50,289 bases of DNA, taken from NCBI GenBank assembly GCA_021208645.1, contig JAJOJL010000056.1, positions 1 through 50,289 of the forward strand, in the 5' to 3' direction. The DNA comes from Bacillus sp. (in: firmicutes) (GTDB taxonomy: Bacteria > Bacillota > Bacilli > Bacillales > Salisediminibacteriaceae). A program made the translations under genes and the position numbers. Shown piece by piece: positions 1 through 50,289 of this stretch (positions within the stretch are counted from its first letter, which is position 1; each line of letters opens with the position of its first letter). The notes beneath the pieces were generated by a model. It did no database searches, was not told where the DNA came from, and was given only the letters and a program-made list of their open reading frames with translations.

Positions 1-180
1 ACAAGCAAGATAGCAGAACATACCGAAGTCCCAAATTCGAAAATCGAATATTTAACAGCTGCTAATGAGCAAATGTTTAAACAAAATCAGCGGTTAAGAC
101 AATATATCGAAGACTGCCTTGAAGGAAAAGTTCATCTATCCGATAAAGGATACTTAAAAGCTTTAAGTGGCGAACAATAG
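1..180 (+). CDS. 3' end of an unidentified protein (partial)
   Basis: An open frame runs from base 1 to a TAG at 178-180 and gives a 59-residue C-terminal tail ending SGEQ. The tail is polar and looks helical (a glutamine- and asparagine-rich stretch, then QYIEDCLEGK). The start lies outside the window. I do not recognise the family. A long-range hairpin follows directly, which fits this being the true gene end. Confidence 0.5.
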   Translation, partial: TSKIAEHTEVPNSKIEYLTAANEQMFKQNQRLRQYIEDCLEGKVHLSDKGYLKALSGEQ

Positions 181-191
181 TTTTCACAAAA

Positions 192-273
192 AAAGTGTCA
201 GTCACCTCTAGTACTAAAATAGAGTGTAATAACGTCACACCTATAATTTAGTCCTTTGAAGTGAACTGACACT
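192..273. repeat. palindromic intergenic element with 10-bp inverted ends
   Basis: AAGTGTCAGT at 192-201 is exactly complementary to ACTGACACTT at 264-273, enclosing about 62 bases. It sits between two convergent genes and could act as a bidirectional terminator. It also resembles the short GTGTCAG-ended intergenic repeats common in Bacillaceae. No other copy was found in this window, so the repeat status is inferred. Confidence 0.45.
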
Positions 274-292
274 TATATGACAGTCCGAAACT

Positions 293-1461
293 CTATAAAT
301 TTTCAATAAACAATCTTACTACATCTGCTCCACCAATGATTGTTCCTAACGTACTTCCCAAATTTGTTAGAACTACAATAAGTAATATCCTTGTAACTTT
401 ATTATTCCAAAAACCCTTCACTGAATAAACATCTTCCGATAAATTTTCAAAGTCAGCTACACTTGGTCTATGCATATAGGCTTGAACAAATCCTGCAAAC
501 CAACCAGCAGCCATTAAGGGATTTAATGAGCTTAACGGTGCAACTAAAAAAGCTGTCAAAACCGCTAGTGGATGACCAAACGCTATTGCAGCTCCTAAAG
601 CGGAAAAAGAGCCATTCCATAAAACCCAACTAATTGTTTGTTGCATACCAGCAGCAGGATTTGCATAAAAAGTATAAGCAATAATACTTAAAATTATAAT
701 TGGAATCATCCAAGCGATAAATTTTGGTGCTTTTGATTTTGGTGGTATTTTAGAGATTGCTTTTAAATCTTGTTCTTTATGAATTTCTTTTTTTATTCCT
801 GGGACATGTGCAGCTCCTAATACAGCAACAACTTTTTCACCAGGTGCTTCTTTTTATTTTTTGTGCTAAATATTGATCGCGCTCATCAATTAATGGAACC
901 TTTAATCGAGGAAAAGATGCAGTAAATTCACTTAACATTGAATTAAGCATATCTTCTGATTTCAGTTTTTCTAGCTCTTCCTCAGAAATCGTTTCTTTAT
1001 TAAAGATGCTAGCAAAAATTTCCGCCATTAATTTTAGCTTTCCCCAGAAACCAATACTGTGCCAAATTCTTGCAAAGGTTATTTGAATATTTCGATCAGC
1101 TAAAACTAAATCGGCACCTACTTCTTTTGCAGATTCTATCCCTTGGATCATTTCTTGTCCTGGTTTTAATCCCAAACTGTTTAGCAACTCGTTTCTGAAA
1201 AGAGGATATAACGAGATTCATTAACAAAAGCGTCGCTTTCTTTTCTTTTATCACTTTAAAAATATCCATGTTCTTCCATTGGTTAGCATCAGTTATCGAC
1301 TTATACCTTTGATCATCTAATTCAACGCAAACGGTATCAGGTCTTTCTCTTTCAATAACCTCTTTCACTTGTTCAGCACTCTGCTTTGAAACGTGAGCCG
1401 TACCAATAAGGATTAATTCCTTACCATTTAAATGTATACGTGTAATATTTTCTTCTGACAT
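293..1461 (-). pseudogene. TraB/PrgY-family membrane protein, two frameshifts
   Basis: Three fragments join into one protein of about 388 residues, the usual TraB-family length. The N-terminus has the family signature LIGTAHVSKQSAEQV, then VCVELDDQR. The middle has GQEMIQGIESAKEVGADLVL and ADRNIQ. The C-terminal third is a multi-pass membrane domain with PLSSLNPLMAAGW. Family members include PrgY, which limits pheromone peptides in enterococci; the general function is unclear. The start is the ATG at 1461, with AAAGGA about 10 bases upstream; the ATG at 1468-1470 is too close to that site. Breaks are an extra T in 1164-1167 and one in the T runs at 851-862. Removing one base at each restores the frame, so a sequencing error is as likely as decay. 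Confidence 0.8.
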
Positions 1462-1503
1462 AAGCGACATTCCTTTTTTAAGTTTAAAGTATCTGAATAA
1501 ATT

Positions 1504-1733
1504 TTATGGGTATCCCGTTTGCTCAGAATGAGATTTTTTTTGATTATTGAATTCAAGTGTTGATGAGATCGGAGCGAACGAGACTCCTGCGGGAAAAGCA
1601 ACCGCTGAAGACCCCGCAGGGTGTATTTCCCGAGGAGGCTGAAGCGTTGCCCGCGGAAAGCGAGTTCGAGTAGATCTCATCAACACGTTACCATCTTAAT
1701 GCCTAAATTCTGAGCTAGAGGGATACTCATAAT
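1504..1733. repeat. MITE-like palindromic repeat, copy 1
   Basis: The element has nested inverted ends. The outer pair reads TATGGGTATCCC...CTCAGAAT (about 1506-1530) against ATTCTGAGC...GGGATACTCATA (about 1707-1732). The inner pair is GTGTTGATGAGATC (1557-1570) against GATCTCATCAACAC (1673-1686). The GC-rich core contains GGAGCGAACGAGACTCCTGCGGGA and CCGAGGAGGCT, unlike its AT-rich surroundings. Copy 2 lies at 35893-36184 in the opposite orientation. No transposase is encoded, so this is a non-autonomous element. It lies between divergent genes. Open frames across it are not real genes. Confidence 0.8.
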
Positions 1734-1929
1734 TTCTTTTATAGATTGAATTAAGCAATTTCCGATCCACTAAAAGTTAGTTGTTGTAATATTACTGGAT
1801 CTGTTGAACTCCAACAAATTAATGTACATAATAACTAGTAAAAGAATCAACTCCTACCATTATATAATAATGGTGAAAAATAGCATACTATTAGTTCCTC
1901 AAAATTTACTAAAGTATTGGTTGGTGACT

Positions 1930-2448
1930 ATGTTTAGGAAGCAAAGAAGAAGATTAAAGTATTTGGTAATCCGGTTATTACGAATTAAAGATCGTGCCCA
2001 TGGAATAGCAAGGGGCTTCACCTTTGGTTTTCTAATGAATTTTGTACCTACCTTCGGCTTTGGTCCCGTAATTTCTAGCATTGGCCCAAAGCTTGTTAAC
2101 GGCAACACTGTTGCTGGATTCATAGGTGGGTTTGCTTTTTTATGGGCCTTTCCATTTATGTTTTATTTCAATATCATCGTCGGAGAGGCAATACTACCCA
2201 TTGATATTGCTGGAAAAATAGAAGAAGTAATAATTGATACGGAGGAAGTAGAGACAGAAGAAGTAGTAGAGGTGGGAATAAAAATTGGCAAAGCATTTAT
2301 TGTTGGCATGTTTGCCAATATGATTGGATTCGGAATTATTTGCTACACACTCATTTATCTTCTAATTAAACATTCTCGCAAAGATGCATTAAGGTTCGTC
2401 CATAAGAAATGGAAAATAAAACGGGTAGAAAAGGATAACAAACATTAA
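1930..2448 (+). CDS. DUF2062 domain membrane protein
   Basis: A 172-residue protein beginning MFRKQRRRLKYLVIRLLRIK, typical of DUF2062 proteins, with the conserved HGIARGFTFGFLMNFVPTFG stretch followed by two or more hydrophobic segments (about 55-100 and 128-152). Between them is an acidic stretch rich in Glu and Val. DUF2062 proteins are membrane proteins of unknown function. The frame stays open back to a TTG at 1804, but family similarity begins at the ATG at 1930; TTG 1921 and GTG 1924 are alternatives, because no clear ribosome binding site decides. A terminator follows. Confidence 0.75.
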   Translation: MFRKQRRRLKYLVIRLLRIKDRAHGIARGFTFGFLMNFVPTFGFGPVISSIGPKLVNGNTVAGFIGGFAFLWAFPFMFYFNIIVGEAILPIDIAGKIEEVIIDTEEVETEEVVEVGIKIGKAFIVGMFANMIGFGIICYTLIYLLIKHSRKDALRFVHKKWKIKRVEKDNKH

Positions 2449-2467
2449 GATTTAATAAAGAGATAAG

Positions 2468-2502
2468 AAGGGCTGTCCAATCGGATCAGCCTTTTTCTTT
2501 CT
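2468..2502 (+). terminator. Rho-independent terminator after the DUF2062 gene
   Basis: The stem GGCTGTCC/GGATCAGCC (one bulged T) with an AATC loop is followed by a T-rich tail, 20 bases after the stop codon. Confidence 0.8.
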
Positions 2503-2534
2503 CCATTCATTTCTTTTAACAACAACATTTCTTC

Positions 2535-3743
2535 TTAAATTCTAAATTGTCGTTCAGGAAACGTAAAGCCTGCCTTAATTACCTCGTCAAAATCTTTCGT
2601 AGAGCCTCCGCCAGTAAGCAGGTTCCCTTTTTGGCCGAGGAATTTAGTGATTGTCCCTGGCTTAATTCCCTCATCCTCCCACTTTTTGGCCACAGTGTAT
2701 TGAAGAATTTTCACAGGGAAAGCTTCCATCTTCATCACTTCATCTACAAAGTCTAATTCCATATTTTGATAACTATCAGAAACAAACATTCTTGGATGGA
2801 AGATAAATTCGTCTTTTTTCCGCTCTAACACAAGTACAGCCTTCAATTGATTTATCTTTTCTACTATATCATCAATTTCCTCTTCCAATACTTCAATTTT
2901 CTCCAATGGTGTATCATCGCTATTCATTTCCAATTGAAATACTTCTTCTTCTAAAGCAAGTTGTTCACCAAGTAATGTTTCAATTATCTCCAGTTTTTTT
3001 GGAAGTTCTACAGCATGAAACTCCTTCATTATTTCGTCCTCATTGATTGATCCTCTTCCCTGCAATGAGTCCACTTCCGCAACAGCCCAGTTCATATGAA
3101 GAGGCTCGTCATATTTTTTGCGATACTCCAAATACTCTTTCAGTAGTTGATACAAATTAGTAGATAGTGGGAGTGACCTGTTATGGATAAAGAGGTGACC
3201 GTCCTCCTGTAGTCCTTCTGCTTTCAAAGTAATTAATTCTTCGATGTCCAATCCCGTCTCTAATACGAGCCTGTACATTAAATAATTTCTCATTTGGCTA
3301 CGAAGTAGGCCATGATCAGATCCAACATTTTCTCCCATTTCCTTTTGGGTGGATAAAATTTTTTCAAATAAAAGCCCTTCCGTATGTAAAAGATCTTTCT
3401 CTTCTTCTACAGTAGCGGAATCTAGTTTTTCTAAGAAGTCAAAATCTAATTTTGTTCTATCTAACTCTTTATTTGCATAGCTTCCGTAAGTAAGAATAAC
3501 TTCTATATTTCTCTGAATCTCCGATGGCGTTTTCTCTAAATTACGAAGATGATCAATATAATCATTTACTTCCCTTTCTTGAAAATTTGGGAAGTAATCT
3601 TGTTTGTGTTCCCATAAAAACGACATGAACCGCTCCATTGTATAAAACCAAGTTCTGTCCGCCTCCACATTTCTTCTTAACAACATTGTTTCAGCGAAAT
3701 GTTTCACCTTTTCAGATGCCTGTTGTTTATTGGTAAATAGCAT
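2535..3743 (-). CDS. degenerate tyrosine-recombinase-like protein with coiled-coil insert
   Basis: 402 residues. Residues 27-110 resemble the SAM-like core-binding domain of phage integrases. Residues 147-200 match the start of a catalytic domain (MRNYLMYRLVLETGLDIEEL), but the usual catalytic Arg after GL is Asp166. Residues 342-373 (FPVKILQYTVAKKW, then TITKFLGQKG) align with the PHxLRHTFAT...ILGH block, with Gln and Tyr at the LRH Arg and His positions. No convincing nucleophilic Tyr follows. A charged coiled-coil-like insert occupies about 245-307. The protein should therefore be unable to recombine DNA; a structural or DNA-binding role is inference. The ATG at 3743 follows a GGGGGC ribosome site. 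It stands alone, with no integron, phage or att site visible. Confidence 0.65.
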   Translation of the reverse strand: MLFTNKQQASEKVKHFAETMLLRRNVEADRTWFYTMERFMSFLWEHKQDYFPNFQEREVNDYIDHLRNLEKTPSEIQRNIEVILTYGSYANKELDRTKLDFDFLEKLDSATVEEEKDLLHTEGLLFEKILSTQKEMGENVGSDHGLLRSQMRNYLMYRLVLETGLDIEELITLKAEGLQEDGHLFIHNRSLPLSTNLYQLLKEYLEYRKKYDEPLHMNWAVAEVDSLQGRGSINEDEIMKEFHAVELPKKLEIIETLLGEQLALEEEVFQLEMNSDDTPLEKIEVLEEEIDDIVEKINQLKAVLVLERKKDEFIFHPRMFVSDSYQNMELDFVDEVMKMEAFPVKILQYTVAKKWEDEGIKPGTITKFLGQKGNLLTGGGSTKDFDEVIKAGFTFPERQFRI

Positions 3744-3810
3744 TGAACTGCCCCCTAAAACATTTCATTTTCCATCTAACGATTTGTCTACGAAAAAACC
3801 AACGTAAATA

Positions 3811-4767
3811 TTACTCGAATAAAGAACTAACTGAGCGTTCATCCTGCACCTTAATAATCATTTCTCCTAATAAAGGTGCAATGGAGAGTGTTGTAATTTT
3901 ATCAATCCTTTTTTCCTCAGGAAGGAAGATTGTATTAGTGGTCACGAGTTCACGAATTGGTGCTTCGTCAATCCAGTTCACCGCAGGTTCAGACAAAACA
4001 GGATGTGTACAGCAAGCATAAACTTGCTTGGCACCCTTCTCCATAAGTGCGCGAGAGGCAGTGGTAATCGTTCTTGCCGTATCTACCATATCGTCAATGA
4101 TGATGGCTGTCTTTCCTGCCACTTCTCCAATGAAATCCATGGCACTTGTGCAAGTAGGATCTTCCAAGCGACGGTTTCTGTCAATGAGGGCAATGGGTGC
4201 GTGTAAAATATTACCCAGTTGTCTAGCACGAACGACACCGTTATTCTCTGGTGCAACGACAACCACATCATCCAAGTTTTTTTCCAAAAAGTACTTGGAC
4301 AAAATTGGTCTTGCTAATAATTGATCGACTGGTATATTGAAAAAACCTTGAACTTGTGGTGCATGTAAATCTACACTAATTACCCTATCTGCTCCTGCTT
4401 TTTCCAATAAATTAGCGATCAGTTTTGCTGTAATTGGCTCCCTTGAACGAGCCTTCCTGTCCTGTCTGGAATATCCAAAATACGGAATGACACAATTGAT
4501 TGTTTTTGCTGACGCCCGTTTCATTGCATCTACCATAATAAGTAGTTCCATCAAGTATTCATTACCAGGCTGGTTAGTGGATTGAATTAAATAAACGTCC
4601 GTACCCCGAATGCTTTCCTCGATATTCATTTGGATTTCACCATCACTGAATCTCTTAATAGAACTTTTACCTAATGGAACACCAATATGCTGAACGATCT
4701 CTTCTGCTAACGGTAGGTTAGAGTTTAACGAAAATATTTTCATATTATTTGTATTTGATGATGTCAT
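3811..4767 (-). CDS. prs: ribose-phosphate pyrophosphokinase paralogue (PRPP synthetase)
   Basis: 318 residues, full length for class I Prs, which makes PRPP from ribose-5-phosphate and ATP for nucleotide, His, Trp and NAD synthesis. The flexible loop ([17 protein letters not shown], 99-115) and [12 protein letters not shown] (132-143) are intact. Two conserved sites diverge. The ribose-5-P loop normally reads DDxxDTAGT but is [10 protein letters not shown] here, with Arg232 replacing Gly. The usual SPDHGG block is APENNG (172-177). The gene is away from the canonical glmU-prs-spoVC neighbourhood, so it is probably a second copy. The ATG at 4767 follows a strong GGAGG. Activity may be altered or regulatory; that is inference. 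Confidence 0.85.
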
Positions 4768-4874
4768 TTTAATTATCCTCCAAAACTTTTTCTTAATTTA
4801 ATTCTAATAGTTACGAGCATATATTTAAAGGGCTATTCCAAAATTCTCTAGATAGTTCATTTTTTCGCCTTTTT

Positions 4875-5837
4875 CTAATTTTCTTCCAATACATAACAAA
4901 CAATCACCTCTCTCTGAAAATGACTGCCTTTTTTTACTGTACATCTGTCAACAATAGACAGATTTGCCTCCTTAATGTGTTCATCTAGTTTTTCGACTGT
5001 AATAAAAACGATTTTGTTGGCCATTCTTCCTGCTGCTTTAATTATTTCAAGTTTTTCATCAACTGATAAGACAGAGCATAAATTGTAGGGCATATCTACA
5101 ATAGCCGTATCGTATCTCTTGTTAATTTGCCGCATATCTTTTATGGGGATATGAACAATGTCTTGATAACCAAAATAAACAATATTTTCCCTTGCTCCTA
5201 TTACTGCTAAGGGGTTAATATCAGAACCCGTTATATCTATTCCCATAGATAAGGCTTCTATGAGAACTGTACCTATGCCACAACACGGATCAATAACCTT
5301 CACGCCATTTACTATAGGTACGGCGATATTAACAACAGCCCTAGCTAGTCGGGTATTCAATGCTGTAGAATAATTCCTTGGCTTTTTCTGATGATAATGC
5401 CAAATGGGCTTGCTTTCAATGAGTAGGCCAAACCACCATTTTCCTTTTGTATATAAGAGTCCATAGGAGACGTCAGGTTTATGTAGGTCCGGTATCCCTT
5501 TTAGCTTTTCAGCAATTTTTCTTGTGGCCTCCTGCCTCTCTTTAAGAGAGGGTTGTTCTAAGTTGGATAGATCTGGATTTTTCAAAAAGACAATTTTATA
5601 CGTTTCACTTTCCTTAACAGAAAGCAAAGGTACTTGTTCAATAATTTCCTGTAACGACTTCCCTTCCACCATAATATCTAACCGATATTTTATAAATGGA
5701 CTTCGACTTGGGTCAATTGGAATGGAACTTATTACTATTTTGGAATCGGAGTGAAACTGGAAAAATGATCTCATCTCCAATTTACATAAATCTAACTCCT
5801 CCTCATAGGAAGAGTATGTATAAAGGTACAGCGACAA
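4875..5837 (-). CDS. TRM11-like SAM-dependent RNA methyltransferase
   Basis: 320 residues. The C-terminal half is a Rossmann methyltransferase: DPCCGIGTVLIEALSMG is the SAM-binding motif I, GSDINPLAVIGARENI the acidic loop, and DMPYNL the motif IV position (DPPY in relatives). The pattern matches the UPF0020/TRM11 family of tRNA guanosine N2-methyltransferases. The N-terminal 150 residues resemble a divergent THUMP-type region. Translation probably starts at the TTG at 5837, with AAGGATG about 9 bases upstream. The precise RNA target is unknown. Confidence 0.75.
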   Translation of the reverse strand: MSLYLYTYSSYEEELDLCKLEMRSFFQFHSDSKIVISSIPIDPSRSPFIKYRLDIMVEGKSLQEIIEQVPLLSVKESETYKIVFLKNPDLSNLEQPSLKERQEATRKIAEKLKGIPDLHKPDVSYGLLYTKGKWWFGLLIESKPIWHYHQKKPRNYSTALNTRLARAVVNIAVPIVNGVKVIDPCCGIGTVLIEALSMGIDITGSDINPLAVIGARENIVYFGYQDIVHIPIKDMRQINKRYDTAIVDMPYNLCSVLSVDEKLEIIKAAGRMANKIVFITVEKLDEHIKEANLSIVDRCTVKKGSHFQREVIVCYVLEEN

Positions 5838-5985
5838 TTTACTTCATCCTTACTTGTTCATTGGGTTAGATAACCATAAACTTCACTTTAAAGGATAGCT
5901 TTGTTTATTTTAAAAAGCAAAGTATATAGTGAATTCCCCATCATTTAAGAACATGTTTTAGTCTGTAACATATGAGCCAACTATA

Positions 5986-7380
5986 CTATTTCTCATTAAT
6001 ATACGGAAGGTAAATTGTAAATTCACTCCCTAAGCCAATTTCACTTTCCACTGTAACTGTCCCTTTATGTGCCTCAATAATAGATTTTACAATTGCTAAA
6101 CCTAAGCCTGTACCTCCATACTCCCTGGAACGTGACTTTTCCCCCCGATAAAAGCGTTCGAAAATTCTCACCTTATCTTGTTCCCGTATCCCCTCTCCAT
6201 TATCTTTTACAGATATTATTAACTGCCTTTCTTCGTTGTAAAGCTTTACGTTTAATGAAATAACGGTACCTCCGTATCTTGCAGCATTATCGAACAAGTT
6301 ATCAAAAACTTGCTTTATCCGGTAAGGGTCCACATTTAGTAAGACTGCTGGTATATCGGTAGGCCATCGAATTTCAACATCCTTTTGCTTCATGTCACTA
6401 GACCCATTGATAAATATATCCCTTAAAAAATCCTCACTGTTTACGAGTTTCATTTCCATATTAAGGCGATCCAATTCTATTTTTGAAAACTCAAATAGAT
6501 CTTCGATTAATCGGTCCAATTGTTCTGTCTTTGATAAAATGACATTTACATACCGCTCTTTCATTGCTTCATCCTGAACAATGCCATCCCTTATCCCTTC
6601 AACATATCCCTTAATAGATTGGAGAGGTGTTCGCAAATCGTGCGAGACTGAAGCGATTAATTCTTTCCTGTTCCGCTCATACTCCCTTTGTTTTGCAATC
6701 GAATCCTTCAAATGGCGCCTCATTAAATTAAATCCACTAATAAAACGACCAATTTCATCCTTCCGTTTATAAGGTATCTCATAATCTAAATTACCTTCTG
6801 TCATTTCTTCCGTTGCTATGTAAATTTCCTTTAAAGGATTCAATACGGTACGTGAAATATAAATAGTCCAACAAACAACTAGAATGATTAATACGAATAA
6901 TCCACTAGCAAAGCTCAAAATAATATTTATTATTATTTGTTGATACGATTGGGTTGCAGCAAGGTCTAACGAGGCAGAGCGTATTTCAACATTAAATAGC
7001 TCTCCTGATAAGGTCTGTACTTGGGATTGACGCATCGTAATCATGTAGGCACCATTCTCCCATGACGCCGACTTATTCGAGGTCCATTCAGCGGAGTCAA
7101 AAATCACTCCATCACTATCTGTTACGACTACTTCTACTTCGTAATCCCCCACGATCGGTTGTAGTATTTCGTAAAACTCCGCCTTAGAAGCTTTAAGCAC
7201 ATCTATCTCATTAAGGACTGTTTCATTAATAGTGTTCATAAATTCATTAATCTCATAGTTTTGCTCCTCTGTTACATCCTCCATGAAAACAGCGAATAAA
7301 CCAAGCATCCCAAAAACGGTCAAAACAGGTAAGATAATAATTGTTAAAAAAGCAACGATGAGCCTTCCCTTTAAACCCAA
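5986..7380 (-). CDS. sensor histidine kinase
   Basis: 464 residues. Two membrane segments (about 8-32 and 147-172) flank an extracytoplasmic sensor domain. A HAMP domain follows (NPLKEIYIATEEMTEGNLDY), then HisKA with the phosphoacceptor in SVSHDLRTPLQSIKGY, and an HATPase domain with N (NLFDNAARYG), G1 (DNGEGI) and G2 (GGTGLGLAIV) boxes. The start is TTG at 7380, with GGGGGGTGA 6 bases upstream. It lies 6 bases after the response regulator, so the two are co-translated. The signal is unknown; the nearby exporter suggests a cell-envelope stress or peptide signal. Confidence 0.92.
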   Translation of the reverse strand: MGLKGRLIVAFLTIIILPVLTVFGMLGLFAVFMEDVTEEQNYEINEFMNTINETVLNEIDVLKASKAEFYEILQPIVGDYEVEVVVTDSDGVIFDSAEWTSNKSASWENGAYMITMRQSQVQTLSGELFNVEIRSASLDLAATQSYQQIIINIILSFASGLFVLIILVVCWTIYISRTVLNPLKEIYIATEEMTEGNLDYEIPYKRKDEIGRFISGFNLMRRHLKDSIAKQREYERNRKELIASVSHDLRTPLQSIKGYVEGIRDGIVQDEAMKERYVNVILSKTEQLDRLIEDLFEFSKIELDRLNMEMKLVNSEDFLRDIFINGSSDMKQKDVEIRWPTDIPAVLLNVDPYRIKQVFDNLFDNAARYGGTVISLNVKLYNEERQLIISVKDNGEGIREQDKVRIFERFYRGEKSRSREYGGTGLGLAIVKSIIEAHKGTVTVESEIGLGSEFTIYLPYINEK

Positions 7381-7386
7381 AAGAGA

Positions 7387-8091
7387 TCACCCCCCTATTC
7401 CCGTAAATTTATAGCCAACCCCCCATACGGTTGCGATATAGACTGGCTCTGAAGGATTCGGTTCAATTTTCTCACGAATTTTCCGTATATAAACAGTAAC
7501 GGCATTTATATCACCAAAGCTATCATAGCCCCAAATTTTATCAAACAGCTGTTCTTTTGAGAACACTTGTCCTTTATGTTTTGCCATGAACAAAAGAAGT
7601 TGAAATTCTTTGGCAGAAAGTTCTACTTGTTTTCCAGAAACAAAAACCGAAAAACCTTTTTCATCAATTACTAGAGGGCCAAATTCCAATAGAAATCCAT
7701 TTTGCTCAGAAGGCTTAGTAAACTCTTTATAACGTCGAAGCTGCGCTTTAATTCTAGCGACTAGTTCTCCAGGGCTGAATGGTTTCGCAATATAATCATC
7801 GGCACCGATTCCGAGGCCAATGATTTTATCTGTCTCACTTTTTTTGGCGCTGACCATAATAATAGGAATAGTAGATTTCTTTCGAATTTCTTTACAAAGT
7901 TCAATCCCGCTCATTTTCGGTAGCATTATATCTAATACAACTAAAATAGGATTATGTTTTTGAAAATTCCCTAACCCCTCTTCTCCATCCCCAGCCAAAA
8001 TCACATGAAAACCGTTTACTTCTAAATAGTCACGGACAAGTTCGCCAATTTCCCGTTCATCCTCAACGATAAGAATAGTATCTTGCTCCAT
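7387..8091 (-). CDS. OmpR-family response regulator
   Basis: 234 residues from the ATG at 8091, which follows GGGAGG at good spacing; an upstream ATG at 8139 lacks one. The receiver domain has the acidic pair E10/D11, phosphoacceptor D54 (VVLDIMLPKMSG) and the conserved Lys in IAKPFSP. The C-terminal winged helix shows LSAKEFQLLLFMA and AVTVYIRKIREKI, typical of OmpR/PhoB regulators. It pairs with the kinase immediately downstream and probably controls the ABC exporter genes upstream. Confidence 0.93.
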   Translation of the reverse strand: MEQDTILIVEDEREIGELVRDYLEVNGFHVILAGDGEEGLGNFQKHNPILVVLDIMLPKMSGIELCKEIRKKSTIPIIMVSAKKSETDKIIGLGIGADDYIAKPFSPGELVARIKAQLRRYKEFTKPSEQNGFLLEFGPLVIDEKGFSVFVSGKQVELSAKEFQLLLFMAKHKGQVFSKEQLFDKIWGYDSFGDINAVTVYIRKIREKIEPNPSEPVYIATVWGVGYKFTGIGG

Positions 8092-8215
8092 TTCAAAACC
8101 TCCCTTACAATGCTCTTTCCACTTCATTATAACCCTCAAAAAAAAAGAAAGGAAACTTGACCAAGATCAAGCTTCCAATACTATTTAATCTTTTTGTTCA
8201 TGGCTTAACGAGACT

Positions 8216-8248
8216 GCTGAAAAACTCGAAGAGCACCACTTTTTCAGC
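8216..8248. repeat. GCTGAAAAA hairpin between permease and regulator genes
   Basis: GCTGAAAAA (8216-8224) pairs with TTTTTCAGC (8240-8248). The nearby words CACCACTTTTTCAG and ACGAGACTGCTG recur in the composite repeat at 12.7-13.1 kb, so this looks like a short member or relic of the same repeat family. It lies in the 172-base gap between the transporter and the two-component genes. There is no T-tail, so it is not an obvious terminator. Confidence 0.5.
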
Positions 8249-8263
8249 GCATTCAATTTGACC

Positions 8264-9229
8264 TCAAGCAGTTACATCCCTTTTTTCAAAAATTAGCCAT
8301 GAAATAAACGTAAACAAAAGGAAATAGACAAAGAGTATAGTGACGGAAAAACTCATGGTCATTCCTTCCACCAATGGTGTCCCCCTTGTATATTGCATTA
8401 AATTTGTATTAGCAAACAAAATATATTTCACCCAATTATACTGGCTTAACAACATAACCATCTGCTGACCTGTAAACATTAAAAATAAAGACAGCCCAAT
8501 GGCTAAGGAACTACTACGAAAAACGGTTGAAATCATAAACGCAAAAGTTACCATCATAATAAGGTCAATGCTATTAAATCCATACAAACTGACAATTTGG
8601 GTTAGCATATGCCTTTCTACAATCTCACCATTCACATACACCAAGTAGGGGAGATCCATTCCTTTAAAACCGTACAACAAACTTCCAACGATAAACGAAC
8701 TGATAAACAAGGTAATAATTAGTACGAAGGCAAACAATAAGGTAGCAATAAATTTAGATAGTAAGATTTTAAAGCGATTGACTGGTCGGATTAGGAGCAG
8801 TTTAATAGTTCCTGTCGTAAACTCAGAAGCGACAATTCCCGCCCCAACAACAATGGCAAGCATGGAAGCAAATGCTGTAAAATCTGGTGCCGAAATCATA
8901 AAGCCCCACAATGTTTCTGACTCAACTGGCGGAATATTATTCTCCAGCCTGTACTCATTAAGGAGAACATCCTCCCTTAAGGGTTGAGCAGCATTGCTAG
9001 TTAGAATCGTGTTTTCCAGTTGAGCAATTTCCTCTTGCATTTGCTCATTTCTTATTTCCAACTGCTGCTTCCAATTCTCTCCTTCTATACTTTGGTCATG
9101 TAGAAGAAACTTACTAACGATACCTGCGATGACTACGACAATGATAATGAGCCCTAACATGATCCAGGTACCTACTTTTTTATATATTTTCATGTTTTCA
9201 TTTTGAATTAAACGAATCATGTTCTTCAC
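8264..9229 (-). CDS. ABC-2 type transporter permease
   Basis: 321 residues with one N-terminal membrane segment (about 20-45), a roughly 60-residue extracytoplasmic stretch, then five or so further hydrophobic segments. IVASEFTTGTIKLLLIRPVNR is characteristic of ABC-2 permeases of the BcrB/lantibiotic-immunity type. The GTG start at 9229 overlaps the ATPase stop codon (GTGA), implying translational coupling. The substrate is probably a peptide antibiotic or envelope compound, judging from family and context. Confidence 0.88.
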   Translation of the reverse strand: MKNMIRLIQNENMKIYKKVGTWIMLGLIIIVVVIAGIVSKFLLHDQSIEGENWKQQLEIRNEQMQEEIAQLENTILTSNAAQPLREDVLLNEYRLENNIPPVESETLWGFMISAPDFTAFASMLAIVVGAGIVASEFTTGTIKLLLIRPVNRFKILLSKFIATLLFAFVLIITLFISSFIVGSLLYGFKGMDLPYLVYVNGEIVERHMLTQIVSLYGFNSIDLIMMVTFAFMISTVFRSSSLAIGLSLFLMFTGQQMVMLLSQYNWVKYILFANTNLMQYTRGTPLVEGMTMSFSVTILFVYFLLFTFISWLIFEKRDVTA

Positions 9230-10153
9230 GATAGGTCACCTCCAGTAATTTCCATAAATTTCTCTTCCAGGGTCTTCTCCTCCCGGACTATTTCCGTAAC
9301 ATCAAATCCATTTTCCACAAAAAATCGCGTAATTTCTGCTGTTTCCTTTTTATTAATAGTAAAAACAAGTTTTCCGTTCTGCTCCTGTACTTCCCTTTTC
9401 GGGAAGTTGCCTTTCACAGCAGTCAGGGACTCCACTAATGGACTTACTTCAAATATTACTTTCTTTTCACTTGTGCTCTCGACCATGGCATTAACGGAGT
9501 CAACACTTATTAATTTTCCATGATGAATGACGCCAATTCGGTCACACATTAACTGCATCTCACCAAGCAAATGACTAGAAACAAATACGGTAATGTTTTC
9601 TTCTTTAGCTATTTTCCGAATATAGGCACGGATCTCCCTAATTCCTGCTGGGTCCAAGCCATTTGTCGGTTCGTCTAAAATAAGTAATGATGGTGAGTGG
9701 AGGAGAGCTTGTGCTAACCCTAATCGCTGTCTCATTCCTAAGGAGTAAGTTTTCACTTTCTCATGAATCCTTTTTTCTAGTCCTACAAGCTCAACAATTT
9801 CGTTAATTCTTTGTTTTTTTATTCCTGGAACCATTCTCCCGTAATGAATAAGATTATCGTAGCCAGATAAAAACTTGTACATTTCAGGATTTTCAATAAT
9901 TCCTCCAACATGGGAAATGGCATTTTCGAAATCTCGAGCAACACTGTGATCATTGATAAGGATCTCGCCGTCAGTAATTTTCATTAGTCCAACCATCATG
10001 CGTATCGTTGTTGTTTTCCCGGCACCGTTAGGACCAAGAAAACCAAATACTTCGCCTCGCTTTAGTTCTAATGAAATCCGTTCAATGATCGTTACCGCAC
10101 CAATTTTTTTTTGTAACATTATTCATTTGTAAAATAGGAATAGTTTTTTCCAT
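9226..10153 (-). CDS. ABC transporter ATP-binding protein (start region frameshifted)
   Basis: About 308 residues. It has Walker A (GPNGAGKTTT), the signature (YSLGMRQRLGLAQALLHSP), Walker B with catalytic Glu (LLILDEPTNGLDP) and the switch His (SSHLLGEM), as in BcrA-type exporters. The best start is the ATG at 10153 behind AGGAGGTAGG. From there the frame (MEKTIPILQMNNVTKK) runs into a 9-A tract on the coding strand (10104-10112). Eight As would join it to IGAVTIIERISLELKRG, so one extra base is present. Without this correction the ORF would begin at an internal codon with no ribosome site. Confidence 0.85.
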
Positions 10154-10334
10154 TGTTCCTACCTCCTCGTTTATCCTCACTTGTATTATGTCCTTGTTAT
10201 ATTAATTGGGACTTATAAAATTATTAAAAAAGTATTAATATAAGCTTGCTAAATAAAAAAATAACGAGACTTTTTATATAATCTTGGTTATAGTAGAAAA
10301 CGGTAACTAGAAATGAATTAGGAGCATTCTTTTT

Positions 10335-12270
10335 ATGAAAAACAAAACTGCACTTCCTTTCTCCCTATCTAAAACAGAAAATTTCTTTGATCAACTAGGC
10401 AACTATATTGGCGATGTATTCTATGATATTCTCCCAGAGATGGGCTTTGAATTGAGAGACGAACAAATTTTTATGGCTTATCAGCTGGAACAAGCCTTCA
10501 AAAATAGGAACGTTATTTTCGCAGAGGCAGGGGTTGGAACGGGGAAAACATTCGTGTACCTTCTATATGCCATTTGTTATGCAAGATACAAAGGGAAACC
10601 AGCAATTATTTCCTGTGCAGACGAAACACTAATCGAGCAGCTTGTTAAGAAAAATGGTGATATTGAAAAACTGGAGAAAGCTTTGGAACTTACCATCGAT
10701 GCTCGCCTTGCTAAGGCAAGGGATCAGTACCTCTGTGTAAAAAAACTGGACAACTTGATCCATCAACAAAAGAATGACAAAGACCTTCTTCGAATTCATC
10801 ACGAACTACCGAACTTTGTTTTCAATAATTCTCATGCCTCCATGACTTCTTTTGAAAAATATGGTGACAGAAAAGACTATCCATTGCTTTCAAACGAAAC
10901 CTGGACTCAAATTGCATGGGATCCAGTTCAACAGTGCTCTACCTGTGATTTCCGCCACCGTTGTGCGCAAACATTACATCGGCAACATTACAGGGATGCT
11001 ATTGACCTTGTAATTTGTTCCCATGATTTTTATATGGAGCATGTTTGGACGAAAGAATCGAGACAACGGGAGGGGCAACTGCCGCTTCTTCCAGAAGCAA
11101 GCTGTGTTGTCTTTGATGAAGGACATTTATTGGAATTTGCTGCACAAAAGGGGCTAACGTATCGCTTTCATTCTGAAACGTTAAACACTATGTTAACGGC
11201 TTATTTCAACCAAGATATTCGAGAGGAAACCCTTTACTTAATTGAAGATATATTAGCACTTCATGAAGAATGGTTTGATCAGCTTAAATCTTACGCTACC
11301 TACATTGAAGGGTCAGAACGAATGGAAGTTCTAAGGACCAATAACTTAGTGGACATTGCACAAACATTGCATGCTAAAGTAACCAAGTTGTTGGATCAAC
11401 TCGTATTTGACTCTGAACTATTTGTTATGGAAGATTACCATTTAAAAATAATCGAAGAATACCTAGAGTTTTTATTCCTATGGTTTATCTGTTTTACTAG
11501 CGAAAGATCGTGGAATTTACTGGCTTGAGGAATCAAATACAGAGGTAACATTTGTCGTAATGCCTCGTTTAGTAGAAAATGTACTAAAACAAGAAGTCTT
11601 TAGCCAGACTATCCCATTTGTTTTCTCATCGGCAACTTTGTCTAAATCAGGTGATTTTTCCTATATGGCAAATAGTTTAGGGGTTGAAAGCTACCAATTC
11701 TTTTCCGTATCTTCTCCGTTTGATTATCATACCCAAATGGAGGTGAAGGTTCACACAGAAGAAACCAGGATGGATAAATGGGAGCAGGTGGCTAATGACT
11801 TAATAAAAAATAATGGTAAAACACTGATTCTATTTTCTTCTGAGAAAGAAATGAACCAGTTTCGTCAATACGCCAGTGAACCAACAAAGGAATGGAACTT
11901 TCCCATTCTCTATGAAGGAGACGAAGAAATTAGTTACTTAGTAAAGGCATTTCAAGAAAACGAAGGGACTGTTTTATGTTCCCATCATTTATGGGAAGGT
12001 TTGGATGTTCCAGGCCCCTCCTTATCGCAAGTAATTATTTATTCCTTACCTTTTCCTCCAAAGGATCCTGTTTTTCAAGCGAAAAGAAATTATGTGGAAA
12101 ATCCTTTGGAAGATGTGGACTTGCCGTACATGCTTCTTCGACTACGGCAAGGGATTGGGCGACTAATACGGATAAAGGAAGATAAAGGAACCATTCACAT
12201 TTGGCTAACAAAAGAAGAAAAAACCGATTATTACAAAGAAATTATTGGCGTCCTACCTGTAACTCCTTAA
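10335..12270 (+). pseudogene. ypvA: YpvA/DinG-type ATP-dependent DNA helicase, one frameshift
   Basis: The reconstructed protein is about 644 residues, like B. subtilis YpvA (about 640). Walker A is AEAGVGTGKTFVYLLYAI and the DEAH-box position is VVFDEGHLLEF. Four cysteines (YLCVKK, then CSTCDFRHRC) match the iron-sulfur cluster of XPD/DinG-type 5'-3' helicases. The C-terminal half has FSSATLSKSGDFSY, SHHLWEGLDVPG and LRLRQGIGRLIR. The frame breaks in a five-T run at 11469-11473; with four Ts the protein reads through as EFYSYGLSVLLAKDRGIYW. The start ATG at 10335 follows TTAGGAGC. The role is probably DNA repair or structured-DNA unwinding. Confidence 0.87.
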
Positions 12271-12281
12271 TTTAAACATAT

Positions 12282-12317
12282 GGGTGACTAAAGGCTAGAC
12301 AAGGTCACCCTTATTTT
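12282..12317 (+). terminator. terminator after ypvA
   Basis: GGGTGAC (12282-12288) pairs with GTCACCC (12304-12310) and is followed by TTATTTT, 12 bases after the stop codon. Confidence 0.75.
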
Positions 12318-12324
12318 ACATTTA

Positions 12325-12501
12325 TTAGGTAAATAAATTATTACTTTCATGTTGTCCCCTTACAGTCTCGTCTAATTCTTCTTTTGAAACGTAGTAGAGC
12401 ATACTAGATCCTATCACAAAAAGTATCGCCCCAATTACAAAAAGCGCTGTCGCACCATGTGTTAATTGTCTTCTTTTAAGTTCTCCGTTAACATTTCTCA
12501 A
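12325..12501 (-). CDS. small single-pass membrane protein
   Basis: 58 residues: a charged N-terminus (RNVNGELKRRQLTHGA), one hydrophobic helix (about 19-39) and an acidic C-terminal tail. The TTG at 12501 is preferred because GGAGGGA lies about 7 bases upstream; an upstream TTG at 12516 overlaps the ribosome site itself. It converges on ypvA. Family unknown; many Bacillus spore-formers carry proteins of this shape. Confidence 0.6.
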   Translation of the reverse strand: MRNVNGELKRRQLTHGATALFVIGAILFVIGSSMLYYVSKEELDETVRGQHESNNLFT

Positions 12502-12698
12502 GGACACTCCCTCCAATCGTAATTAAGAAAGCTAATATTATTGTATGAGAAAAACGAAATGGAAGAATGTGCATTCTCACTACATTTTGAAAGGTAGGGC
12601 AAAGGGCCAGAAACTAGACTTAAATTTCAGAGGAACTTATCCCACCTTTTAGAGGGATTATTGGTGAGGAAATGGATTGAAAGACAACATAAAAAGGC

Positions 12699-13094
12699 TG
12701 GGACATAACTAAAGTGTTTAACGGGAAATCCGAACAATTCACTATCTTAGCGGAGGAAATATACGAAGACTCCAGCGGGAGCAAAGGCAAAGGTGAGACC
12801 CCACAGTGCGTAAGCGAGACTGCTGTAAAACTCGAATAGTTTAATTGCAATGGCTTCGCTCGTTGCGCGCCTACTATGAAAAAACCACTCATAATAGGCT
12901 TTCAAAAGATGGCAACGGCTTCGCACATTGCTAGAGGCACTGAAAAAGTGGAAAAACACCACTTTTTCAGTGCCTTCGCGTAAGCACGAGGAGGCTCACC
13001 AGCCGCCCGCGGAAAGCGAAGTATATTTCCGGAGCGTTTTATTTTTGCACATTCCATTCATTCGGATTTCTCACTGATAAAATACTTTGGTCCC
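12699..13094. repeat. composite palindromic repeat, about 0.4 kb
   Basis: Nested inverted ends: the outer pair is GGGACATAACTAAAGTGTTT...GAAATCCGAA (12699-12735) against TTCGGATTTCTC...ACTTTGGTCCC (13060-13094); the inner pair is AGCGGAGGAAATATAC (from about 12748) against GTATATTTCCGGAGCG (about 13022-13037). The core repeats the GACTCCAGCGGGA / ACGAGGAGGCTCACC / GCCCGCGGAAAGCGA words of the other repeats. It contains a near-perfect 16-bp hairpin at 12936-12974 (GGCACTGAAAAAGTGG and its complement), which looks like an insertion of one repeat inside another. The roughly 630-base gap here holds no other gene that I can support. Confidence 0.75.
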
Positions 13095-13129
13095 ATACTC
13101 TTTAAATAAACGAACACTGAATCAAAGAC

Positions 13130-15873
13130 TCACCCTGTATTTACTAACCCTGCAGCCACTCCACTAATTGTCAGTAATACTTCCGTTAACAATTCCTCTG
13201 ACTGTTCATCCGACTCCCTCATTTTTTGAATTAAGTCTACTTGCATGAAATTTAACGGATCAACATAAGGGTTTCTGCGATAGACCGATTCCCTAATATT
13301 TGGTATGTGATCAAGAAGTTCGTCCATACATGTTATTTTCAATAATATCTCCCGTGTACGGTTGTATTCTTCTTTAATATCCTGAAAAATTCTATCTGCT
13401 ATATCTTTGTTATTTACTAAGTTTTTATATTCTTCTGCAGTTGTCATATCCGCTTTTAATAAGGCCATCTGCAAATTATTAATGGTTACTTGGAAAAACG
13501 GCCATTCTTGGTACATTGTTTGTAGAAGTTTGAGGTTTTCCTCCTTTTTCGAAGCAAAAGCTTCAAGACCTGTTCCTGCTGCATACCAAGCAGGAAGTAA
13601 CTGCCTAGATTGTGTCCAAGCAAAAACCCATGGTATCGCACGTAAATCTTCAAATCGTTGACTGCCTTTTCGACTCATTGGTCTAGAACCAATGTTCAAA
13701 GCTCCCAATTCTCCTAAAGGAGTTGCTTCGTTAAAGTACGTTAAAAAGTCCTTATCACCAAATACAAGAGATTGGTATTTAGACAACGCTTCTTTTGTCA
13801 CTTCTTCCATTGCTTTTTCCCAAGTAGCTTCTAACCCTTGCTCTTTCTTCGTCCTTGCAGATGCTTCTAATAAGGCTGAAGCAGCCTGTTCTAAATTTCG
13901 GAAGGCAATGTCTTCAAGTAAGTAACGGGAGGATAATACTTCCCCCTGCTCCGTAATCTTCACTCCATCCCCTAATGTCTCTGCTGGTTGCGATAGAATA
14001 CTTCGGTTTAAGGTACCACCGCCACGACCTAAGGAACCACCTCTACCATGGAAAAATTTTAACCTAAGGTCAAAATCCCTTGCCATTTTGTGAATATCCT
14101 GTTGGGCCTTAAATAGCTTCCAGTTGGCAGTTAACGTACCACCATCCTTGCTCCCGTCTGAATATCCGAGCATTATTTCTTGATGGTTTCCCCTAACTTC
14201 GAGGTGCTTTCGATAAACATCCATATTAAATAAGGTTTTCATAATTTCTGGTCCTGCTACAAGATCATCAATCGTTTCCAATAACGGAGCAACATGGAGG
14301 GTGCTTTCTACCTCACCGTTTGCGTGAAGGCGGTAAATACCTGCTTCCTTCGCCAAAAGAAGAGCTTCTAATAAATCACTAGCAGACTGGGTCATGCTAA
14401 CTAAATATACTTCAATGGCACGTTGACCAAATTCATTATGGGCTTCTTTAATCATTTGGAAAACTTTAAAAATCTCCTGGGTTTCCTTTGTATAATCTTC
14501 ATGAAGGAGCATGAGTGGCCTTGGATCACTTAATGCATCTTGAAGAAGGTTTAATTTTTCCTGTTCAGGTAGTGTTTCATAATTTTCTGCAATGTTTACA
14601 ACCCTTAAAATTTCAGCTACAGCTGATGCATGTTCACCACTATGATTCCGTATATCAAGTGTAGCTAAATGGAACCCGAATAACTCTACTTGGCGGATTA
14701 ATTTTCTTATCGTCTTAAGCTTCCTGTCAGATGGTTGGTGTTTTTCCGCTGATGTAAGGACTAACTCTAAATCTCGTAACAATTCCTCCGCATTTTTATA
14801 GCCTGCGTCTGAAACACCTATATTTCGTATACGCTTTAATACAACAGCAAATTTTCTGCGGTATATTTCTGATTCAACAGGCCAAGCTTCTCCATCTTCG
14901 AGGTACCTTTGTTCGTCCTCTTCTACTGACGCTATTAAATCTTTGCTGATTTCAACGCGAAATACTGATTGACTGAAACGTCTCATTAGTTCAACAATCG
15001 ATTTCTTATATTTTTTTTAACGCTAATTTTCTTTGTAGCTTTAACGTTTCCCACGTTATTTCAGGAGTTACATTTGGATTCCCATCCCTGTCACCGCCGA
15101 TCCATGATCCGAAATGGATGAAGTTAGGGACTCGCCAAGGATGATTCGGAAAGTAATCACCAAGCTGTATTTCCATTTCACGATGAACTTCAGGCAAAAC
15201 TTCAAACAATGTTTCATCGATATAATAAAGTCCATTTTTCACCTCATCTAAAACGGTTGGTTTACGGTGACGAAGTTCATCTGTCTGCCACAATGCCGTT
15301 ACTTCGTTAAACAGACTTTCATCTAATGAAGCTTGTTCTTTTTTTCGTTAATAACGGATTATCAAATTGCTGTAAGATGGTTGATATTCTTTTTTGAATT
15401 TCTAATACCGTTCGCTTTGTTGCTTCTGTTGGGTGAGCAGTAATGATTAATTCAATGGATAAATCATCCAAAACTTGCTGTATCATTTCCTCTGGATAAT
15501 TACTTTTCTTGATAGTCGCTACAGCAGACTCAATAGAAAATGGCTGAGCGTCTTTCTCATCTAGAAGTTGATATTGTCGCCGGCGTCGAATGCGATGGTT
15601 TTGCTCAGCGATATTTACGAGATGAAAATAGACGGCAAACGCTCGAATGACATGTTGTCTTTCAGGTGACTTTAAGTTACTAATTTCTTCTTTTAATCTT
15701 AAGTAGGCTTCTTCGTTAAAGTTTTTTCGTAAATCCTTCGTTGTTTCCCTAATGGCTTCCACCTTATTAAAGAGGGAGATCCCTCCATGATGTACTAGAA
15801 TTTCACCTAAAATGTTTCCCAGTTTTTTAACATCATTCCGTAAAAGAGAGTAATTATCTGTTGTATTTATCAT
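13130..15873 (-). pseudogene. ppc: phosphoenolpyruvate carboxylase, two frameshifts
   Basis: Three fragments together give about 913 residues, normal for Ppc, which carboxylates PEP to oxaloacetate to refill the TCA cycle. Motifs run in order: ELIITAHPTEATKRT with the catalytic His, FGSWIGGDRDGNPNVT, LGYSDGSKDGG, FFHGRGGSLGRGGG and the conserved C-terminal AAGLVNTG. The ATG at 15873 follows GGAGGGG. Extra bases in coding-strand A runs at 15339-15345 (7, expected 6) and 15011-15018 (8, expected 7) break the frame. All catalytic motifs are intact, so the breaks look like sequencing errors rather than gene death. Confidence 0.92.
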
Positions 15874-16054
15874 GTCTTTCCCCTCCAATAAACTGCTTTT
15901 ATCTATCTTATAGATAACCCATGCAAAAAACAATCTATGTATCTGAACAAGAGTCAGTAAAAATCATAAATTACTTGCAGGTATTTTTATATAATAACAA
16001 AAATCTATAGAAATAATCAATTTATTCTAACTATTTCACAAACATTAAAGAAAA

Positions 16055-16102
16055 AGAGACTGGGACAAAAGGTAGGTTTTTGACCTTTTGTCCTAGCCTC
16101 TA
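16055..16102 (-). terminator. long hairpin terminator
   Basis: On the minus strand GGACAAAAGGT pairs with ACCTTTTGTCC around a short A-rich loop, followed by CTCTTTTTCTTT. The flanking GAGGCTAGG/CCAGTCTC extends the stem. It is 126 bases or more downstream of the small membrane gene at 16228-16440, and the stem words match common Bacillaceae terminator repeats. Confidence 0.65.
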
Positions 16103-16137
16103 TACAAATGCGGGAAGTAGCTACATCTATAAAAAGT

Positions 16138-16166
16138 CTTGAAAGGAGAGTGTTTATCCTTTCAAG
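16138..16166. repeat. 10-bp perfect inverted repeat
   Basis: CTTGAAAGGA (16138-16147) and TCCTTTCAAG (16157-16166) form a perfect stem with a 9-base loop, just downstream of the small membrane gene. No T-tail is present on either side. It may be an RNA-stabilising or regulatory hairpin; the function is unknown. Confidence 0.5.
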
Positions 16167-16227
16167 ACACGTAGCAGACGAAGCCAACGCCCGTCTATTG
16201 AAGACTTATGTCCACCTTTTCGACGCA

Positions 16228-16440
16228 TTATTTGCTATTCCTTTTTTTTCTGTACACGGACAAAGCTAAGGCTGCCGCAATGATGAGAAGTAGAACAGTA
16301 GAAGTTACACCAGGATTGTTCACTTCTTCTCCTGCTGAGTAGTCCATAGCAGAAGCAATTGTTACTCCAAGATTAATTATAAAAAAGAAAGCAGCTATAG
16401 CAATCAATGTAAATACAGTGTGAACTTGATTCGTCGACAT
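16228..16440 (-). CDS. small two-helix membrane protein
   Basis: 70 residues with two predicted membrane helices (about 8-33 and 47-63) and a basic tail (YRKKRNSK). The ATG at 16440 has AAGAGAGGTTATAATAGG upstream. Family not recognised. It lies between ppc and the amine oxidase. Confidence 0.6.
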   Translation of the reverse strand: MSTNQVHTVFTLIAIAAFFFIINLGVTIASAMDYSAGEEVNNPGVTSTVLLLIIAAALALSVYRKKRNSK

Positions 16441-16527
16441 CCTATTATAACCTCTCTTTTAAAAGTATAGTTAGTATTAGGATGTATTTTCTTTTAGAAT
16501 ACATACATAAAGATATGCATTCCATTA

Positions 16528-17649
16528 CTAATCTTTCATTAATGCCCCTGAAACATTGTAGTCTTCTATGTTGATGTCTGTCTCCCTGCCTACTGCTAGC
16601 TTTGCTAATTGTGCCCCTAAATAAGGGCCCACCGTTAAGCCTGAAGCCCCCAGTCCGTTTGCTATTATTAATCCGTCCCAATTGGGAACAGGCCCCACTA
16701 CTGGCAGAAATCCCGGTGTAAAGGGACGAAAGCCGACTCTCGTTTCTAAAAATGTACTTTGTGTAAGTCCAGGTGCTACTTGTAAGGCCTTCTCTAATAT
16801 TTCTTGCATTCCTCCTGCAGTTACACGGGTGTCAAACTCCCTTTCATCTTCATGTGTTGCACCAACAATCACCTTACCTTTTTCAAAAGCTACTATATAC
16901 TGATTGTTTTGGGGAGAAACAACTGGTAAATTCTCTGTTTCTGTATCTTCTAACCTTAAGTGAACAATCTGCGCTTTCTGCCCTGATACTAAAAACTTAA
17001 TTCCTAGTGGAGCCAGAATTACATTAGCCCAAGCTCCAGCAGTTACAATGACTTTCTTCCCTTGATACATCTCGCCATTTACTTGAACACCAGTCACTTG
17101 CTGGTTAGAATGCACGAGAGTAGCATTTCCTGTTAAGATGGAAGCACCACCATTTATCGATGCATTTAAGAGAGCATCCCTTAACGCCCTTCCGTCCACA
17201 CGTGCGGCACCACTAACAAATAAAGAAGAAAACCCTTCACCTAAAACAGGAAACCGTTCCTTTGTCTCCCTTGGTGACAAGCGCTTTATTTCCCCCATTT
17301 CTGGAGCTTCTACTATTCGATGCAAGGCCCTTTCTTCCATTTTGTTTAACTTCGATTCTTCTGTATGTAAATTTATGGCCCCCACCTTGCTATATCCAGT
17401 CTCCTGCTCTCCCCTTTCTTTTAAATCTTTAATCAATGATGGGTAGTACTTTGCCCCTTCCTTCGCTAACAGATACCATGCCTTATTTCTTCGTTGAGAA
17501 AGCCACGGATTAACTATTCCTGCAGCCGCATCTGTCGCCTGACCTTTATCTTTTCGATCCACAACCAGTACGTCGGCTCCTTCTTTTGTTAGATGATAGG
17601 CTGTGGAAGCCCCTAGTATTCCTGCACCTACCACAATAAAATCATGCAT
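16528..17649 (-). CDS. FAD-dependent D-amino acid/glycine oxidase-like oxidoreductase
   Basis: 373 residues from the ATG at 17649, which has AAAGGTG upstream; a GTG three codons earlier overlaps that site. The N-terminus has the dinucleotide-binding motif VVGAGILGASTAYHL, then AAAGIVNPWLSQRR. The C-terminus has RVGFRPFTPGFLPVVGP and NGLGASGLTVGPYLGAQLA, both typical of the DAO family (glycine oxidase, D-amino acid oxidases, ThiO). These oxidise amines to imines with hydrogen peroxide. No thiamine genes are adjacent, so a D-amino acid substrate is the more cautious guess. Confidence 0.85.
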   Translation of the reverse strand: MHDFIVVGAGILGASTAYHLTKEGADVLVVDRKDKGQATDAAAGIVNPWLSQRRNKAWYLLAKEGAKYYPSLIKDLKERGEQETGYSKVGAINLHTEESKLNKMEERALHRIVEAPEMGEIKRLSPRETKERFPVLGEGFSSLFVSGAARVDGRALRDALLNASINGGASILTGNATLVHSNQQVTGVQVNGEMYQGKKVIVTAGAWANVILAPLGIKFLVSGQKAQIVHLRLEDTETENLPVVSPQNNQYIVAFEKGKVIVGATHEDEREFDTRVTAGGMQEILEKALQVAPGLTQSTFLETRVGFRPFTPGFLPVVGPVPNWDGLIIANGLGASGLTVGPYLGAQLAKLAVGRETDINIEDYNVSGALMKD

Positions 17650-17775
17650 ATAAAACACCTTTCATCCTATTCTTTCTGAAAAAATATATAGATTCCATAA
17701 TTTTCAATACCTATACTATACCCTATCGAAAAAGAATTGAGACACCTTATAACGGGAAAGAATATTTCTAACTTT

Positions 17776-18525
17776 TTAAGGTATCAATAGACGAATGCCC
17801 CCTAATGAAGCCAATACTAATATGATGATATTGAAATGCTTTTGGGGCAGAAGTGGCAAAAACTTAATTCCTAAAAAAGTACCTACTAATATGGGAAGAA
17901 TTAGTAAAGCATTAAACAGCAAAGTATCGCCAGTAATAAGTCCTAATTGACCATACATGGGAACTTTGATTATGTTTACGGACAAGAAAAACCAAGCTCC
18001 TGTCCCTATGAACTCTCGTTTCGGTAAGGCAATAGCAATTAAAAACACTGCCATAATCGGTCCTGCAGCATTTCCTACCATCGTCGTAAAACCTGCAAGG
18101 GTTCCCATTACACCGACGAAAACTTTTGATTGGGGCATCACCTTCAAGAAACCTGCTTCCCACCGTAGTCTAGCCAGTTGAATACCTACTAAACAAATAA
18201 TTATCGTACCTAATATAACTTCTATCGGTCTACTTTCCACAATATTGTATAGAAGAATATAACCTGCAATTATTCCTCCAAGTACCCAGGGTATCAAGGA
18301 AAATAATGTTTTCCAATTTACACTTTTACGGTAGTAGGTTACGGCAATGATATCTGCTGTAATAAGCATGGGTAGGACGATACCAATCGATTCCCTTGCT
18401 GGAAAAATCGTAGCCATTGTAGCAACAACGAGCACACCTAAAGTTGGTAAGCCAGTCTTTGAAATACCAATAAATAAGGCGCATAAAATAACGACTACAA
18501 CTTGATACAAAGTTAAATCGAACAT
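17776..18525 (-). CDS. TauE/SafE-family membrane exporter
   Basis: 249 residues and about eight hydrophobic segments. GISKTGLPTLGVLVVATMA near the N-terminus and VGVMGTLAGFTTMVGNAAGP in the middle are the paired signatures of the TauE/SafE (sulfite/organosulfonate exporter) family. The ATG at 18525 follows AAAGAGGTAG. It may share transcription with the oxidase downstream (127-base gap). Substrate unknown. Confidence 0.88.
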   Translation of the reverse strand: MFDLTLYQVVVVILCALFIGISKTGLPTLGVLVVATMATIFPARESIGIVLPMLITADIIAVTYYRKSVNWKTLFSLIPWVLGGIIAGYILLYNIVESRPIEVILGTIIICLVGIQLARLRWEAGFLKVMPQSKVFVGVMGTLAGFTTMVGNAAGPIMAVFLIAIALPKREFIGTGAWFFLSVNIIKVPMYGQLGLITGDTLLFNALLILPILVGTFLGIKFLPLLPQKHFNIIILVLASLGGIRLLIP

Positions 18526-18604
18526 TCTCTCTACCTCTTTCCCTCAATCATCTATATCAATATTAACAATGAAGTTCCAAAACCCTGGAACCTGCAATAA
18601 TGCA

Positions 18605-18635
18605 ACGGAAAAATCCTGCCATAAAAGCAGGATTA
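18605..18635 (-). terminator. terminator of the SRPBCC gene
   Basis: AATCCTGC and GCAGGATT (18612-18619 and 18627-18634) form a stem on the minus strand followed by TTTTCC. The upstream arm overlaps the stop codon of the SRPBCC gene. Confidence 0.75.
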
Positions 18636-19076
18636 GCGCTGTTTCTCTAAGATTCGTTTTGCATTGTCTGCTGTTTCTGTAAATGATTTTTCTATTTTTT
18701 TAAAAATTAGAGAGGATCCAACCTTTACAAAGTTTTTCACTTCATCCATATCTGCAGTCGCCCTTCGAGTAAACTTTGTCCCATTATCCACCGGTTCATA
18801 AATATTAGCTACTTCGTGAGGGAAGGGCTTTGTTGCCTTGCAAATCACTGCTTCATTTTCTTTATAATCCAATACTTCCGCTACGGTCTTCATTTTTTTC
18901 CCTAATACCTTACTAGTTATTTCAATGATTGACCCTCGCTTGCTATACTCTCCTTCAAGAACCTTTACCTCAACAACGCCAGTTTCCCAAACTGGTCGTT
19001 TTTCTAAATTTTCAATAAAAGCAAAAACATCTTCAATAGGCCTTTCGATAATGACACTATACTCAATCGTTTTCAT
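18633..19076 (-). CDS. SRPBCC-fold (polyketide cyclase/START-like) protein
   Basis: 147 residues from the ATG at 19076 (AGGAGGAA upstream). The opening TIEYSVIIERPIEDVFAFI, and KRPVWETGVVEVKVLEG, are typical of SRPBCC ligand-binding proteins, with beta strands around a long C-terminal helix (VKVGSSLIFKKIEKSFTETA). These bind hydrophobic ligands; the substrate cannot be inferred. A 14-residue upstream extension is unlikely because it would cover the ribosome site. Confidence 0.8.
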   Translation of the reverse strand: MKTIEYSVIIERPIEDVFAFIENLEKRPVWETGVVEVKVLEGEYSKRGSIIEITSKVLGKKMKTVAEVLDYKENEAVICKATKPFPHEVANIYEPVDNGTKFTRRATADMDEVKNFVKVGSSLIFKKIEKSFTETADNAKRILEKQR

Positions 19077-19307
19077 TCTTGATTCCTCCTTTTTCCTCTT
19101 AAACGTTTTCCCCATACATACAACTAGTTCATTTCAAGTATAAACAGGAACGTTACCTACTTGAATTCACACTAATTTATACGGAATAGCTTGTGAATTG
19201 GAACTGCAACTATCATGTAAAATGAAATGTGTTTGTGTTAAGGTTGATTTCAGAAATGGTCCCTTCCTTTCCACAACTACACCAACATCCATGCTGTAGA
19301 GTATCAA

Positions 19308-20315
19308 TTAACCTTTTATATTTAATACTATTTTTCCAAACAGGTTTCCATGCTCCATATGTGCGTGTGCTTCCTGTATATCCCTTAGTCTAAAGGTACT
19401 GTCAATGATAGGAGTTATCTTATGGTTGTCTATGAAAGCTAACATCTGCTGAAATTCTTCTGGTGTACCCATTGTTGTCCCTAATATATCAAGCTGCTTC
19501 AAAAAAATTAATGGCATGATAAGGTTTGGTACAGGTCCAGCAGTTGCCCCGAAGGTAACAATTCGGCTCCCTGGTTTCGCCAAATTAATTAATTCACTAA
19601 ATGTTTCTCCACCAATCGTATCTATACTTATATCAACACCACCGGTCAACTTTTTAAGCTGTTTTGGCCAATCCCGATTCTTGTAATTTATGCCAGCTTT
19701 CGCACCCATTTTAACAGCCTGGTCAATTTTTTTGTCGTCACTAGAAGTAACAAAGACTTCAGCTTCTGATGCGACTGCCATTTGCAATAGGAACGTTGCT
19801 ACTCCTCCGCCAATACCAGGGATTACGACCGTTTCCCCTTTTTGTAAATTCCCTCGGGTAAATAAGGCCCTATAAGCCGTTAAACCAGCTAAAGGTAAAG
19901 CAGCAGCTTCCTCCCAGCTAAGAAAATTTGGTTTTGGATATACGTTCTCTTTAGGTACTTTAACAAACTCCGCGTGAGTCCCATCTGTTGGAACACCTAG
20001 TATAGAAAAATCCTTATTGTAAAATCTAGGATTACTTCCCCAATTTATTGCTGGATTAATAATAACTTCTTGAGAAACTTTGTAATTCTTTACATCCTCT
20101 CCGACAGCTTCAATCACACCAGCTCCGTCTGAACCAGGAATAGCTGGAAATCTTACACCGGGATACTGTCCTTTTCGGACAAAAATATCCCTCCGATTCA
20201 AGGCAGAATTATTCAAGCGGATAAGAACTTCTTGACCACTTATCTCCGGCCGTTGAACCTCTTCAAATGATAATGCGTCAATACCACCAGTTTCATGAAT
20301 GACAACTGCTTTCAT
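19308..20315 (-). CDS. MDR-family zinc-type alcohol dehydrogenase/quinone oxidoreductase
   Basis: 335 residues. The GroES-like N-terminal domain has LNNSALNRRDIFVRKGQYPG and PGSDGAGVIEAVG. The Rossmann domain has VVIPGIGGGVATFLLQMA and, at its end, FGKIVLNIKG. The catalytic zinc Cys found in alcohol dehydrogenases is replaced in the NRRDIF segment, so a quinone oxidoreductase or enoyl reductase-like NADPH activity is more likely. The ATG at 20315 follows GGGGAGGAG. Confidence 0.85.
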   Translation of the reverse strand: MKAVVIHETGGIDALSFEEVQRPEISGQEVLIRLNNSALNRRDIFVRKGQYPGVRFPAIPGSDGAGVIEAVGEDVKNYKVSQEVIINPAINWGSNPRFYNKDFSILGVPTDGTHAEFVKVPKENVYPKPNFLSWEEAAALPLAGLTAYRALFTRGNLQKGETVVIPGIGGGVATFLLQMAVASEAEVFVTSSDDKKIDQAVKMGAKAGINYKNRDWPKQLKKLTGGVDISIDTIGGETFSELINLAKPGSRIVTFGATAGPVPNLIMPLIFLKQLDILGTTMGTPEEFQQMLAFIDNHKITPIIDSTFRLRDIQEAHAHMEHGNLFGKIVLNIKG

Positions 20316-20382
20316 ATGCCAACTCCTCCCCGATTAAGTATAATCTAATGTATCTAACAAACAGGAAACATAGAAACATTTT

Positions 20383-21357
20383 CTAAAAAGCAATATTCTT
20401 TCTTTCCTGTTCTAAATAACTCAGCCACTTTTCTTGTTTTCTATATAAAGATTGGGCTTCTTGAATTGTCACTCTTTTGAAAAACAACTTATCCCCTGGA
20501 AGCATTTGTGCCAAATAAGGAAGGTCGACTGAAATGACATTGGCGATCCTTGCATACCCACCTGTCGTTTGCCGGTCAGCCATTAAAATAATCGGCTGGC
20601 CATTGGCTGGTACTTGAATTGTCCCAAAAGTTATGGTGTCTGAAATAATATCGGCATTTTCTCTATGAATGAGCCTTGCTCCCTGCAGGCCGTATCCCAT
20701 ACGATCTGCTTGTGGAGAAATCACATAAGGTTCTGAAAAAAAACTTTTAATACTTGTATCTAAAAACTCATCCATCTCTGGGCCTGACAAGACGCGGAAC
20801 TGTCTTTCTCTTTTATAGTGGGGGCGATACTTCTTTAAAAGTGTGGTACCTGTATGTATTTTGCCTTCCTTTGGCAATTGTTGTATATCATTTTTCAAAA
20901 TATCACCTTTTTGAAGAGGTTGGCCATTTAACCCACCCATTCTGCCCTTAACATACGTGGCCTTACTTTGAAAAATGGCGTCTGCTGTAATTCCACCTGC
21001 AACAGTAATATAGGCACGAGCTCCAGTACGCTGTTCGCCAAAGCGAAGTAGTTGCCCTTTTCTCACAGAAAAGGCGTGCCATAAAGGAACTGGCGTATTG
21101 TCCAAGGTTGGAGTCAAATCAGCTCCACATAAGGCGATGACACCCTCCGTTAAAAATAATATTTCTGGTCCTAGCAAGGTTACCTCTATTCCAGCTTCTT
21201 CCCGCTTATTACCTACAAGTATATTTCCAATATTCAGAGCCAACGAATCCATTGCTCCTGCTACAACAACTCCATACCTTTGCCAGCCTTCCCTTCCCAT
21301 ATCTTGTATCGTTGTCAATAGGCCAGGCTTAATAATCTCCATAAAGGGAACACTCAT
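20383..21357 (-). CDS. pxpC: 5-oxoprolinase subunit C (biotin-dependent carboxyltransferase fold)
   Basis: 324 residues of the KipA/YcsJ family. The N-terminus GLLTTIQDMGREGWQRYGVV and the middle VLSGPEMDEF and SPQADRMGYGLQG are family hallmarks. With PxpA and PxpB it hydrolyses 5-oxoproline (pyroglutamate) to glutamate using ATP. Its ATG overlaps the pxpA stop (TAATG at 21357), so the two genes are translationally coupled. It is the last gene of the operon. Confidence 0.92.
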   Translation of the reverse strand: MSVPFMEIIKPGLLTTIQDMGREGWQRYGVVVAGAMDSLALNIGNILVGNKREEAGIEVTLLGPEILFLTEGVIALCGADLTPTLDNTPVPLWHAFSVRKGQLLRFGEQRTGARAYITVAGGITADAIFQSKATYVKGRMGGLNGQPLQKGDILKNDIQQLPKEGKIHTGTTLLKKYRPHYKRERQFRVLSGPEMDEFLDTSIKSFFSEPYVISPQADRMGYGLQGARLIHRENADIISDTITFGTIQVPANGQPIILMADRQTTGGYARIANVISVDLPYLAQMLPGDKLFFKRVTIQEAQSLYRKQEKWLSYLEQERKNIAF

Positions 21358-22121
21358 TATTGGCCTCCGATCGTTTGAATAAAGACGTTATTCCTTTGAA
21401 GCCTATCTGTTAATACCCTTACAAATTCCAATGCTTCAGGCTCATCACCATGAACGCAAACAGTATCAGCCTTAACAGGTAAAATTGATCCGTCTATAGC
21501 AATCAGTTCCCCGTATTTAACCATCCGAATCACCCTGTATGCTGCTTCCATAGGATCCTTAATCATGGCATTAGGGTGTGATCTAGGTAACAATGTGCCG
21601 TCTGGCTGATACATTCTGTCAGCAAAAACTTCCTCTGCAACCTGTAAACCTCGTTTTCGTCCCGCTTTCACCAACTCACTTCCTGCGAGACCAAACAATA
21701 TAAGGTTCGGATTAAAATCATATACACTTTCGGCGATTGCCTCTGCATGACCTTTAAATTTAGAAGCCATATTATATAAGGCACCGTGGGGTTTCACGTG
21801 ATTTAGCCTTGTTCCATGAACATTAACGAAGGCTTCCAATGCTCCCATTTGGTAAAGCATAAGATGGTATATTTCCTTTAAAGAAAGTTTCATTTCTCGT
21901 CTCCCAAAACCTTGTAAATCAGGAAAACTAGGATGCGCACCGATTCCTACTCCGTTCCTTACTGCCAGATCCACCGTTTTTCCCATCACAACGGGATCAC
22001 CTCCATGGAATCCGCATGCAATATTTGCTGAAGTGACATATTTCAATACTTTTTCGTCTTGTCCAATCGTAAAAGCTCCGAAACTTTCACCTAAATCACT
22101 ATTTAAATCCACCTTATACAT
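21357..22121 (-). CDS. pxpA: 5-oxoprolinase subunit A (LamB/YcsF family)
   Basis: 254 residues from the ATG at 22121 (GGGGGGTG upstream). The protein begins YKVDLNSDLGESFG and carries SANIACGFHGGDP, GIGAHPSFPDLQGFGRR, HVKPHGALYN and DTVCVHGDEPEALEF, all diagnostic of LamB/YcsF. It provides the ring-opening part of ATP-dependent 5-oxoprolinase. It overlaps the pxpB end by eight bases. Confidence 0.94.
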   Translation of the reverse strand: MYKVDLNSDLGESFGAFTIGQDEKVLKYVTSANIACGFHGGDPVVMGKTVDLAVRNGVGIGAHPSFPDLQGFGRREMKLSLKEIYHLMLYQMGALEAFVNVHGTRLNHVKPHGALYNMASKFKGHAEAIAESVYDFNPNLILFGLAGSELVKAGRKRGLQVAEEVFADRMYQPDGTLLPRSHPNAMIKDPMEAAYRVIRMVKYGELIAIDGSILPVKADTVCVHGDEPEALEFVRVLTDRLQRNNVFIQTIGGQ

Positions 22122-22847
22122 GGAAGCACCCCCCATCTACTGTTTCTACTAACGGCTTATATTTCCCTTCCCTAATCTCCTTTTTAATAACGTCATATGT
22201 TTCTCTGGTAATTGGGTTAAATTTTATATAATCGCCTGCTTGTAATAGAAAGGGGGGATTCGATTCTAGGTCAAACAACAATAATGGTGTTCTTCCAATA
22301 ATCTGCCATCCTCCAGGTGTCTCTAAAGAGTATATACCCGTTTGTTCTCCGGCAATCCCAACTGAACCGGCAGCTACTCTTTCTCTTGGCTTATTTAACC
22401 GCGGTGTAGCTATTTCCCTTGACATTCCCCCTAAATAAGGAAAACCTGGTGCAAATCCAATCATATAGATCAAGTAGTTTCTCTTTGAGTGTATTTGAAT
22501 TACCATTCCTCACTTAGTTTGTTTAGAGCTGCTACATACTGTAAATCAGGACCAAATTCACCACCATAACAAGTAGGAATATGAATAACTCTTGGAGGTG
22601 GTAACTGCTGATCTGCTAGAATCTGTTTTACAGATGATATTTTTTCTGTCAGTTCATCAAAGGAAATCATGGTAGGCTCATAATATAAAGTAACCGACCT
22701 ATAAGTAGGTACTATCTCGGTCACACCTGGTATTTTAAATTTTTTCAGATAATAAAAGAAGCCACGAACTTCCTCGTTTGTCTCAGGAGAGATCTCATTA
22801 TGGAATTGAATTTGTATAGCTTTATCACCCAATGGGACTATTCTCAT
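22114..22847 (-). pseudogene. pxpB: 5-oxoprolinase subunit B (KipI family), one frameshift
   Basis: About 244 residues in two overlapping frames. The first (MRIVPLGDKAIQIQF..., from the ATG at 22847) ends LNKLSEEW; the second starts at once with VIQIHSKRNYLIYMIGFAPG and continues FPYLGGM and GIYSLETPGGW. In relatives these are one chain. Adding one base near 22500-22506 (GAATGG to GAAATGG) gives LSEEMVIQIHS, so one base is missing. A genuine split with coupled start is possible but the second ATG lacks a usable ribosome site. Confidence 0.87.
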
Positions 22848-22936
22848 TCGTTCACCACCTGTTCATCAAATTGTTTTACCACCCTGTTGATTTTTTCCAA
22901 TGACCACAAAAGGGATGTCAATATAGGAGAGACCCA

Positions 22937-24316
22937 TTATCGGAACAAAAGTACTAGATAAGCGAGGAGAGTTCCAATAAATCCATATATTAAAGCATAT
23001 GGCATATTTTTTAACGTAATCCGGTATGGATTTTGTTTCGTGTTCATGGAAGTGATAGTAACGGTAACTCCATATGTACCTACTGTAGCAGTTGCTAACG
23101 CTCCTGTAATTAATACAATCCCAATACTCAATGGATCGATTATAGTGTATAAAGGAGTCACTACTTCTGCCAGAACACTAATGGTAGCAATGGGGTGTAT
23201 TCCTATCATACTCATTAGTAAATAAGTAAATTGAATAAAAATCAATATAATGAGGGGGGAGTCTGCTGCTTGCAAAAATGGCTCCTGAATGATCCCTAAA
23301 ACTGGTGTAGCATTCAAACTATTTGTAAAAAAGGCTAACGAACAAAATAAGACAACGAAATTCTGGAGGTGATTTGTCCTCATTTTCCATGTTTTCCATC
23401 CAATAGCTAAAAAGCTTTTCCACCGTTTCATCACAAACGCCCAGACGCAAGAAAAGGGAAAAATAGCTAGTGTTACGGATAAAATAAAATTTAACTGAAA
23501 CAAGTGACTGAATAATATTACGAGACCTAAAAATAAAAATAGGGCTGTAAAAAGTTGAATGATGTTTATAAAGATTTGACGATTTGAAAAGGTTCGTGGG
23601 GGATGAGGGAAGACTGGATGATAGGAATGCTTCCCATAAACCTTCCTGCCCCACATTAAATCAATTAAGATCATCGTCAAAGAGAAGATCATGAGCCAAG
23701 GCATTAAAGCGAAATAACTTACCCCCGTTGCGTCCACACTTAAGGCAACCATAATTTCCATTGGACTCCAAACTAACGCTACGGCGAAAGCGCGTAGTGA
23801 AACTTGACTTATAAAAGAATTACGAAATTTCTTTTCATAACTAGCCAAATTCTCTTGTAATATTTGCTGGGAAAAGGTAAGACCAGGCAAATTAATAAAG
23901 GAAACTAGCGTATAGGTAGTTAATTTACTACGTACATAAAGGGTTCCCAAATTTTTGGCATTAGCTTTCATTAACTCATTGATTCTCCTGTCGTATCTAC
24001 CAGAACGAACGACACTGTTCATCCACGGTAGCATGGACAAAAGAGCAATCAAACCTATGTTTCTAGTAAAATAAATGAGGGCATCTGAAATAGGAAGACC
24101 ACTTATTGCAAAAAGAATTCCCCCTAGACTAACAAAAAATAAACCGAGTACTTTAAATAATCTGGAGGCAGCAATAAACGATACAAACAACACCGGGATT
24201 GTTAACAAGGCAATAACAAAGGTAAATCGATCATTCCCTAGAAATAAATTAATAATATAAATTACACATAGGAGAGAGTACATTAAATAAAGATGTCTTT
24301 TTAAAAAATAATACAT
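22937..24316 (-). CDS. multi-pass transporter-like membrane protein heading the pxp operon
   Basis: 459 residues with about 11-12 hydrophobic segments in two halves. The first has RDRRINELMKAN-like charged and LPGLTFSQQILQENLASY stretches; the second contains GIHPIATISVLAEVV and TGALATATVGTYGVTV, reminiscent of ion-transporter superfamily carriers. It lies 89 bases upstream of pxpB in the same direction, so it is probably expressed with the 5-oxoprolinase. The ATG at 24316 has AAGGAAGC upstream. Uptake of pyroglutamate or a related organic anion is an inference from position only. Confidence 0.6.
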   Translation of the reverse strand: MYYFLKRHLYLMYSLLCVIYIINLFLGNDRFTFVIALLTIPVLFVSFIAASRLFKVLGLFFVSLGGILFAISGLPISDALIYFTRNIGLIALLSMLPWMNSVVRSGRYDRRINELMKANAKNLGTLYVRSKLTTYTLVSFINLPGLTFSQQILQENLASYEKKFRNSFISQVSLRAFAVALVWSPMEIMVALSVDATGVSYFALMPWLMIFSLTMILIDLMWGRKVYGKHSYHPVFPHPPRTFSNRQIFINIIQLFTALFLFLGLVILFSHLFQLNFILSVTLAIFPFSCVWAFVMKRWKSFLAIGWKTWKMRTNHLQNFVVLFCSLAFFTNSLNATPVLGIIQEPFLQAADSPLIILIFIQFTYLLMSMIGIHPIATISVLAEVVTPLYTIIDPLSIGIVLITGALATATVGTYGVTVTITSMNTKQNPYRITLKNMPYALIYGFIGTLLAYLVLLFR

Positions 24317-24369
24317 ATTCAGCTTCCTTTACTGTTTTAAACGGTCCTCTTTAGTTTAACTCAAAAATA

Positions 24370-24397
24370 CAAAAAAGAAGCACCTTGTGGCACTTCT
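24370..24397 (-). terminator. terminator of the 24466-24765 gene
   Basis: On the minus strand AGAAGTGCC and GGTGCTTCT pair around ACAA and are followed by TTTTTTG. Confidence 0.7.
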
Positions 24398-24465
24398 ATC
24401 TAACTATTATACAGCATTACTAATTAGGTTTCTTATCTAAAACACCATGAAATTCATTAAAGCAT

Positions 24466-24765
24466 TTAAATAATGGACGGTACTACATCCAATTCTGATT
24501 GGGAAAGGACAAATATGGCAACAGTCATTAGGAAAAACACCACAGCACATGCTTTCATCTTCACACCTAAATAAAGCAAATTGGTTAATAAAAAGCTAAG
24601 GAGAAAATAAACTACAAGGACGACATCGAATTGGAAAAATTGGGTAATATAAGGCCCTGCTTGTAATTCGATTATTCGAATCACTTCTTGCTGCAAAAAT
24701 ACGATGAAATAAATGACTGCAAATACAACACCGAAAACATATTCTTCCAAATTCCCTTTCCCCAC
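24466..24765 (-). CDS. small three-helix membrane protein, unknown
   Basis: 99 residues with three hydrophobic segments (about 10-30, 46-68 and 71-88). The GTG at 24765 follows GAGGAGGGGAAGG, a strong site. No family recognised. The roughly 350-base stretch upstream (24766-25118) holds only AT-rich sequence that must include promoters for this gene and the divergent ykuK-like gene. Confidence 0.6.
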   Translation of the reverse strand: MGKGNLEEYVFGVVFAVIYFIVFLQQEVIRIIELQAGPYITQFFQFDVVLVVYFLLSFLLTNLLYLGVKMKACAVVFFLMTVAIFVLSQSELDVVPSII

Positions 24766-25118
24766 CCCCTTCCCCTCCTCTACAAAATTCCTTTCGTTTA
24801 CTCCATAATAACATATATTTCCTTTTTACCCTACGTAAATATTTGAATATTCGGTTTTTTATTACATTATTACAGTTCCTAGTCCTGAAACATTCCATGG
24901 CGTATTGAACTAATAAAAAGCAAAACAATGAATCCATAAAGTTACCCATTATAATGGATTTCTAATAGACACGCATTCCTACTTCCGAGAATAGAAATGT
25001 AGTAAGTCTTTGTAATTAAAGTATGAAGTTCCTTTATCCAACATAAGCTAACAAATGGAAAAACCAGCAGATAATTTGCTCCTAATTTTCAATGAAAGGA
25101 AAGATGTGGTGTAATTAT

Positions 25119-25655
25119 ATGAGAAACTTTCAGCTGATGAACTACTCTTTTGAAAATTTGCGAGAAAAAAATATGTCTTTCCAAGATGTTTTTAAACGTA
25201 TTGTACAATTTATGAAACGGGACCCTAAGGGAAACTATCGGCTAATGTTTGGTACAGATAGTCAAGTCCACTCAACGTACACCCGTTTTGTTACAGGAAT
25301 CGTCATACAGCAAGAAGGTAAAGGCGCATGGGCATGCATACGAAAAGTTACATTGCCAAGACAACTGAAAAATCTTCACGAAAAGATTTCCTACGAAACT
25401 TCATTAACAGAAGAAGTAGTAGCCATGTTCACAGAAGCTAGAAAGGAAGAGCTAATTAATATTGTTCTGCCTCACATTTATAAGGGGTCTTCATTTACAA
25501 TAGAAGGTCATATTGATATTGGCTCACAAACAAGAAATAAAACGAAATTTCTTGTAAGAGAAATGACGTCTAGGATTGAATCCATGGGTTTAGAACCTAA
25601 AATAAAACCTAATGCTTTTGTAGCAAGTGCCTACGCTAATCGATACACGAAATAG
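25119..25655 (+). CDS. ykuK: YkuK-family ribonuclease H-like protein
   Basis: 178 residues, strongly like B. subtilis YkuK (DUF458). LMFGTDSQVHSTYTRFVTGIVIQ carries the first acidic residue of an RNase H-like fold. GKGAWACIRKVTLPRQ, LHEKISYETSLTEEV and SMGLEPKIKPNAFVASAYANRYTK are family blocks. I chose the ATG at 25119 because similarity begins there; the frame continues up to 25092. Function is not established. Confidence 0.85.
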   Translation: MRNFQLMNYSFENLREKNMSFQDVFKRIVQFMKRDPKGNYRLMFGTDSQVHSTYTRFVTGIVIQQEGKGAWACIRKVTLPRQLKNLHEKISYETSLTEEVVAMFTEARKEELINIVLPHIYKGSSFTIEGHIDIGSQTRNKTKFLVREMTSRIESMGLEPKIKPNAFVASAYANRYTK

Positions 25656-25687
25656 TTTCTGATTTTGAATTTCAAATAATCTATCTT

Positions 25688-25716
25688 GGCAGAAGCAATC
25701 AGATTCTGCCTTTTTC
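25688..25716 (+). terminator. terminator after ykuK
   Basis: GGCAGAA and TTCTGCC pair around GCAATCAGA and are followed by TTTTTC, about 33 bases after the stop. Confidence 0.8.
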
Positions 25717-25751
25717 TTTATGCAATAATAATTCCCCCAAGAACCTATCAG

Positions 25752-25780
25752 TTTTTCCCTTTATAAAAATATGGTATAGT
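25752..25780 (+). promoter_or_regulatory. candidate sigma-A promoter for the 81-residue gene
   Basis: TATAGT at 25775-25780 is a good -10 box with a TG dinucleotide near it; the -35 position 17 bases upstream (TTTTTC) is weak. The gene starts 35 bases downstream. Confidence 0.35.
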
Positions 25781-25814
25781 GTAGTTGAATTTTTTACTAT
25801 TGGAGTGATGGCAT

Positions 25815-26060
25815 TTGTTTAAACTAGGTGAAAAGGTATTTGTTAATAAATCTGTTTCAGGTAATTATGCAGGTAAAGGTACAATTGAAGCTGTTTGTTC
25901 TACTCCTGAAGAATTAGGTCGTTTCTTCCAAGAGGACCATCCATATTTCTCTACATACTTATCGTGGATAATGAAGAATAAAAAGGTGTACGTTGTAAAA
26001 ATAGAAAATATTGGACATGCTGGATTTTTATCTCAAGAATTATCGAAGGAACTAGTATAA
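25815..26060 (+). CDS. conserved small protein, SH3/KOW-like start
   Basis: 81 residues from a TTG at 25815 with TTGGAGTGATGG upstream. The N-terminus (FKLGEKVFVNKS...GKGTIEAV) looks like a small beta-barrel (SH3/KOW-like) that often binds nucleic acid or protein; the remainder has YFSTYLSWIM and VYVVKIENIGHAGFL. No named family recognised, so function is not assigned. Confidence 0.6.
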   Translation: MFKLGEKVFVNKSVSGNYAGKGTIEAVCSTPEELGRFFQEDHPYFSTYLSWIMKNKKVYVVKIENIGHAGFLSQELSKELV

Positions 26061-26118
26061 CTTTCCATATTACCATAGGTACTTACCAAACCTCGTCTGT
26101 GGAAGGAGGAGAGCGACA

Positions 26119-26981
26119 ATGGAGACTGTATTTAAAAGAAGTATAAGAAAAAAGAAACTCCTTTACATAGTTGGTACAGCTGGTTTAGCCTATCTAGCCA
26201 TTATTATTTTCTTTTATTTTCTGCAGGACAGCCTTACTTTTTATCCCCAGTCCATATCAGAAGACCGTTTAACTCACATTCGCCAATCCTATGAAAATGT
26301 AGAAGAAGTGAAACTGACAACAATGATGGGAGAAACATTCATGGTTGGCTAGTTCATGGAAAAGAAGGGGGTGAATCTCCAGCACCGCTACTCATTTATT
26401 TTGGCGGAAATGCCGAAGAGGTTTCCCATTTAATTGGAGAAATAAATAGAAATGTATCCTCCCATTCTGTTTTATTAATGAATTACCGTGGCTATGGTAT
26501 AAGTGAAGGGAAACCAAGTGAAAAAGCAATGTTTCAGGATGCGTTAACCATATACGATAACATGGCCGTAAGAAGTGATATAAACAAAGAGAAAATAACT
26601 GTCATGGGTAGAAGCATGGGGACTGGAGTGGCTGTTTACTTAGCCAATGAACGTACAATTAATCGTGTAGTATTGGTCTCCCCGTATGACAGCCTTTTGA
26701 ATGTGGCTCAGGGGAGGTACCCTTTTTTACCTGTAGCCCTACTTTTGAATCATCATTTTGATAATATTGGTCGTGCTTCAGAAATAACAAACCCAATGCT
26801 GACGATTATCGCAGGCGATGATCGGATTATTCCCCCTGATAATTCTAAAACTTTCGTAGAAACATGGAAAGGTCCAGCAACTAAACTATTCTACGAAGGT
26901 TATGGACATAACAATATTCAAAATCACCCTGATTACTGGAGGGAGATTGTGAAATTCATCAATGAAGATGGTGATTTTTAA
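26119..26981 (+). pseudogene. membrane-anchored alpha/beta hydrolase, one frameshift
   Basis: About 287 residues. An N-terminal membrane anchor (17-38) precedes a hydrolase domain: LIYFGGNAEEVSH, NYRGYGISEGKPSE, nucleophile GRSMGTGVA, acid GDDRIIPP and catalytic His in YEGYGHNNI, as in the YfhR/BEM46 family. The frame stops at FMVG* and resumes LVHGKEGG; one extra base near 26341-26347 (ATGGGTTGG) restores FMGWLVHG. So a base is missing, probably an error. The start ATG follows GGAAGGAGGAGAG. Confidence 0.8.
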
Positions 26982-26994
26982 CAAAGACTACTAA

Positions 26995-27036
26995 TAAGGG
27001 CTGTATTTAGGGAACTTCCTTGTTACAGCCCTTTAG
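26995..27036 (+). terminator. terminator after the hydrolase gene
   Basis: AAGGGCTGTA pairs with TACAGCCCTT across an 18-base loop; it sits between the hydrolase and the convergent ydbC-like gene and could serve both. Confidence 0.7.
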
Positions 27037-27076
27037 CACAATTATTTTTTAATATCCAAAAGATAGGACTACCTAA

Positions 27077-27304
27077 TTATTCACCAAGGTCTAATTGATT
27101 TAACAGATCTTTCAATACCTTCAGTTCCTGGTTAGACAAGGTAATTCCCTTCCCCATTTTCTCATAATTAGGTGCCCAATCCCTAATATCAAATTTAGGC
27201 TCCCTATTATTCCAACTAATTAGATTTAATTCCCTTTTCCATTCCTTGGAACCTTGAGAAACAACTCCCACGTGCTTTACTATTTCATATTTTATATCGG
27301 CCAT
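27077..27304 (-). CDS. ydbC: YdbC-family PC4-like single-stranded DNA-binding protein
   Basis: 75 residues from the ATG at 27304 (AAGGGAG upstream). VVSQGSKEWKRELNLISWNNREPKFDIRDW and MGKGITLSN match the YdbC proteins of Firmicutes, which have the PC4/Whirly-like fold and bind single-stranded nucleic acid. The three codons upstream in frame lack a ribosome site. Confidence 0.85.
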   Translation of the reverse strand: MADIKYEIVKHVGVVSQGSKEWKRELNLISWNNREPKFDIRDWAPNYEKMGKGITLSNQELKVLKDLLNQLDLGE

Positions 27305-27363
27305 AATTAGCAACTCCCTTATTTTTAAAATTTATTCATCAAGAAAAAATACTTTCGAAACTT

Positions 27364-28718
27364 CTACGTTAATCTAAAAACTTTAAATCCCGTGTCCAAT
27401 AGTTGCCCTGGACGTTTCTTTTTCTCTAGTAATTCCCCAGCTTTTTCAATGCGTTTTCTACCAACATCACAAATTGTCCTAAAACCTTTTTTATAGGCAA
27501 CAGATGTTTCATTTAATTTCTCTGGTAGTTGCACCATAATATATTTCCTGTTTGCCCCTTCTTCCACATTCAGTTCCATTACTGCATGGGCTGTTGTCCC
27601 TGATCCGGAGAAAAAATCTAATACAATCTCATTTTCACCAGCCTTTGAAATTTGAATACACCGCTTTATCAATTGCACAGGCTTTGGAAAATCAAAGATT
27701 TTTTCACCCAGTAAAGCTTTTACATCCATGGAAGCCTTTTTTATTTCCGTCTATATCATCCCACAAGGCTGAAGGGCGCTTTACCCTTCCATCTAAATAG
27801 TATTTCACATAAGGTTTCCATCGTTTCCCACTATCACGTTTCCAATAGATCACATTTTCCTTTTCTAATTGAGCATATTTTTCCTTAGAAAAAGCGCCAT
27901 CTGCTTTCATAGCCCCCTGGTCCAACTGGAAAAACGATTTTGCCATCTGGATCCACAACGGGATAATACATACTAGGCCGGTCTTCTCGTTTATCTTCAT
28001 TGCCTGTTTTTCTTAATTGTAAAATAGAAAAACGGCCATTTTCATCTTCATATTTAAATCTATCAGCATCCTTTTGTGATAATGGAATACCCCCAACGTC
28101 AAAAATAGTTGTTTTTCCATATACTAAAACATAATCAAAAGCGTTACCTAATCCTCCGCTGTCTTGTCCAGTAGAAGTCCCTGTGGCCCTAACAATATTA
28201 CCTACAAAATTCTCTTCTCCGAATATTTCATCCATAATTAGTTTTAAATTGGCTAGTTCTCGATTATCAATGGACACAAAGATTACTCCATCTTCCTTTA
28301 ATAGTCTCCTTGCCAAAACTAGACGAGGATACATAAAGTTTAACCAATCTGTATGGAATCTCCCTTTCCTACTGCTATCTATACGGTCCATAGCTTTTTT
28401 ACTGTAATTTCCGTTAGTTAAGTGAAATTTATCATTATAAATAAGTGACTGTCCCGTATTATAAGGGGGATCAATATAAATAACTTTTATGGACTGAAAA
28501 TAACTTTTCTGTAGCAGCTTCAAGGCATCGATATTATCACCTTCAATGTACATGTTGTTCGATACCTTTTCATTTACACTTAAATCGGTGTCTAAAGCTA
28601 ATTTTCTAAAACTAGGTACCTCCACCATTTGTTCAGCTCTTCTTTTCCCAGGCCAGATAAGCTCATACCTCTCGTCTGCTGGCTCATTTTGTTTTTCTAC
28701 CTCCTGCTCATCCTTCAT
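27364..28718 (-). pseudogene. orphan Type III-like DNA adenine methyltransferase (Mod), two frameshifts
   Basis: About 450 residues, shorter than most Mod subunits (commonly 550-650). It has IYIDPPYNTG (motif IV), GVIFVSIDNRELANLKLIMDEIFGEENFVGNIV, and near the C-terminus DFFSGSGTTAHAVMELN (motif I), the beta-class order of Type III Mod. The target-recognition section between is short, and the end stops at GFKVFRLT where relatives continue. Frameshifts: five As at 27889-27893 and six Ts at 27737-27742, one base too long each. No restriction (Res) gene is adjacent. The ATG at 28718 follows GGGGGG. It is either decayed or a solitary methylase with sequencing errors. Confidence 0.82.
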
Positions 28719-28861
28719 GGTCAATCCCCCCTTTTCCGAACTACTTGTTATATGTTAGTTCGCCTTTTACATAGGAAATCCTCTTAAAATCTATCTCCCT
28801 TAATAATAGAAAAAAAAGTGACAAAGAGAATATGTTCCCCTCATCACGGAAGTTCAATAAG

Positions 28862-30007
28862 CTATATATTGCTTAATTCCTTTAATTGACTTGTCCCAAC
28901 TACTATTTCCTTTAACTTTTTTCTACTAAAGTTAGTAACAATTCCACTTTTACTCCAATGATTACTACAACCGCTATAGTTAAGCAGTACACATTGGGGG
29001 TTCAGTCCAAAGCGGTATACTTTTAACCCGCCCGATATTAATTGTAGGACACAAGCTATACCTATAACGCCAACATTGCTAAAATCTTTTTCCATACTTT
29101 TTTGTAAGCTGGATTCGTGGGGAATGACAGTTACCTCGAAATCCATTTCTTTTCCTAAATGAACAATCTCGTTAACTTTACATGCAGAAGAACACCCTTG
29201 ACAATGGAGTGAATTATATTCAGACTTTTTTGCCATACACTCGTGTATGGATTTATATCTCATACAAACAGGAAGAAATACTTGTTTGGTTTCCGATTGA
29301 AGAAAAGCTTTCCGAAACGTACAATTCATTATTTCCGCACCAAGCATATTTAGATGATATTCAATCCGTTGTCTTAGGCAGAAAAAGATATTTTCTTTCC
29401 AGCGATATTCCCCCTCATTCTCTTCCATAAAACGTTCCACATAGCGAGTGTACTTTCCTAATACTTTTTTGCTGTTCTTCTCAAAATTCAATGCTAATTC
29501 ATATGTCTTAAAGAGAAATTCAGCAACTTCGTCTTTAGATTTGCTATGAAAAAAGGAATGCCATGTTTCAAAACGCTTAACTTCTTCATCAAATTCTCCT
29601 GTTGCCAACAAATAGTCCAATAGTTTCCGGAAGTTCTCTTTCGTAAACTCAAGTTCCAACTCTTTTTCCCTTCTGAGAAAAAGGGTTCCCATTACTCCCC
29701 TAAGTCTATCTACAGAGTATTTCCATTTCAAATCATTTTTACTTCGATTTAGCTTTACTAACGCTTGACCTGCCTGCTCATTCATGGCAAGGGCATGGTG
29801 AATATATACCTTCCAAAATACGCCGATCATTAATACTTCTAAATAATAATAATTTCTATCCAATTTTTCCTGATTGTCAAAGCTAATAAAATTTGATAAC
29901 TCATTCCAATCTCTTTTGTTCATTTCCAATAAAAAATTAGCAGTAAACTCCTTCACATCGTTATAATAGCCATCTTCATCATCCAACAGATATGTAAGCC
30001 CTTTCAT
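28862..30007 (-). CDS. DUF116-family cysteine-rich protein
   Basis: 381 residues. The C-terminal 170 match DUF116: a cysteine cluster (PVCMRYKSIHEC, then HCQGCSSACKVNE), FEVTVIPHESSLQKSM, GVIGIACVLQLISGGLKVY and PQCVLLNYSGCSNHW. The cysteines suggest a metal or Fe-S site. The N-terminal 200 residues are helical, charged and unrecognised, longer than in simple DUF116 proteins. The ATG at 30007 has GGGGAAG upstream. The biochemical role is unknown. Confidence 0.7.
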   Translation of the reverse strand: MKGLTYLLDDEDGYYNDVKEFTANFLLEMNKRDWNELSNFISFDNQEKLDRNYYYLEVLMIGVFWKVYIHHALAMNEQAGQALVKLNRSKNDLKWKYSVDRLRGVMGTLFLRREKELELEFTKENFRKLLDYLLATGEFDEEVKRFETWHSFFHSKSKDEVAEFLFKTYELALNFEKNSKKVLGKYTRYVERFMEENEGEYRWKENIFFCLRQRIEYHLNMLGAEIMNCTFRKAFLQSETKQVFLPVCMRYKSIHECMAKKSEYNSLHCQGCSSACKVNEIVHLGKEMDFEVTVIPHESSLQKSMEKDFSNVGVIGIACVLQLISGGLKVYRFGLNPQCVLLNYSGCSNHWSKSGIVTNFSRKKLKEIVVGTSQLKELSNI

Positions 30008-30144
30008 TTTATCTACTTCCCCCTTAAAGTTTGTAATAAAAATTACTCGTCTCTTCCTGTTGGTGTAATGTTCAATAAACGTCTTTTTCAGCTAATAATG
30101 GAAACTATTGCTCCTCCGCCTTTACCTAATAATTTAAAAGGAAG

Positions 30145-30639
30145 TTAGGTCCTCGTTGACTCACAGTTGAATATTTCTACAAATCTATTAATTTCCTCAT
30201 CGTTAATACGAGAAGTATTTTCTGAAACTCCAGCCACTTTCTTAACAATTAACCTTTCCAAGAAATTCATCTTTGATACTAGGAATTCACCACCGAACAT
30301 ACCAATAGCAACTGCTTTTTCCCTTAAGTGTTCTGGAAAGGCATTATTCATTTGTTCAATGGCTTGATCCCCATCATGCATACAGCAAAGGAAAAAGCCT
30401 AATTTTTTTGTAATAAGATGATGGTTGTACTCATGAAGGAATATCTTTAATTTCTTTTGCAAATTACCAATATGAATAGATCCTCCAACGATAATAGTAT
30501 CAAAATCAGCAACCATGATTTCCTTCTTTTCCTTTGAAACATCCAATAGAACTGATTCATCTGATAATTTTTCTTTAAGCAGATTTGCCACCTTTTCTGT
30601 AGTACCGTGGTTTGAGCAATAGACGATCAAAGTGGACAT
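30145..30639 (-). CDS. flavodoxin-domain protein (HemG-like)
   Basis: 164 residues. IVYCSNHGTTEKVANLL is an FMN phosphate-binding loop and DTIIVGGSIHIGNLQKKLKIFL the second flavodoxin signature. FFLCCMHDGDQAIEQMNNAFPE and GMFGGE resemble menaquinone-dependent protoporphyrinogen oxidase/flavodoxin-5 proteins. The heme role is possible, not shown. The ATG at 30639 follows GGAGGGAG. Confidence 0.82.
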   Translation of the reverse strand: MSTLIVYCSNHGTTEKVANLLKEKLSDESVLLDVSKEKKEIMVADFDTIIVGGSIHIGNLQKKLKIFLHEYNHHLITKKLGFFLCCMHDGDQAIEQMNNAFPEHLREKAVAIGMFGGEFLVSKMNFLERLIVKKVAGVSENTSRINDEEINRFVEIFNCESTRT

Positions 30640-30809
30640 TCTTCTCCCTCCAATTCAAAGCAAAAATACAGCCACCCCACAAGTTAATGATTGAGCAAAG
30701 GATGGCAGTTTTCTATGTATTCGAGGTTATTATAAGATTAATCTATACGAAGGTAATGGGAAAATAATGGCGAATTTCTAACAATTTTTTAATAAGTATT
30801 TCAAACTCA

Positions 30810-31697
30810 CTATAAAATCAGTTCCTTTTTGATATATTCCATCATGAAAACAGCTACATCTACACCAGTGCATTCATATATGGATTTAAAATGAGAATTA
30901 GAATTAATTTCACATAACAGTGGTTCATCATTGACACCAAAAAGTAAATCTACACCAGTAAAGTCTGCACCTACTAACTGCGAACATCGTATTGCCAGTT
31001 CCTTCTCCTTTTCAGTTGGTTTATAAGAACACATTTGTCCTCCTGCAGTTACATTGGCTCGGAAATCGGAGGCAGATTTCCTCATCATGGCCGCAACTAC
31101 CTTATCCCCCACTACATTTAGACGAATATCTCTCCCATAACTGGATTGAATAAATTCCTGAAAAATATATTTTCTATTTCCTAACCCCTTTATTTTTTCC
31201 ATTAATTCCGATTCATTTTGAACTAAATACACTTGCTCACCAAAGGAACCGTAAGCTTCCTTAATAACTATGGGAAAACCAAGTTCTTCCCCTATATATT
31301 TATAAGGAGAAAAATCCTCTACTTCCCTATAAACCATCGGTGCTATTATCGTCTTAGGCATAGGTATACCATGGTTGGCAAGTACTTGTATGGTTAAACT
31401 CTTATCATCACATATTTCAATTGTTCTAGCTGGGTTAAAAAGACGAACCCCTAACATTTCAAGATGCCTTCCTAACACAATATCCTTATCCCAAAATACA
31501 GCAAAATCCGGTAAATCCCTTTTGTATGCTCCCTTTAAGCAAGCATTGCCATATTCATATGTTACGATCAAGTCATTATTTTTTATAGGAATTAGTTCCA
31601 ACCCTATTGAAGCACCTGCTTTTTCTAGCCAGGCAATTAACTCCAAGAATTTTTCTGATAAGAAATTTCCGTTATAAATGATCCATCCCTTTTTCAT
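30810..31697 (-). CDS. RimK-like ATP-grasp ligase
   Basis: 295 residues from the ATG at 31697 (GGGGAGAAG upstream). The ATP-grasp fold shows DDKSLTIQVLANHGIPMPKT, GFPIVIKEAYGSFGEQVYLV, FIQSSYGRDIRLNVVGDKVVAAM and GVDLLFGVNDEPLLCEINSNSHF, as in RimK/LysX-type enzymes that add amino acids to a carboxylate. The substrate is unknown. The start lies within the end of the upstream membrane gene (26-base overlap), so the two are co-expressed. Confidence 0.87.
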   Translation of the reverse strand: MKKGWIIYNGNFLSEKFLELIAWLEKAGASIGLELIPIKNNDLIVTYEYGNACLKGAYKRDLPDFAVFWDKDIVLGRHLEMLGVRLFNPARTIEICDDKSLTIQVLANHGIPMPKTIIAPMVYREVEDFSPYKYIGEELGFPIVIKEAYGSFGEQVYLVQNESELMEKIKGLGNRKYIFQEFIQSSYGRDIRLNVVGDKVVAAMMRKSASDFRANVTAGGQMCSYKPTEKEKELAIRCSQLVGADFTGVDLLFGVNDEPLLCEINSNSHFKSIYECTGVDVAVFMMEYIKKELIL

Positions 31698-32538
31698 ATC
31701 TCTTCTCCCCACGAATACGATAGTAAGTTTCATAACCTAAACTGATGCTGACGACTTTTGTTATTAAAGATAAAGTGTAAAACATCAAATGATTATTAAT
31801 TTTTATAATCCTCAACTTTATTAACATTGTTTCAAGAATAAAAAAGAAAACTATGGTAGAAACGAATGATTTCCATTTTTTCATGTAAATACAGACGGTA
31901 AAAAATACAGCGCAAAAAGCGCTAAAGAAAGTTGACATAGCTACGTGACTTCGATATTTGTTATTAAAGATTCGAACCGTAAACAAACAAGTTTTAAAAA
32001 TAGATACATGATAGAAGTTTAGTGTGGTGTAGCTAACAAACACAGATAAATATACTGTTAACCATTGAATTAATTTAGTTTCTTTGTTCACTAAAGCATG
32101 GTGCCATCCCTTTCCAATTATATAAAACAGTTGTACTCCGATGAAAGTAAAAGGTGTTTTCCACCAATATTGTTTGAAGAGGTTTAACTTTAAGAAAAGC
32201 AATTCTATACTAGTTAACACAGTTGCAAACGTAACCAACCACCGTAATGGCAAATTTTTCAAGGTGATGAATAACCCTGTAATAGGCACCACAAACATTT
32301 GTGAAGCATTAGAACCAAAAACATTATCAAAGTAGTTCTCTTTAAATACCTTCGGAAAATAACTATAGGCCCTAAAAACGATAAGTATAATAAACTCAAA
32401 CAAGTAATTTAATCCAGTAAAAGCAAAAAACAAGGGTAGAATATACCGTTTTTGTCTTATGGGCGTATTCTTCCTTGTATATAGTAATAATATAATCGAT
32501 AGTAAGTTTAAGATTATGTAAAGGCTGCGATTAATCAT
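31672..32538 (-). CDS. multi-pass membrane protein, CBO0543-like
   Basis: 288 residues with about eight hydrophobic segments. The stretch YFDNVFGSNASQMFVVPITG is reminiscent of the clostridial/bacillar CBO0543 family of membrane proteins. The ATG at 32538 follows GGTGATTCC. It overlaps the start of the ATP-grasp gene and appears to form a two-gene operon with it. Function unknown; the family call is from memory of the motif. Confidence 0.5.
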   Translation of the reverse strand: MINRSLYIILNLLSIILLLYTRKNTPIRQKRYILPLFFAFTGLNYLFEFIILIVFRAYSYFPKVFKENYFDNVFGSNASQMFVVPITGLFITLKNLPLRWLVTFATVLTSIELLFLKLNLFKQYWWKTPFTFIGVQLFYIIGKGWHHALVNKETKLIQWLTVYLSVFVSYTTLNFYHVSIFKTCLFTVRIFNNKYRSHVAMSTFFSAFCAVFFTVCIYMKKWKSFVSTIVFFFILETMLIKLRIIKINNHLMFYTLSLITKVVSISLGYETYYRIRGEKRYEKGMDHL

Positions 32539-32639
32539 GGAATCACCTGCATCCTAATATTTGAGTGAAGAATACATTAACTAACCTTATTTTCTCCACT
32601 CAAAGGATGCCAATACATTATTAAATTCCTAAATGCGAA

Positions 32640-32676
32640 AAAAGAAGGTAATTATTTTACTACCCTCTTTCTCCTC
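32640..32676 (-). terminator. terminator of the DUF5658 gene
   Basis: On the minus strand GAGGGTAGT pairs with ATTACCTTC (with two G-T wobbles) around AAAATA and is followed by TTTTTT. Confidence 0.55.
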
Positions 32677-32801
32677 ATCTAGCTTTTATATGGACATTAC
32701 TTTGTATCCTCTTTATTGAAACAGGATATAGTGGTAGGCTATGCCATGAATTACCATGACGCCACTGTACAGGAACATGGCAAAGGCAGCAACACTAAGT
32801 G

Positions 32802-33038
32802 TCAAAAGGAAGGTGAGATTTTATTTATGGATGACCTTGCAAGGAGAACAAGTGACAAAGAAAGAAAACTTTTTACTATGTAAAAATACATTGGATGGGA
32901 ATCCCATAGATTTCTCATTAAGATATTTTTCTCTTCAAAGAAACCAAAATGAAGACCAATTCCTGTAAAAGTCATATCAAGAAAATTTAATAGGGCTAAC
33001 GACCAAAGTATCCAAATGAAAATGTTTTTATAATTCAT
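32802..33038 (-). CDS. DUF5658-like membrane protein
   Basis: 78 residues with two membrane helices (about 5-27 and 52-70). LALLNFLDMTFTGIGL followed by FEEKNILMRNLW and FYIVKSFLSL matches the DUF5658 pattern (short membrane proteins with an acidic-Asn motif before the second helix). The ATG at 33038 follows AAGGAGGCAG. The 350 bases upstream (33039-33355) show no gene beyond the terminator listed next. Confidence 0.65.
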   Translation of the reverse strand: MNYKNIFIWILWSLALLNFLDMTFTGIGLHFGFFEEKNILMRNLWDSHPMYFYIVKSFLSLSLVLLARSSINKISPSF

Positions 33039-33307
33039 ACTGCCTCCTTGAATTTTTAATTTTAATTTAATCTTTATTCTTAATTAAGAACAAATAACTC
33101 AAAAAAATTTATTATATCTGGTTACTATATAGTATGTAAAACATCTATACTCCAGTAAATTATGGTGACTATTGTGAATCTCTATTCACTTTGTTCTTAA
33201 TAACGAAGTGTATTAATTTCAAAATACCATCTACTACTAAATTAGTCAATATAAACATATGGAGCGTAGTTAATGTCCTCCCCTTCCAATCATGTCATTT
33301 TTACTCG

Positions 33308-33350
33308 AAATAAAAAAAGCCTGATAATGACTAACACATATCAGACTATT
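33308..33350 (-). terminator. terminator of the small spore-type gene
   Basis: On the minus strand AGTCTGATA pairs with TATCAGGCT (one wobble) and is followed by TTTTTTTATTT. Confidence 0.7.
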
Positions 33351-33392
33351 TTTATTCATCTTTTCCATGTATTATGTTTTACAGACCAACCT

Positions 33393-33545
33393 TTACCTTT
33401 TGGTATTACTTTTTTTCGCAGTTTTTGCTTCTTTACTGTAAATTTCTCCTGCATGAGGATCATCAGGTGAATTCCCTAACGGGTTGACACTTTGTGCAGC
33501 AGGAATGTCTGGATTACCACTTCTATGCTTTCTTTGTTTACCCAT
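33393..33545 (-). CDS. small basic protein, probably spore-associated
   Basis: 50 residues starting MGKQRKHRSGNPDIPAAQSV; the second of two consecutive ATGs, with GGAGGTG 7 bases upstream. It is hydrophilic and Lys/Pro/Asn-rich, like minor small acid-soluble spore proteins. A seven-A run near the end (coding AKKSNTKR) may be one base too long: with six As the protein would continue KVIPKGKGWSVKHNTWKR to a stop at 33356, just before the terminator. Both ends are possible. No exact family recognised. Confidence 0.55.
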   Translation of the reverse strand: MGKQRKHRSGNPDIPAAQSVNPLGNSPDDPHAGEIYSKEAKTAKKSNTKR

Positions 33546-33623
33546 CATTGCACCTCCTATTTAGTAGTAACCATAATCATTATTATTGGCTCGTTAGAAG
33601 ATGGATTAAATTAACACAATTAA

Positions 33624-33842
33624 TTAAAATAATAATTCATACACCTCGTTAAGTTCATTTGCACGTTTCAAATCCTGCTCTTGATTTGCATAGTCTATTT
33701 CTTCCTTAATTACTTCATTCAATACCTCAATTTCTTTTACTGTTAAAGTCTTAACAAAATCCTCTTCAGAATCAAATTTTTCTGTATTAATTCTTTTAAA
33801 TAGACTACGGCAAACATCACTATCCTCTAAATAATTTGACAT
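33624..33842 (-). CDS. csgA: sporulation-specific small protein CsgA
   Basis: 72 residues. The block DFVKTLTVKEIEVLNEVIKEEIDYA and the closing EQDLKRANELNEVYELLF closely match B. subtilis CsgA, a sigma-G-dependent acid-soluble spore protein. The ATG at 33842 follows AAGGGAA. It supports placing this organism among endospore formers and the neighbouring tiny genes in the same regulon. Confidence 0.8.
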   Translation of the reverse strand: MSNYLEDSDVCRSLFKRINTEKFDSEEDFVKTLTVKEIEVLNEVIKEEIDYANQEQDLKRANELNEVYELLF

Positions 33843-33925
33843 GATTCCCTTAAGTAACCTATAGATTTATCCATGTTATCACCTTTTTTCTGAGTTTCGC
33901 TTATCTTCATTTATTTATGAAGATA

Positions 33926-34166
33926 TTATTCCTCAAAGAAGCTTTTTGGATTAGGAATTATAAAATTATCCCCTAAGTTTAAATCATCCATCGGGACATT
34001 CGTATAACGTGCTAATTCCTCCTCAATCTTTTTTTAAGTCATTAGAGATAACCGGGAAAAGTACTGAATCTTCCCTTGTAATGGAGATTTTATTTAAAAG
34101 CATTTCTCTTGTTTCCTTTAAAACATAAACATTCTCCAGTTTTTCAATATAAGAAAGCTCATCCAT
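33926..34166 (-). pseudogene. small protein near csgA, one frameshift
   Basis: Starting at the ATG at 34166 (GGAGGGAAAGGGT upstream), the frame reads DELSYIEKLENVYVLKETRE...VISNDLKK and then stops. A seven-base T run at 34029-34035 is one too long. With six it continues IEEELARYTNVPMDDLNLGDN to FFEE and a stop at 33926, giving 79 residues. No family recognised; the protein is acidic and helical. Position beside csgA suggests sporulation. Confidence 0.6.
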
Positions 34167-34194
34167 TACCCTTTCCCTCCAGCCCTTAATCACT

Positions 34195-34240
34195 AACAAA
34201 AGAAAGACACATAACCTTCAACAAGGTTGGTTATGTGTAA
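34195..34240 (-). terminator. strong terminator of the small-gene pair
   Basis: On the minus strand ACACATAACC pairs perfectly with GGTTATGTGT and is followed by CTTTCTTTTT. An open frame through this hairpin is one reason to think that the gene upstream is frameshifted. Confidence 0.85.
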
Positions 34241-34248
34241 TGAAACTA

Positions 34249-34435
34249 TTACAATCCACCACAATTGGACGTTTTTTTTAATTACCTGTTCATTTACATA
34301 AGCATTTTCTCCTGGAACTGACGAAGTAGTTTGCAAACTAAATTCAGGATTACCAGGATGAATTGTTTTATGCTCAATTTCCATTATGTCTTTCTTCTCT
34401 ATTTCCAGTTCTTTGGGTTGTTTTTCCTTATCCAT
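34249..34435 (-). CDS. small acidic protein, probable frameshift near end
   Basis: The ATG at 34435 (AAGGGGTAATG upstream) opens DKEKQPKELEIEKKDIMEIE...GENAYVNEQVIKK. As read, the frame then runs through the terminator hairpin to 34193. An eight-T run at 34272-34279 shortened by one gives KKTSNCGGL and a stop at 34249, just before the hairpin, giving 61 residues. That is the more natural end. Hydrophilic; function unknown. It lies seven bases after the gene upstream. Confidence 0.55.
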
Positions 34436-34441
34436 CAGTCA

Positions 34442-34579
34442 TTACCCCTTGGAACCTGGTCCGAACTTAGGTCTGTTGTGATTACTTCTTTTATATTCTT
34501 CTTCTACATCAGGGAGACTTTCCATCGGCGTTTGATTATTGGTTAAAGCAGCATCCCGCTGTCCTTTTCTTTTGCGCAT
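34442..34579 (-). CDS. small basic protein, probably spore-associated
   Basis: 45 residues (MRKRKGQRDAALTNNQ...KFGPGSKG). The ATG at 34579 follows AAAGGAGGAAG at ideal spacing. It is highly hydrophilic and Asn/Lys/Arg-rich, in the style of minor small acid-soluble spore proteins, and heads a two-gene unit. No family identified. Confidence 0.6.
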   Translation of the reverse strand: MRKRKGQRDAALTNNQTPMESLPDVEEEYKRSNHNRPKFGPGSKG

Positions 34580-34690
34580 CGTTCTTCCTCCTTTATAGTT
34601 AGTTTGTGAATTATGACAAAATATAAACAGGTAATAAATGTTGAAAAAGAGTATCGGCAGAATACCCCCGACACTCTTCTTGTAGTATGC

Positions 34691-35737
34691 TTAATTTAGT
34701 TTTCCTTTATAAGCTAACTTATCTATCTCACAGGAGTCATATGCCCCTGCAAGAATTTTCCTTACATCTTCTAACGTATCTGTTAGTTTTACATCCTCTC
34801 CCTTAGTCCCTGTATACTCTTCTGCTACATAAAAGGGCTGAGTTAAATAGGCTTCTAGTCTTTCTCCTCTTTGAAATGTTGCTCGTTCTACTTCTGGTAG
34901 TTTAGTCAAACCATTTAATTGAACGATGGATCGTAACTCCCTATATCTCCTCAACAATTTTTGTGCCTTTTGTTGAATAGTAAGATGGTGCTGATCTACA
35001 TGGGCCCCTTCTAAAACAGAAGAAGTGGAATATATTGGGTTCACTGCTGGATACATTCTTCTGGCCCCTAAGTCTGCATCAAACTGCCACAATGTTTCTA
35101 AGGGACCATATGGCAAATCTTCGTCAACAGCTTCCCCCTTTAAGTCCACAAGAAAAGTAGTTACAGAATCTATGCCAATATCCTCCAGTTTCTGTTGTAA
35201 AGAATGGATATCACCAGTTAATACATGGGATCTGTCTGCTGCAAATGCAATGTTCTTCGTCTTTCCTTGAGATGCCATAATTTCATAAGCAACTTCTCTT
35301 GTTTCTGTTACATAGTCCACTTCATCTAAAATATCTGCAACTTCCGGATGTTCTCCTTCTGGACTCAACAAAACAGTTGAATAACCAGCTTTTCTTAAAC
35401 GATGAAACATTTCTGCAAGGACAACTAACTGGCCCATTCCGTATCTGGCCACCAAACCAACCGTCCCTCCTTTTGCTAACGGAGCAAAAAGGTCCAATGT
35501 TTTAATACCCGTTTCAATCATATCTACCTTCTCCCCTCTAATAATTAAATCATCCAAACTGCATTCTGCAAGCGTAGCTAGAGCCACAATTGTCCTTACT
35601 TCTGATCGTCCAACAGGAATTTTTCCAGTACATAAATTAGATACAGTTGCTGGTCGTAATCCGACTGATTTGGCTGCAGTTGTAAGATTAGGGACTTTTC
35701 TTCTTAACAACGCAACATTTAAACGTAAATTATCCAT
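34691..35737 (-). CDS. XRE-type HTH fused to a P-loop-less F1-ATPase-beta-like domain
   Basis: 348 residues from the ATG at 35737, with GGAGG 9 bases upstream. Residues 3-68 form an XRE/Cro-type DNA-binding domain (LTTAAKSVGLRPATVSNLCTG, then LATLAECSLDDLI). From residue 73 it follows F1-ATPase beta: METGIKTLDLFAPLAKGG-type entry, then LLSPEGEHPEVADIL at the GER position, SVTTFLVDLKGEAVDEDLPY, DADLGARRMYPAVNPIYSTS, QQKAQKLLRRYRELRSIVQL, LTQPFYVAEEYTGTKGEDV and DTLEDVRKILAGAYD. Walker A (GGAGVGKT in F1 beta) is ARYGMGQL, and about 60 residues including Walker B are missing. It should not hydrolyse ATP; nucleotide sensing or ring assembly with DNA binding is inference. Confidence 0.8.
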   Translation of the reverse strand: MDNLRLNVALLRRKVPNLTTAAKSVGLRPATVSNLCTGKIPVGRSEVRTIVALATLAECSLDDLIIRGEKVDMIETGIKTLDLFAPLAKGGTVGLVARYGMGQLVVLAEMFHRLRKAGYSTVLLSPEGEHPEVADILDEVDYVTETREVAYEIMASQGKTKNIAFAADRSHVLTGDIHSLQQKLEDIGIDSVTTFLVDLKGEAVDEDLPYGPLETLWQFDADLGARRMYPAVNPIYSTSSVLEGAHVDQHHLTIQQKAQKLLRRYRELRSIVQLNGLTKLPEVERATFQRGERLEAYLTQPFYVAEEYTGTKGEDVKLTDTLEDVRKILAGAYDSCEIDKLAYKGKLN

Positions 35738-35762
35738 ATCTTCCAACCTCCTTAATTTATAT

Positions 35763-35813
35763 AGTAAATTATTTTACTTTAAAACGCAATATAAAATTAC
35801 TTTTCAAAGTAAT
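35763..35813. promoter_or_regulatory. two palindromes upstream of the HTH/F1-beta-like gene (possible operators)
   Basis: AGTAAA-TTAT-TTTACT (35763-35778) and ATTACTTT-TC-AAAGTAAT (35796-35813) are inverted repeats sharing an AGTAA half-site, located 25-75 bases before the start codon. Since the gene encodes an HTH protein, autoregulation is the obvious possibility. This is inference; the region is AT-rich and such palindromes arise by chance more easily there. Confidence 0.4.
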
Positions 35814-35826
35814 TATTATTACAAAA

Positions 35827-35860
35827 CAAATACACGATTGATAAACAACCGTGTATCACT
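35827..35860. terminator. hairpin, possible terminator of the helicase-nuclease operon
   Basis: ATACACGATTG pairs with CAACCGTGTAT (one G-T-type mismatch), and flanking ACAA/TTGT may extend it. On the minus strand it is followed by TTTGTTTTGT. It lies beyond the repeat that separates it from the addA-like stop, so assignment is uncertain. Confidence 0.45.
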
Positions 35861-35892
35861 TGTTTTGATGAATTTTAGTTTAAATAAAATAA

Positions 35893-36184
35893 AATGAGTA
35901 TCCCACAATCTCAGAATCATTAAAACTTTATCACAATGGTGACGTGTTGATGAGATCTTCTCGAACTCGCTTTCCGCGGGCAACGCCTCAGCCTCCTCGG
36001 GAAAACCCACCCTGCGTAGTCTTCAGCAGTTGCTATTCCCGCAGGACTTTGAGAATCTTCCTCGAAATAGCCCACGCACGAAGAAAATGTGTGAGCATTT
36101 TCGAGGAGTCTCGTTCGCTTCGATCTCATCAACACTTCAATACTCAAATAACTACCTAATTCTGAGCAAAAGGGATACCCATAT
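35893..36184. repeat. MITE-like palindromic repeat, copy 2
   Basis: The outer ends ATGAGTATCCC...TCTCAGAAT (35894-35917) and ATTCTGAGCAAAAGGGATACCCAT (36159-36182) are inverted copies, as in copy 1. The inner ends GTGTTGATGAGATC (35944-35957) and GATCTCATCAACAC (36122-36135) match copy 1 exactly. The core is 60 bases longer than in copy 1, with an internal palindromic AATGCTCACAC-type stretch (TGAGAATCTTCCTCGAAATAG...CATTTTCGAGGAG). It lies in the gap between the addA-like gene end and the HTH gene. Confidence 0.8.
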
Positions 36185-36198
36185 AAAATAATAAAATT

Positions 36199-39100
36199 TT
36201 ATTTTATGGCTTGCTTTTGAAAAAAGAACAAGGCTGCCTCTGCTACCCCTTCACCCGTTAACCTAGTCCATACTTGTTTGTAAAAGTCCACCTGATCTTG
36301 ATAAAACACGGTTAACTGCTCTAAGTCATCCCTTGTTTTCACTCGATCTGTCTTATAATCTACAATCTTCCACTTACCTTCTCGTTTATATGCCAGATCA
36401 ATAACACCTTTAACGATTCGAGGTTCACTGTCTTCATCCGATGATTTTACCATTTGGTATAAATTATCCTCACTGTTGATTAATAAGGAAAAGGGCACCT
36501 CAGTAAGGACTTCCTCTGACTGTTCTAGTTCTTCCCAGATACTTGATTCTTTGAAGATGGAGATATATTGGAAAACCTCTTCTTCCCTACTAATTGGTTG
36601 ATTATACTTTTGCAACGTATTGGATACGTAAGGAGATGTAACGGAGCCTTTCACTACCTGCTCTAATACATCATGTATGACACTTCCCCAATCCATTCCA
36701 CCTCCAGATTCCCTTTCCATTGTTAATACTTGATAGTCTTTGTTTTCAGTGGGATTCCAGGTGTCATAGCTTTTTACTTTCACTGCTTCAATCCAATCAT
36801 ATAAGTTGCCTGTTACACCTTTATACTCTTGGAACGTAACAAAAGATTCCCCCTTTTTCCGTTCCTTGTATTCCATTTCAGGGATAGAAACACTTTCAAT
36901 GGCATCCAGCCTCAAAATGTCAGACCATGGATTTTTGTTATTGTTTTTCAAACTAGAACTAATGATCATAGCTTTTTCTGCTCTCGTTGCAGCAACGTAC
37001 CCAATTCGAAATTCTTCCTCAGTTAAGTACCGAAGTTCCTCTTGGCGGACAGTATCCCATTCTGGCGGAATAGCCAATACCTTAGTTTGTCTGCCTTTTT
37101 GAATTTTAAATAAAAAATATCCCTTTGAATGAATATCTTCTCTTTTTATGTGCATGGATAAAAAGTTTTCTGGGCTTACTTTTTTCATGGGGTGAGCCAT
37201 AAATACAACAGGAGCTTCCAGTCCCTTCGCTTTATGAATATTCATTATCCTGACAGCATTAACGTCATCTTCTAAATTTACGACTACAGTTTTCTCAAAA
37301 ATCAAATCGTTAATTAATTCATATATTCTCTTATATCCTACGCTTCCCGATTCTTCTTTGGCCCTAACGGCTGAAAGAATTTGCAATAGCGCTTTATATG
37401 CCCGTGTTCCGTGTTGCCTTACAATTAAAAGGGGATAAAATCCTACGTCCTCTAAAATCATTTCAATGGCTGTTCCAGGCGAATAGTTCCTTATCCATTT
37501 GTTGTATTTCTGCAGTTTCTTCCATGCTAATTGAAACTTTTCTATTACCACTTCATCCATATCAACCGGAGGATTAGCGTAGATGGAGAAATTTCCACCT
37601 GCTGCCTTCCATCGATACAATTCATCATCACTAATGCCAAAAAACAGCCCTCTCAACGCAGCTACTATGGCAACTTCATCAGTTAAATCAACAAAAACTT
37701 CAAGAAGTGCAGCTAACTCTTTAAATTCTTTCATTTCTCCAATCGTTACTTCGCCACTAACACTAACTGGAATACCTAAATCTTCTAAACAATCAGAGTA
37801 AACCGTTAATCCATCATTATATCTTGTGAGTACCATAAAATCCCTTGGTTGATAGCCGTTTTCCAATAAATAATAGATACACTTAGCAATATTCTTTCCG
37901 TCTTCAAGAACAACTTCATCTTTCTTTGAAAAATCAGAAGGTATAGCTAAACTTTTTATACCTGTAACTAGTTCAGGACAGTCTTCATGATAGGAATTAA
38001 GTGGACGATAAGCCGCCTGATATACCGTTTCTTTTTCAGGTAATTGCTCAATAAAAAGTTTATTTAACTCCGTTGTCACCTGACTGACTGTACGAAAATT
38101 CATGGTTAACTGTAGTACTTCTCCACCATGGGCAGTAATGAGTTGTTTCACTCGATTATAGGTGTCCATATCTGCTCTTCTAAATCGATAAATTGCCTGT
38201 TTTGGATCCCCTACAACAAACAAAGAACCAGGGTGAGGTTTACATTTTGTCCAGTTTTTTTCTTGATGATTTTCACTTGTTAAATAAAACATAATCTCTG
38301 CTTGAATAGGGTCTGTATCCTGAAACTCATCTACTAGTAAACAATGATATTTCCCCTGAAAATACTTTCTCACTTCTGGATTAGTTTTTAATAAATTTGC
38401 TGTGTTAAGAAGCAGATCTTGAAAATTTAATAAGGATCTTTCATTTTTCATCTGCTCATAATAACGGAAAGCATCCTTAAGAATGAAATAATAATTGGGT
38501 GACAATATTCCTTCCAAGCTTTAATGAGCGCTTTTATGGACCCATCCATTAAATCATTTATTTTTTCAAAATAATAGACAGCAACTTCTTTTGACTCCCA
38601 ACGATTATAGGTTGGTTTTAAATCCTTATTGAAAAGCTCAAATATATCTATCCGATCTTTATCCGTTAACTCTCCTAAATACTTTAGCTTTTGAATGGCA
38701 ATATTTAATGGTTTTTGTAGCTTGTCATAGCCCTTCTCCGGTTCTTTTACTGGCATGGACCGTTTGGCCTCATTAATAACGGAAACAAGGTTTCGAAAAG
38801 GAGATTCTAACTCAGGTTTGGGAACTATATCTGTAACCCATTCCACATCGGGATATTCTCTTATCTCTTTGAAACAATTAAATAAATCATCTACGGAAAT
38901 ACCAATCTTCTCTAAGTTAATCAGGAGTTCCTCTCTATCCTCCTGCACATGTTTAAGAAAAAGATGCCACGCCTCCTCCAATACATTTAAATCATCCTCT
39001 TCTTCTAATTCTGCAAAGTGTAAATCTAATTTTGCCTCAACAGGACGTTCCCTTAGGAGCTTAGCACAAAAGGAATGGACTGTACCTAAAAAGCATTGAT

Positions 39101-39396
39101 CAATATTTTGCAACGCTTGAGCGAGACGCTCTCGCTTTATATGGTCCTCTTCCTGTTTCCAAACCTTCTCTAATTTAGATTGGAACCTCACTTTTAATTC
39201 ATCAGCAGCTTTTCTTGTAAAGGTGATGGCAACAATTTGATCAACGGTAGCAGTACCTGTATGAATAATATTGATTATTCTTTCAACAAGACTTGTTGTT
39301 TTTCCTGAACCTGCCCCAGCTTCCACAAGAAAATTCGTCTTCAACTCTTCTACAATTTTATCCCGTTCAAGTTGATCAATTATTTTTTTTACTCAT
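36199..39396 (-). pseudogene. AddA/RexA-like UvrD helicase-nuclease, two frameshifts
   Basis: About 1,065 residues. Superfamily 1 helicase motifs are Walker A (VEAGAGSGKTTSLVERII), motif Ia (ITFTRKAADELKVRF), Walker B (LLVDEFQDTDPIQ), VVGDPKQAIYRFRRADM and IMNIHKAKGLEAPVVF. A C-terminal PD-(D/E)XK nuclease has GVIDLAYKREGKWKIVDYKTD. This fits AddA/RexA, which processes double-strand breaks for recombination; B. subtilis AddA is longer (about 1,230). The ATG at 39396 overlaps the stop of the addB-like gene. Frameshifts: eight As (coding) at 39383-39390, one too many, restoring MSKKIIDQLERDKIVEELK; and one base missing near 38508-38515. Confidence 0.85.
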
Positions 39397-42377
39397 AAAT
39401 CCTCACCCCTTTGAATTTCCTAATCCCCTCTGCATCATTGGACATTTGTTTCATCTGTAACACATTTTGATTATAATTGCTCCTTCTGCAAAGCTTCTTA
39501 TAATCGCAAAACTTACAGTCGTTCTCATCGTCTGTCATAGTAAAATGACCATGTCTAATTATATCAATAAGTTTCTCTAAAATAGTTAAGCCAGTCTCCC
39601 TCAATCTCTCATCTTGTTTTCGTGTATACCTTTCCCCAAGTCCCTTGGCAGTCGGAAAATAGTAAGAACTCTCGTATACAGTCCCTTCATCCAAATGTAA
39701 ATGTTGTTCAATAGCCAATGCATAAATGAAATGCTGAAGCTGACGGCCGCCTTTAAAAGGCTTCTTGTCATGATAGTTATACGTACTGCCAGTCTTATAA
39801 TCAATGATATGATAATGGCCGTCCTTTGACTTATCTATTCTGTCAATTTTCCCCGCCACATTGATCGACTCTCCAGAGGGAAGGGTAATGGAGGCTGGTG
39901 CAATCCCTTCTAACCCAAAGGTATATTCAAAATCTTCTGGGTCATAATGCTCACAATAAATTTCTTCTTCCTTCAAAAAGATTTTACTACATAGCAAAAT
40001 ATCTCTCTCTTCCCGTTTCAACACCCGTTCACTAGGAGGAGGAATCAGTTCCTTTTGTTCTAAAATTAATTTATTTGCTATAGAAATGATTTTTTCTTCA
40101 TGCTGTTGAACGTTAGGTTTTTCATTTCCCAATTCCTTATAAAACAGCTCAAAAATTTGGTGAAGAAGACTTCCCCGTTCAGCAGCACTCAACCAACTGT
40201 TTTCGTCATAAGTGATATCTTCGATAGGACGAATCTTCAGAATTTCCTGTAGGAAATAGGCGTAAGGACATTGGGCAAGCTTTTCTAACTTACCTGCAGA
40301 CATGGTAATATCATTATTTATCCTTGGGTCCAATAGCTCGTTAACGGAAACATGCCCATCATAGGCTGTAAATTCTCCAGTTCCTCGCTGTACATCAGCC
40401 GCCATGCCGTAGATTAAGTTTTCATGGCTCTCTAAAAGCTGTTGATCCAGAACTATCGGTCCCTCTGCTACCAGCTGCCTGTTCCAAAAATCCTTTTTAT
40501 CTATATTTACAGTTGCATCTTCGACATAGGGAGAAAACTTTAAGTCCTTAAAATCACTATATGGATTGTTCGTCTTCATTCGAAAGCATTGTAAAAATAT
40601 ATGAGCGGGACTTACGGCACGATTATTTAATACATCAAAATTACAGTAGCTGACAGTAAGTTCACCTTCAGTATTAGCAATGACCTGTAACATGTTATAT
40701 AATCGTTCTCCCCCATCATCTTGTAACAACGGCAGTCCATTATTTAGTTTTGTCCGTTCCTCATCAAGGAGAAGGGGATCTTCTGTAATCCCTCCAGGAA
40801 ATTTTTTGTTATCAAGTCCAATTATAAAAACATTTTTTCGATTTACATAAACACCTTTTTTATAAGAAGTTACATGTAAATGGCCTGGTTTTGGAAGCGA
40901 TTGATTTACGATGATGGACAAAAGCAAATCATTTACTTTTCTAAACCCTTCATACTTATTTATCGTTTCATCACAGTAAGGTCTTAGTTTATCGATTTCC
41001 TCCAATATTACTGTTTTTGCATTTTCATCATGGGAAGAAAACCCTTTAAAATAGTTTCGTAAAAAAGTACTGTACTGCACTCATTAATTCTTTCGTATTT
41101 ACCATTTCGCCCACATTTGGTAGCTTTTTGAAAATGCGGCTAAACCATTGATGTAACCAACTTAGTTGGTGCAGGCGGTTCACTAAGTATTCTTTATAAT
41201 TATCATTGTCAGCTGTTGTTAATTTGTCTTTTATCCGACTCTGAGCAGCTTCTAATTGTGTAATATATCTTGACTTATTCCAACCGATTTGAGCGTCTCG
41301 AAGTAATTTAATTATGAGGAATTTGGAAGGCGCACCCTCCTCTAATTCGAGAACACCACCGTTAATCATTTCAATAAACGCCGTAACACTATATTCATCT
41401 CTCATCCACTCTAACAGGAACTTGACTAACTGACCTGTACGAGTATAAGTAATTGGTACTCCCTCGCCAAAGGAAATAGGTAATCCTGTTTTTTCAGCAA
41501 TTTGGTACAGGGTCGTAACGTAAGGATGCCTAGTTGTATAATACAAAACACAATCATCTAATTTGCTTTTGTTTTCTTTCACTCTCTGCAAAACAGCTTT
41601 TACTTCTATCTCTTCCGTTGTTGCAGATAGCAAAGTAATATCTGATTTATTCTCCATTCTATTTTCTAAATCATATAGAAAGCTATATGGGGAAGGGCTT
41701 CCCCAAGAAATAGAACGAATTGTTGTTTTCTCAGGGATTGGTACTCCCAAAACTTTTCTTAAAGGAAGTTTGTATGTAAAAACAGGTAAAATTATTCGTA
41801 ACAATTCATTTTCTAAGAAAGAAACGGAAAGATTAGACTGCAGAATAAAAACTACATTATCATTACGTTTTGCAACTTTCATGGCTTCACGCAACAGATC
41901 TGCTTCATCCATTAAATTTAATACTGCTAATGTATCCTCATACTTTTTTATTATTTGTCGCATATCCTTTCCTTTTTCCACCGATATAAAAGCTTCTTCC
42001 TGTAAATTACCATAGGTAAATCCACTTAAGCGAAAAAGTTTTACATTTTCATACATAGCACGGCTAAAGGATAGGGTTACTTCAAAATCAGTAAAATACT
42101 GAAATACACCCTCATCCTTTAGTTTTTTTAAGATGGAATAAAGAAGTTGTACACCAACAGTTTGCTCCAAATAATCAAAAGGCTTTTCTACATTTCTCTC
42201 TACTAATTCTCTCCCTAAATCACGAACTGTCTTTTTCTTTAAATTGATGGATTGGTTTCCTGCCCGAGTATAATTACTTATAATTTGTTCACCAATGGCA
42301 TAAGAGTCCACAATTAAGATCTTTTCCTGAAAAGGAAAATTAGTACATAACTCTTTCAAGTATTCTAATGTATCCAC
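39389..42377 (-). pseudogene. AddB/RexB-like nuclease subunit, one frameshift
   Basis: About 995 residues. The N-terminal half is a helicase-like scaffold without Walker A, as in RexB; B. subtilis AddB has one. The C-terminal half is a PD-(D/E)XK nuclease (GKIDRIDKSKDGHYHIIDYKTGS), framed by cysteines of an iron-sulfur cluster: one in AQCPYAYFLQ and three in CKFCDYKKLC. The start is GTG at 42377 behind AGGAGG. Six bases at 41061-41066 are one too long; with five the frame joins SAVQYFLRNYFKGFSS. It precedes and overlaps the addA-like gene, forming an operon. It could be the only AddAB or a second system. Confidence 0.82.
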
Positions 42378-42587
42378 TTTTAACCTCCTCTTAATTTCTT
42401 TATTGTGTATGGCAATTTCCCTATAATTGTCTCTTTGGTTAATATTCTCTTTATAATTTGGTAAATCCTGTTTTTAAATAATTTTTTAAAAAGATTCATG
42501 TTACAGGTTAATTGGCTAGTGATACAGAACCTCTACCATATAATTTCACCACCTCTTTATTGGTCTATTTTTTAGCAGTGAAAAAGT

Positions 42588-42633
42588 AAAAAGGTTGTCT
42601 TCCAAGGGATAATTACCCTTTAGACAACCTTTT
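42588..42633 (-). terminator. terminator of the CAP-domain gene
   Basis: AAAAGGTTGTCT pairs with GGACAACCTTTT-type arm (AGACAACCTTTT) and the inner AAGGG/CCCTT extends it; a T-rich tail follows on the minus strand. Confidence 0.85.
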
Positions 42634-42654
42634 CATATTACTAAGTACTCTTTT

Positions 42655-43488
42655 TTATTTAGTAATGAACATCTGTGTCCAATGATGCCCGTTGGCTTCG
42701 TAACCAACACCGATATGGGTGAAGTTCCCATTTAAAATATTTTGTCTATGACCTTCACTATTCATCCATGAATCCACTACTTGCTCTGGAGTAGGCTGTC
42801 CTTGGGCGATGTTTTCTGCTGCAGCCGTATATGAAATTCCAAAATCCCTTATCATGTCAAAAGGGGAACCATAAGTTGGACTCGTATGGGAAAAATAGTT
42901 GTTTTGCTGCATATCAGCTGATTTTTTCCTTGCTACATTACTTAATTCTGTATGTGCTTGTAAATCAGATAATCCATTATTTCTTCTTTGAACATTTGTT
43001 AGCTCAATAACTTGTTGTTCAAAGTCCGTATTTCCTTCCGCTTCTGTTGCCGCAGGCTGTTCCGTTTCCGGTTCAGTAGCTTTTTGTGCTTCTTCTGGAG
43101 GTGCACTTTGATCTTGTTCCGCATCAGCAGGAGGAGACTCAGCAGGTTGTTGTGTCTCTTCACTTGGTTCTTCCTTTGCTGGTGTTTTCTGTGGAAGACC
43201 TTTCTGCCCTCCCCCTTCCTGTACATGTACTTTATTGTGTTGTTGGTTAAAATCTATTTGATATTCAAATTTAGCTTCCTGAACCTGAATAGCCTTTGTA
43301 TGAGGAAATTCATCGCTATTGAGTGTAGTACTCTCACTGGATATATTGCTGTATGGGCCGATATCTTCTTGATACATAGAATCATTTGATAAACCGTTGT
43401 AAGTATTCTCCATGTCAGCATCATTCGCACAAGCTCCACCGATTAATAGAAAAAACACTCCAAAAAGCTTAAACAAGTTTCTTTGCAT
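42655..43488 (-). CDS. CAP-domain lipoprotein (YkwD/SCP-like)
   Basis: 277 residues. The signal peptide ends in a lipobox (LLIGGAC, Cys about 19), so it is likely a membrane-anchored lipoprotein. A long Pro/Glu/Gln/Ala linker (about 78-150) leads to a CAP domain (FEQQVIELTNVQRRNNGLSDL, KSADMQQNNYFSHTSPTYGSPFD, AENIAQGQPTPEQVV, WMNSEGHRQNILNGNFTHIGVGY). B. subtilis YkwD is related and CAP proteins occur in spore and cell envelopes. The ATG at 43488 follows AAAGGAGG. Confidence 0.9.
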   Translation of the reverse strand: MQRNLFKLFGVFFLLIGGACANDADMENTYNGLSNDSMYQEDIGPYSNISSESTTLNSDEFPHTKAIQVQEAKFEYQIDFNQQHNKVHVQEGGGQKGLPQKTPAKEEPSEETQQPAESPPADAEQDQSAPPEEAQKATEPETEQPAATEAEGNTDFEQQVIELTNVQRRNNGLSDLQAHTELSNVARKKSADMQQNNYFSHTSPTYGSPFDMIRDFGISYTAAAENIAQGQPTPEQVVDSWMNSEGHRQNILNGNFTHIGVGYEANGHHWTQMFITK

Positions 43489-43708
43489 TTTTATTAAACC
43501 TCCTTTGGATTATTTTCTCTTGATTAAGAAAAGATATTAATGGAAACTAATGAGAATTTATTCCACCGTTTTAAATATTTTTTAAGCGTTCATATAACTC
43601 ACTTCGAGTTACAACAGGAATTTATGACCATTTTTTCAATTAACGAGTTTAATTTGATTTTAATGACGTATAGCTTATTAAACGGAAACGAAAGCAAAAA
43701 AATAACCG

Positions 43709-44296
43709 TTAATAAATAACGGCTTTATATAAACTATTTAACTGCCTTATATACCTAAGTGGTGGTATATTAAAATAAGCAATTTCATCTGTTACAGAAG
43801 CAAATTCTACCGTTAAATAATCCTTCAAATGCTCATCCTTTTGAAAAAATGTTTGGTAGGCTAAAAATTTACCTGAATTCTTAATTGCCCCGTTTGTCTT
43901 TTCGATAATTGTACGCCGCAACTGAGAATCCATCAGTGTAAAGGGGATACCGGAAATAATAAAATCCACTTCATCAATATTTAAATCCTTTAATATGTTG
44001 TCAATATTTTCAGCACTATCATGATAAAGCTTTAAGCGCTTGTCTTTTACATTCTCCTCCATATATTCCACAAATTTCTCATTTAACTCAATGGCAATGA
44101 AAATTGAATCGTCTGTCATGTTTTTTAAAATATAATTTGTAAACACTCCTGTCGCTGGACCATATTCAACTATTACCAATCGTTTACTAAAATCAATTGC
44201 ACTACATAATTGTCGTACGGCACGATTAGAAGTGGGTGTTACAGAAGCAATATTTTTATCCTTAAATAAATTTTTTAAATATACAATTGTACTCAT
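43709..44296 (-). CDS. KsgA-like SAM-dependent methyltransferase (rRNA adenine/phospholipid type)
   Basis: 195 residues from the ATG at 44296; a GTG at 44311 is alternative. VIVEYGPATGVFTNYILKNM is motif I, then IAIELNEKFVEYMEEN, DFIISGIPFTLMDSQLRRTI (motif IV region SGIPF instead of NLPY) and YFNIPPLRYIRQL. It resembles short bacterial phospholipid N-methyltransferase-like proteins (COG3963) more than KsgA/Erm. It is too short for KsgA (about 290) and lacks its C-terminal domain. Substrate unknown. Confidence 0.7.
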   Translation of the reverse strand: MSTIVYLKNLFKDKNIASVTPTSNRAVRQLCSAIDFSKRLVIVEYGPATGVFTNYILKNMTDDSIFIAIELNEKFVEYMEENVKDKRLKLYHDSAENIDNILKDLNIDEVDFIISGIPFTLMDSQLRRTIIEKTNGAIKNSGKFLAYQTFFQKDEHLKDYLTVEFASVTDEIAYFNIPPLRYIRQLNSLYKAVIY

Positions 44297-44449
44297 AAGC
44301 CAGACCGACACTCCTTTTTCTTAGTCTTTTCCTGTTTTTTGTGTAACGTAAACCTCTCTCCCTAATTTTCCCATTTAACAGCATCCATAACCAACAACTA
44401 TTTTAGATTACATTCATTACGGATTCTTACTCATTGGGGGCTCTATAAA

Positions 44450-44493
44450 AAGGTTGTGTGTCTCAAGAAGGAGTACCTCCATTTGAGACACAT
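44450..44493 (-). terminator. terminator of the iminopeptidase gene
   Basis: TGTGTCTCAA pairs with TTGAGACACA (44457-44466 and 44483-44492), with inner GGAG/CTCC, followed on the minus strand by ACCTTTTT. Confidence 0.85.
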
Positions 44494-44508
44494 TTGTGTA
44501 GGTATCTA

Positions 44509-45379
44509 TTAGTCGTTATCATTTAAAAACTTATTAACTACATTTATATATTCTTTCTCTTCTTCTAAATAGGGCATATGGGCACTATTCTCAAACACAT
44601 GAAATTTTCCCTTTGGCGCTAATTTACTGAAATAAGCGGTAGTTTCAGGTGTTGCCTCGTCATATCGTCCACATGTAAAAAGGCTTGGTACATCAAATTC
44701 CTTTAACCTACCTGTACAGTCAAATGCTTTCAAATTACCTGTAACATGAAACTCGGAAGGACCCCACATGGTTTGATATACTTTAGGATTTCGATAAGCT
44801 GCACCTTTGATTAAAATCTCGGGAATTGGATCCATTCTACATACGAACCGTTTGTTAAATTCAGCAGTTGCCTTCTTATACTCCAGGGAATCTGTGGTTC
44901 CCTCCTTTTCACATCTAGTGAGAATACTTTGTATTTCTTTAGGAAGTAGTTTGCGATTCTTTTCTTGGTCTTTTGCCCATAGAGGTGCACTTAAACAGGG
45001 ACTTGAAAAAATAATAGAATTAATTCCTGTAGGGTTTAACAAATAAAAAGCAGCAGCTAATGTTGTCCCCCAAGAGTGTCCAAGAATATGTACTTTTTCT
45101 AGAGCTAATCTGTTTCTTATTTGAGCCAATTCTTCCACAAACCGATCTAAATTCCATAAGGATTGATCTTCCGGCCAGTCTGATTTGCCACATCCTAGTT
45201 GATCATAGAAAATTACTGAACGATCACTTGATAGTTCTTTTAGACCTTGCATTGAAAAGTGGGATGATCCAGGCCCACCATGCAAAAGAATAACTGGAGC
45301 TTTCTCGTTCCTATTATCGTATTTTTTTATACCAAACTTTTCCACCAGTTACATTTACATAACCTTCTGATATATTCAT
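44509..45379 (-). CDS. proline iminopeptidase-type alpha/beta hydrolase, one frameshift
   Basis: About 289 residues. VILLHGGPGSSHFSM (oxyanion hole), IFYDQLGCGKS, nucleophile LGHSWGTTLAA, the acid near FTCGRYDEATPET and catalytic His FENSAHMPYLEE are typical of proline iminopeptidases (S33). The ATG at 45379 follows CGGAGGGT and reads NISEGYVNVTGGKVWYKK, the usual family opening, but a coding seven-A run at 45322-45328 is one too long. With six the frame joins YDNRNEKAPVILLHGGPG. A shorter ORF from 45345 would lack the conserved N-terminus. Confidence 0.88.
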
Positions 45380-45427
45380 AAACTACCCTCCGCTTAAAAA
45401 AATGATCATTTCTATTCAATATATAGA

Positions 45428-45456
45428 AAAAGCCTGCCTACTGTGCAGACTTTTCA
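45428..45456 (-). terminator. terminator of the bactofilin gene
   Basis: On the minus strand AGTCTGC pairs with GCAGGCT (one wobble) and is followed by TTTTTC. Confidence 0.6.
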
Positions 45457-45469
45457 ATGTTTCAACTAG

Positions 45470-45880
45470 TTACCTACTTTTTTTATCTTGTTCTATTTCT
45501 TTTTCTATTGCCACAATATTTTTTCCTGCCTTAGCCCCATTCATAATACTCTCACCCCTGAACTGACCGTTTTCATCAATAACCAAGGTTTTCATTTGTA
45601 CTTTCCCTTCTAGCACTCCCGTTTCAAAAATATGAACCTTTTCCTCGACATTGACGCTTCCCTTTACTGTACCTGCAATAAATAAGTTACGTGCAGTTAT
45701 GTGTTTTTCAACATGGCCATCTTTTCCAATCGTCACATCTCCAGAGCATTCTACTTTTCCTTGAACCTTCCCATCTATTCGAATACTAGACGAGATAGAG
45801 ATGGATCCTTCAATGGTTGTTTCAGCACCAATGATCGTGGCGACTTCGCTCAACTTCTTTTCATTTTGTTTTGAAAACAT
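45470..45880 (-). CDS. bactofilin (polymer-forming cytoskeletal protein)
   Basis: 136 residues. After a short N-terminus, IIGAETTIEGSISISSSIRIDGKVQGKVECSGDV-type repeated beta-strands form the right-handed beta-helix core; the C-terminus is charged. Bactofilins self-assemble into filaments that position cell-wall enzymes. It lies 43 bases downstream of the M23 peptidase gene, the common arrangement in bacteria. The ATG at 45880 follows AACTGGTGATATA. Confidence 0.9.
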   Translation of the reverse strand: MFSKQNEKKLSEVATIIGAETTIEGSISISSSIRIDGKVQGKVECSGDVTIGKDGHVEKHITARNLFIAGTVKGSVNVEEKVHIFETGVLEGKVQMKTLVIDENGQFRGESIMNGAKAGKNIVAIEKEIEQDKKSR

Positions 45881-45923
45881 TATATCACCAGTTAAACTGG
45901 CTACACCTCCTTGAATTTACTAA

Positions 45924-46874
45924 TTAATTGTCACGTTTATGAAATGACATGTACATATATGGATCAACATGCTCTCCATTTCTCTTTATTTCATAATGAA
46001 GATGGACGCCTGTGCTTCGACCTGTTGTCCCCATTCTACCAATAATATCCCCTTTCTTGACACTATCTCCAACTTTTACATCAATTTTGTTTAAGTGGGC
46101 GTAAAGGGTTTCATATGTAGTGTCATGCTCTACCATTACTGTATTCCCATATCCTCCATTCCACCCTGCCATCGTTACTTTGCCATCTGCCGCAGCGTAA
46201 ATGGGTGTGTTTAACGGAGCTGCAATGTCAATACCTGAGTGGAAGCGTGTCCACCTTGTAAATGGATCTCTTCGATTACCAAATTGCGAGGAAATTCTTC
46301 CTTCTGCAGGAACATAGGTCGGAATAGTACGCAATTCCTCTTCATACTCTTCAAAACGCTGGAGCAGTTCCTCAAAACTATCTAATAATGCAGGCAATTC
46401 TTCTTTCATATCAACTAAGTTGTTGGACATACTTCTACTTTCTTCCGTTACCGTACTTTCAGGGATAACAGCACCACCACTTCCATCGAAAGATACAGTT
46501 TCCAACTCCCCTGGCATATCAAGCTCCATTTCTGATAACCGAGCTTCAAATGCTTTAAATTCTTTGATGGTTTGTTGAACCGACTTTGTTTCATTTTCTA
46601 ATACCAAATAGTCATTTTGGAGTTTGTTTATTTCTGCATATTGTTCTTCGATGACCAATTCTTTTTCAAGTAACAAGGCATTCAGTTTAGATTGATGGCC
46701 ATTAAGTATATCTATTATGACGGTTAAAGTTATAATCGTAATTGGTAGTAGTAGCAAGACTGATAAACTGCTGATATACACCGACTTGGAAAGGGAAAAT
46801 CGTTTCATTGGTTTATCAGGACTAGTTGAAACCATTACATTCCACCGAGTATAGTTATTTTTTCGTTTACGCAA
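45924..46874 (-). CDS. M23-family metallopeptidase (membrane-anchored)
   Basis: 316 residues. One membrane segment (about 33-57), then a coiled coil (about 65-110), a low-complexity linker, and an M23 LytM domain: SQFGNRRDPFTRWTRFHSGIDIAAP has the first zinc His and Asp, GYGNTVMVEHDTTYETLYAHL and GVHLHYEI the HxH. It cleaves peptidoglycan cross-links. The start is TTG at 46874, behind AAAGGAGGTAG. It is co-transcribed with the bactofilin gene. Confidence 0.92.
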   Translation of the reverse strand: MRKRKNNYTRWNVMVSTSPDKPMKRFSLSKSVYISSLSVLLLLPITIITLTVIIDILNGHQSKLNALLLEKELVIEEQYAEINKLQNDYLVLENETKSVQQTIKEFKAFEARLSEMELDMPGELETVSFDGSGGAVIPESTVTEESRSMSNNLVDMKEELPALLDSFEELLQRFEEYEEELRTIPTYVPAEGRISSQFGNRRDPFTRWTRFHSGIDIAAPLNTPIYAAADGKVTMAGWNGGYGNTVMVEHDTTYETLYAHLNKIDVKVGDSVKKGDIIGRMGTTGRSTGVHLHYEIKRNGEHVDPYMYMSFHKRDN

Positions 46875-47154
46875 ATGCTAACTACCTCCTTTCATTATAA
46901 TTGCAGAAAACGACACCAATACCTTTGATTCTATCAAAAAAATCAAATTTGAAAATACTTTTATGTCAAACGCAGTTAAATAGTTTAATCTACCTAGTAA
47001 GATTGATAGAATAAATACCAAATATTTCAATCCTAACTATTTCTTTGGATGAAACTTACCCATTAACACATGACTCCAAGTATATTATGATAGTATATAG
47101 TAGTTTAAAGACCATTAGAAACTTTGCTCTGGAGAGAAAGGTAAGGGTATTACA

Positions 47155-47847
47155 ATGGAAAGTAATTTACACGAACATTTTAAAAAGCAAGCGCTGTATT
47201 GGCTGAAAGATAAAATGGTAGACTTATGTGCAAATGAAGTGAAACTTTTTCCTTCAAGAAAAAAGTTAATTGCCGACTCAATGGGGATAAATCTTAAGAG
47301 AAAAGAAGCCCGTATTATTGAAGTAAAGGTCTCAAAAAATGACTTTAAAAGGGATAAAGTTTTAGAAGCTCCATACGGCTACCATGCAATTGCTGACTAT
47401 GCCTATATTATGACACCTGTTGGTCTCTTAAGTAATGATGAACTTCCAGATGGTTACGGTTTACTGGAAATAGACGATTTTGATAAAATAACCGTAAAAA
47501 AAAATCCAGTTAGAAACAAAAAGCCGATCTTAACATTAGACAGTTTAGTTAAAAGGACTGCTCGAGCTGCCACAAATGCCGTATTATTTAAAGAACTTTC
47601 AAAAGAAACCAAAGATCACACAAAAGGGAGCTTCACAAGAGGTGCAAAAATTCATTTAGTAAATGCCACATGTCCCAGTTGTAAAAAAAGACATAAGTAC
47701 TTGATTAAGACAGACCAATTACAAGTACTCTGTAAAGCTAGAGGTTGTAAAAAGTTTATTCCACTAAATCGTGCTCGAGTTCACCTTGTAACTTCGTACA
47801 ATAAAACATTTATTAACCAGATGCAGAAGCTGATGGAGGACGAGTAG
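47155..47847 (+). CDS. MmcB-like nuclease-fold protein with C-terminal zinc ribbon
   Basis: 230 residues. Residues 24-65 fit a restriction-endonuclease-like core (D41...RIIEVKVSKNDFKRD, with E56-x-K58), like MmcB-type DNA-repair proteins. A zinc ribbon follows: C173, C176, C193, C198 (CPSC...CKARGC). The middle has LLEIDDFDKITVKK and many basic residues. MmcB of Caulobacter is linked to damage-induced mutagenesis; the family call here is inference from motif pattern. The ATG at 47155 follows AAAGGTAAGGG. Confidence 0.6.
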   Translation: MESNLHEHFKKQALYWLKDKMVDLCANEVKLFPSRKKLIADSMGINLKRKEARIIEVKVSKNDFKRDKVLEAPYGYHAIADYAYIMTPVGLLSNDELPDGYGLLEIDDFDKITVKKNPVRNKKPILTLDSLVKRTARAATNAVLFKELSKETKDHTKGSFTRGAKIHLVNATCPSCKKRHKYLIKTDQLQVLCKARGCKKFIPLNRARVHLVTSYNKTFINQMQKLMEDE

Positions 47848-47949
47848 ATTTCTCCTCCGTAAGCTTCACAAACATTTTATTTTAAAAAATTTGTAATTGA
47901 CATCATTAGGAAGACAAATTTATAATAAAATTAGAAATATTCAAACAAA

Positions 47950-48175
47950 CCTACACTTTAGCATCATGCTCTAAAAGGGCAAGGTGAAAAAGCTATTTCC
48001 TACATACGTTTTATTCAGCAGTACTATACGGAAGATCTTCAAATAACATGGGTCGTGTTCGTTGAAGATAAGCCATCAATAGACTTCATTTTTAAGCTTT
48101 TATATTTTAAAGCTTTTATTTGGAAATCTATTGTTTTTTTATGTCCTTTTTTAGTCTAGCTCGTTAAGTATCATG
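47950..48175 (+). other. intergenic stretch with an unstarted ORF (possible gene remnant)
   Basis: A frame without start codon reads HHALKGQGEKAISYIRFIQ...VVFVEDKPSIDF and ends in a hydrophobic tail at about 48159. Composition looks protein-like near GEKAISYIRF, but there is no ribosome site. It may be a decayed gene fragment, or chance. The remaining 48180-48225 bases hold the icd ribosome site. Nothing else seen between 47848 and 48225. Confidence 0.2.
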
Positions 48176-48225
48176 TTCGAGCTATTCTCATAAATCATTT
48201 AAAGGAAAAGGAGTGAGGAACAATT

Positions 48226-49701
48226 ATGACTGAAAAACGAGCAATTACAGTTGCAAAAGGTGATGGAATTGGTCCAGAAATTATGGAAGCTACATTGAAG
48301 GTATTGGAGCATGCAGGCGCCCAAATTGAGCCGGAATTTATTGATATTGGGGAAAAAGTGTATTTAAACGGCTATTCAGCGGGAATTACTGATGATGCTT
48401 GGGAATCACTACGGCGTACGAAGGTATTTCTTAAAGCTCCAATCACTACCCCTCAAGGAGGCGGTTTTAAAAGCTTAAATGTAACTGTCCGTAAATCACT
48501 TGGCTTATATGCAAATGTTAGACCTTGTATTTCCTTTGACCCGATTGTGAAAACAAAGCACCCGAATATGGACATTGTTATCGTTCGTGAAAACGAAGAA
48601 GATCTGTATGCCGGTATCGAGCATCAGCAAACTCCTGAAGTCGTTCAATGTTTGAAGCTCATTACGAAGCCTGGAACTGAAAAAATCGTTCGTTATGCCT
48701 TTGAATATGCTCGTAAAAATAACCGTAAAAAAGTCACTTGTTTTACAAAAGACAATATTATGAAGCTTACGGATGGTCTTTTCCATAAAGTTTTTGACGA
48801 GATAGCAATAGAGTATCCTGAAATTGAAGCAGAGCATTGGATCATCGATATTGGTATGGCAAAAATGGCTGATACACCAGAAAACTTTGATGTCATTGTC
48901 ATGCCTAACCTATACGGTGATATTGCTTCTGACGTTGCCGCGCAAATTGCCGGAAGTGTTGGTTTAGCCGGATCTGCTAATATTGGTGACGGTTGTGCCA
49001 TGTTTGAAGCCATCCACGGTAGTGCTCCTAGACGAGCTGAACAAAACTTGGCAAACCCTTCAGGACTATTACAAGGGGCAATTATGATGCTTGTCCACAT
49101 TGGCCAGCCAGAAGTTGCTACAAACATTCATAATGCTTGGTTAAAAACATTAGAAGACGGTATTCACACCTATGACATCGCTAAAGGTGGGCCTTCTGTT
49201 GGCACATCAGAATTTGCCAATGCGATCATTGAGCGTTTAGGTCAAAAGCCAACTAAGTGGGAGCCTGTCAGTTATGAAGTTCAAGAACAAGGATCTGAAG
49301 AAGTAGCTGCTTCTGCTGAACCTGCCCTTCCATTACTTCCTAAGGACCGCAAAACCGAGGTTGTTCGTGAACTTGACGGTGTAGATGTATTCCTATTTAA
49401 TAATGAACTGACAGCTAATGAGTTAGGGGAAAAACTAGAAGCAGTTGCTGGTCCAGAATTTAAACTTGTAATTATTACGAACCGTGGTGTTAAAGTATAT
49501 CCAAATGGACTTCCAGAAACATTTACTACAGACCATTGGCGTTGCCGTTTCTATCCTTCAAGTGAGAGTGATGCAGTAACGAATGTAGAAATAGCCAGCC
49601 TATTAAACCGTGTTTCTGAAACTCAACTAGATTGGATTAAAGTGGAGAACTTATACAAATTTGATGGTGAACTTGGTTATTCATTAGGACAAGGCCAATA
49701 A
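48226..49701 (+). CDS. icd: isocitrate dehydrogenase, long form with C-terminal extension
   Basis: 491 residues. The NADP/NAD-isocitrate dehydrogenase core has AKGDGIGPEIM, VRPCISFDP, DIVIVRENEEDLYAGIEH, MPNLYGDIASDVAAQIAGS and GCAMFEAIHGSAP. It continues about 130 residues past the usual end into a small domain (VDVFLFNNELTANELGEKLEAV...RCRFYP), as in Thermus thermophilus IDH and its relatives in Rickettsia. B. subtilis Icd is a different, 423-residue type. It converts isocitrate to 2-oxoglutarate. Coenzyme preference cannot be read with certainty. The ATG at 48226 follows AAAGGAAAAGGAG. Confidence 0.87.
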   Translation: MTEKRAITVAKGDGIGPEIMEATLKVLEHAGAQIEPEFIDIGEKVYLNGYSAGITDDAWESLRRTKVFLKAPITTPQGGGFKSLNVTVRKSLGLYANVRPCISFDPIVKTKHPNMDIVIVRENEEDLYAGIEHQQTPEVVQCLKLITKPGTEKIVRYAFEYARKNNRKKVTCFTKDNIMKLTDGLFHKVFDEIAIEYPEIEAEHWIIDIGMAKMADTPENFDVIVMPNLYGDIASDVAAQIAGSVGLAGSANIGDGCAMFEAIHGSAPRRAEQNLANPSGLLQGAIMMLVHIGQPEVATNIHNAWLKTLEDGIHTYDIAKGGPSVGTSEFANAIIERLGQKPTKWEPVSYEVQEQGSEEVAASAEPALPLLPKDRKTEVVRELDGVDVFLFNNELTANELGEKLEAVAGPEFKLVIITNRGVKVYPNGLPETFTTDHWRCRFYPSSESDAVTNVEIASLLNRVSETQLDWIKVENLYKFDGELGYSLGQGQ

Positions 49702-49721
49702 TTCGAAGTAATTTAATAATG

Positions 49722-49758
49722 GAGGAGCTCCTCTAGTTTTGGGGGCTTCTTTTCTTTC
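49722..49758 (+). terminator. terminator after icd
   Basis: GGAGCTCCT pairs with GGGGGCTTC (with several G-T wobbles) and is followed by TTTTC. About 20 bases after the stop. Confidence 0.5.
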
Positions 49759-49989
49759 TGATGAGAATGAAAGCATAACATTTTTTCTAATGTATATGAA
49801 ATGGATTAGTATTCGGTCAAGGGCAAAGATGTTCAAAATTAATAAAATTAATGTTTACCCGAGAAAAATTGGCGATGTTTCTTGCTAATTATAAATTACT
49901 CCGAAGACAATGGGATCATACTCAGCCATTGGAACATTTGGGCAACAAAAAGTGGATTGAAATTTGGCCGTTTTAAAAGCCTTTCTCAT

Positions 49990-50073
49990 TTTACTATCCG
50001 TTTTGAAGTGTTTACTATCCGTTAAGTGGGATTTACTATCCGTCATTGACCATTTACTAGCCATTGACACAAT
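49990..50073. repeat. 21-bp tandem direct repeat, four units
   Basis: TTTACTATCCGT begins at 49990, 50011 and 50032, and a degenerate TTTACTAGCCAT at 50053: an exact 21-bp period. On the minus strand the open frame 49885-50070 carries matching 7-residue units TDSKSHL, TDSKHFK, TDSKMRK. The frame starts at an ATG without a ribosome site, so the peptide may not be made. It lies between icd and the 5S gene. Only this repeat and one terminator were found in 49759-50162. Confidence 0.7.
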
Positions 50074-50121
50074 TTAGCCACATATCAATATCAACTAATG
50101 AACACTCATTTTTGTAAAAAC

Positions 50122-50160
50122 ACAAAAAAAGACACTCTCCATCGAAAATGTCTTTTTTAT
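50122..50160 (-). terminator. rRNA operon terminator
   Basis: On the minus strand AAAAAAGACA pairs with TGTCTTTTTT around a TTTTCGATGGAGAG loop, just after the 3' end of 5S rRNA. Confidence 0.85.
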
Positions 50161-50162
50161 TT

Positions 50163-50279
<117 letters not shown>

Positions 50280-50289
50280 TATTGAGTTT

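What the first reader, a model, noticed from the sequence alone, without database searches (positions are those of the whole stretch)
34691..35813. HTH protein fused to an F1-ATPase-beta-like domain that lost its P-loop
Seen directly: an XRE-type HTH at residues 3-68 followed by a co-linear series of F1-beta motifs (ETGIKTLDLFAPLAKGG, RMYPAVNPIYSTS, LLRRYRELRSIVQL, LTQPFYVAEEYTGTKGED). Walker A is ARYGMGQL, and roughly 60 residues that include Walker B are missing. Known: F1 beta and alpha form hexameric rings and are enzymes, not transcription factors. Inference: a repurposed F1 beta, perhaps sensing ATP/ADP or forming a ring on DNA as an energy-responsive regulator. I know of no described system of this kind. 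The upstream palindromes would suit autoregulation.
Basis: partly seen in the sequence, partly recalled or inferred. Interest (0 to 1): 0.9.

Follow-up and report, generated by a model that had tools for sequence, protein, structure and literature searches.

The report
ATP-synthase subunit turned gene switch
A Bacillus-type bacterium carries a protein in which the catalytic piece of ATP synthase has lost its ATP-gripping loop and been joined to a DNA-binding head; it probably switches its own gene and, in relatives, genes for detoxifying enzymes on and off, a use of this rotary-motor part that I could not find described.

Summary
The ORF at 34691-35737(-) encodes 348 residues: a Cro/C1-type HTH where the F1-beta N-terminal barrel would be, then a beta-like domain (atpD E 2.4e-38; profile-profile E 2.8e-32; all 50 Foldseek rows shown are F1-type ATPase chains). 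It is no decaying gene: 88 of 397 genomes of the order match (4 with an internal stop), and the changed P-loop (AR..MGQ) is identical in 64 of 64 aligned orthologs. Correction: a Walker-B-like strand remains; about 50 residues are lost around it. The palindromes are operators by comparative evidence: 65 of 68 ortholog promoters have 16-bp boxes spaced 21-23 bp; tandem boxes occur in 77 of 88 gene-positive and 2 of 309 gene-negative genomes. Elsewhere, tandem or strong boxes precede M3 oligoendopeptidase (6 genomes), acetamidase/formamidase, alpha/beta hydrolases and an ABC exporter pair. Best reading: an autorepressing one-component regulator whose F1-beta-derived domain is a non-catalytic ligand pocket controlling a detoxification-like regulon. 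Energy sensing is not supported, a ring on DNA untested, the ligand unknown. Closest precedent: BzdR.

The parts
34691..35737 (-). HTH-F1beta gene (348 aa, ATG start), autoregulator candidate
35540..35731 (-). Cro/C1 (XRE)-type HTH, residues 3-66; residues 27-40 invariant in 64 orthologs except Pro29 (61 of 64)
35426..35449 (-). Converted P-loop ARYGMGQL, residues 97-104 (GGAGVGKT in the AtpD rows compared)
35231..35248 (-). Retained Walker-B-like strand, residues 164-169 (Asp168 in 63 of 64)
35036..35053 (-). YPAVNP, residues 229-234: equivalent of nucleotide-contact Tyr345-Pro346 of bovine beta
34811..34846 (-). LTQPFYVAEEYT, residues 298-309: equivalents of bovine beta Gln416, Phe418, Phe424, Thr425
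35752..35767 (-). Operator box 3 TTACTATATAAATTAA (weakest of the three, 12.1 bits), contains the putative -10 TACTAT (35761-35766)
35774..35789 (-). Operator box 2 TTGCGTTTTAAAGTAA, begins with the putative -35 TTGCGT (35784-35789), 17-bp spacer to TACTAT
35797..35812 (-). Operator box 1 TTACTTTGAAAAGTAA
35819..35822 (-). Extra upstream half-site GTAA in phase
35747..35752 (-). Ribosome-binding site AGGAGG
   Evidence: read from the sequence
34642..34678 (-). Likely intrinsic terminator after the gene (11-bp stem with one G-U pair, 10-nt loop, T run); read by eye, not listed by the scan tool, whose loop limit is 8

Best explanation
A one-component transcriptional regulator. The N-terminal HTH binds tandem 16-bp palindromes spaced 21-23 bp (about two helical turns) that, in most promoters, cover the gene's own -35 and -10, so the protein represses itself. 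The C-terminal domain is an F1 beta that has lost catalysis and serves as a ligand pocket and/or oligomerisation module. Binding of a ligand would release the operators and induce the regulator and, where present, its targets: amide-, peptide- and ester-bond hydrolases (acetamidase/formamidase, M3 oligoendopeptidase, alpha/beta hydrolases) and an ABC exporter pair, i.e. a detoxification- or salvage-like response. Shown by comparative sequence: domain make-up, loss of the ATP phosphate site, operators, co-occurrence of operators with the gene, target classes. Inferred: repression (not activation), ligand-induced release, and the ligand (perhaps a neutral adenine-like or aromatic molecule with an amide or peptide bond, since base-contact residues are kept).
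For: Fold and family. P-loop changed but invariant. Operators: 65 of 68 promoters with an in-phase pair, 54 of 68 with 3 or more boxes, 0 of 3400 block-shuffled controls; second-last box begins TTG in 53 of 65, and the hexamers at the starts of the last two boxes are 17 bp apart in 57 of 65 (PWM trained on the same promoters). Independent tests: strict single box in 29 of 41 gene+ and 3 of 33 gene- genomes; tandem pattern in 77 of 88 gene+ and 2 of 309 gene- genomes, both exceptions inside coding sequence. Targets with boxes: M3 peptidase in G400, G472, G558, G584, G624, and a broken one in G758, whereas 43 of 47 distinct M3 genes examined in gene+ genomes have no box above 8.2 bits; acetamidase in G558 and in apparent operon with the regulator in G536, G424, G658 and L049, L053, L066; alpha/beta hydrolase in G586, G668, weakly G625; ABC pair in G586. 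In G758 regulator (one internal stop) and M3 target (frame ends after 111 residues) are both broken.
Against: No experiment. In the window's own genome (77% complete) only the self-site was accepted, its third box is weak, and its M3 and acetamidase genes have no boxes. 18 of 20 acetamidase loci examined have no strong own operator (one of these, in G425, a moderate box of 12.4 bits). In 8 of 68 promoters (L023, L027, L029, L036, L037, L041, L052, L066) the boxes found lie only further upstream, about 90-126 nt before the anchor, so they need not cover -35/-10 there. Some strict single boxes off-locus lie inside genes. Neighbourhoods are otherwise not conserved: no neighbour family in more than 19 of 86 loci. 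The promoter scan tool did not list the proposed -35/-10 pair. AF2 residues 203-247 are below pLDDT 50.
Confidence: 0.62

Rival explanations
1. Energy sensor: the beta-like domain reads ATP/ADP and the regulator adjusts energy-related genes.
For: F1-beta origin; base-contact residues kept; Asp168 of a Walker-B-like strand kept in 63 of 64.
Against: P-loop Lys->Gln in 64 of 64, Thr->Leu in 61 of 64; the position that carries the arginine finger in alpha (recalled) is Ser or Thr in 62 of 64, Glu in 2; the catalytic-Glu region is variable. The off-locus tandem sites examined precede hydrolases or an exporter pair, none ATP-synthase genes; the list was cut off, so not every site was seen.
Confidence: 0.12
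2. Decoy or target-mimic sensor: the domain imitates the F1 target of a toxic natural product, binds it, and induces hydrolases/exporter that destroy or remove it (logic like BlaR1, recalled).
For: Target classes look like detoxification; an HTH-less second copy in G431 also has three boxes, as a drug sponge might.
Against: The one inhibitor site tested, aurovertin's, is not kept: bovine A338->D, L342->R, Q411->E, R412->A, with Arg226, Glu295 and Ala296 in 64 of 64 and Asp222 invariant; site list, mapping mine. The N-terminal barrel is absent. No inhibitor is tied to these hosts.
Confidence: 0.15
3. The beta-like domain is only an oligomerisation scaffold; regulation is by protein level, with no ligand.
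For: Multiple boxes in phase suggest cooperative assembly; F1 beta is a ring former.
Against: Pocket positions are among the most conserved of the domain, more than a mere scaffold would require; target genes look like inducible ones (inference).
Confidence: 0.11

Closest known systems
BzdR (XRE HTH fused to a shikimate-kinase-like P-loop domain; PMC3602430, passages read)
   Same: XRE-type HTH at the N-terminus; C-terminal domain derived from a P-loop enzyme, without enzyme activity, that binds the effector; several operator regions on one promoter; repressor.
   Different: Different enzyme of origin (F1 beta, a subunit of a rotary motor); BzdR keeps Walker A, this protein has lost it; ligand here unknown; different regulon.
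F1-ATPase beta subunit (AtpD)
   Same: Fold, order of motifs, base-contact residues, C-terminal helical domain.
   Different: No N-terminal barrel, no P-loop Lys/Thr, about 50 residues missing, HTH added; separate from the three AtpD rows in the tree by a long, fully supported branch.
Mycoplasma F1-like ATPases (MMOB1670 and others; titles and starts of abstracts)
   Same: Repurposed F1 alpha/beta paralogs outside ATP synthesis.
   Different: Those are ATPases of gliding or other machinery; this is a predicted non-catalytic DNA-binding regulator.
BlaR1/MecR1-type sensors (recalled, not searched)
   Same: Idea of a sensor domain related to the drug's target.
   Different: Membrane signal proteins with a protease; no evidence of such a ligand here.

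Membership tests
F1-ATPase beta (AtpD) | Sequence/fold homology to beta | tested here: met
F1-ATPase beta (AtpD) | N-terminal beta-barrel domain | tested here: not met
   Residues 3-66 are HTH; homology starts at beta position ~123
F1-ATPase beta (AtpD) | Walker A Lys/Thr and catalytic Glu | tested here: not met
   K->Q 64/64, T->L 61/64, no conserved GER
F1-ATPase beta (AtpD) | Whole-protein score over the curated atpD cut-off | tested here: not met
   132 bits against 463
XRE/Cro-C1 one-component regulators | HTH of the Cro/C1 type | tested here: met
   HTH_26 in 51 of 64 orthologs at E <= 0.01; window protein alone below cut-off
XRE/Cro-C1 one-component regulators | Palindromic operators at own or target promoters | tested here: met
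   Comparative only:
XRE/Cro-C1 one-component regulators | Specific DNA binding in vitro | not testable with these tools
   needs EMSA/footprint
BzdR-type (XRE HTH + enzyme-derived effector domain) | Shikimate-kinase-derived effector domain | tested here: not met
   Domain is F1 beta
BzdR-type (XRE HTH + enzyme-derived effector domain) | Effector binding by the enzyme-derived domain | not testable with these tools
   ligand unknown
Aurovertin-site decoy of F1 | Conserved aurovertin-contact residues | tested here: not met
   4 contact positions replaced, the replacements invariant (site list)
Homohexameric RecA-like ring ATPases | Hexamer | not testable with these tools
   No multimer prediction available; half-sites about 10-12 bp apart are compatible, palindromic symmetry speaks against a plain C6 ring

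The most novel reading that the evidence does not exclude
A beta subunit of the rotary ATP synthase has become the sensor of a one-component repressor: the ATP pocket was converted into a receptor for a neutral, adenine-like or peptide/amide toxin (possibly an F1-targeting one), and an oligomer of these proteins holds three to four phased palindromes until the ligand releases exporter and hydrolases that destroy it.
Probability: 0.22. Interest if true: 0.92.

Novelty: new variant of a known kind. Interest (0 to 1): 0.78.

Why it matters
F1 beta is among the most conserved catalytic proteins (established knowledge), and in the searches I found no report of it as a transcription-factor sensor. 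Here it recurs in 88 of 397 sampled genomes of one order, with a self-contained operator code that makes its regulon readable from sequence. It is a clean case of an enzyme turned into a regulator, and the operator-linked hydrolases and exporter give a direct way to find the ligand, perhaps a class of natural toxins.

Tried and rejected
Chance resemblance or decaying atpD: rejected (64 of 64 share the changed P-loop residues A97, R98, M101, G102, Q103; 77% mean column identity). Artefact of one assembly: rejected (66 loci). Conserved gene neighbourhood as the clue to function: no neighbour family in more than 19 of 86 loci, several of them the same genome from two collections. Box inside a cation-symporter gene of Sutcliffiella: rejected, it lies in coding sequence. 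Single strict boxes in G421, G544 and G584 C1: inside ORFs, taken as chance; G569 C2:642050: beside an ORF with no Pfam match, unresolved. Boxes in the own genome at C81 and C68: inside genes, rejected. Pair sites in gene-negative G696 and G775 and in G769 C10: inside ORFs, rejected. Aurovertin decoy: residues not kept. Mobile-element carriage: of 16 plasmid records with a match one holds an ortholog, on an 897-kb Paenibacillus replicon; of 19 phage records none covers 80% of the query and the 10 listed match at 26-28% identity, as AtpD does. Horizontal transfer: the tree suggests mixing of genera but has many weak forks and long branches, not claimed.

Rows dropped before counts: L070 (fragment) from promoters and alignments; L017 and L018 from alignment A2 (same species as L016); 8 of the 55 listed M3 matches were not examined (47 were). 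In L205 the script picked the wrong ORF; that acetamidase (G424) was looked at again as L227 and has no box of its own. One search's match list was cut off at the end, so further off-locus sites may exist. Gene+ includes two fragments with a stop (G625, G640) and two full-length copies with one internal stop (G741, G758). 11 of 88 gene+ genomes lack the tandem pattern. The reversed-pattern control gave 14 hits in 13 of 397 genomes, so about 3% of genomes carry a chance hit; one search's control gave 1 hit in 41.

Full report
Observation. Window 34691-35737 (minus) encodes 348 residues. The HTH is Cro/C1-like: HTH_26 in 51 of 64 orthologs, weak in the window protein alone. The rest is F1 beta: atpD 2.4e-38, 6fkf 5.1e-33, profile-profile 2.8e-32. 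An AF2 model (mean pLDDT 71.3, pTM 0.65; residues 203-247 below 50) matches F1-type ATPase chains in all 50 Foldseek rows shown. The detail on Walker B needs correction: the profile alignment keeps that strand (Asp168 in 63 of 64) and places the losses, about 50 residues net, on either side of it.

Family. The search for related loci gave 66 loci, 61-76% identical, in Bacillales genera (one record is named only Bacillota). 40 of 199 and 88 of 397 (overlapping draws; 4 of the 88 with an internal stop) genomes of the order match. In a phylum-wide draw of 398 genomes only three match at ortholog level (the window's own, G395, and G158 of another class at 50% identity); the other best matches are E 2.8e-26 or weaker, 25-36% identical where listed, as AtpD is. 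In a tree with three AtpD rows as outgroup the family is one clade on a long, fully supported branch, with many weak inner forks. A second, HTH-less copy (269 aa, 40% identical) exists in G431.

What the domain can still do. The phosphate site is gone: Lys->Gln103 in 64 of 64, Thr->Leu104 in 61 of 64; the position of the arginine finger in alpha (recalled) is Ser or Thr in 62 of 64. Of the residues within 5 A of the nucleotide listed for bovine beta in PMC9615146 (passages), the following are kept: Tyr345 -> Tyr/Phe229 (38+26), Pro346 -> Pro230 (64), Gln416 -> Gln300 (64), Phe418 -> Phe302 (61), Phe424 -> Phe/Tyr308 (57+5, Leu in 2), Thr425 -> Thr/Ser309 (56+8). That these contact the base, and the residue mapping from the alignment, are my reading. 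This favours a pocket for a non-phosphorylated ligand; it is inference. The aurovertin pocket of the same paper is not kept.

Operators. Promoters of 68 genes (window, L005-L069, L072, L073) carry 16-bp palindromes, consensus TTAC[TG][TC]T[AT][AT]A[AG][AC]GTAA. At the threshold used 40 have three, 14 four, 13 two and 1 one (a contig end). Of 135 adjacent spacings 116 are 21-23 bp. Half-sites are thus about 10-12 bp apart, on one face of the DNA. The second-last box begins TTG in 53 of 65, and the hexamers at the starts of the last two boxes are 17 bp apart in 57 of 65, so in most promoters these boxes look like the -35 and -10. In 8 of 68 (L023, L027, L029, L036, L037, L041, L052, L066) the boxes lie only further upstream. 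The promoter scan tool did not list the pair in the window; TTGCGT matches TTGACA at 3 of 6. The PWM was trained on these promoters; 0 of 3400 shuffles reached an in-phase pair. Independent tests: a strict single box in 29 of 41 gene+ against 3 of 33 gene- genomes; over 397 genomes the tandem pattern in 77 of 88 gene+ against 2 of 309 gene- (Fisher p 2.8e-67, not corrected for relatedness). Both exceptions lie inside ORFs.

Targets. Besides the own promoter, tandem or strong boxes stand before: M3_not_pepF oligoendopeptidase in G400, G472, G558, G584, G624, and before a broken M3 piece in G758; acetamidase/formamidase followed by an alpha/beta hydrolase in G558; an ABC exporter pair followed by an alpha/beta hydrolase in G586; alpha/beta hydrolases in G586, G668 and, weakly, G625, which holds only a fragment of the regulator; the HTH-less copy in G431. 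The acetamidase is in one apparent operon with the regulator in G536, G658 (upstream) and G424, L049, L053, L066 (downstream, gaps -41 to about 30 bp by first in-frame start). Other neighbours of the same flavour, without proof of control: amidase (L057, gap 96), alpha/beta hydrolase (L069, gap 184; L013, gap 239; divergent in G659), drug-type MFS (Bhargavaea, L095), aminoglycoside-adenylyltransferase-like gene in Sporosarcina. Against: 43 of 47 M3 genes and 18 of 20 acetamidase loci examined in gene+ genomes have no strong box, so each genome would control few targets; in the window's genome only the self-site is accepted.

Mechanism. Boxes covering the core promoter argue for repression; the target classes argue for induction by a compound to be cleaved or exported. 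Ring or not: phased boxes fit a cooperative oligomer, but palindromes need two-fold symmetry between HTHs, so a plain C6 ring would need flexible linkers or another arrangement. Nothing here tests this.

Known work. Five searches for an F1-beta/HTH regulator returned no, one, no, five and no papers; judged from titles and starts of abstracts none describes such a protein, and only open-access PMC papers were searched. One of them led to the nearest design, BzdR (PMC3602430, passages). The Paenibacillus megaplasmid copy is annotated 'hypothetical protein'.

Noticed in passing
window 35968-36001 (+) and 1629-1662 (-): A 34-base G+C-rich stretch recurs (1 mismatch) in the window, apparently part of an intergenic repeat element just upstream of the gene; 0 expected by chance.
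   Followed up: partly
window 35829-35857 (-): Terminator-like hairpin (12 pairs) just upstream of the operators, which would insulate the gene from upstream transcription.
   Followed up: no
   Followed up: partly
L267 1626-1958 (-) and the regulator copy of G758: Regulator (one internal stop) and its box-bearing M3 target (111-aa piece) are both broken in the same genome, as expected if they work together.
   Followed up: yes
L028, L031, L032, L033, L035 (Sporosarcina), gene after the regulator: Aminoglycoside-2''-adenylyltransferase-like gene (PF10706, tested in L028 only; same cluster in the others) follows the regulator by 56-125 bp.
   Followed up: partly
own genome assembly G000: No match to the query apart from the window's own gene at E <= 1e-20, so no AtpD was seen; the assembly is 77% complete, so the atp operon is probably in a gap.
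   Followed up: no
G581 (L157 1977-2037) and G734 (L269 1696-1756): The strong operator boxes lie ~350 bp upstream of the regulator, near a divergent TetR-like gene (by eye), a different layout in this genus.
   Followed up: no
G425 acetamidase (L209): A moderate box (12.4 bits) 40 nt before the acetamidase start, a possible further target.
   Followed up: no
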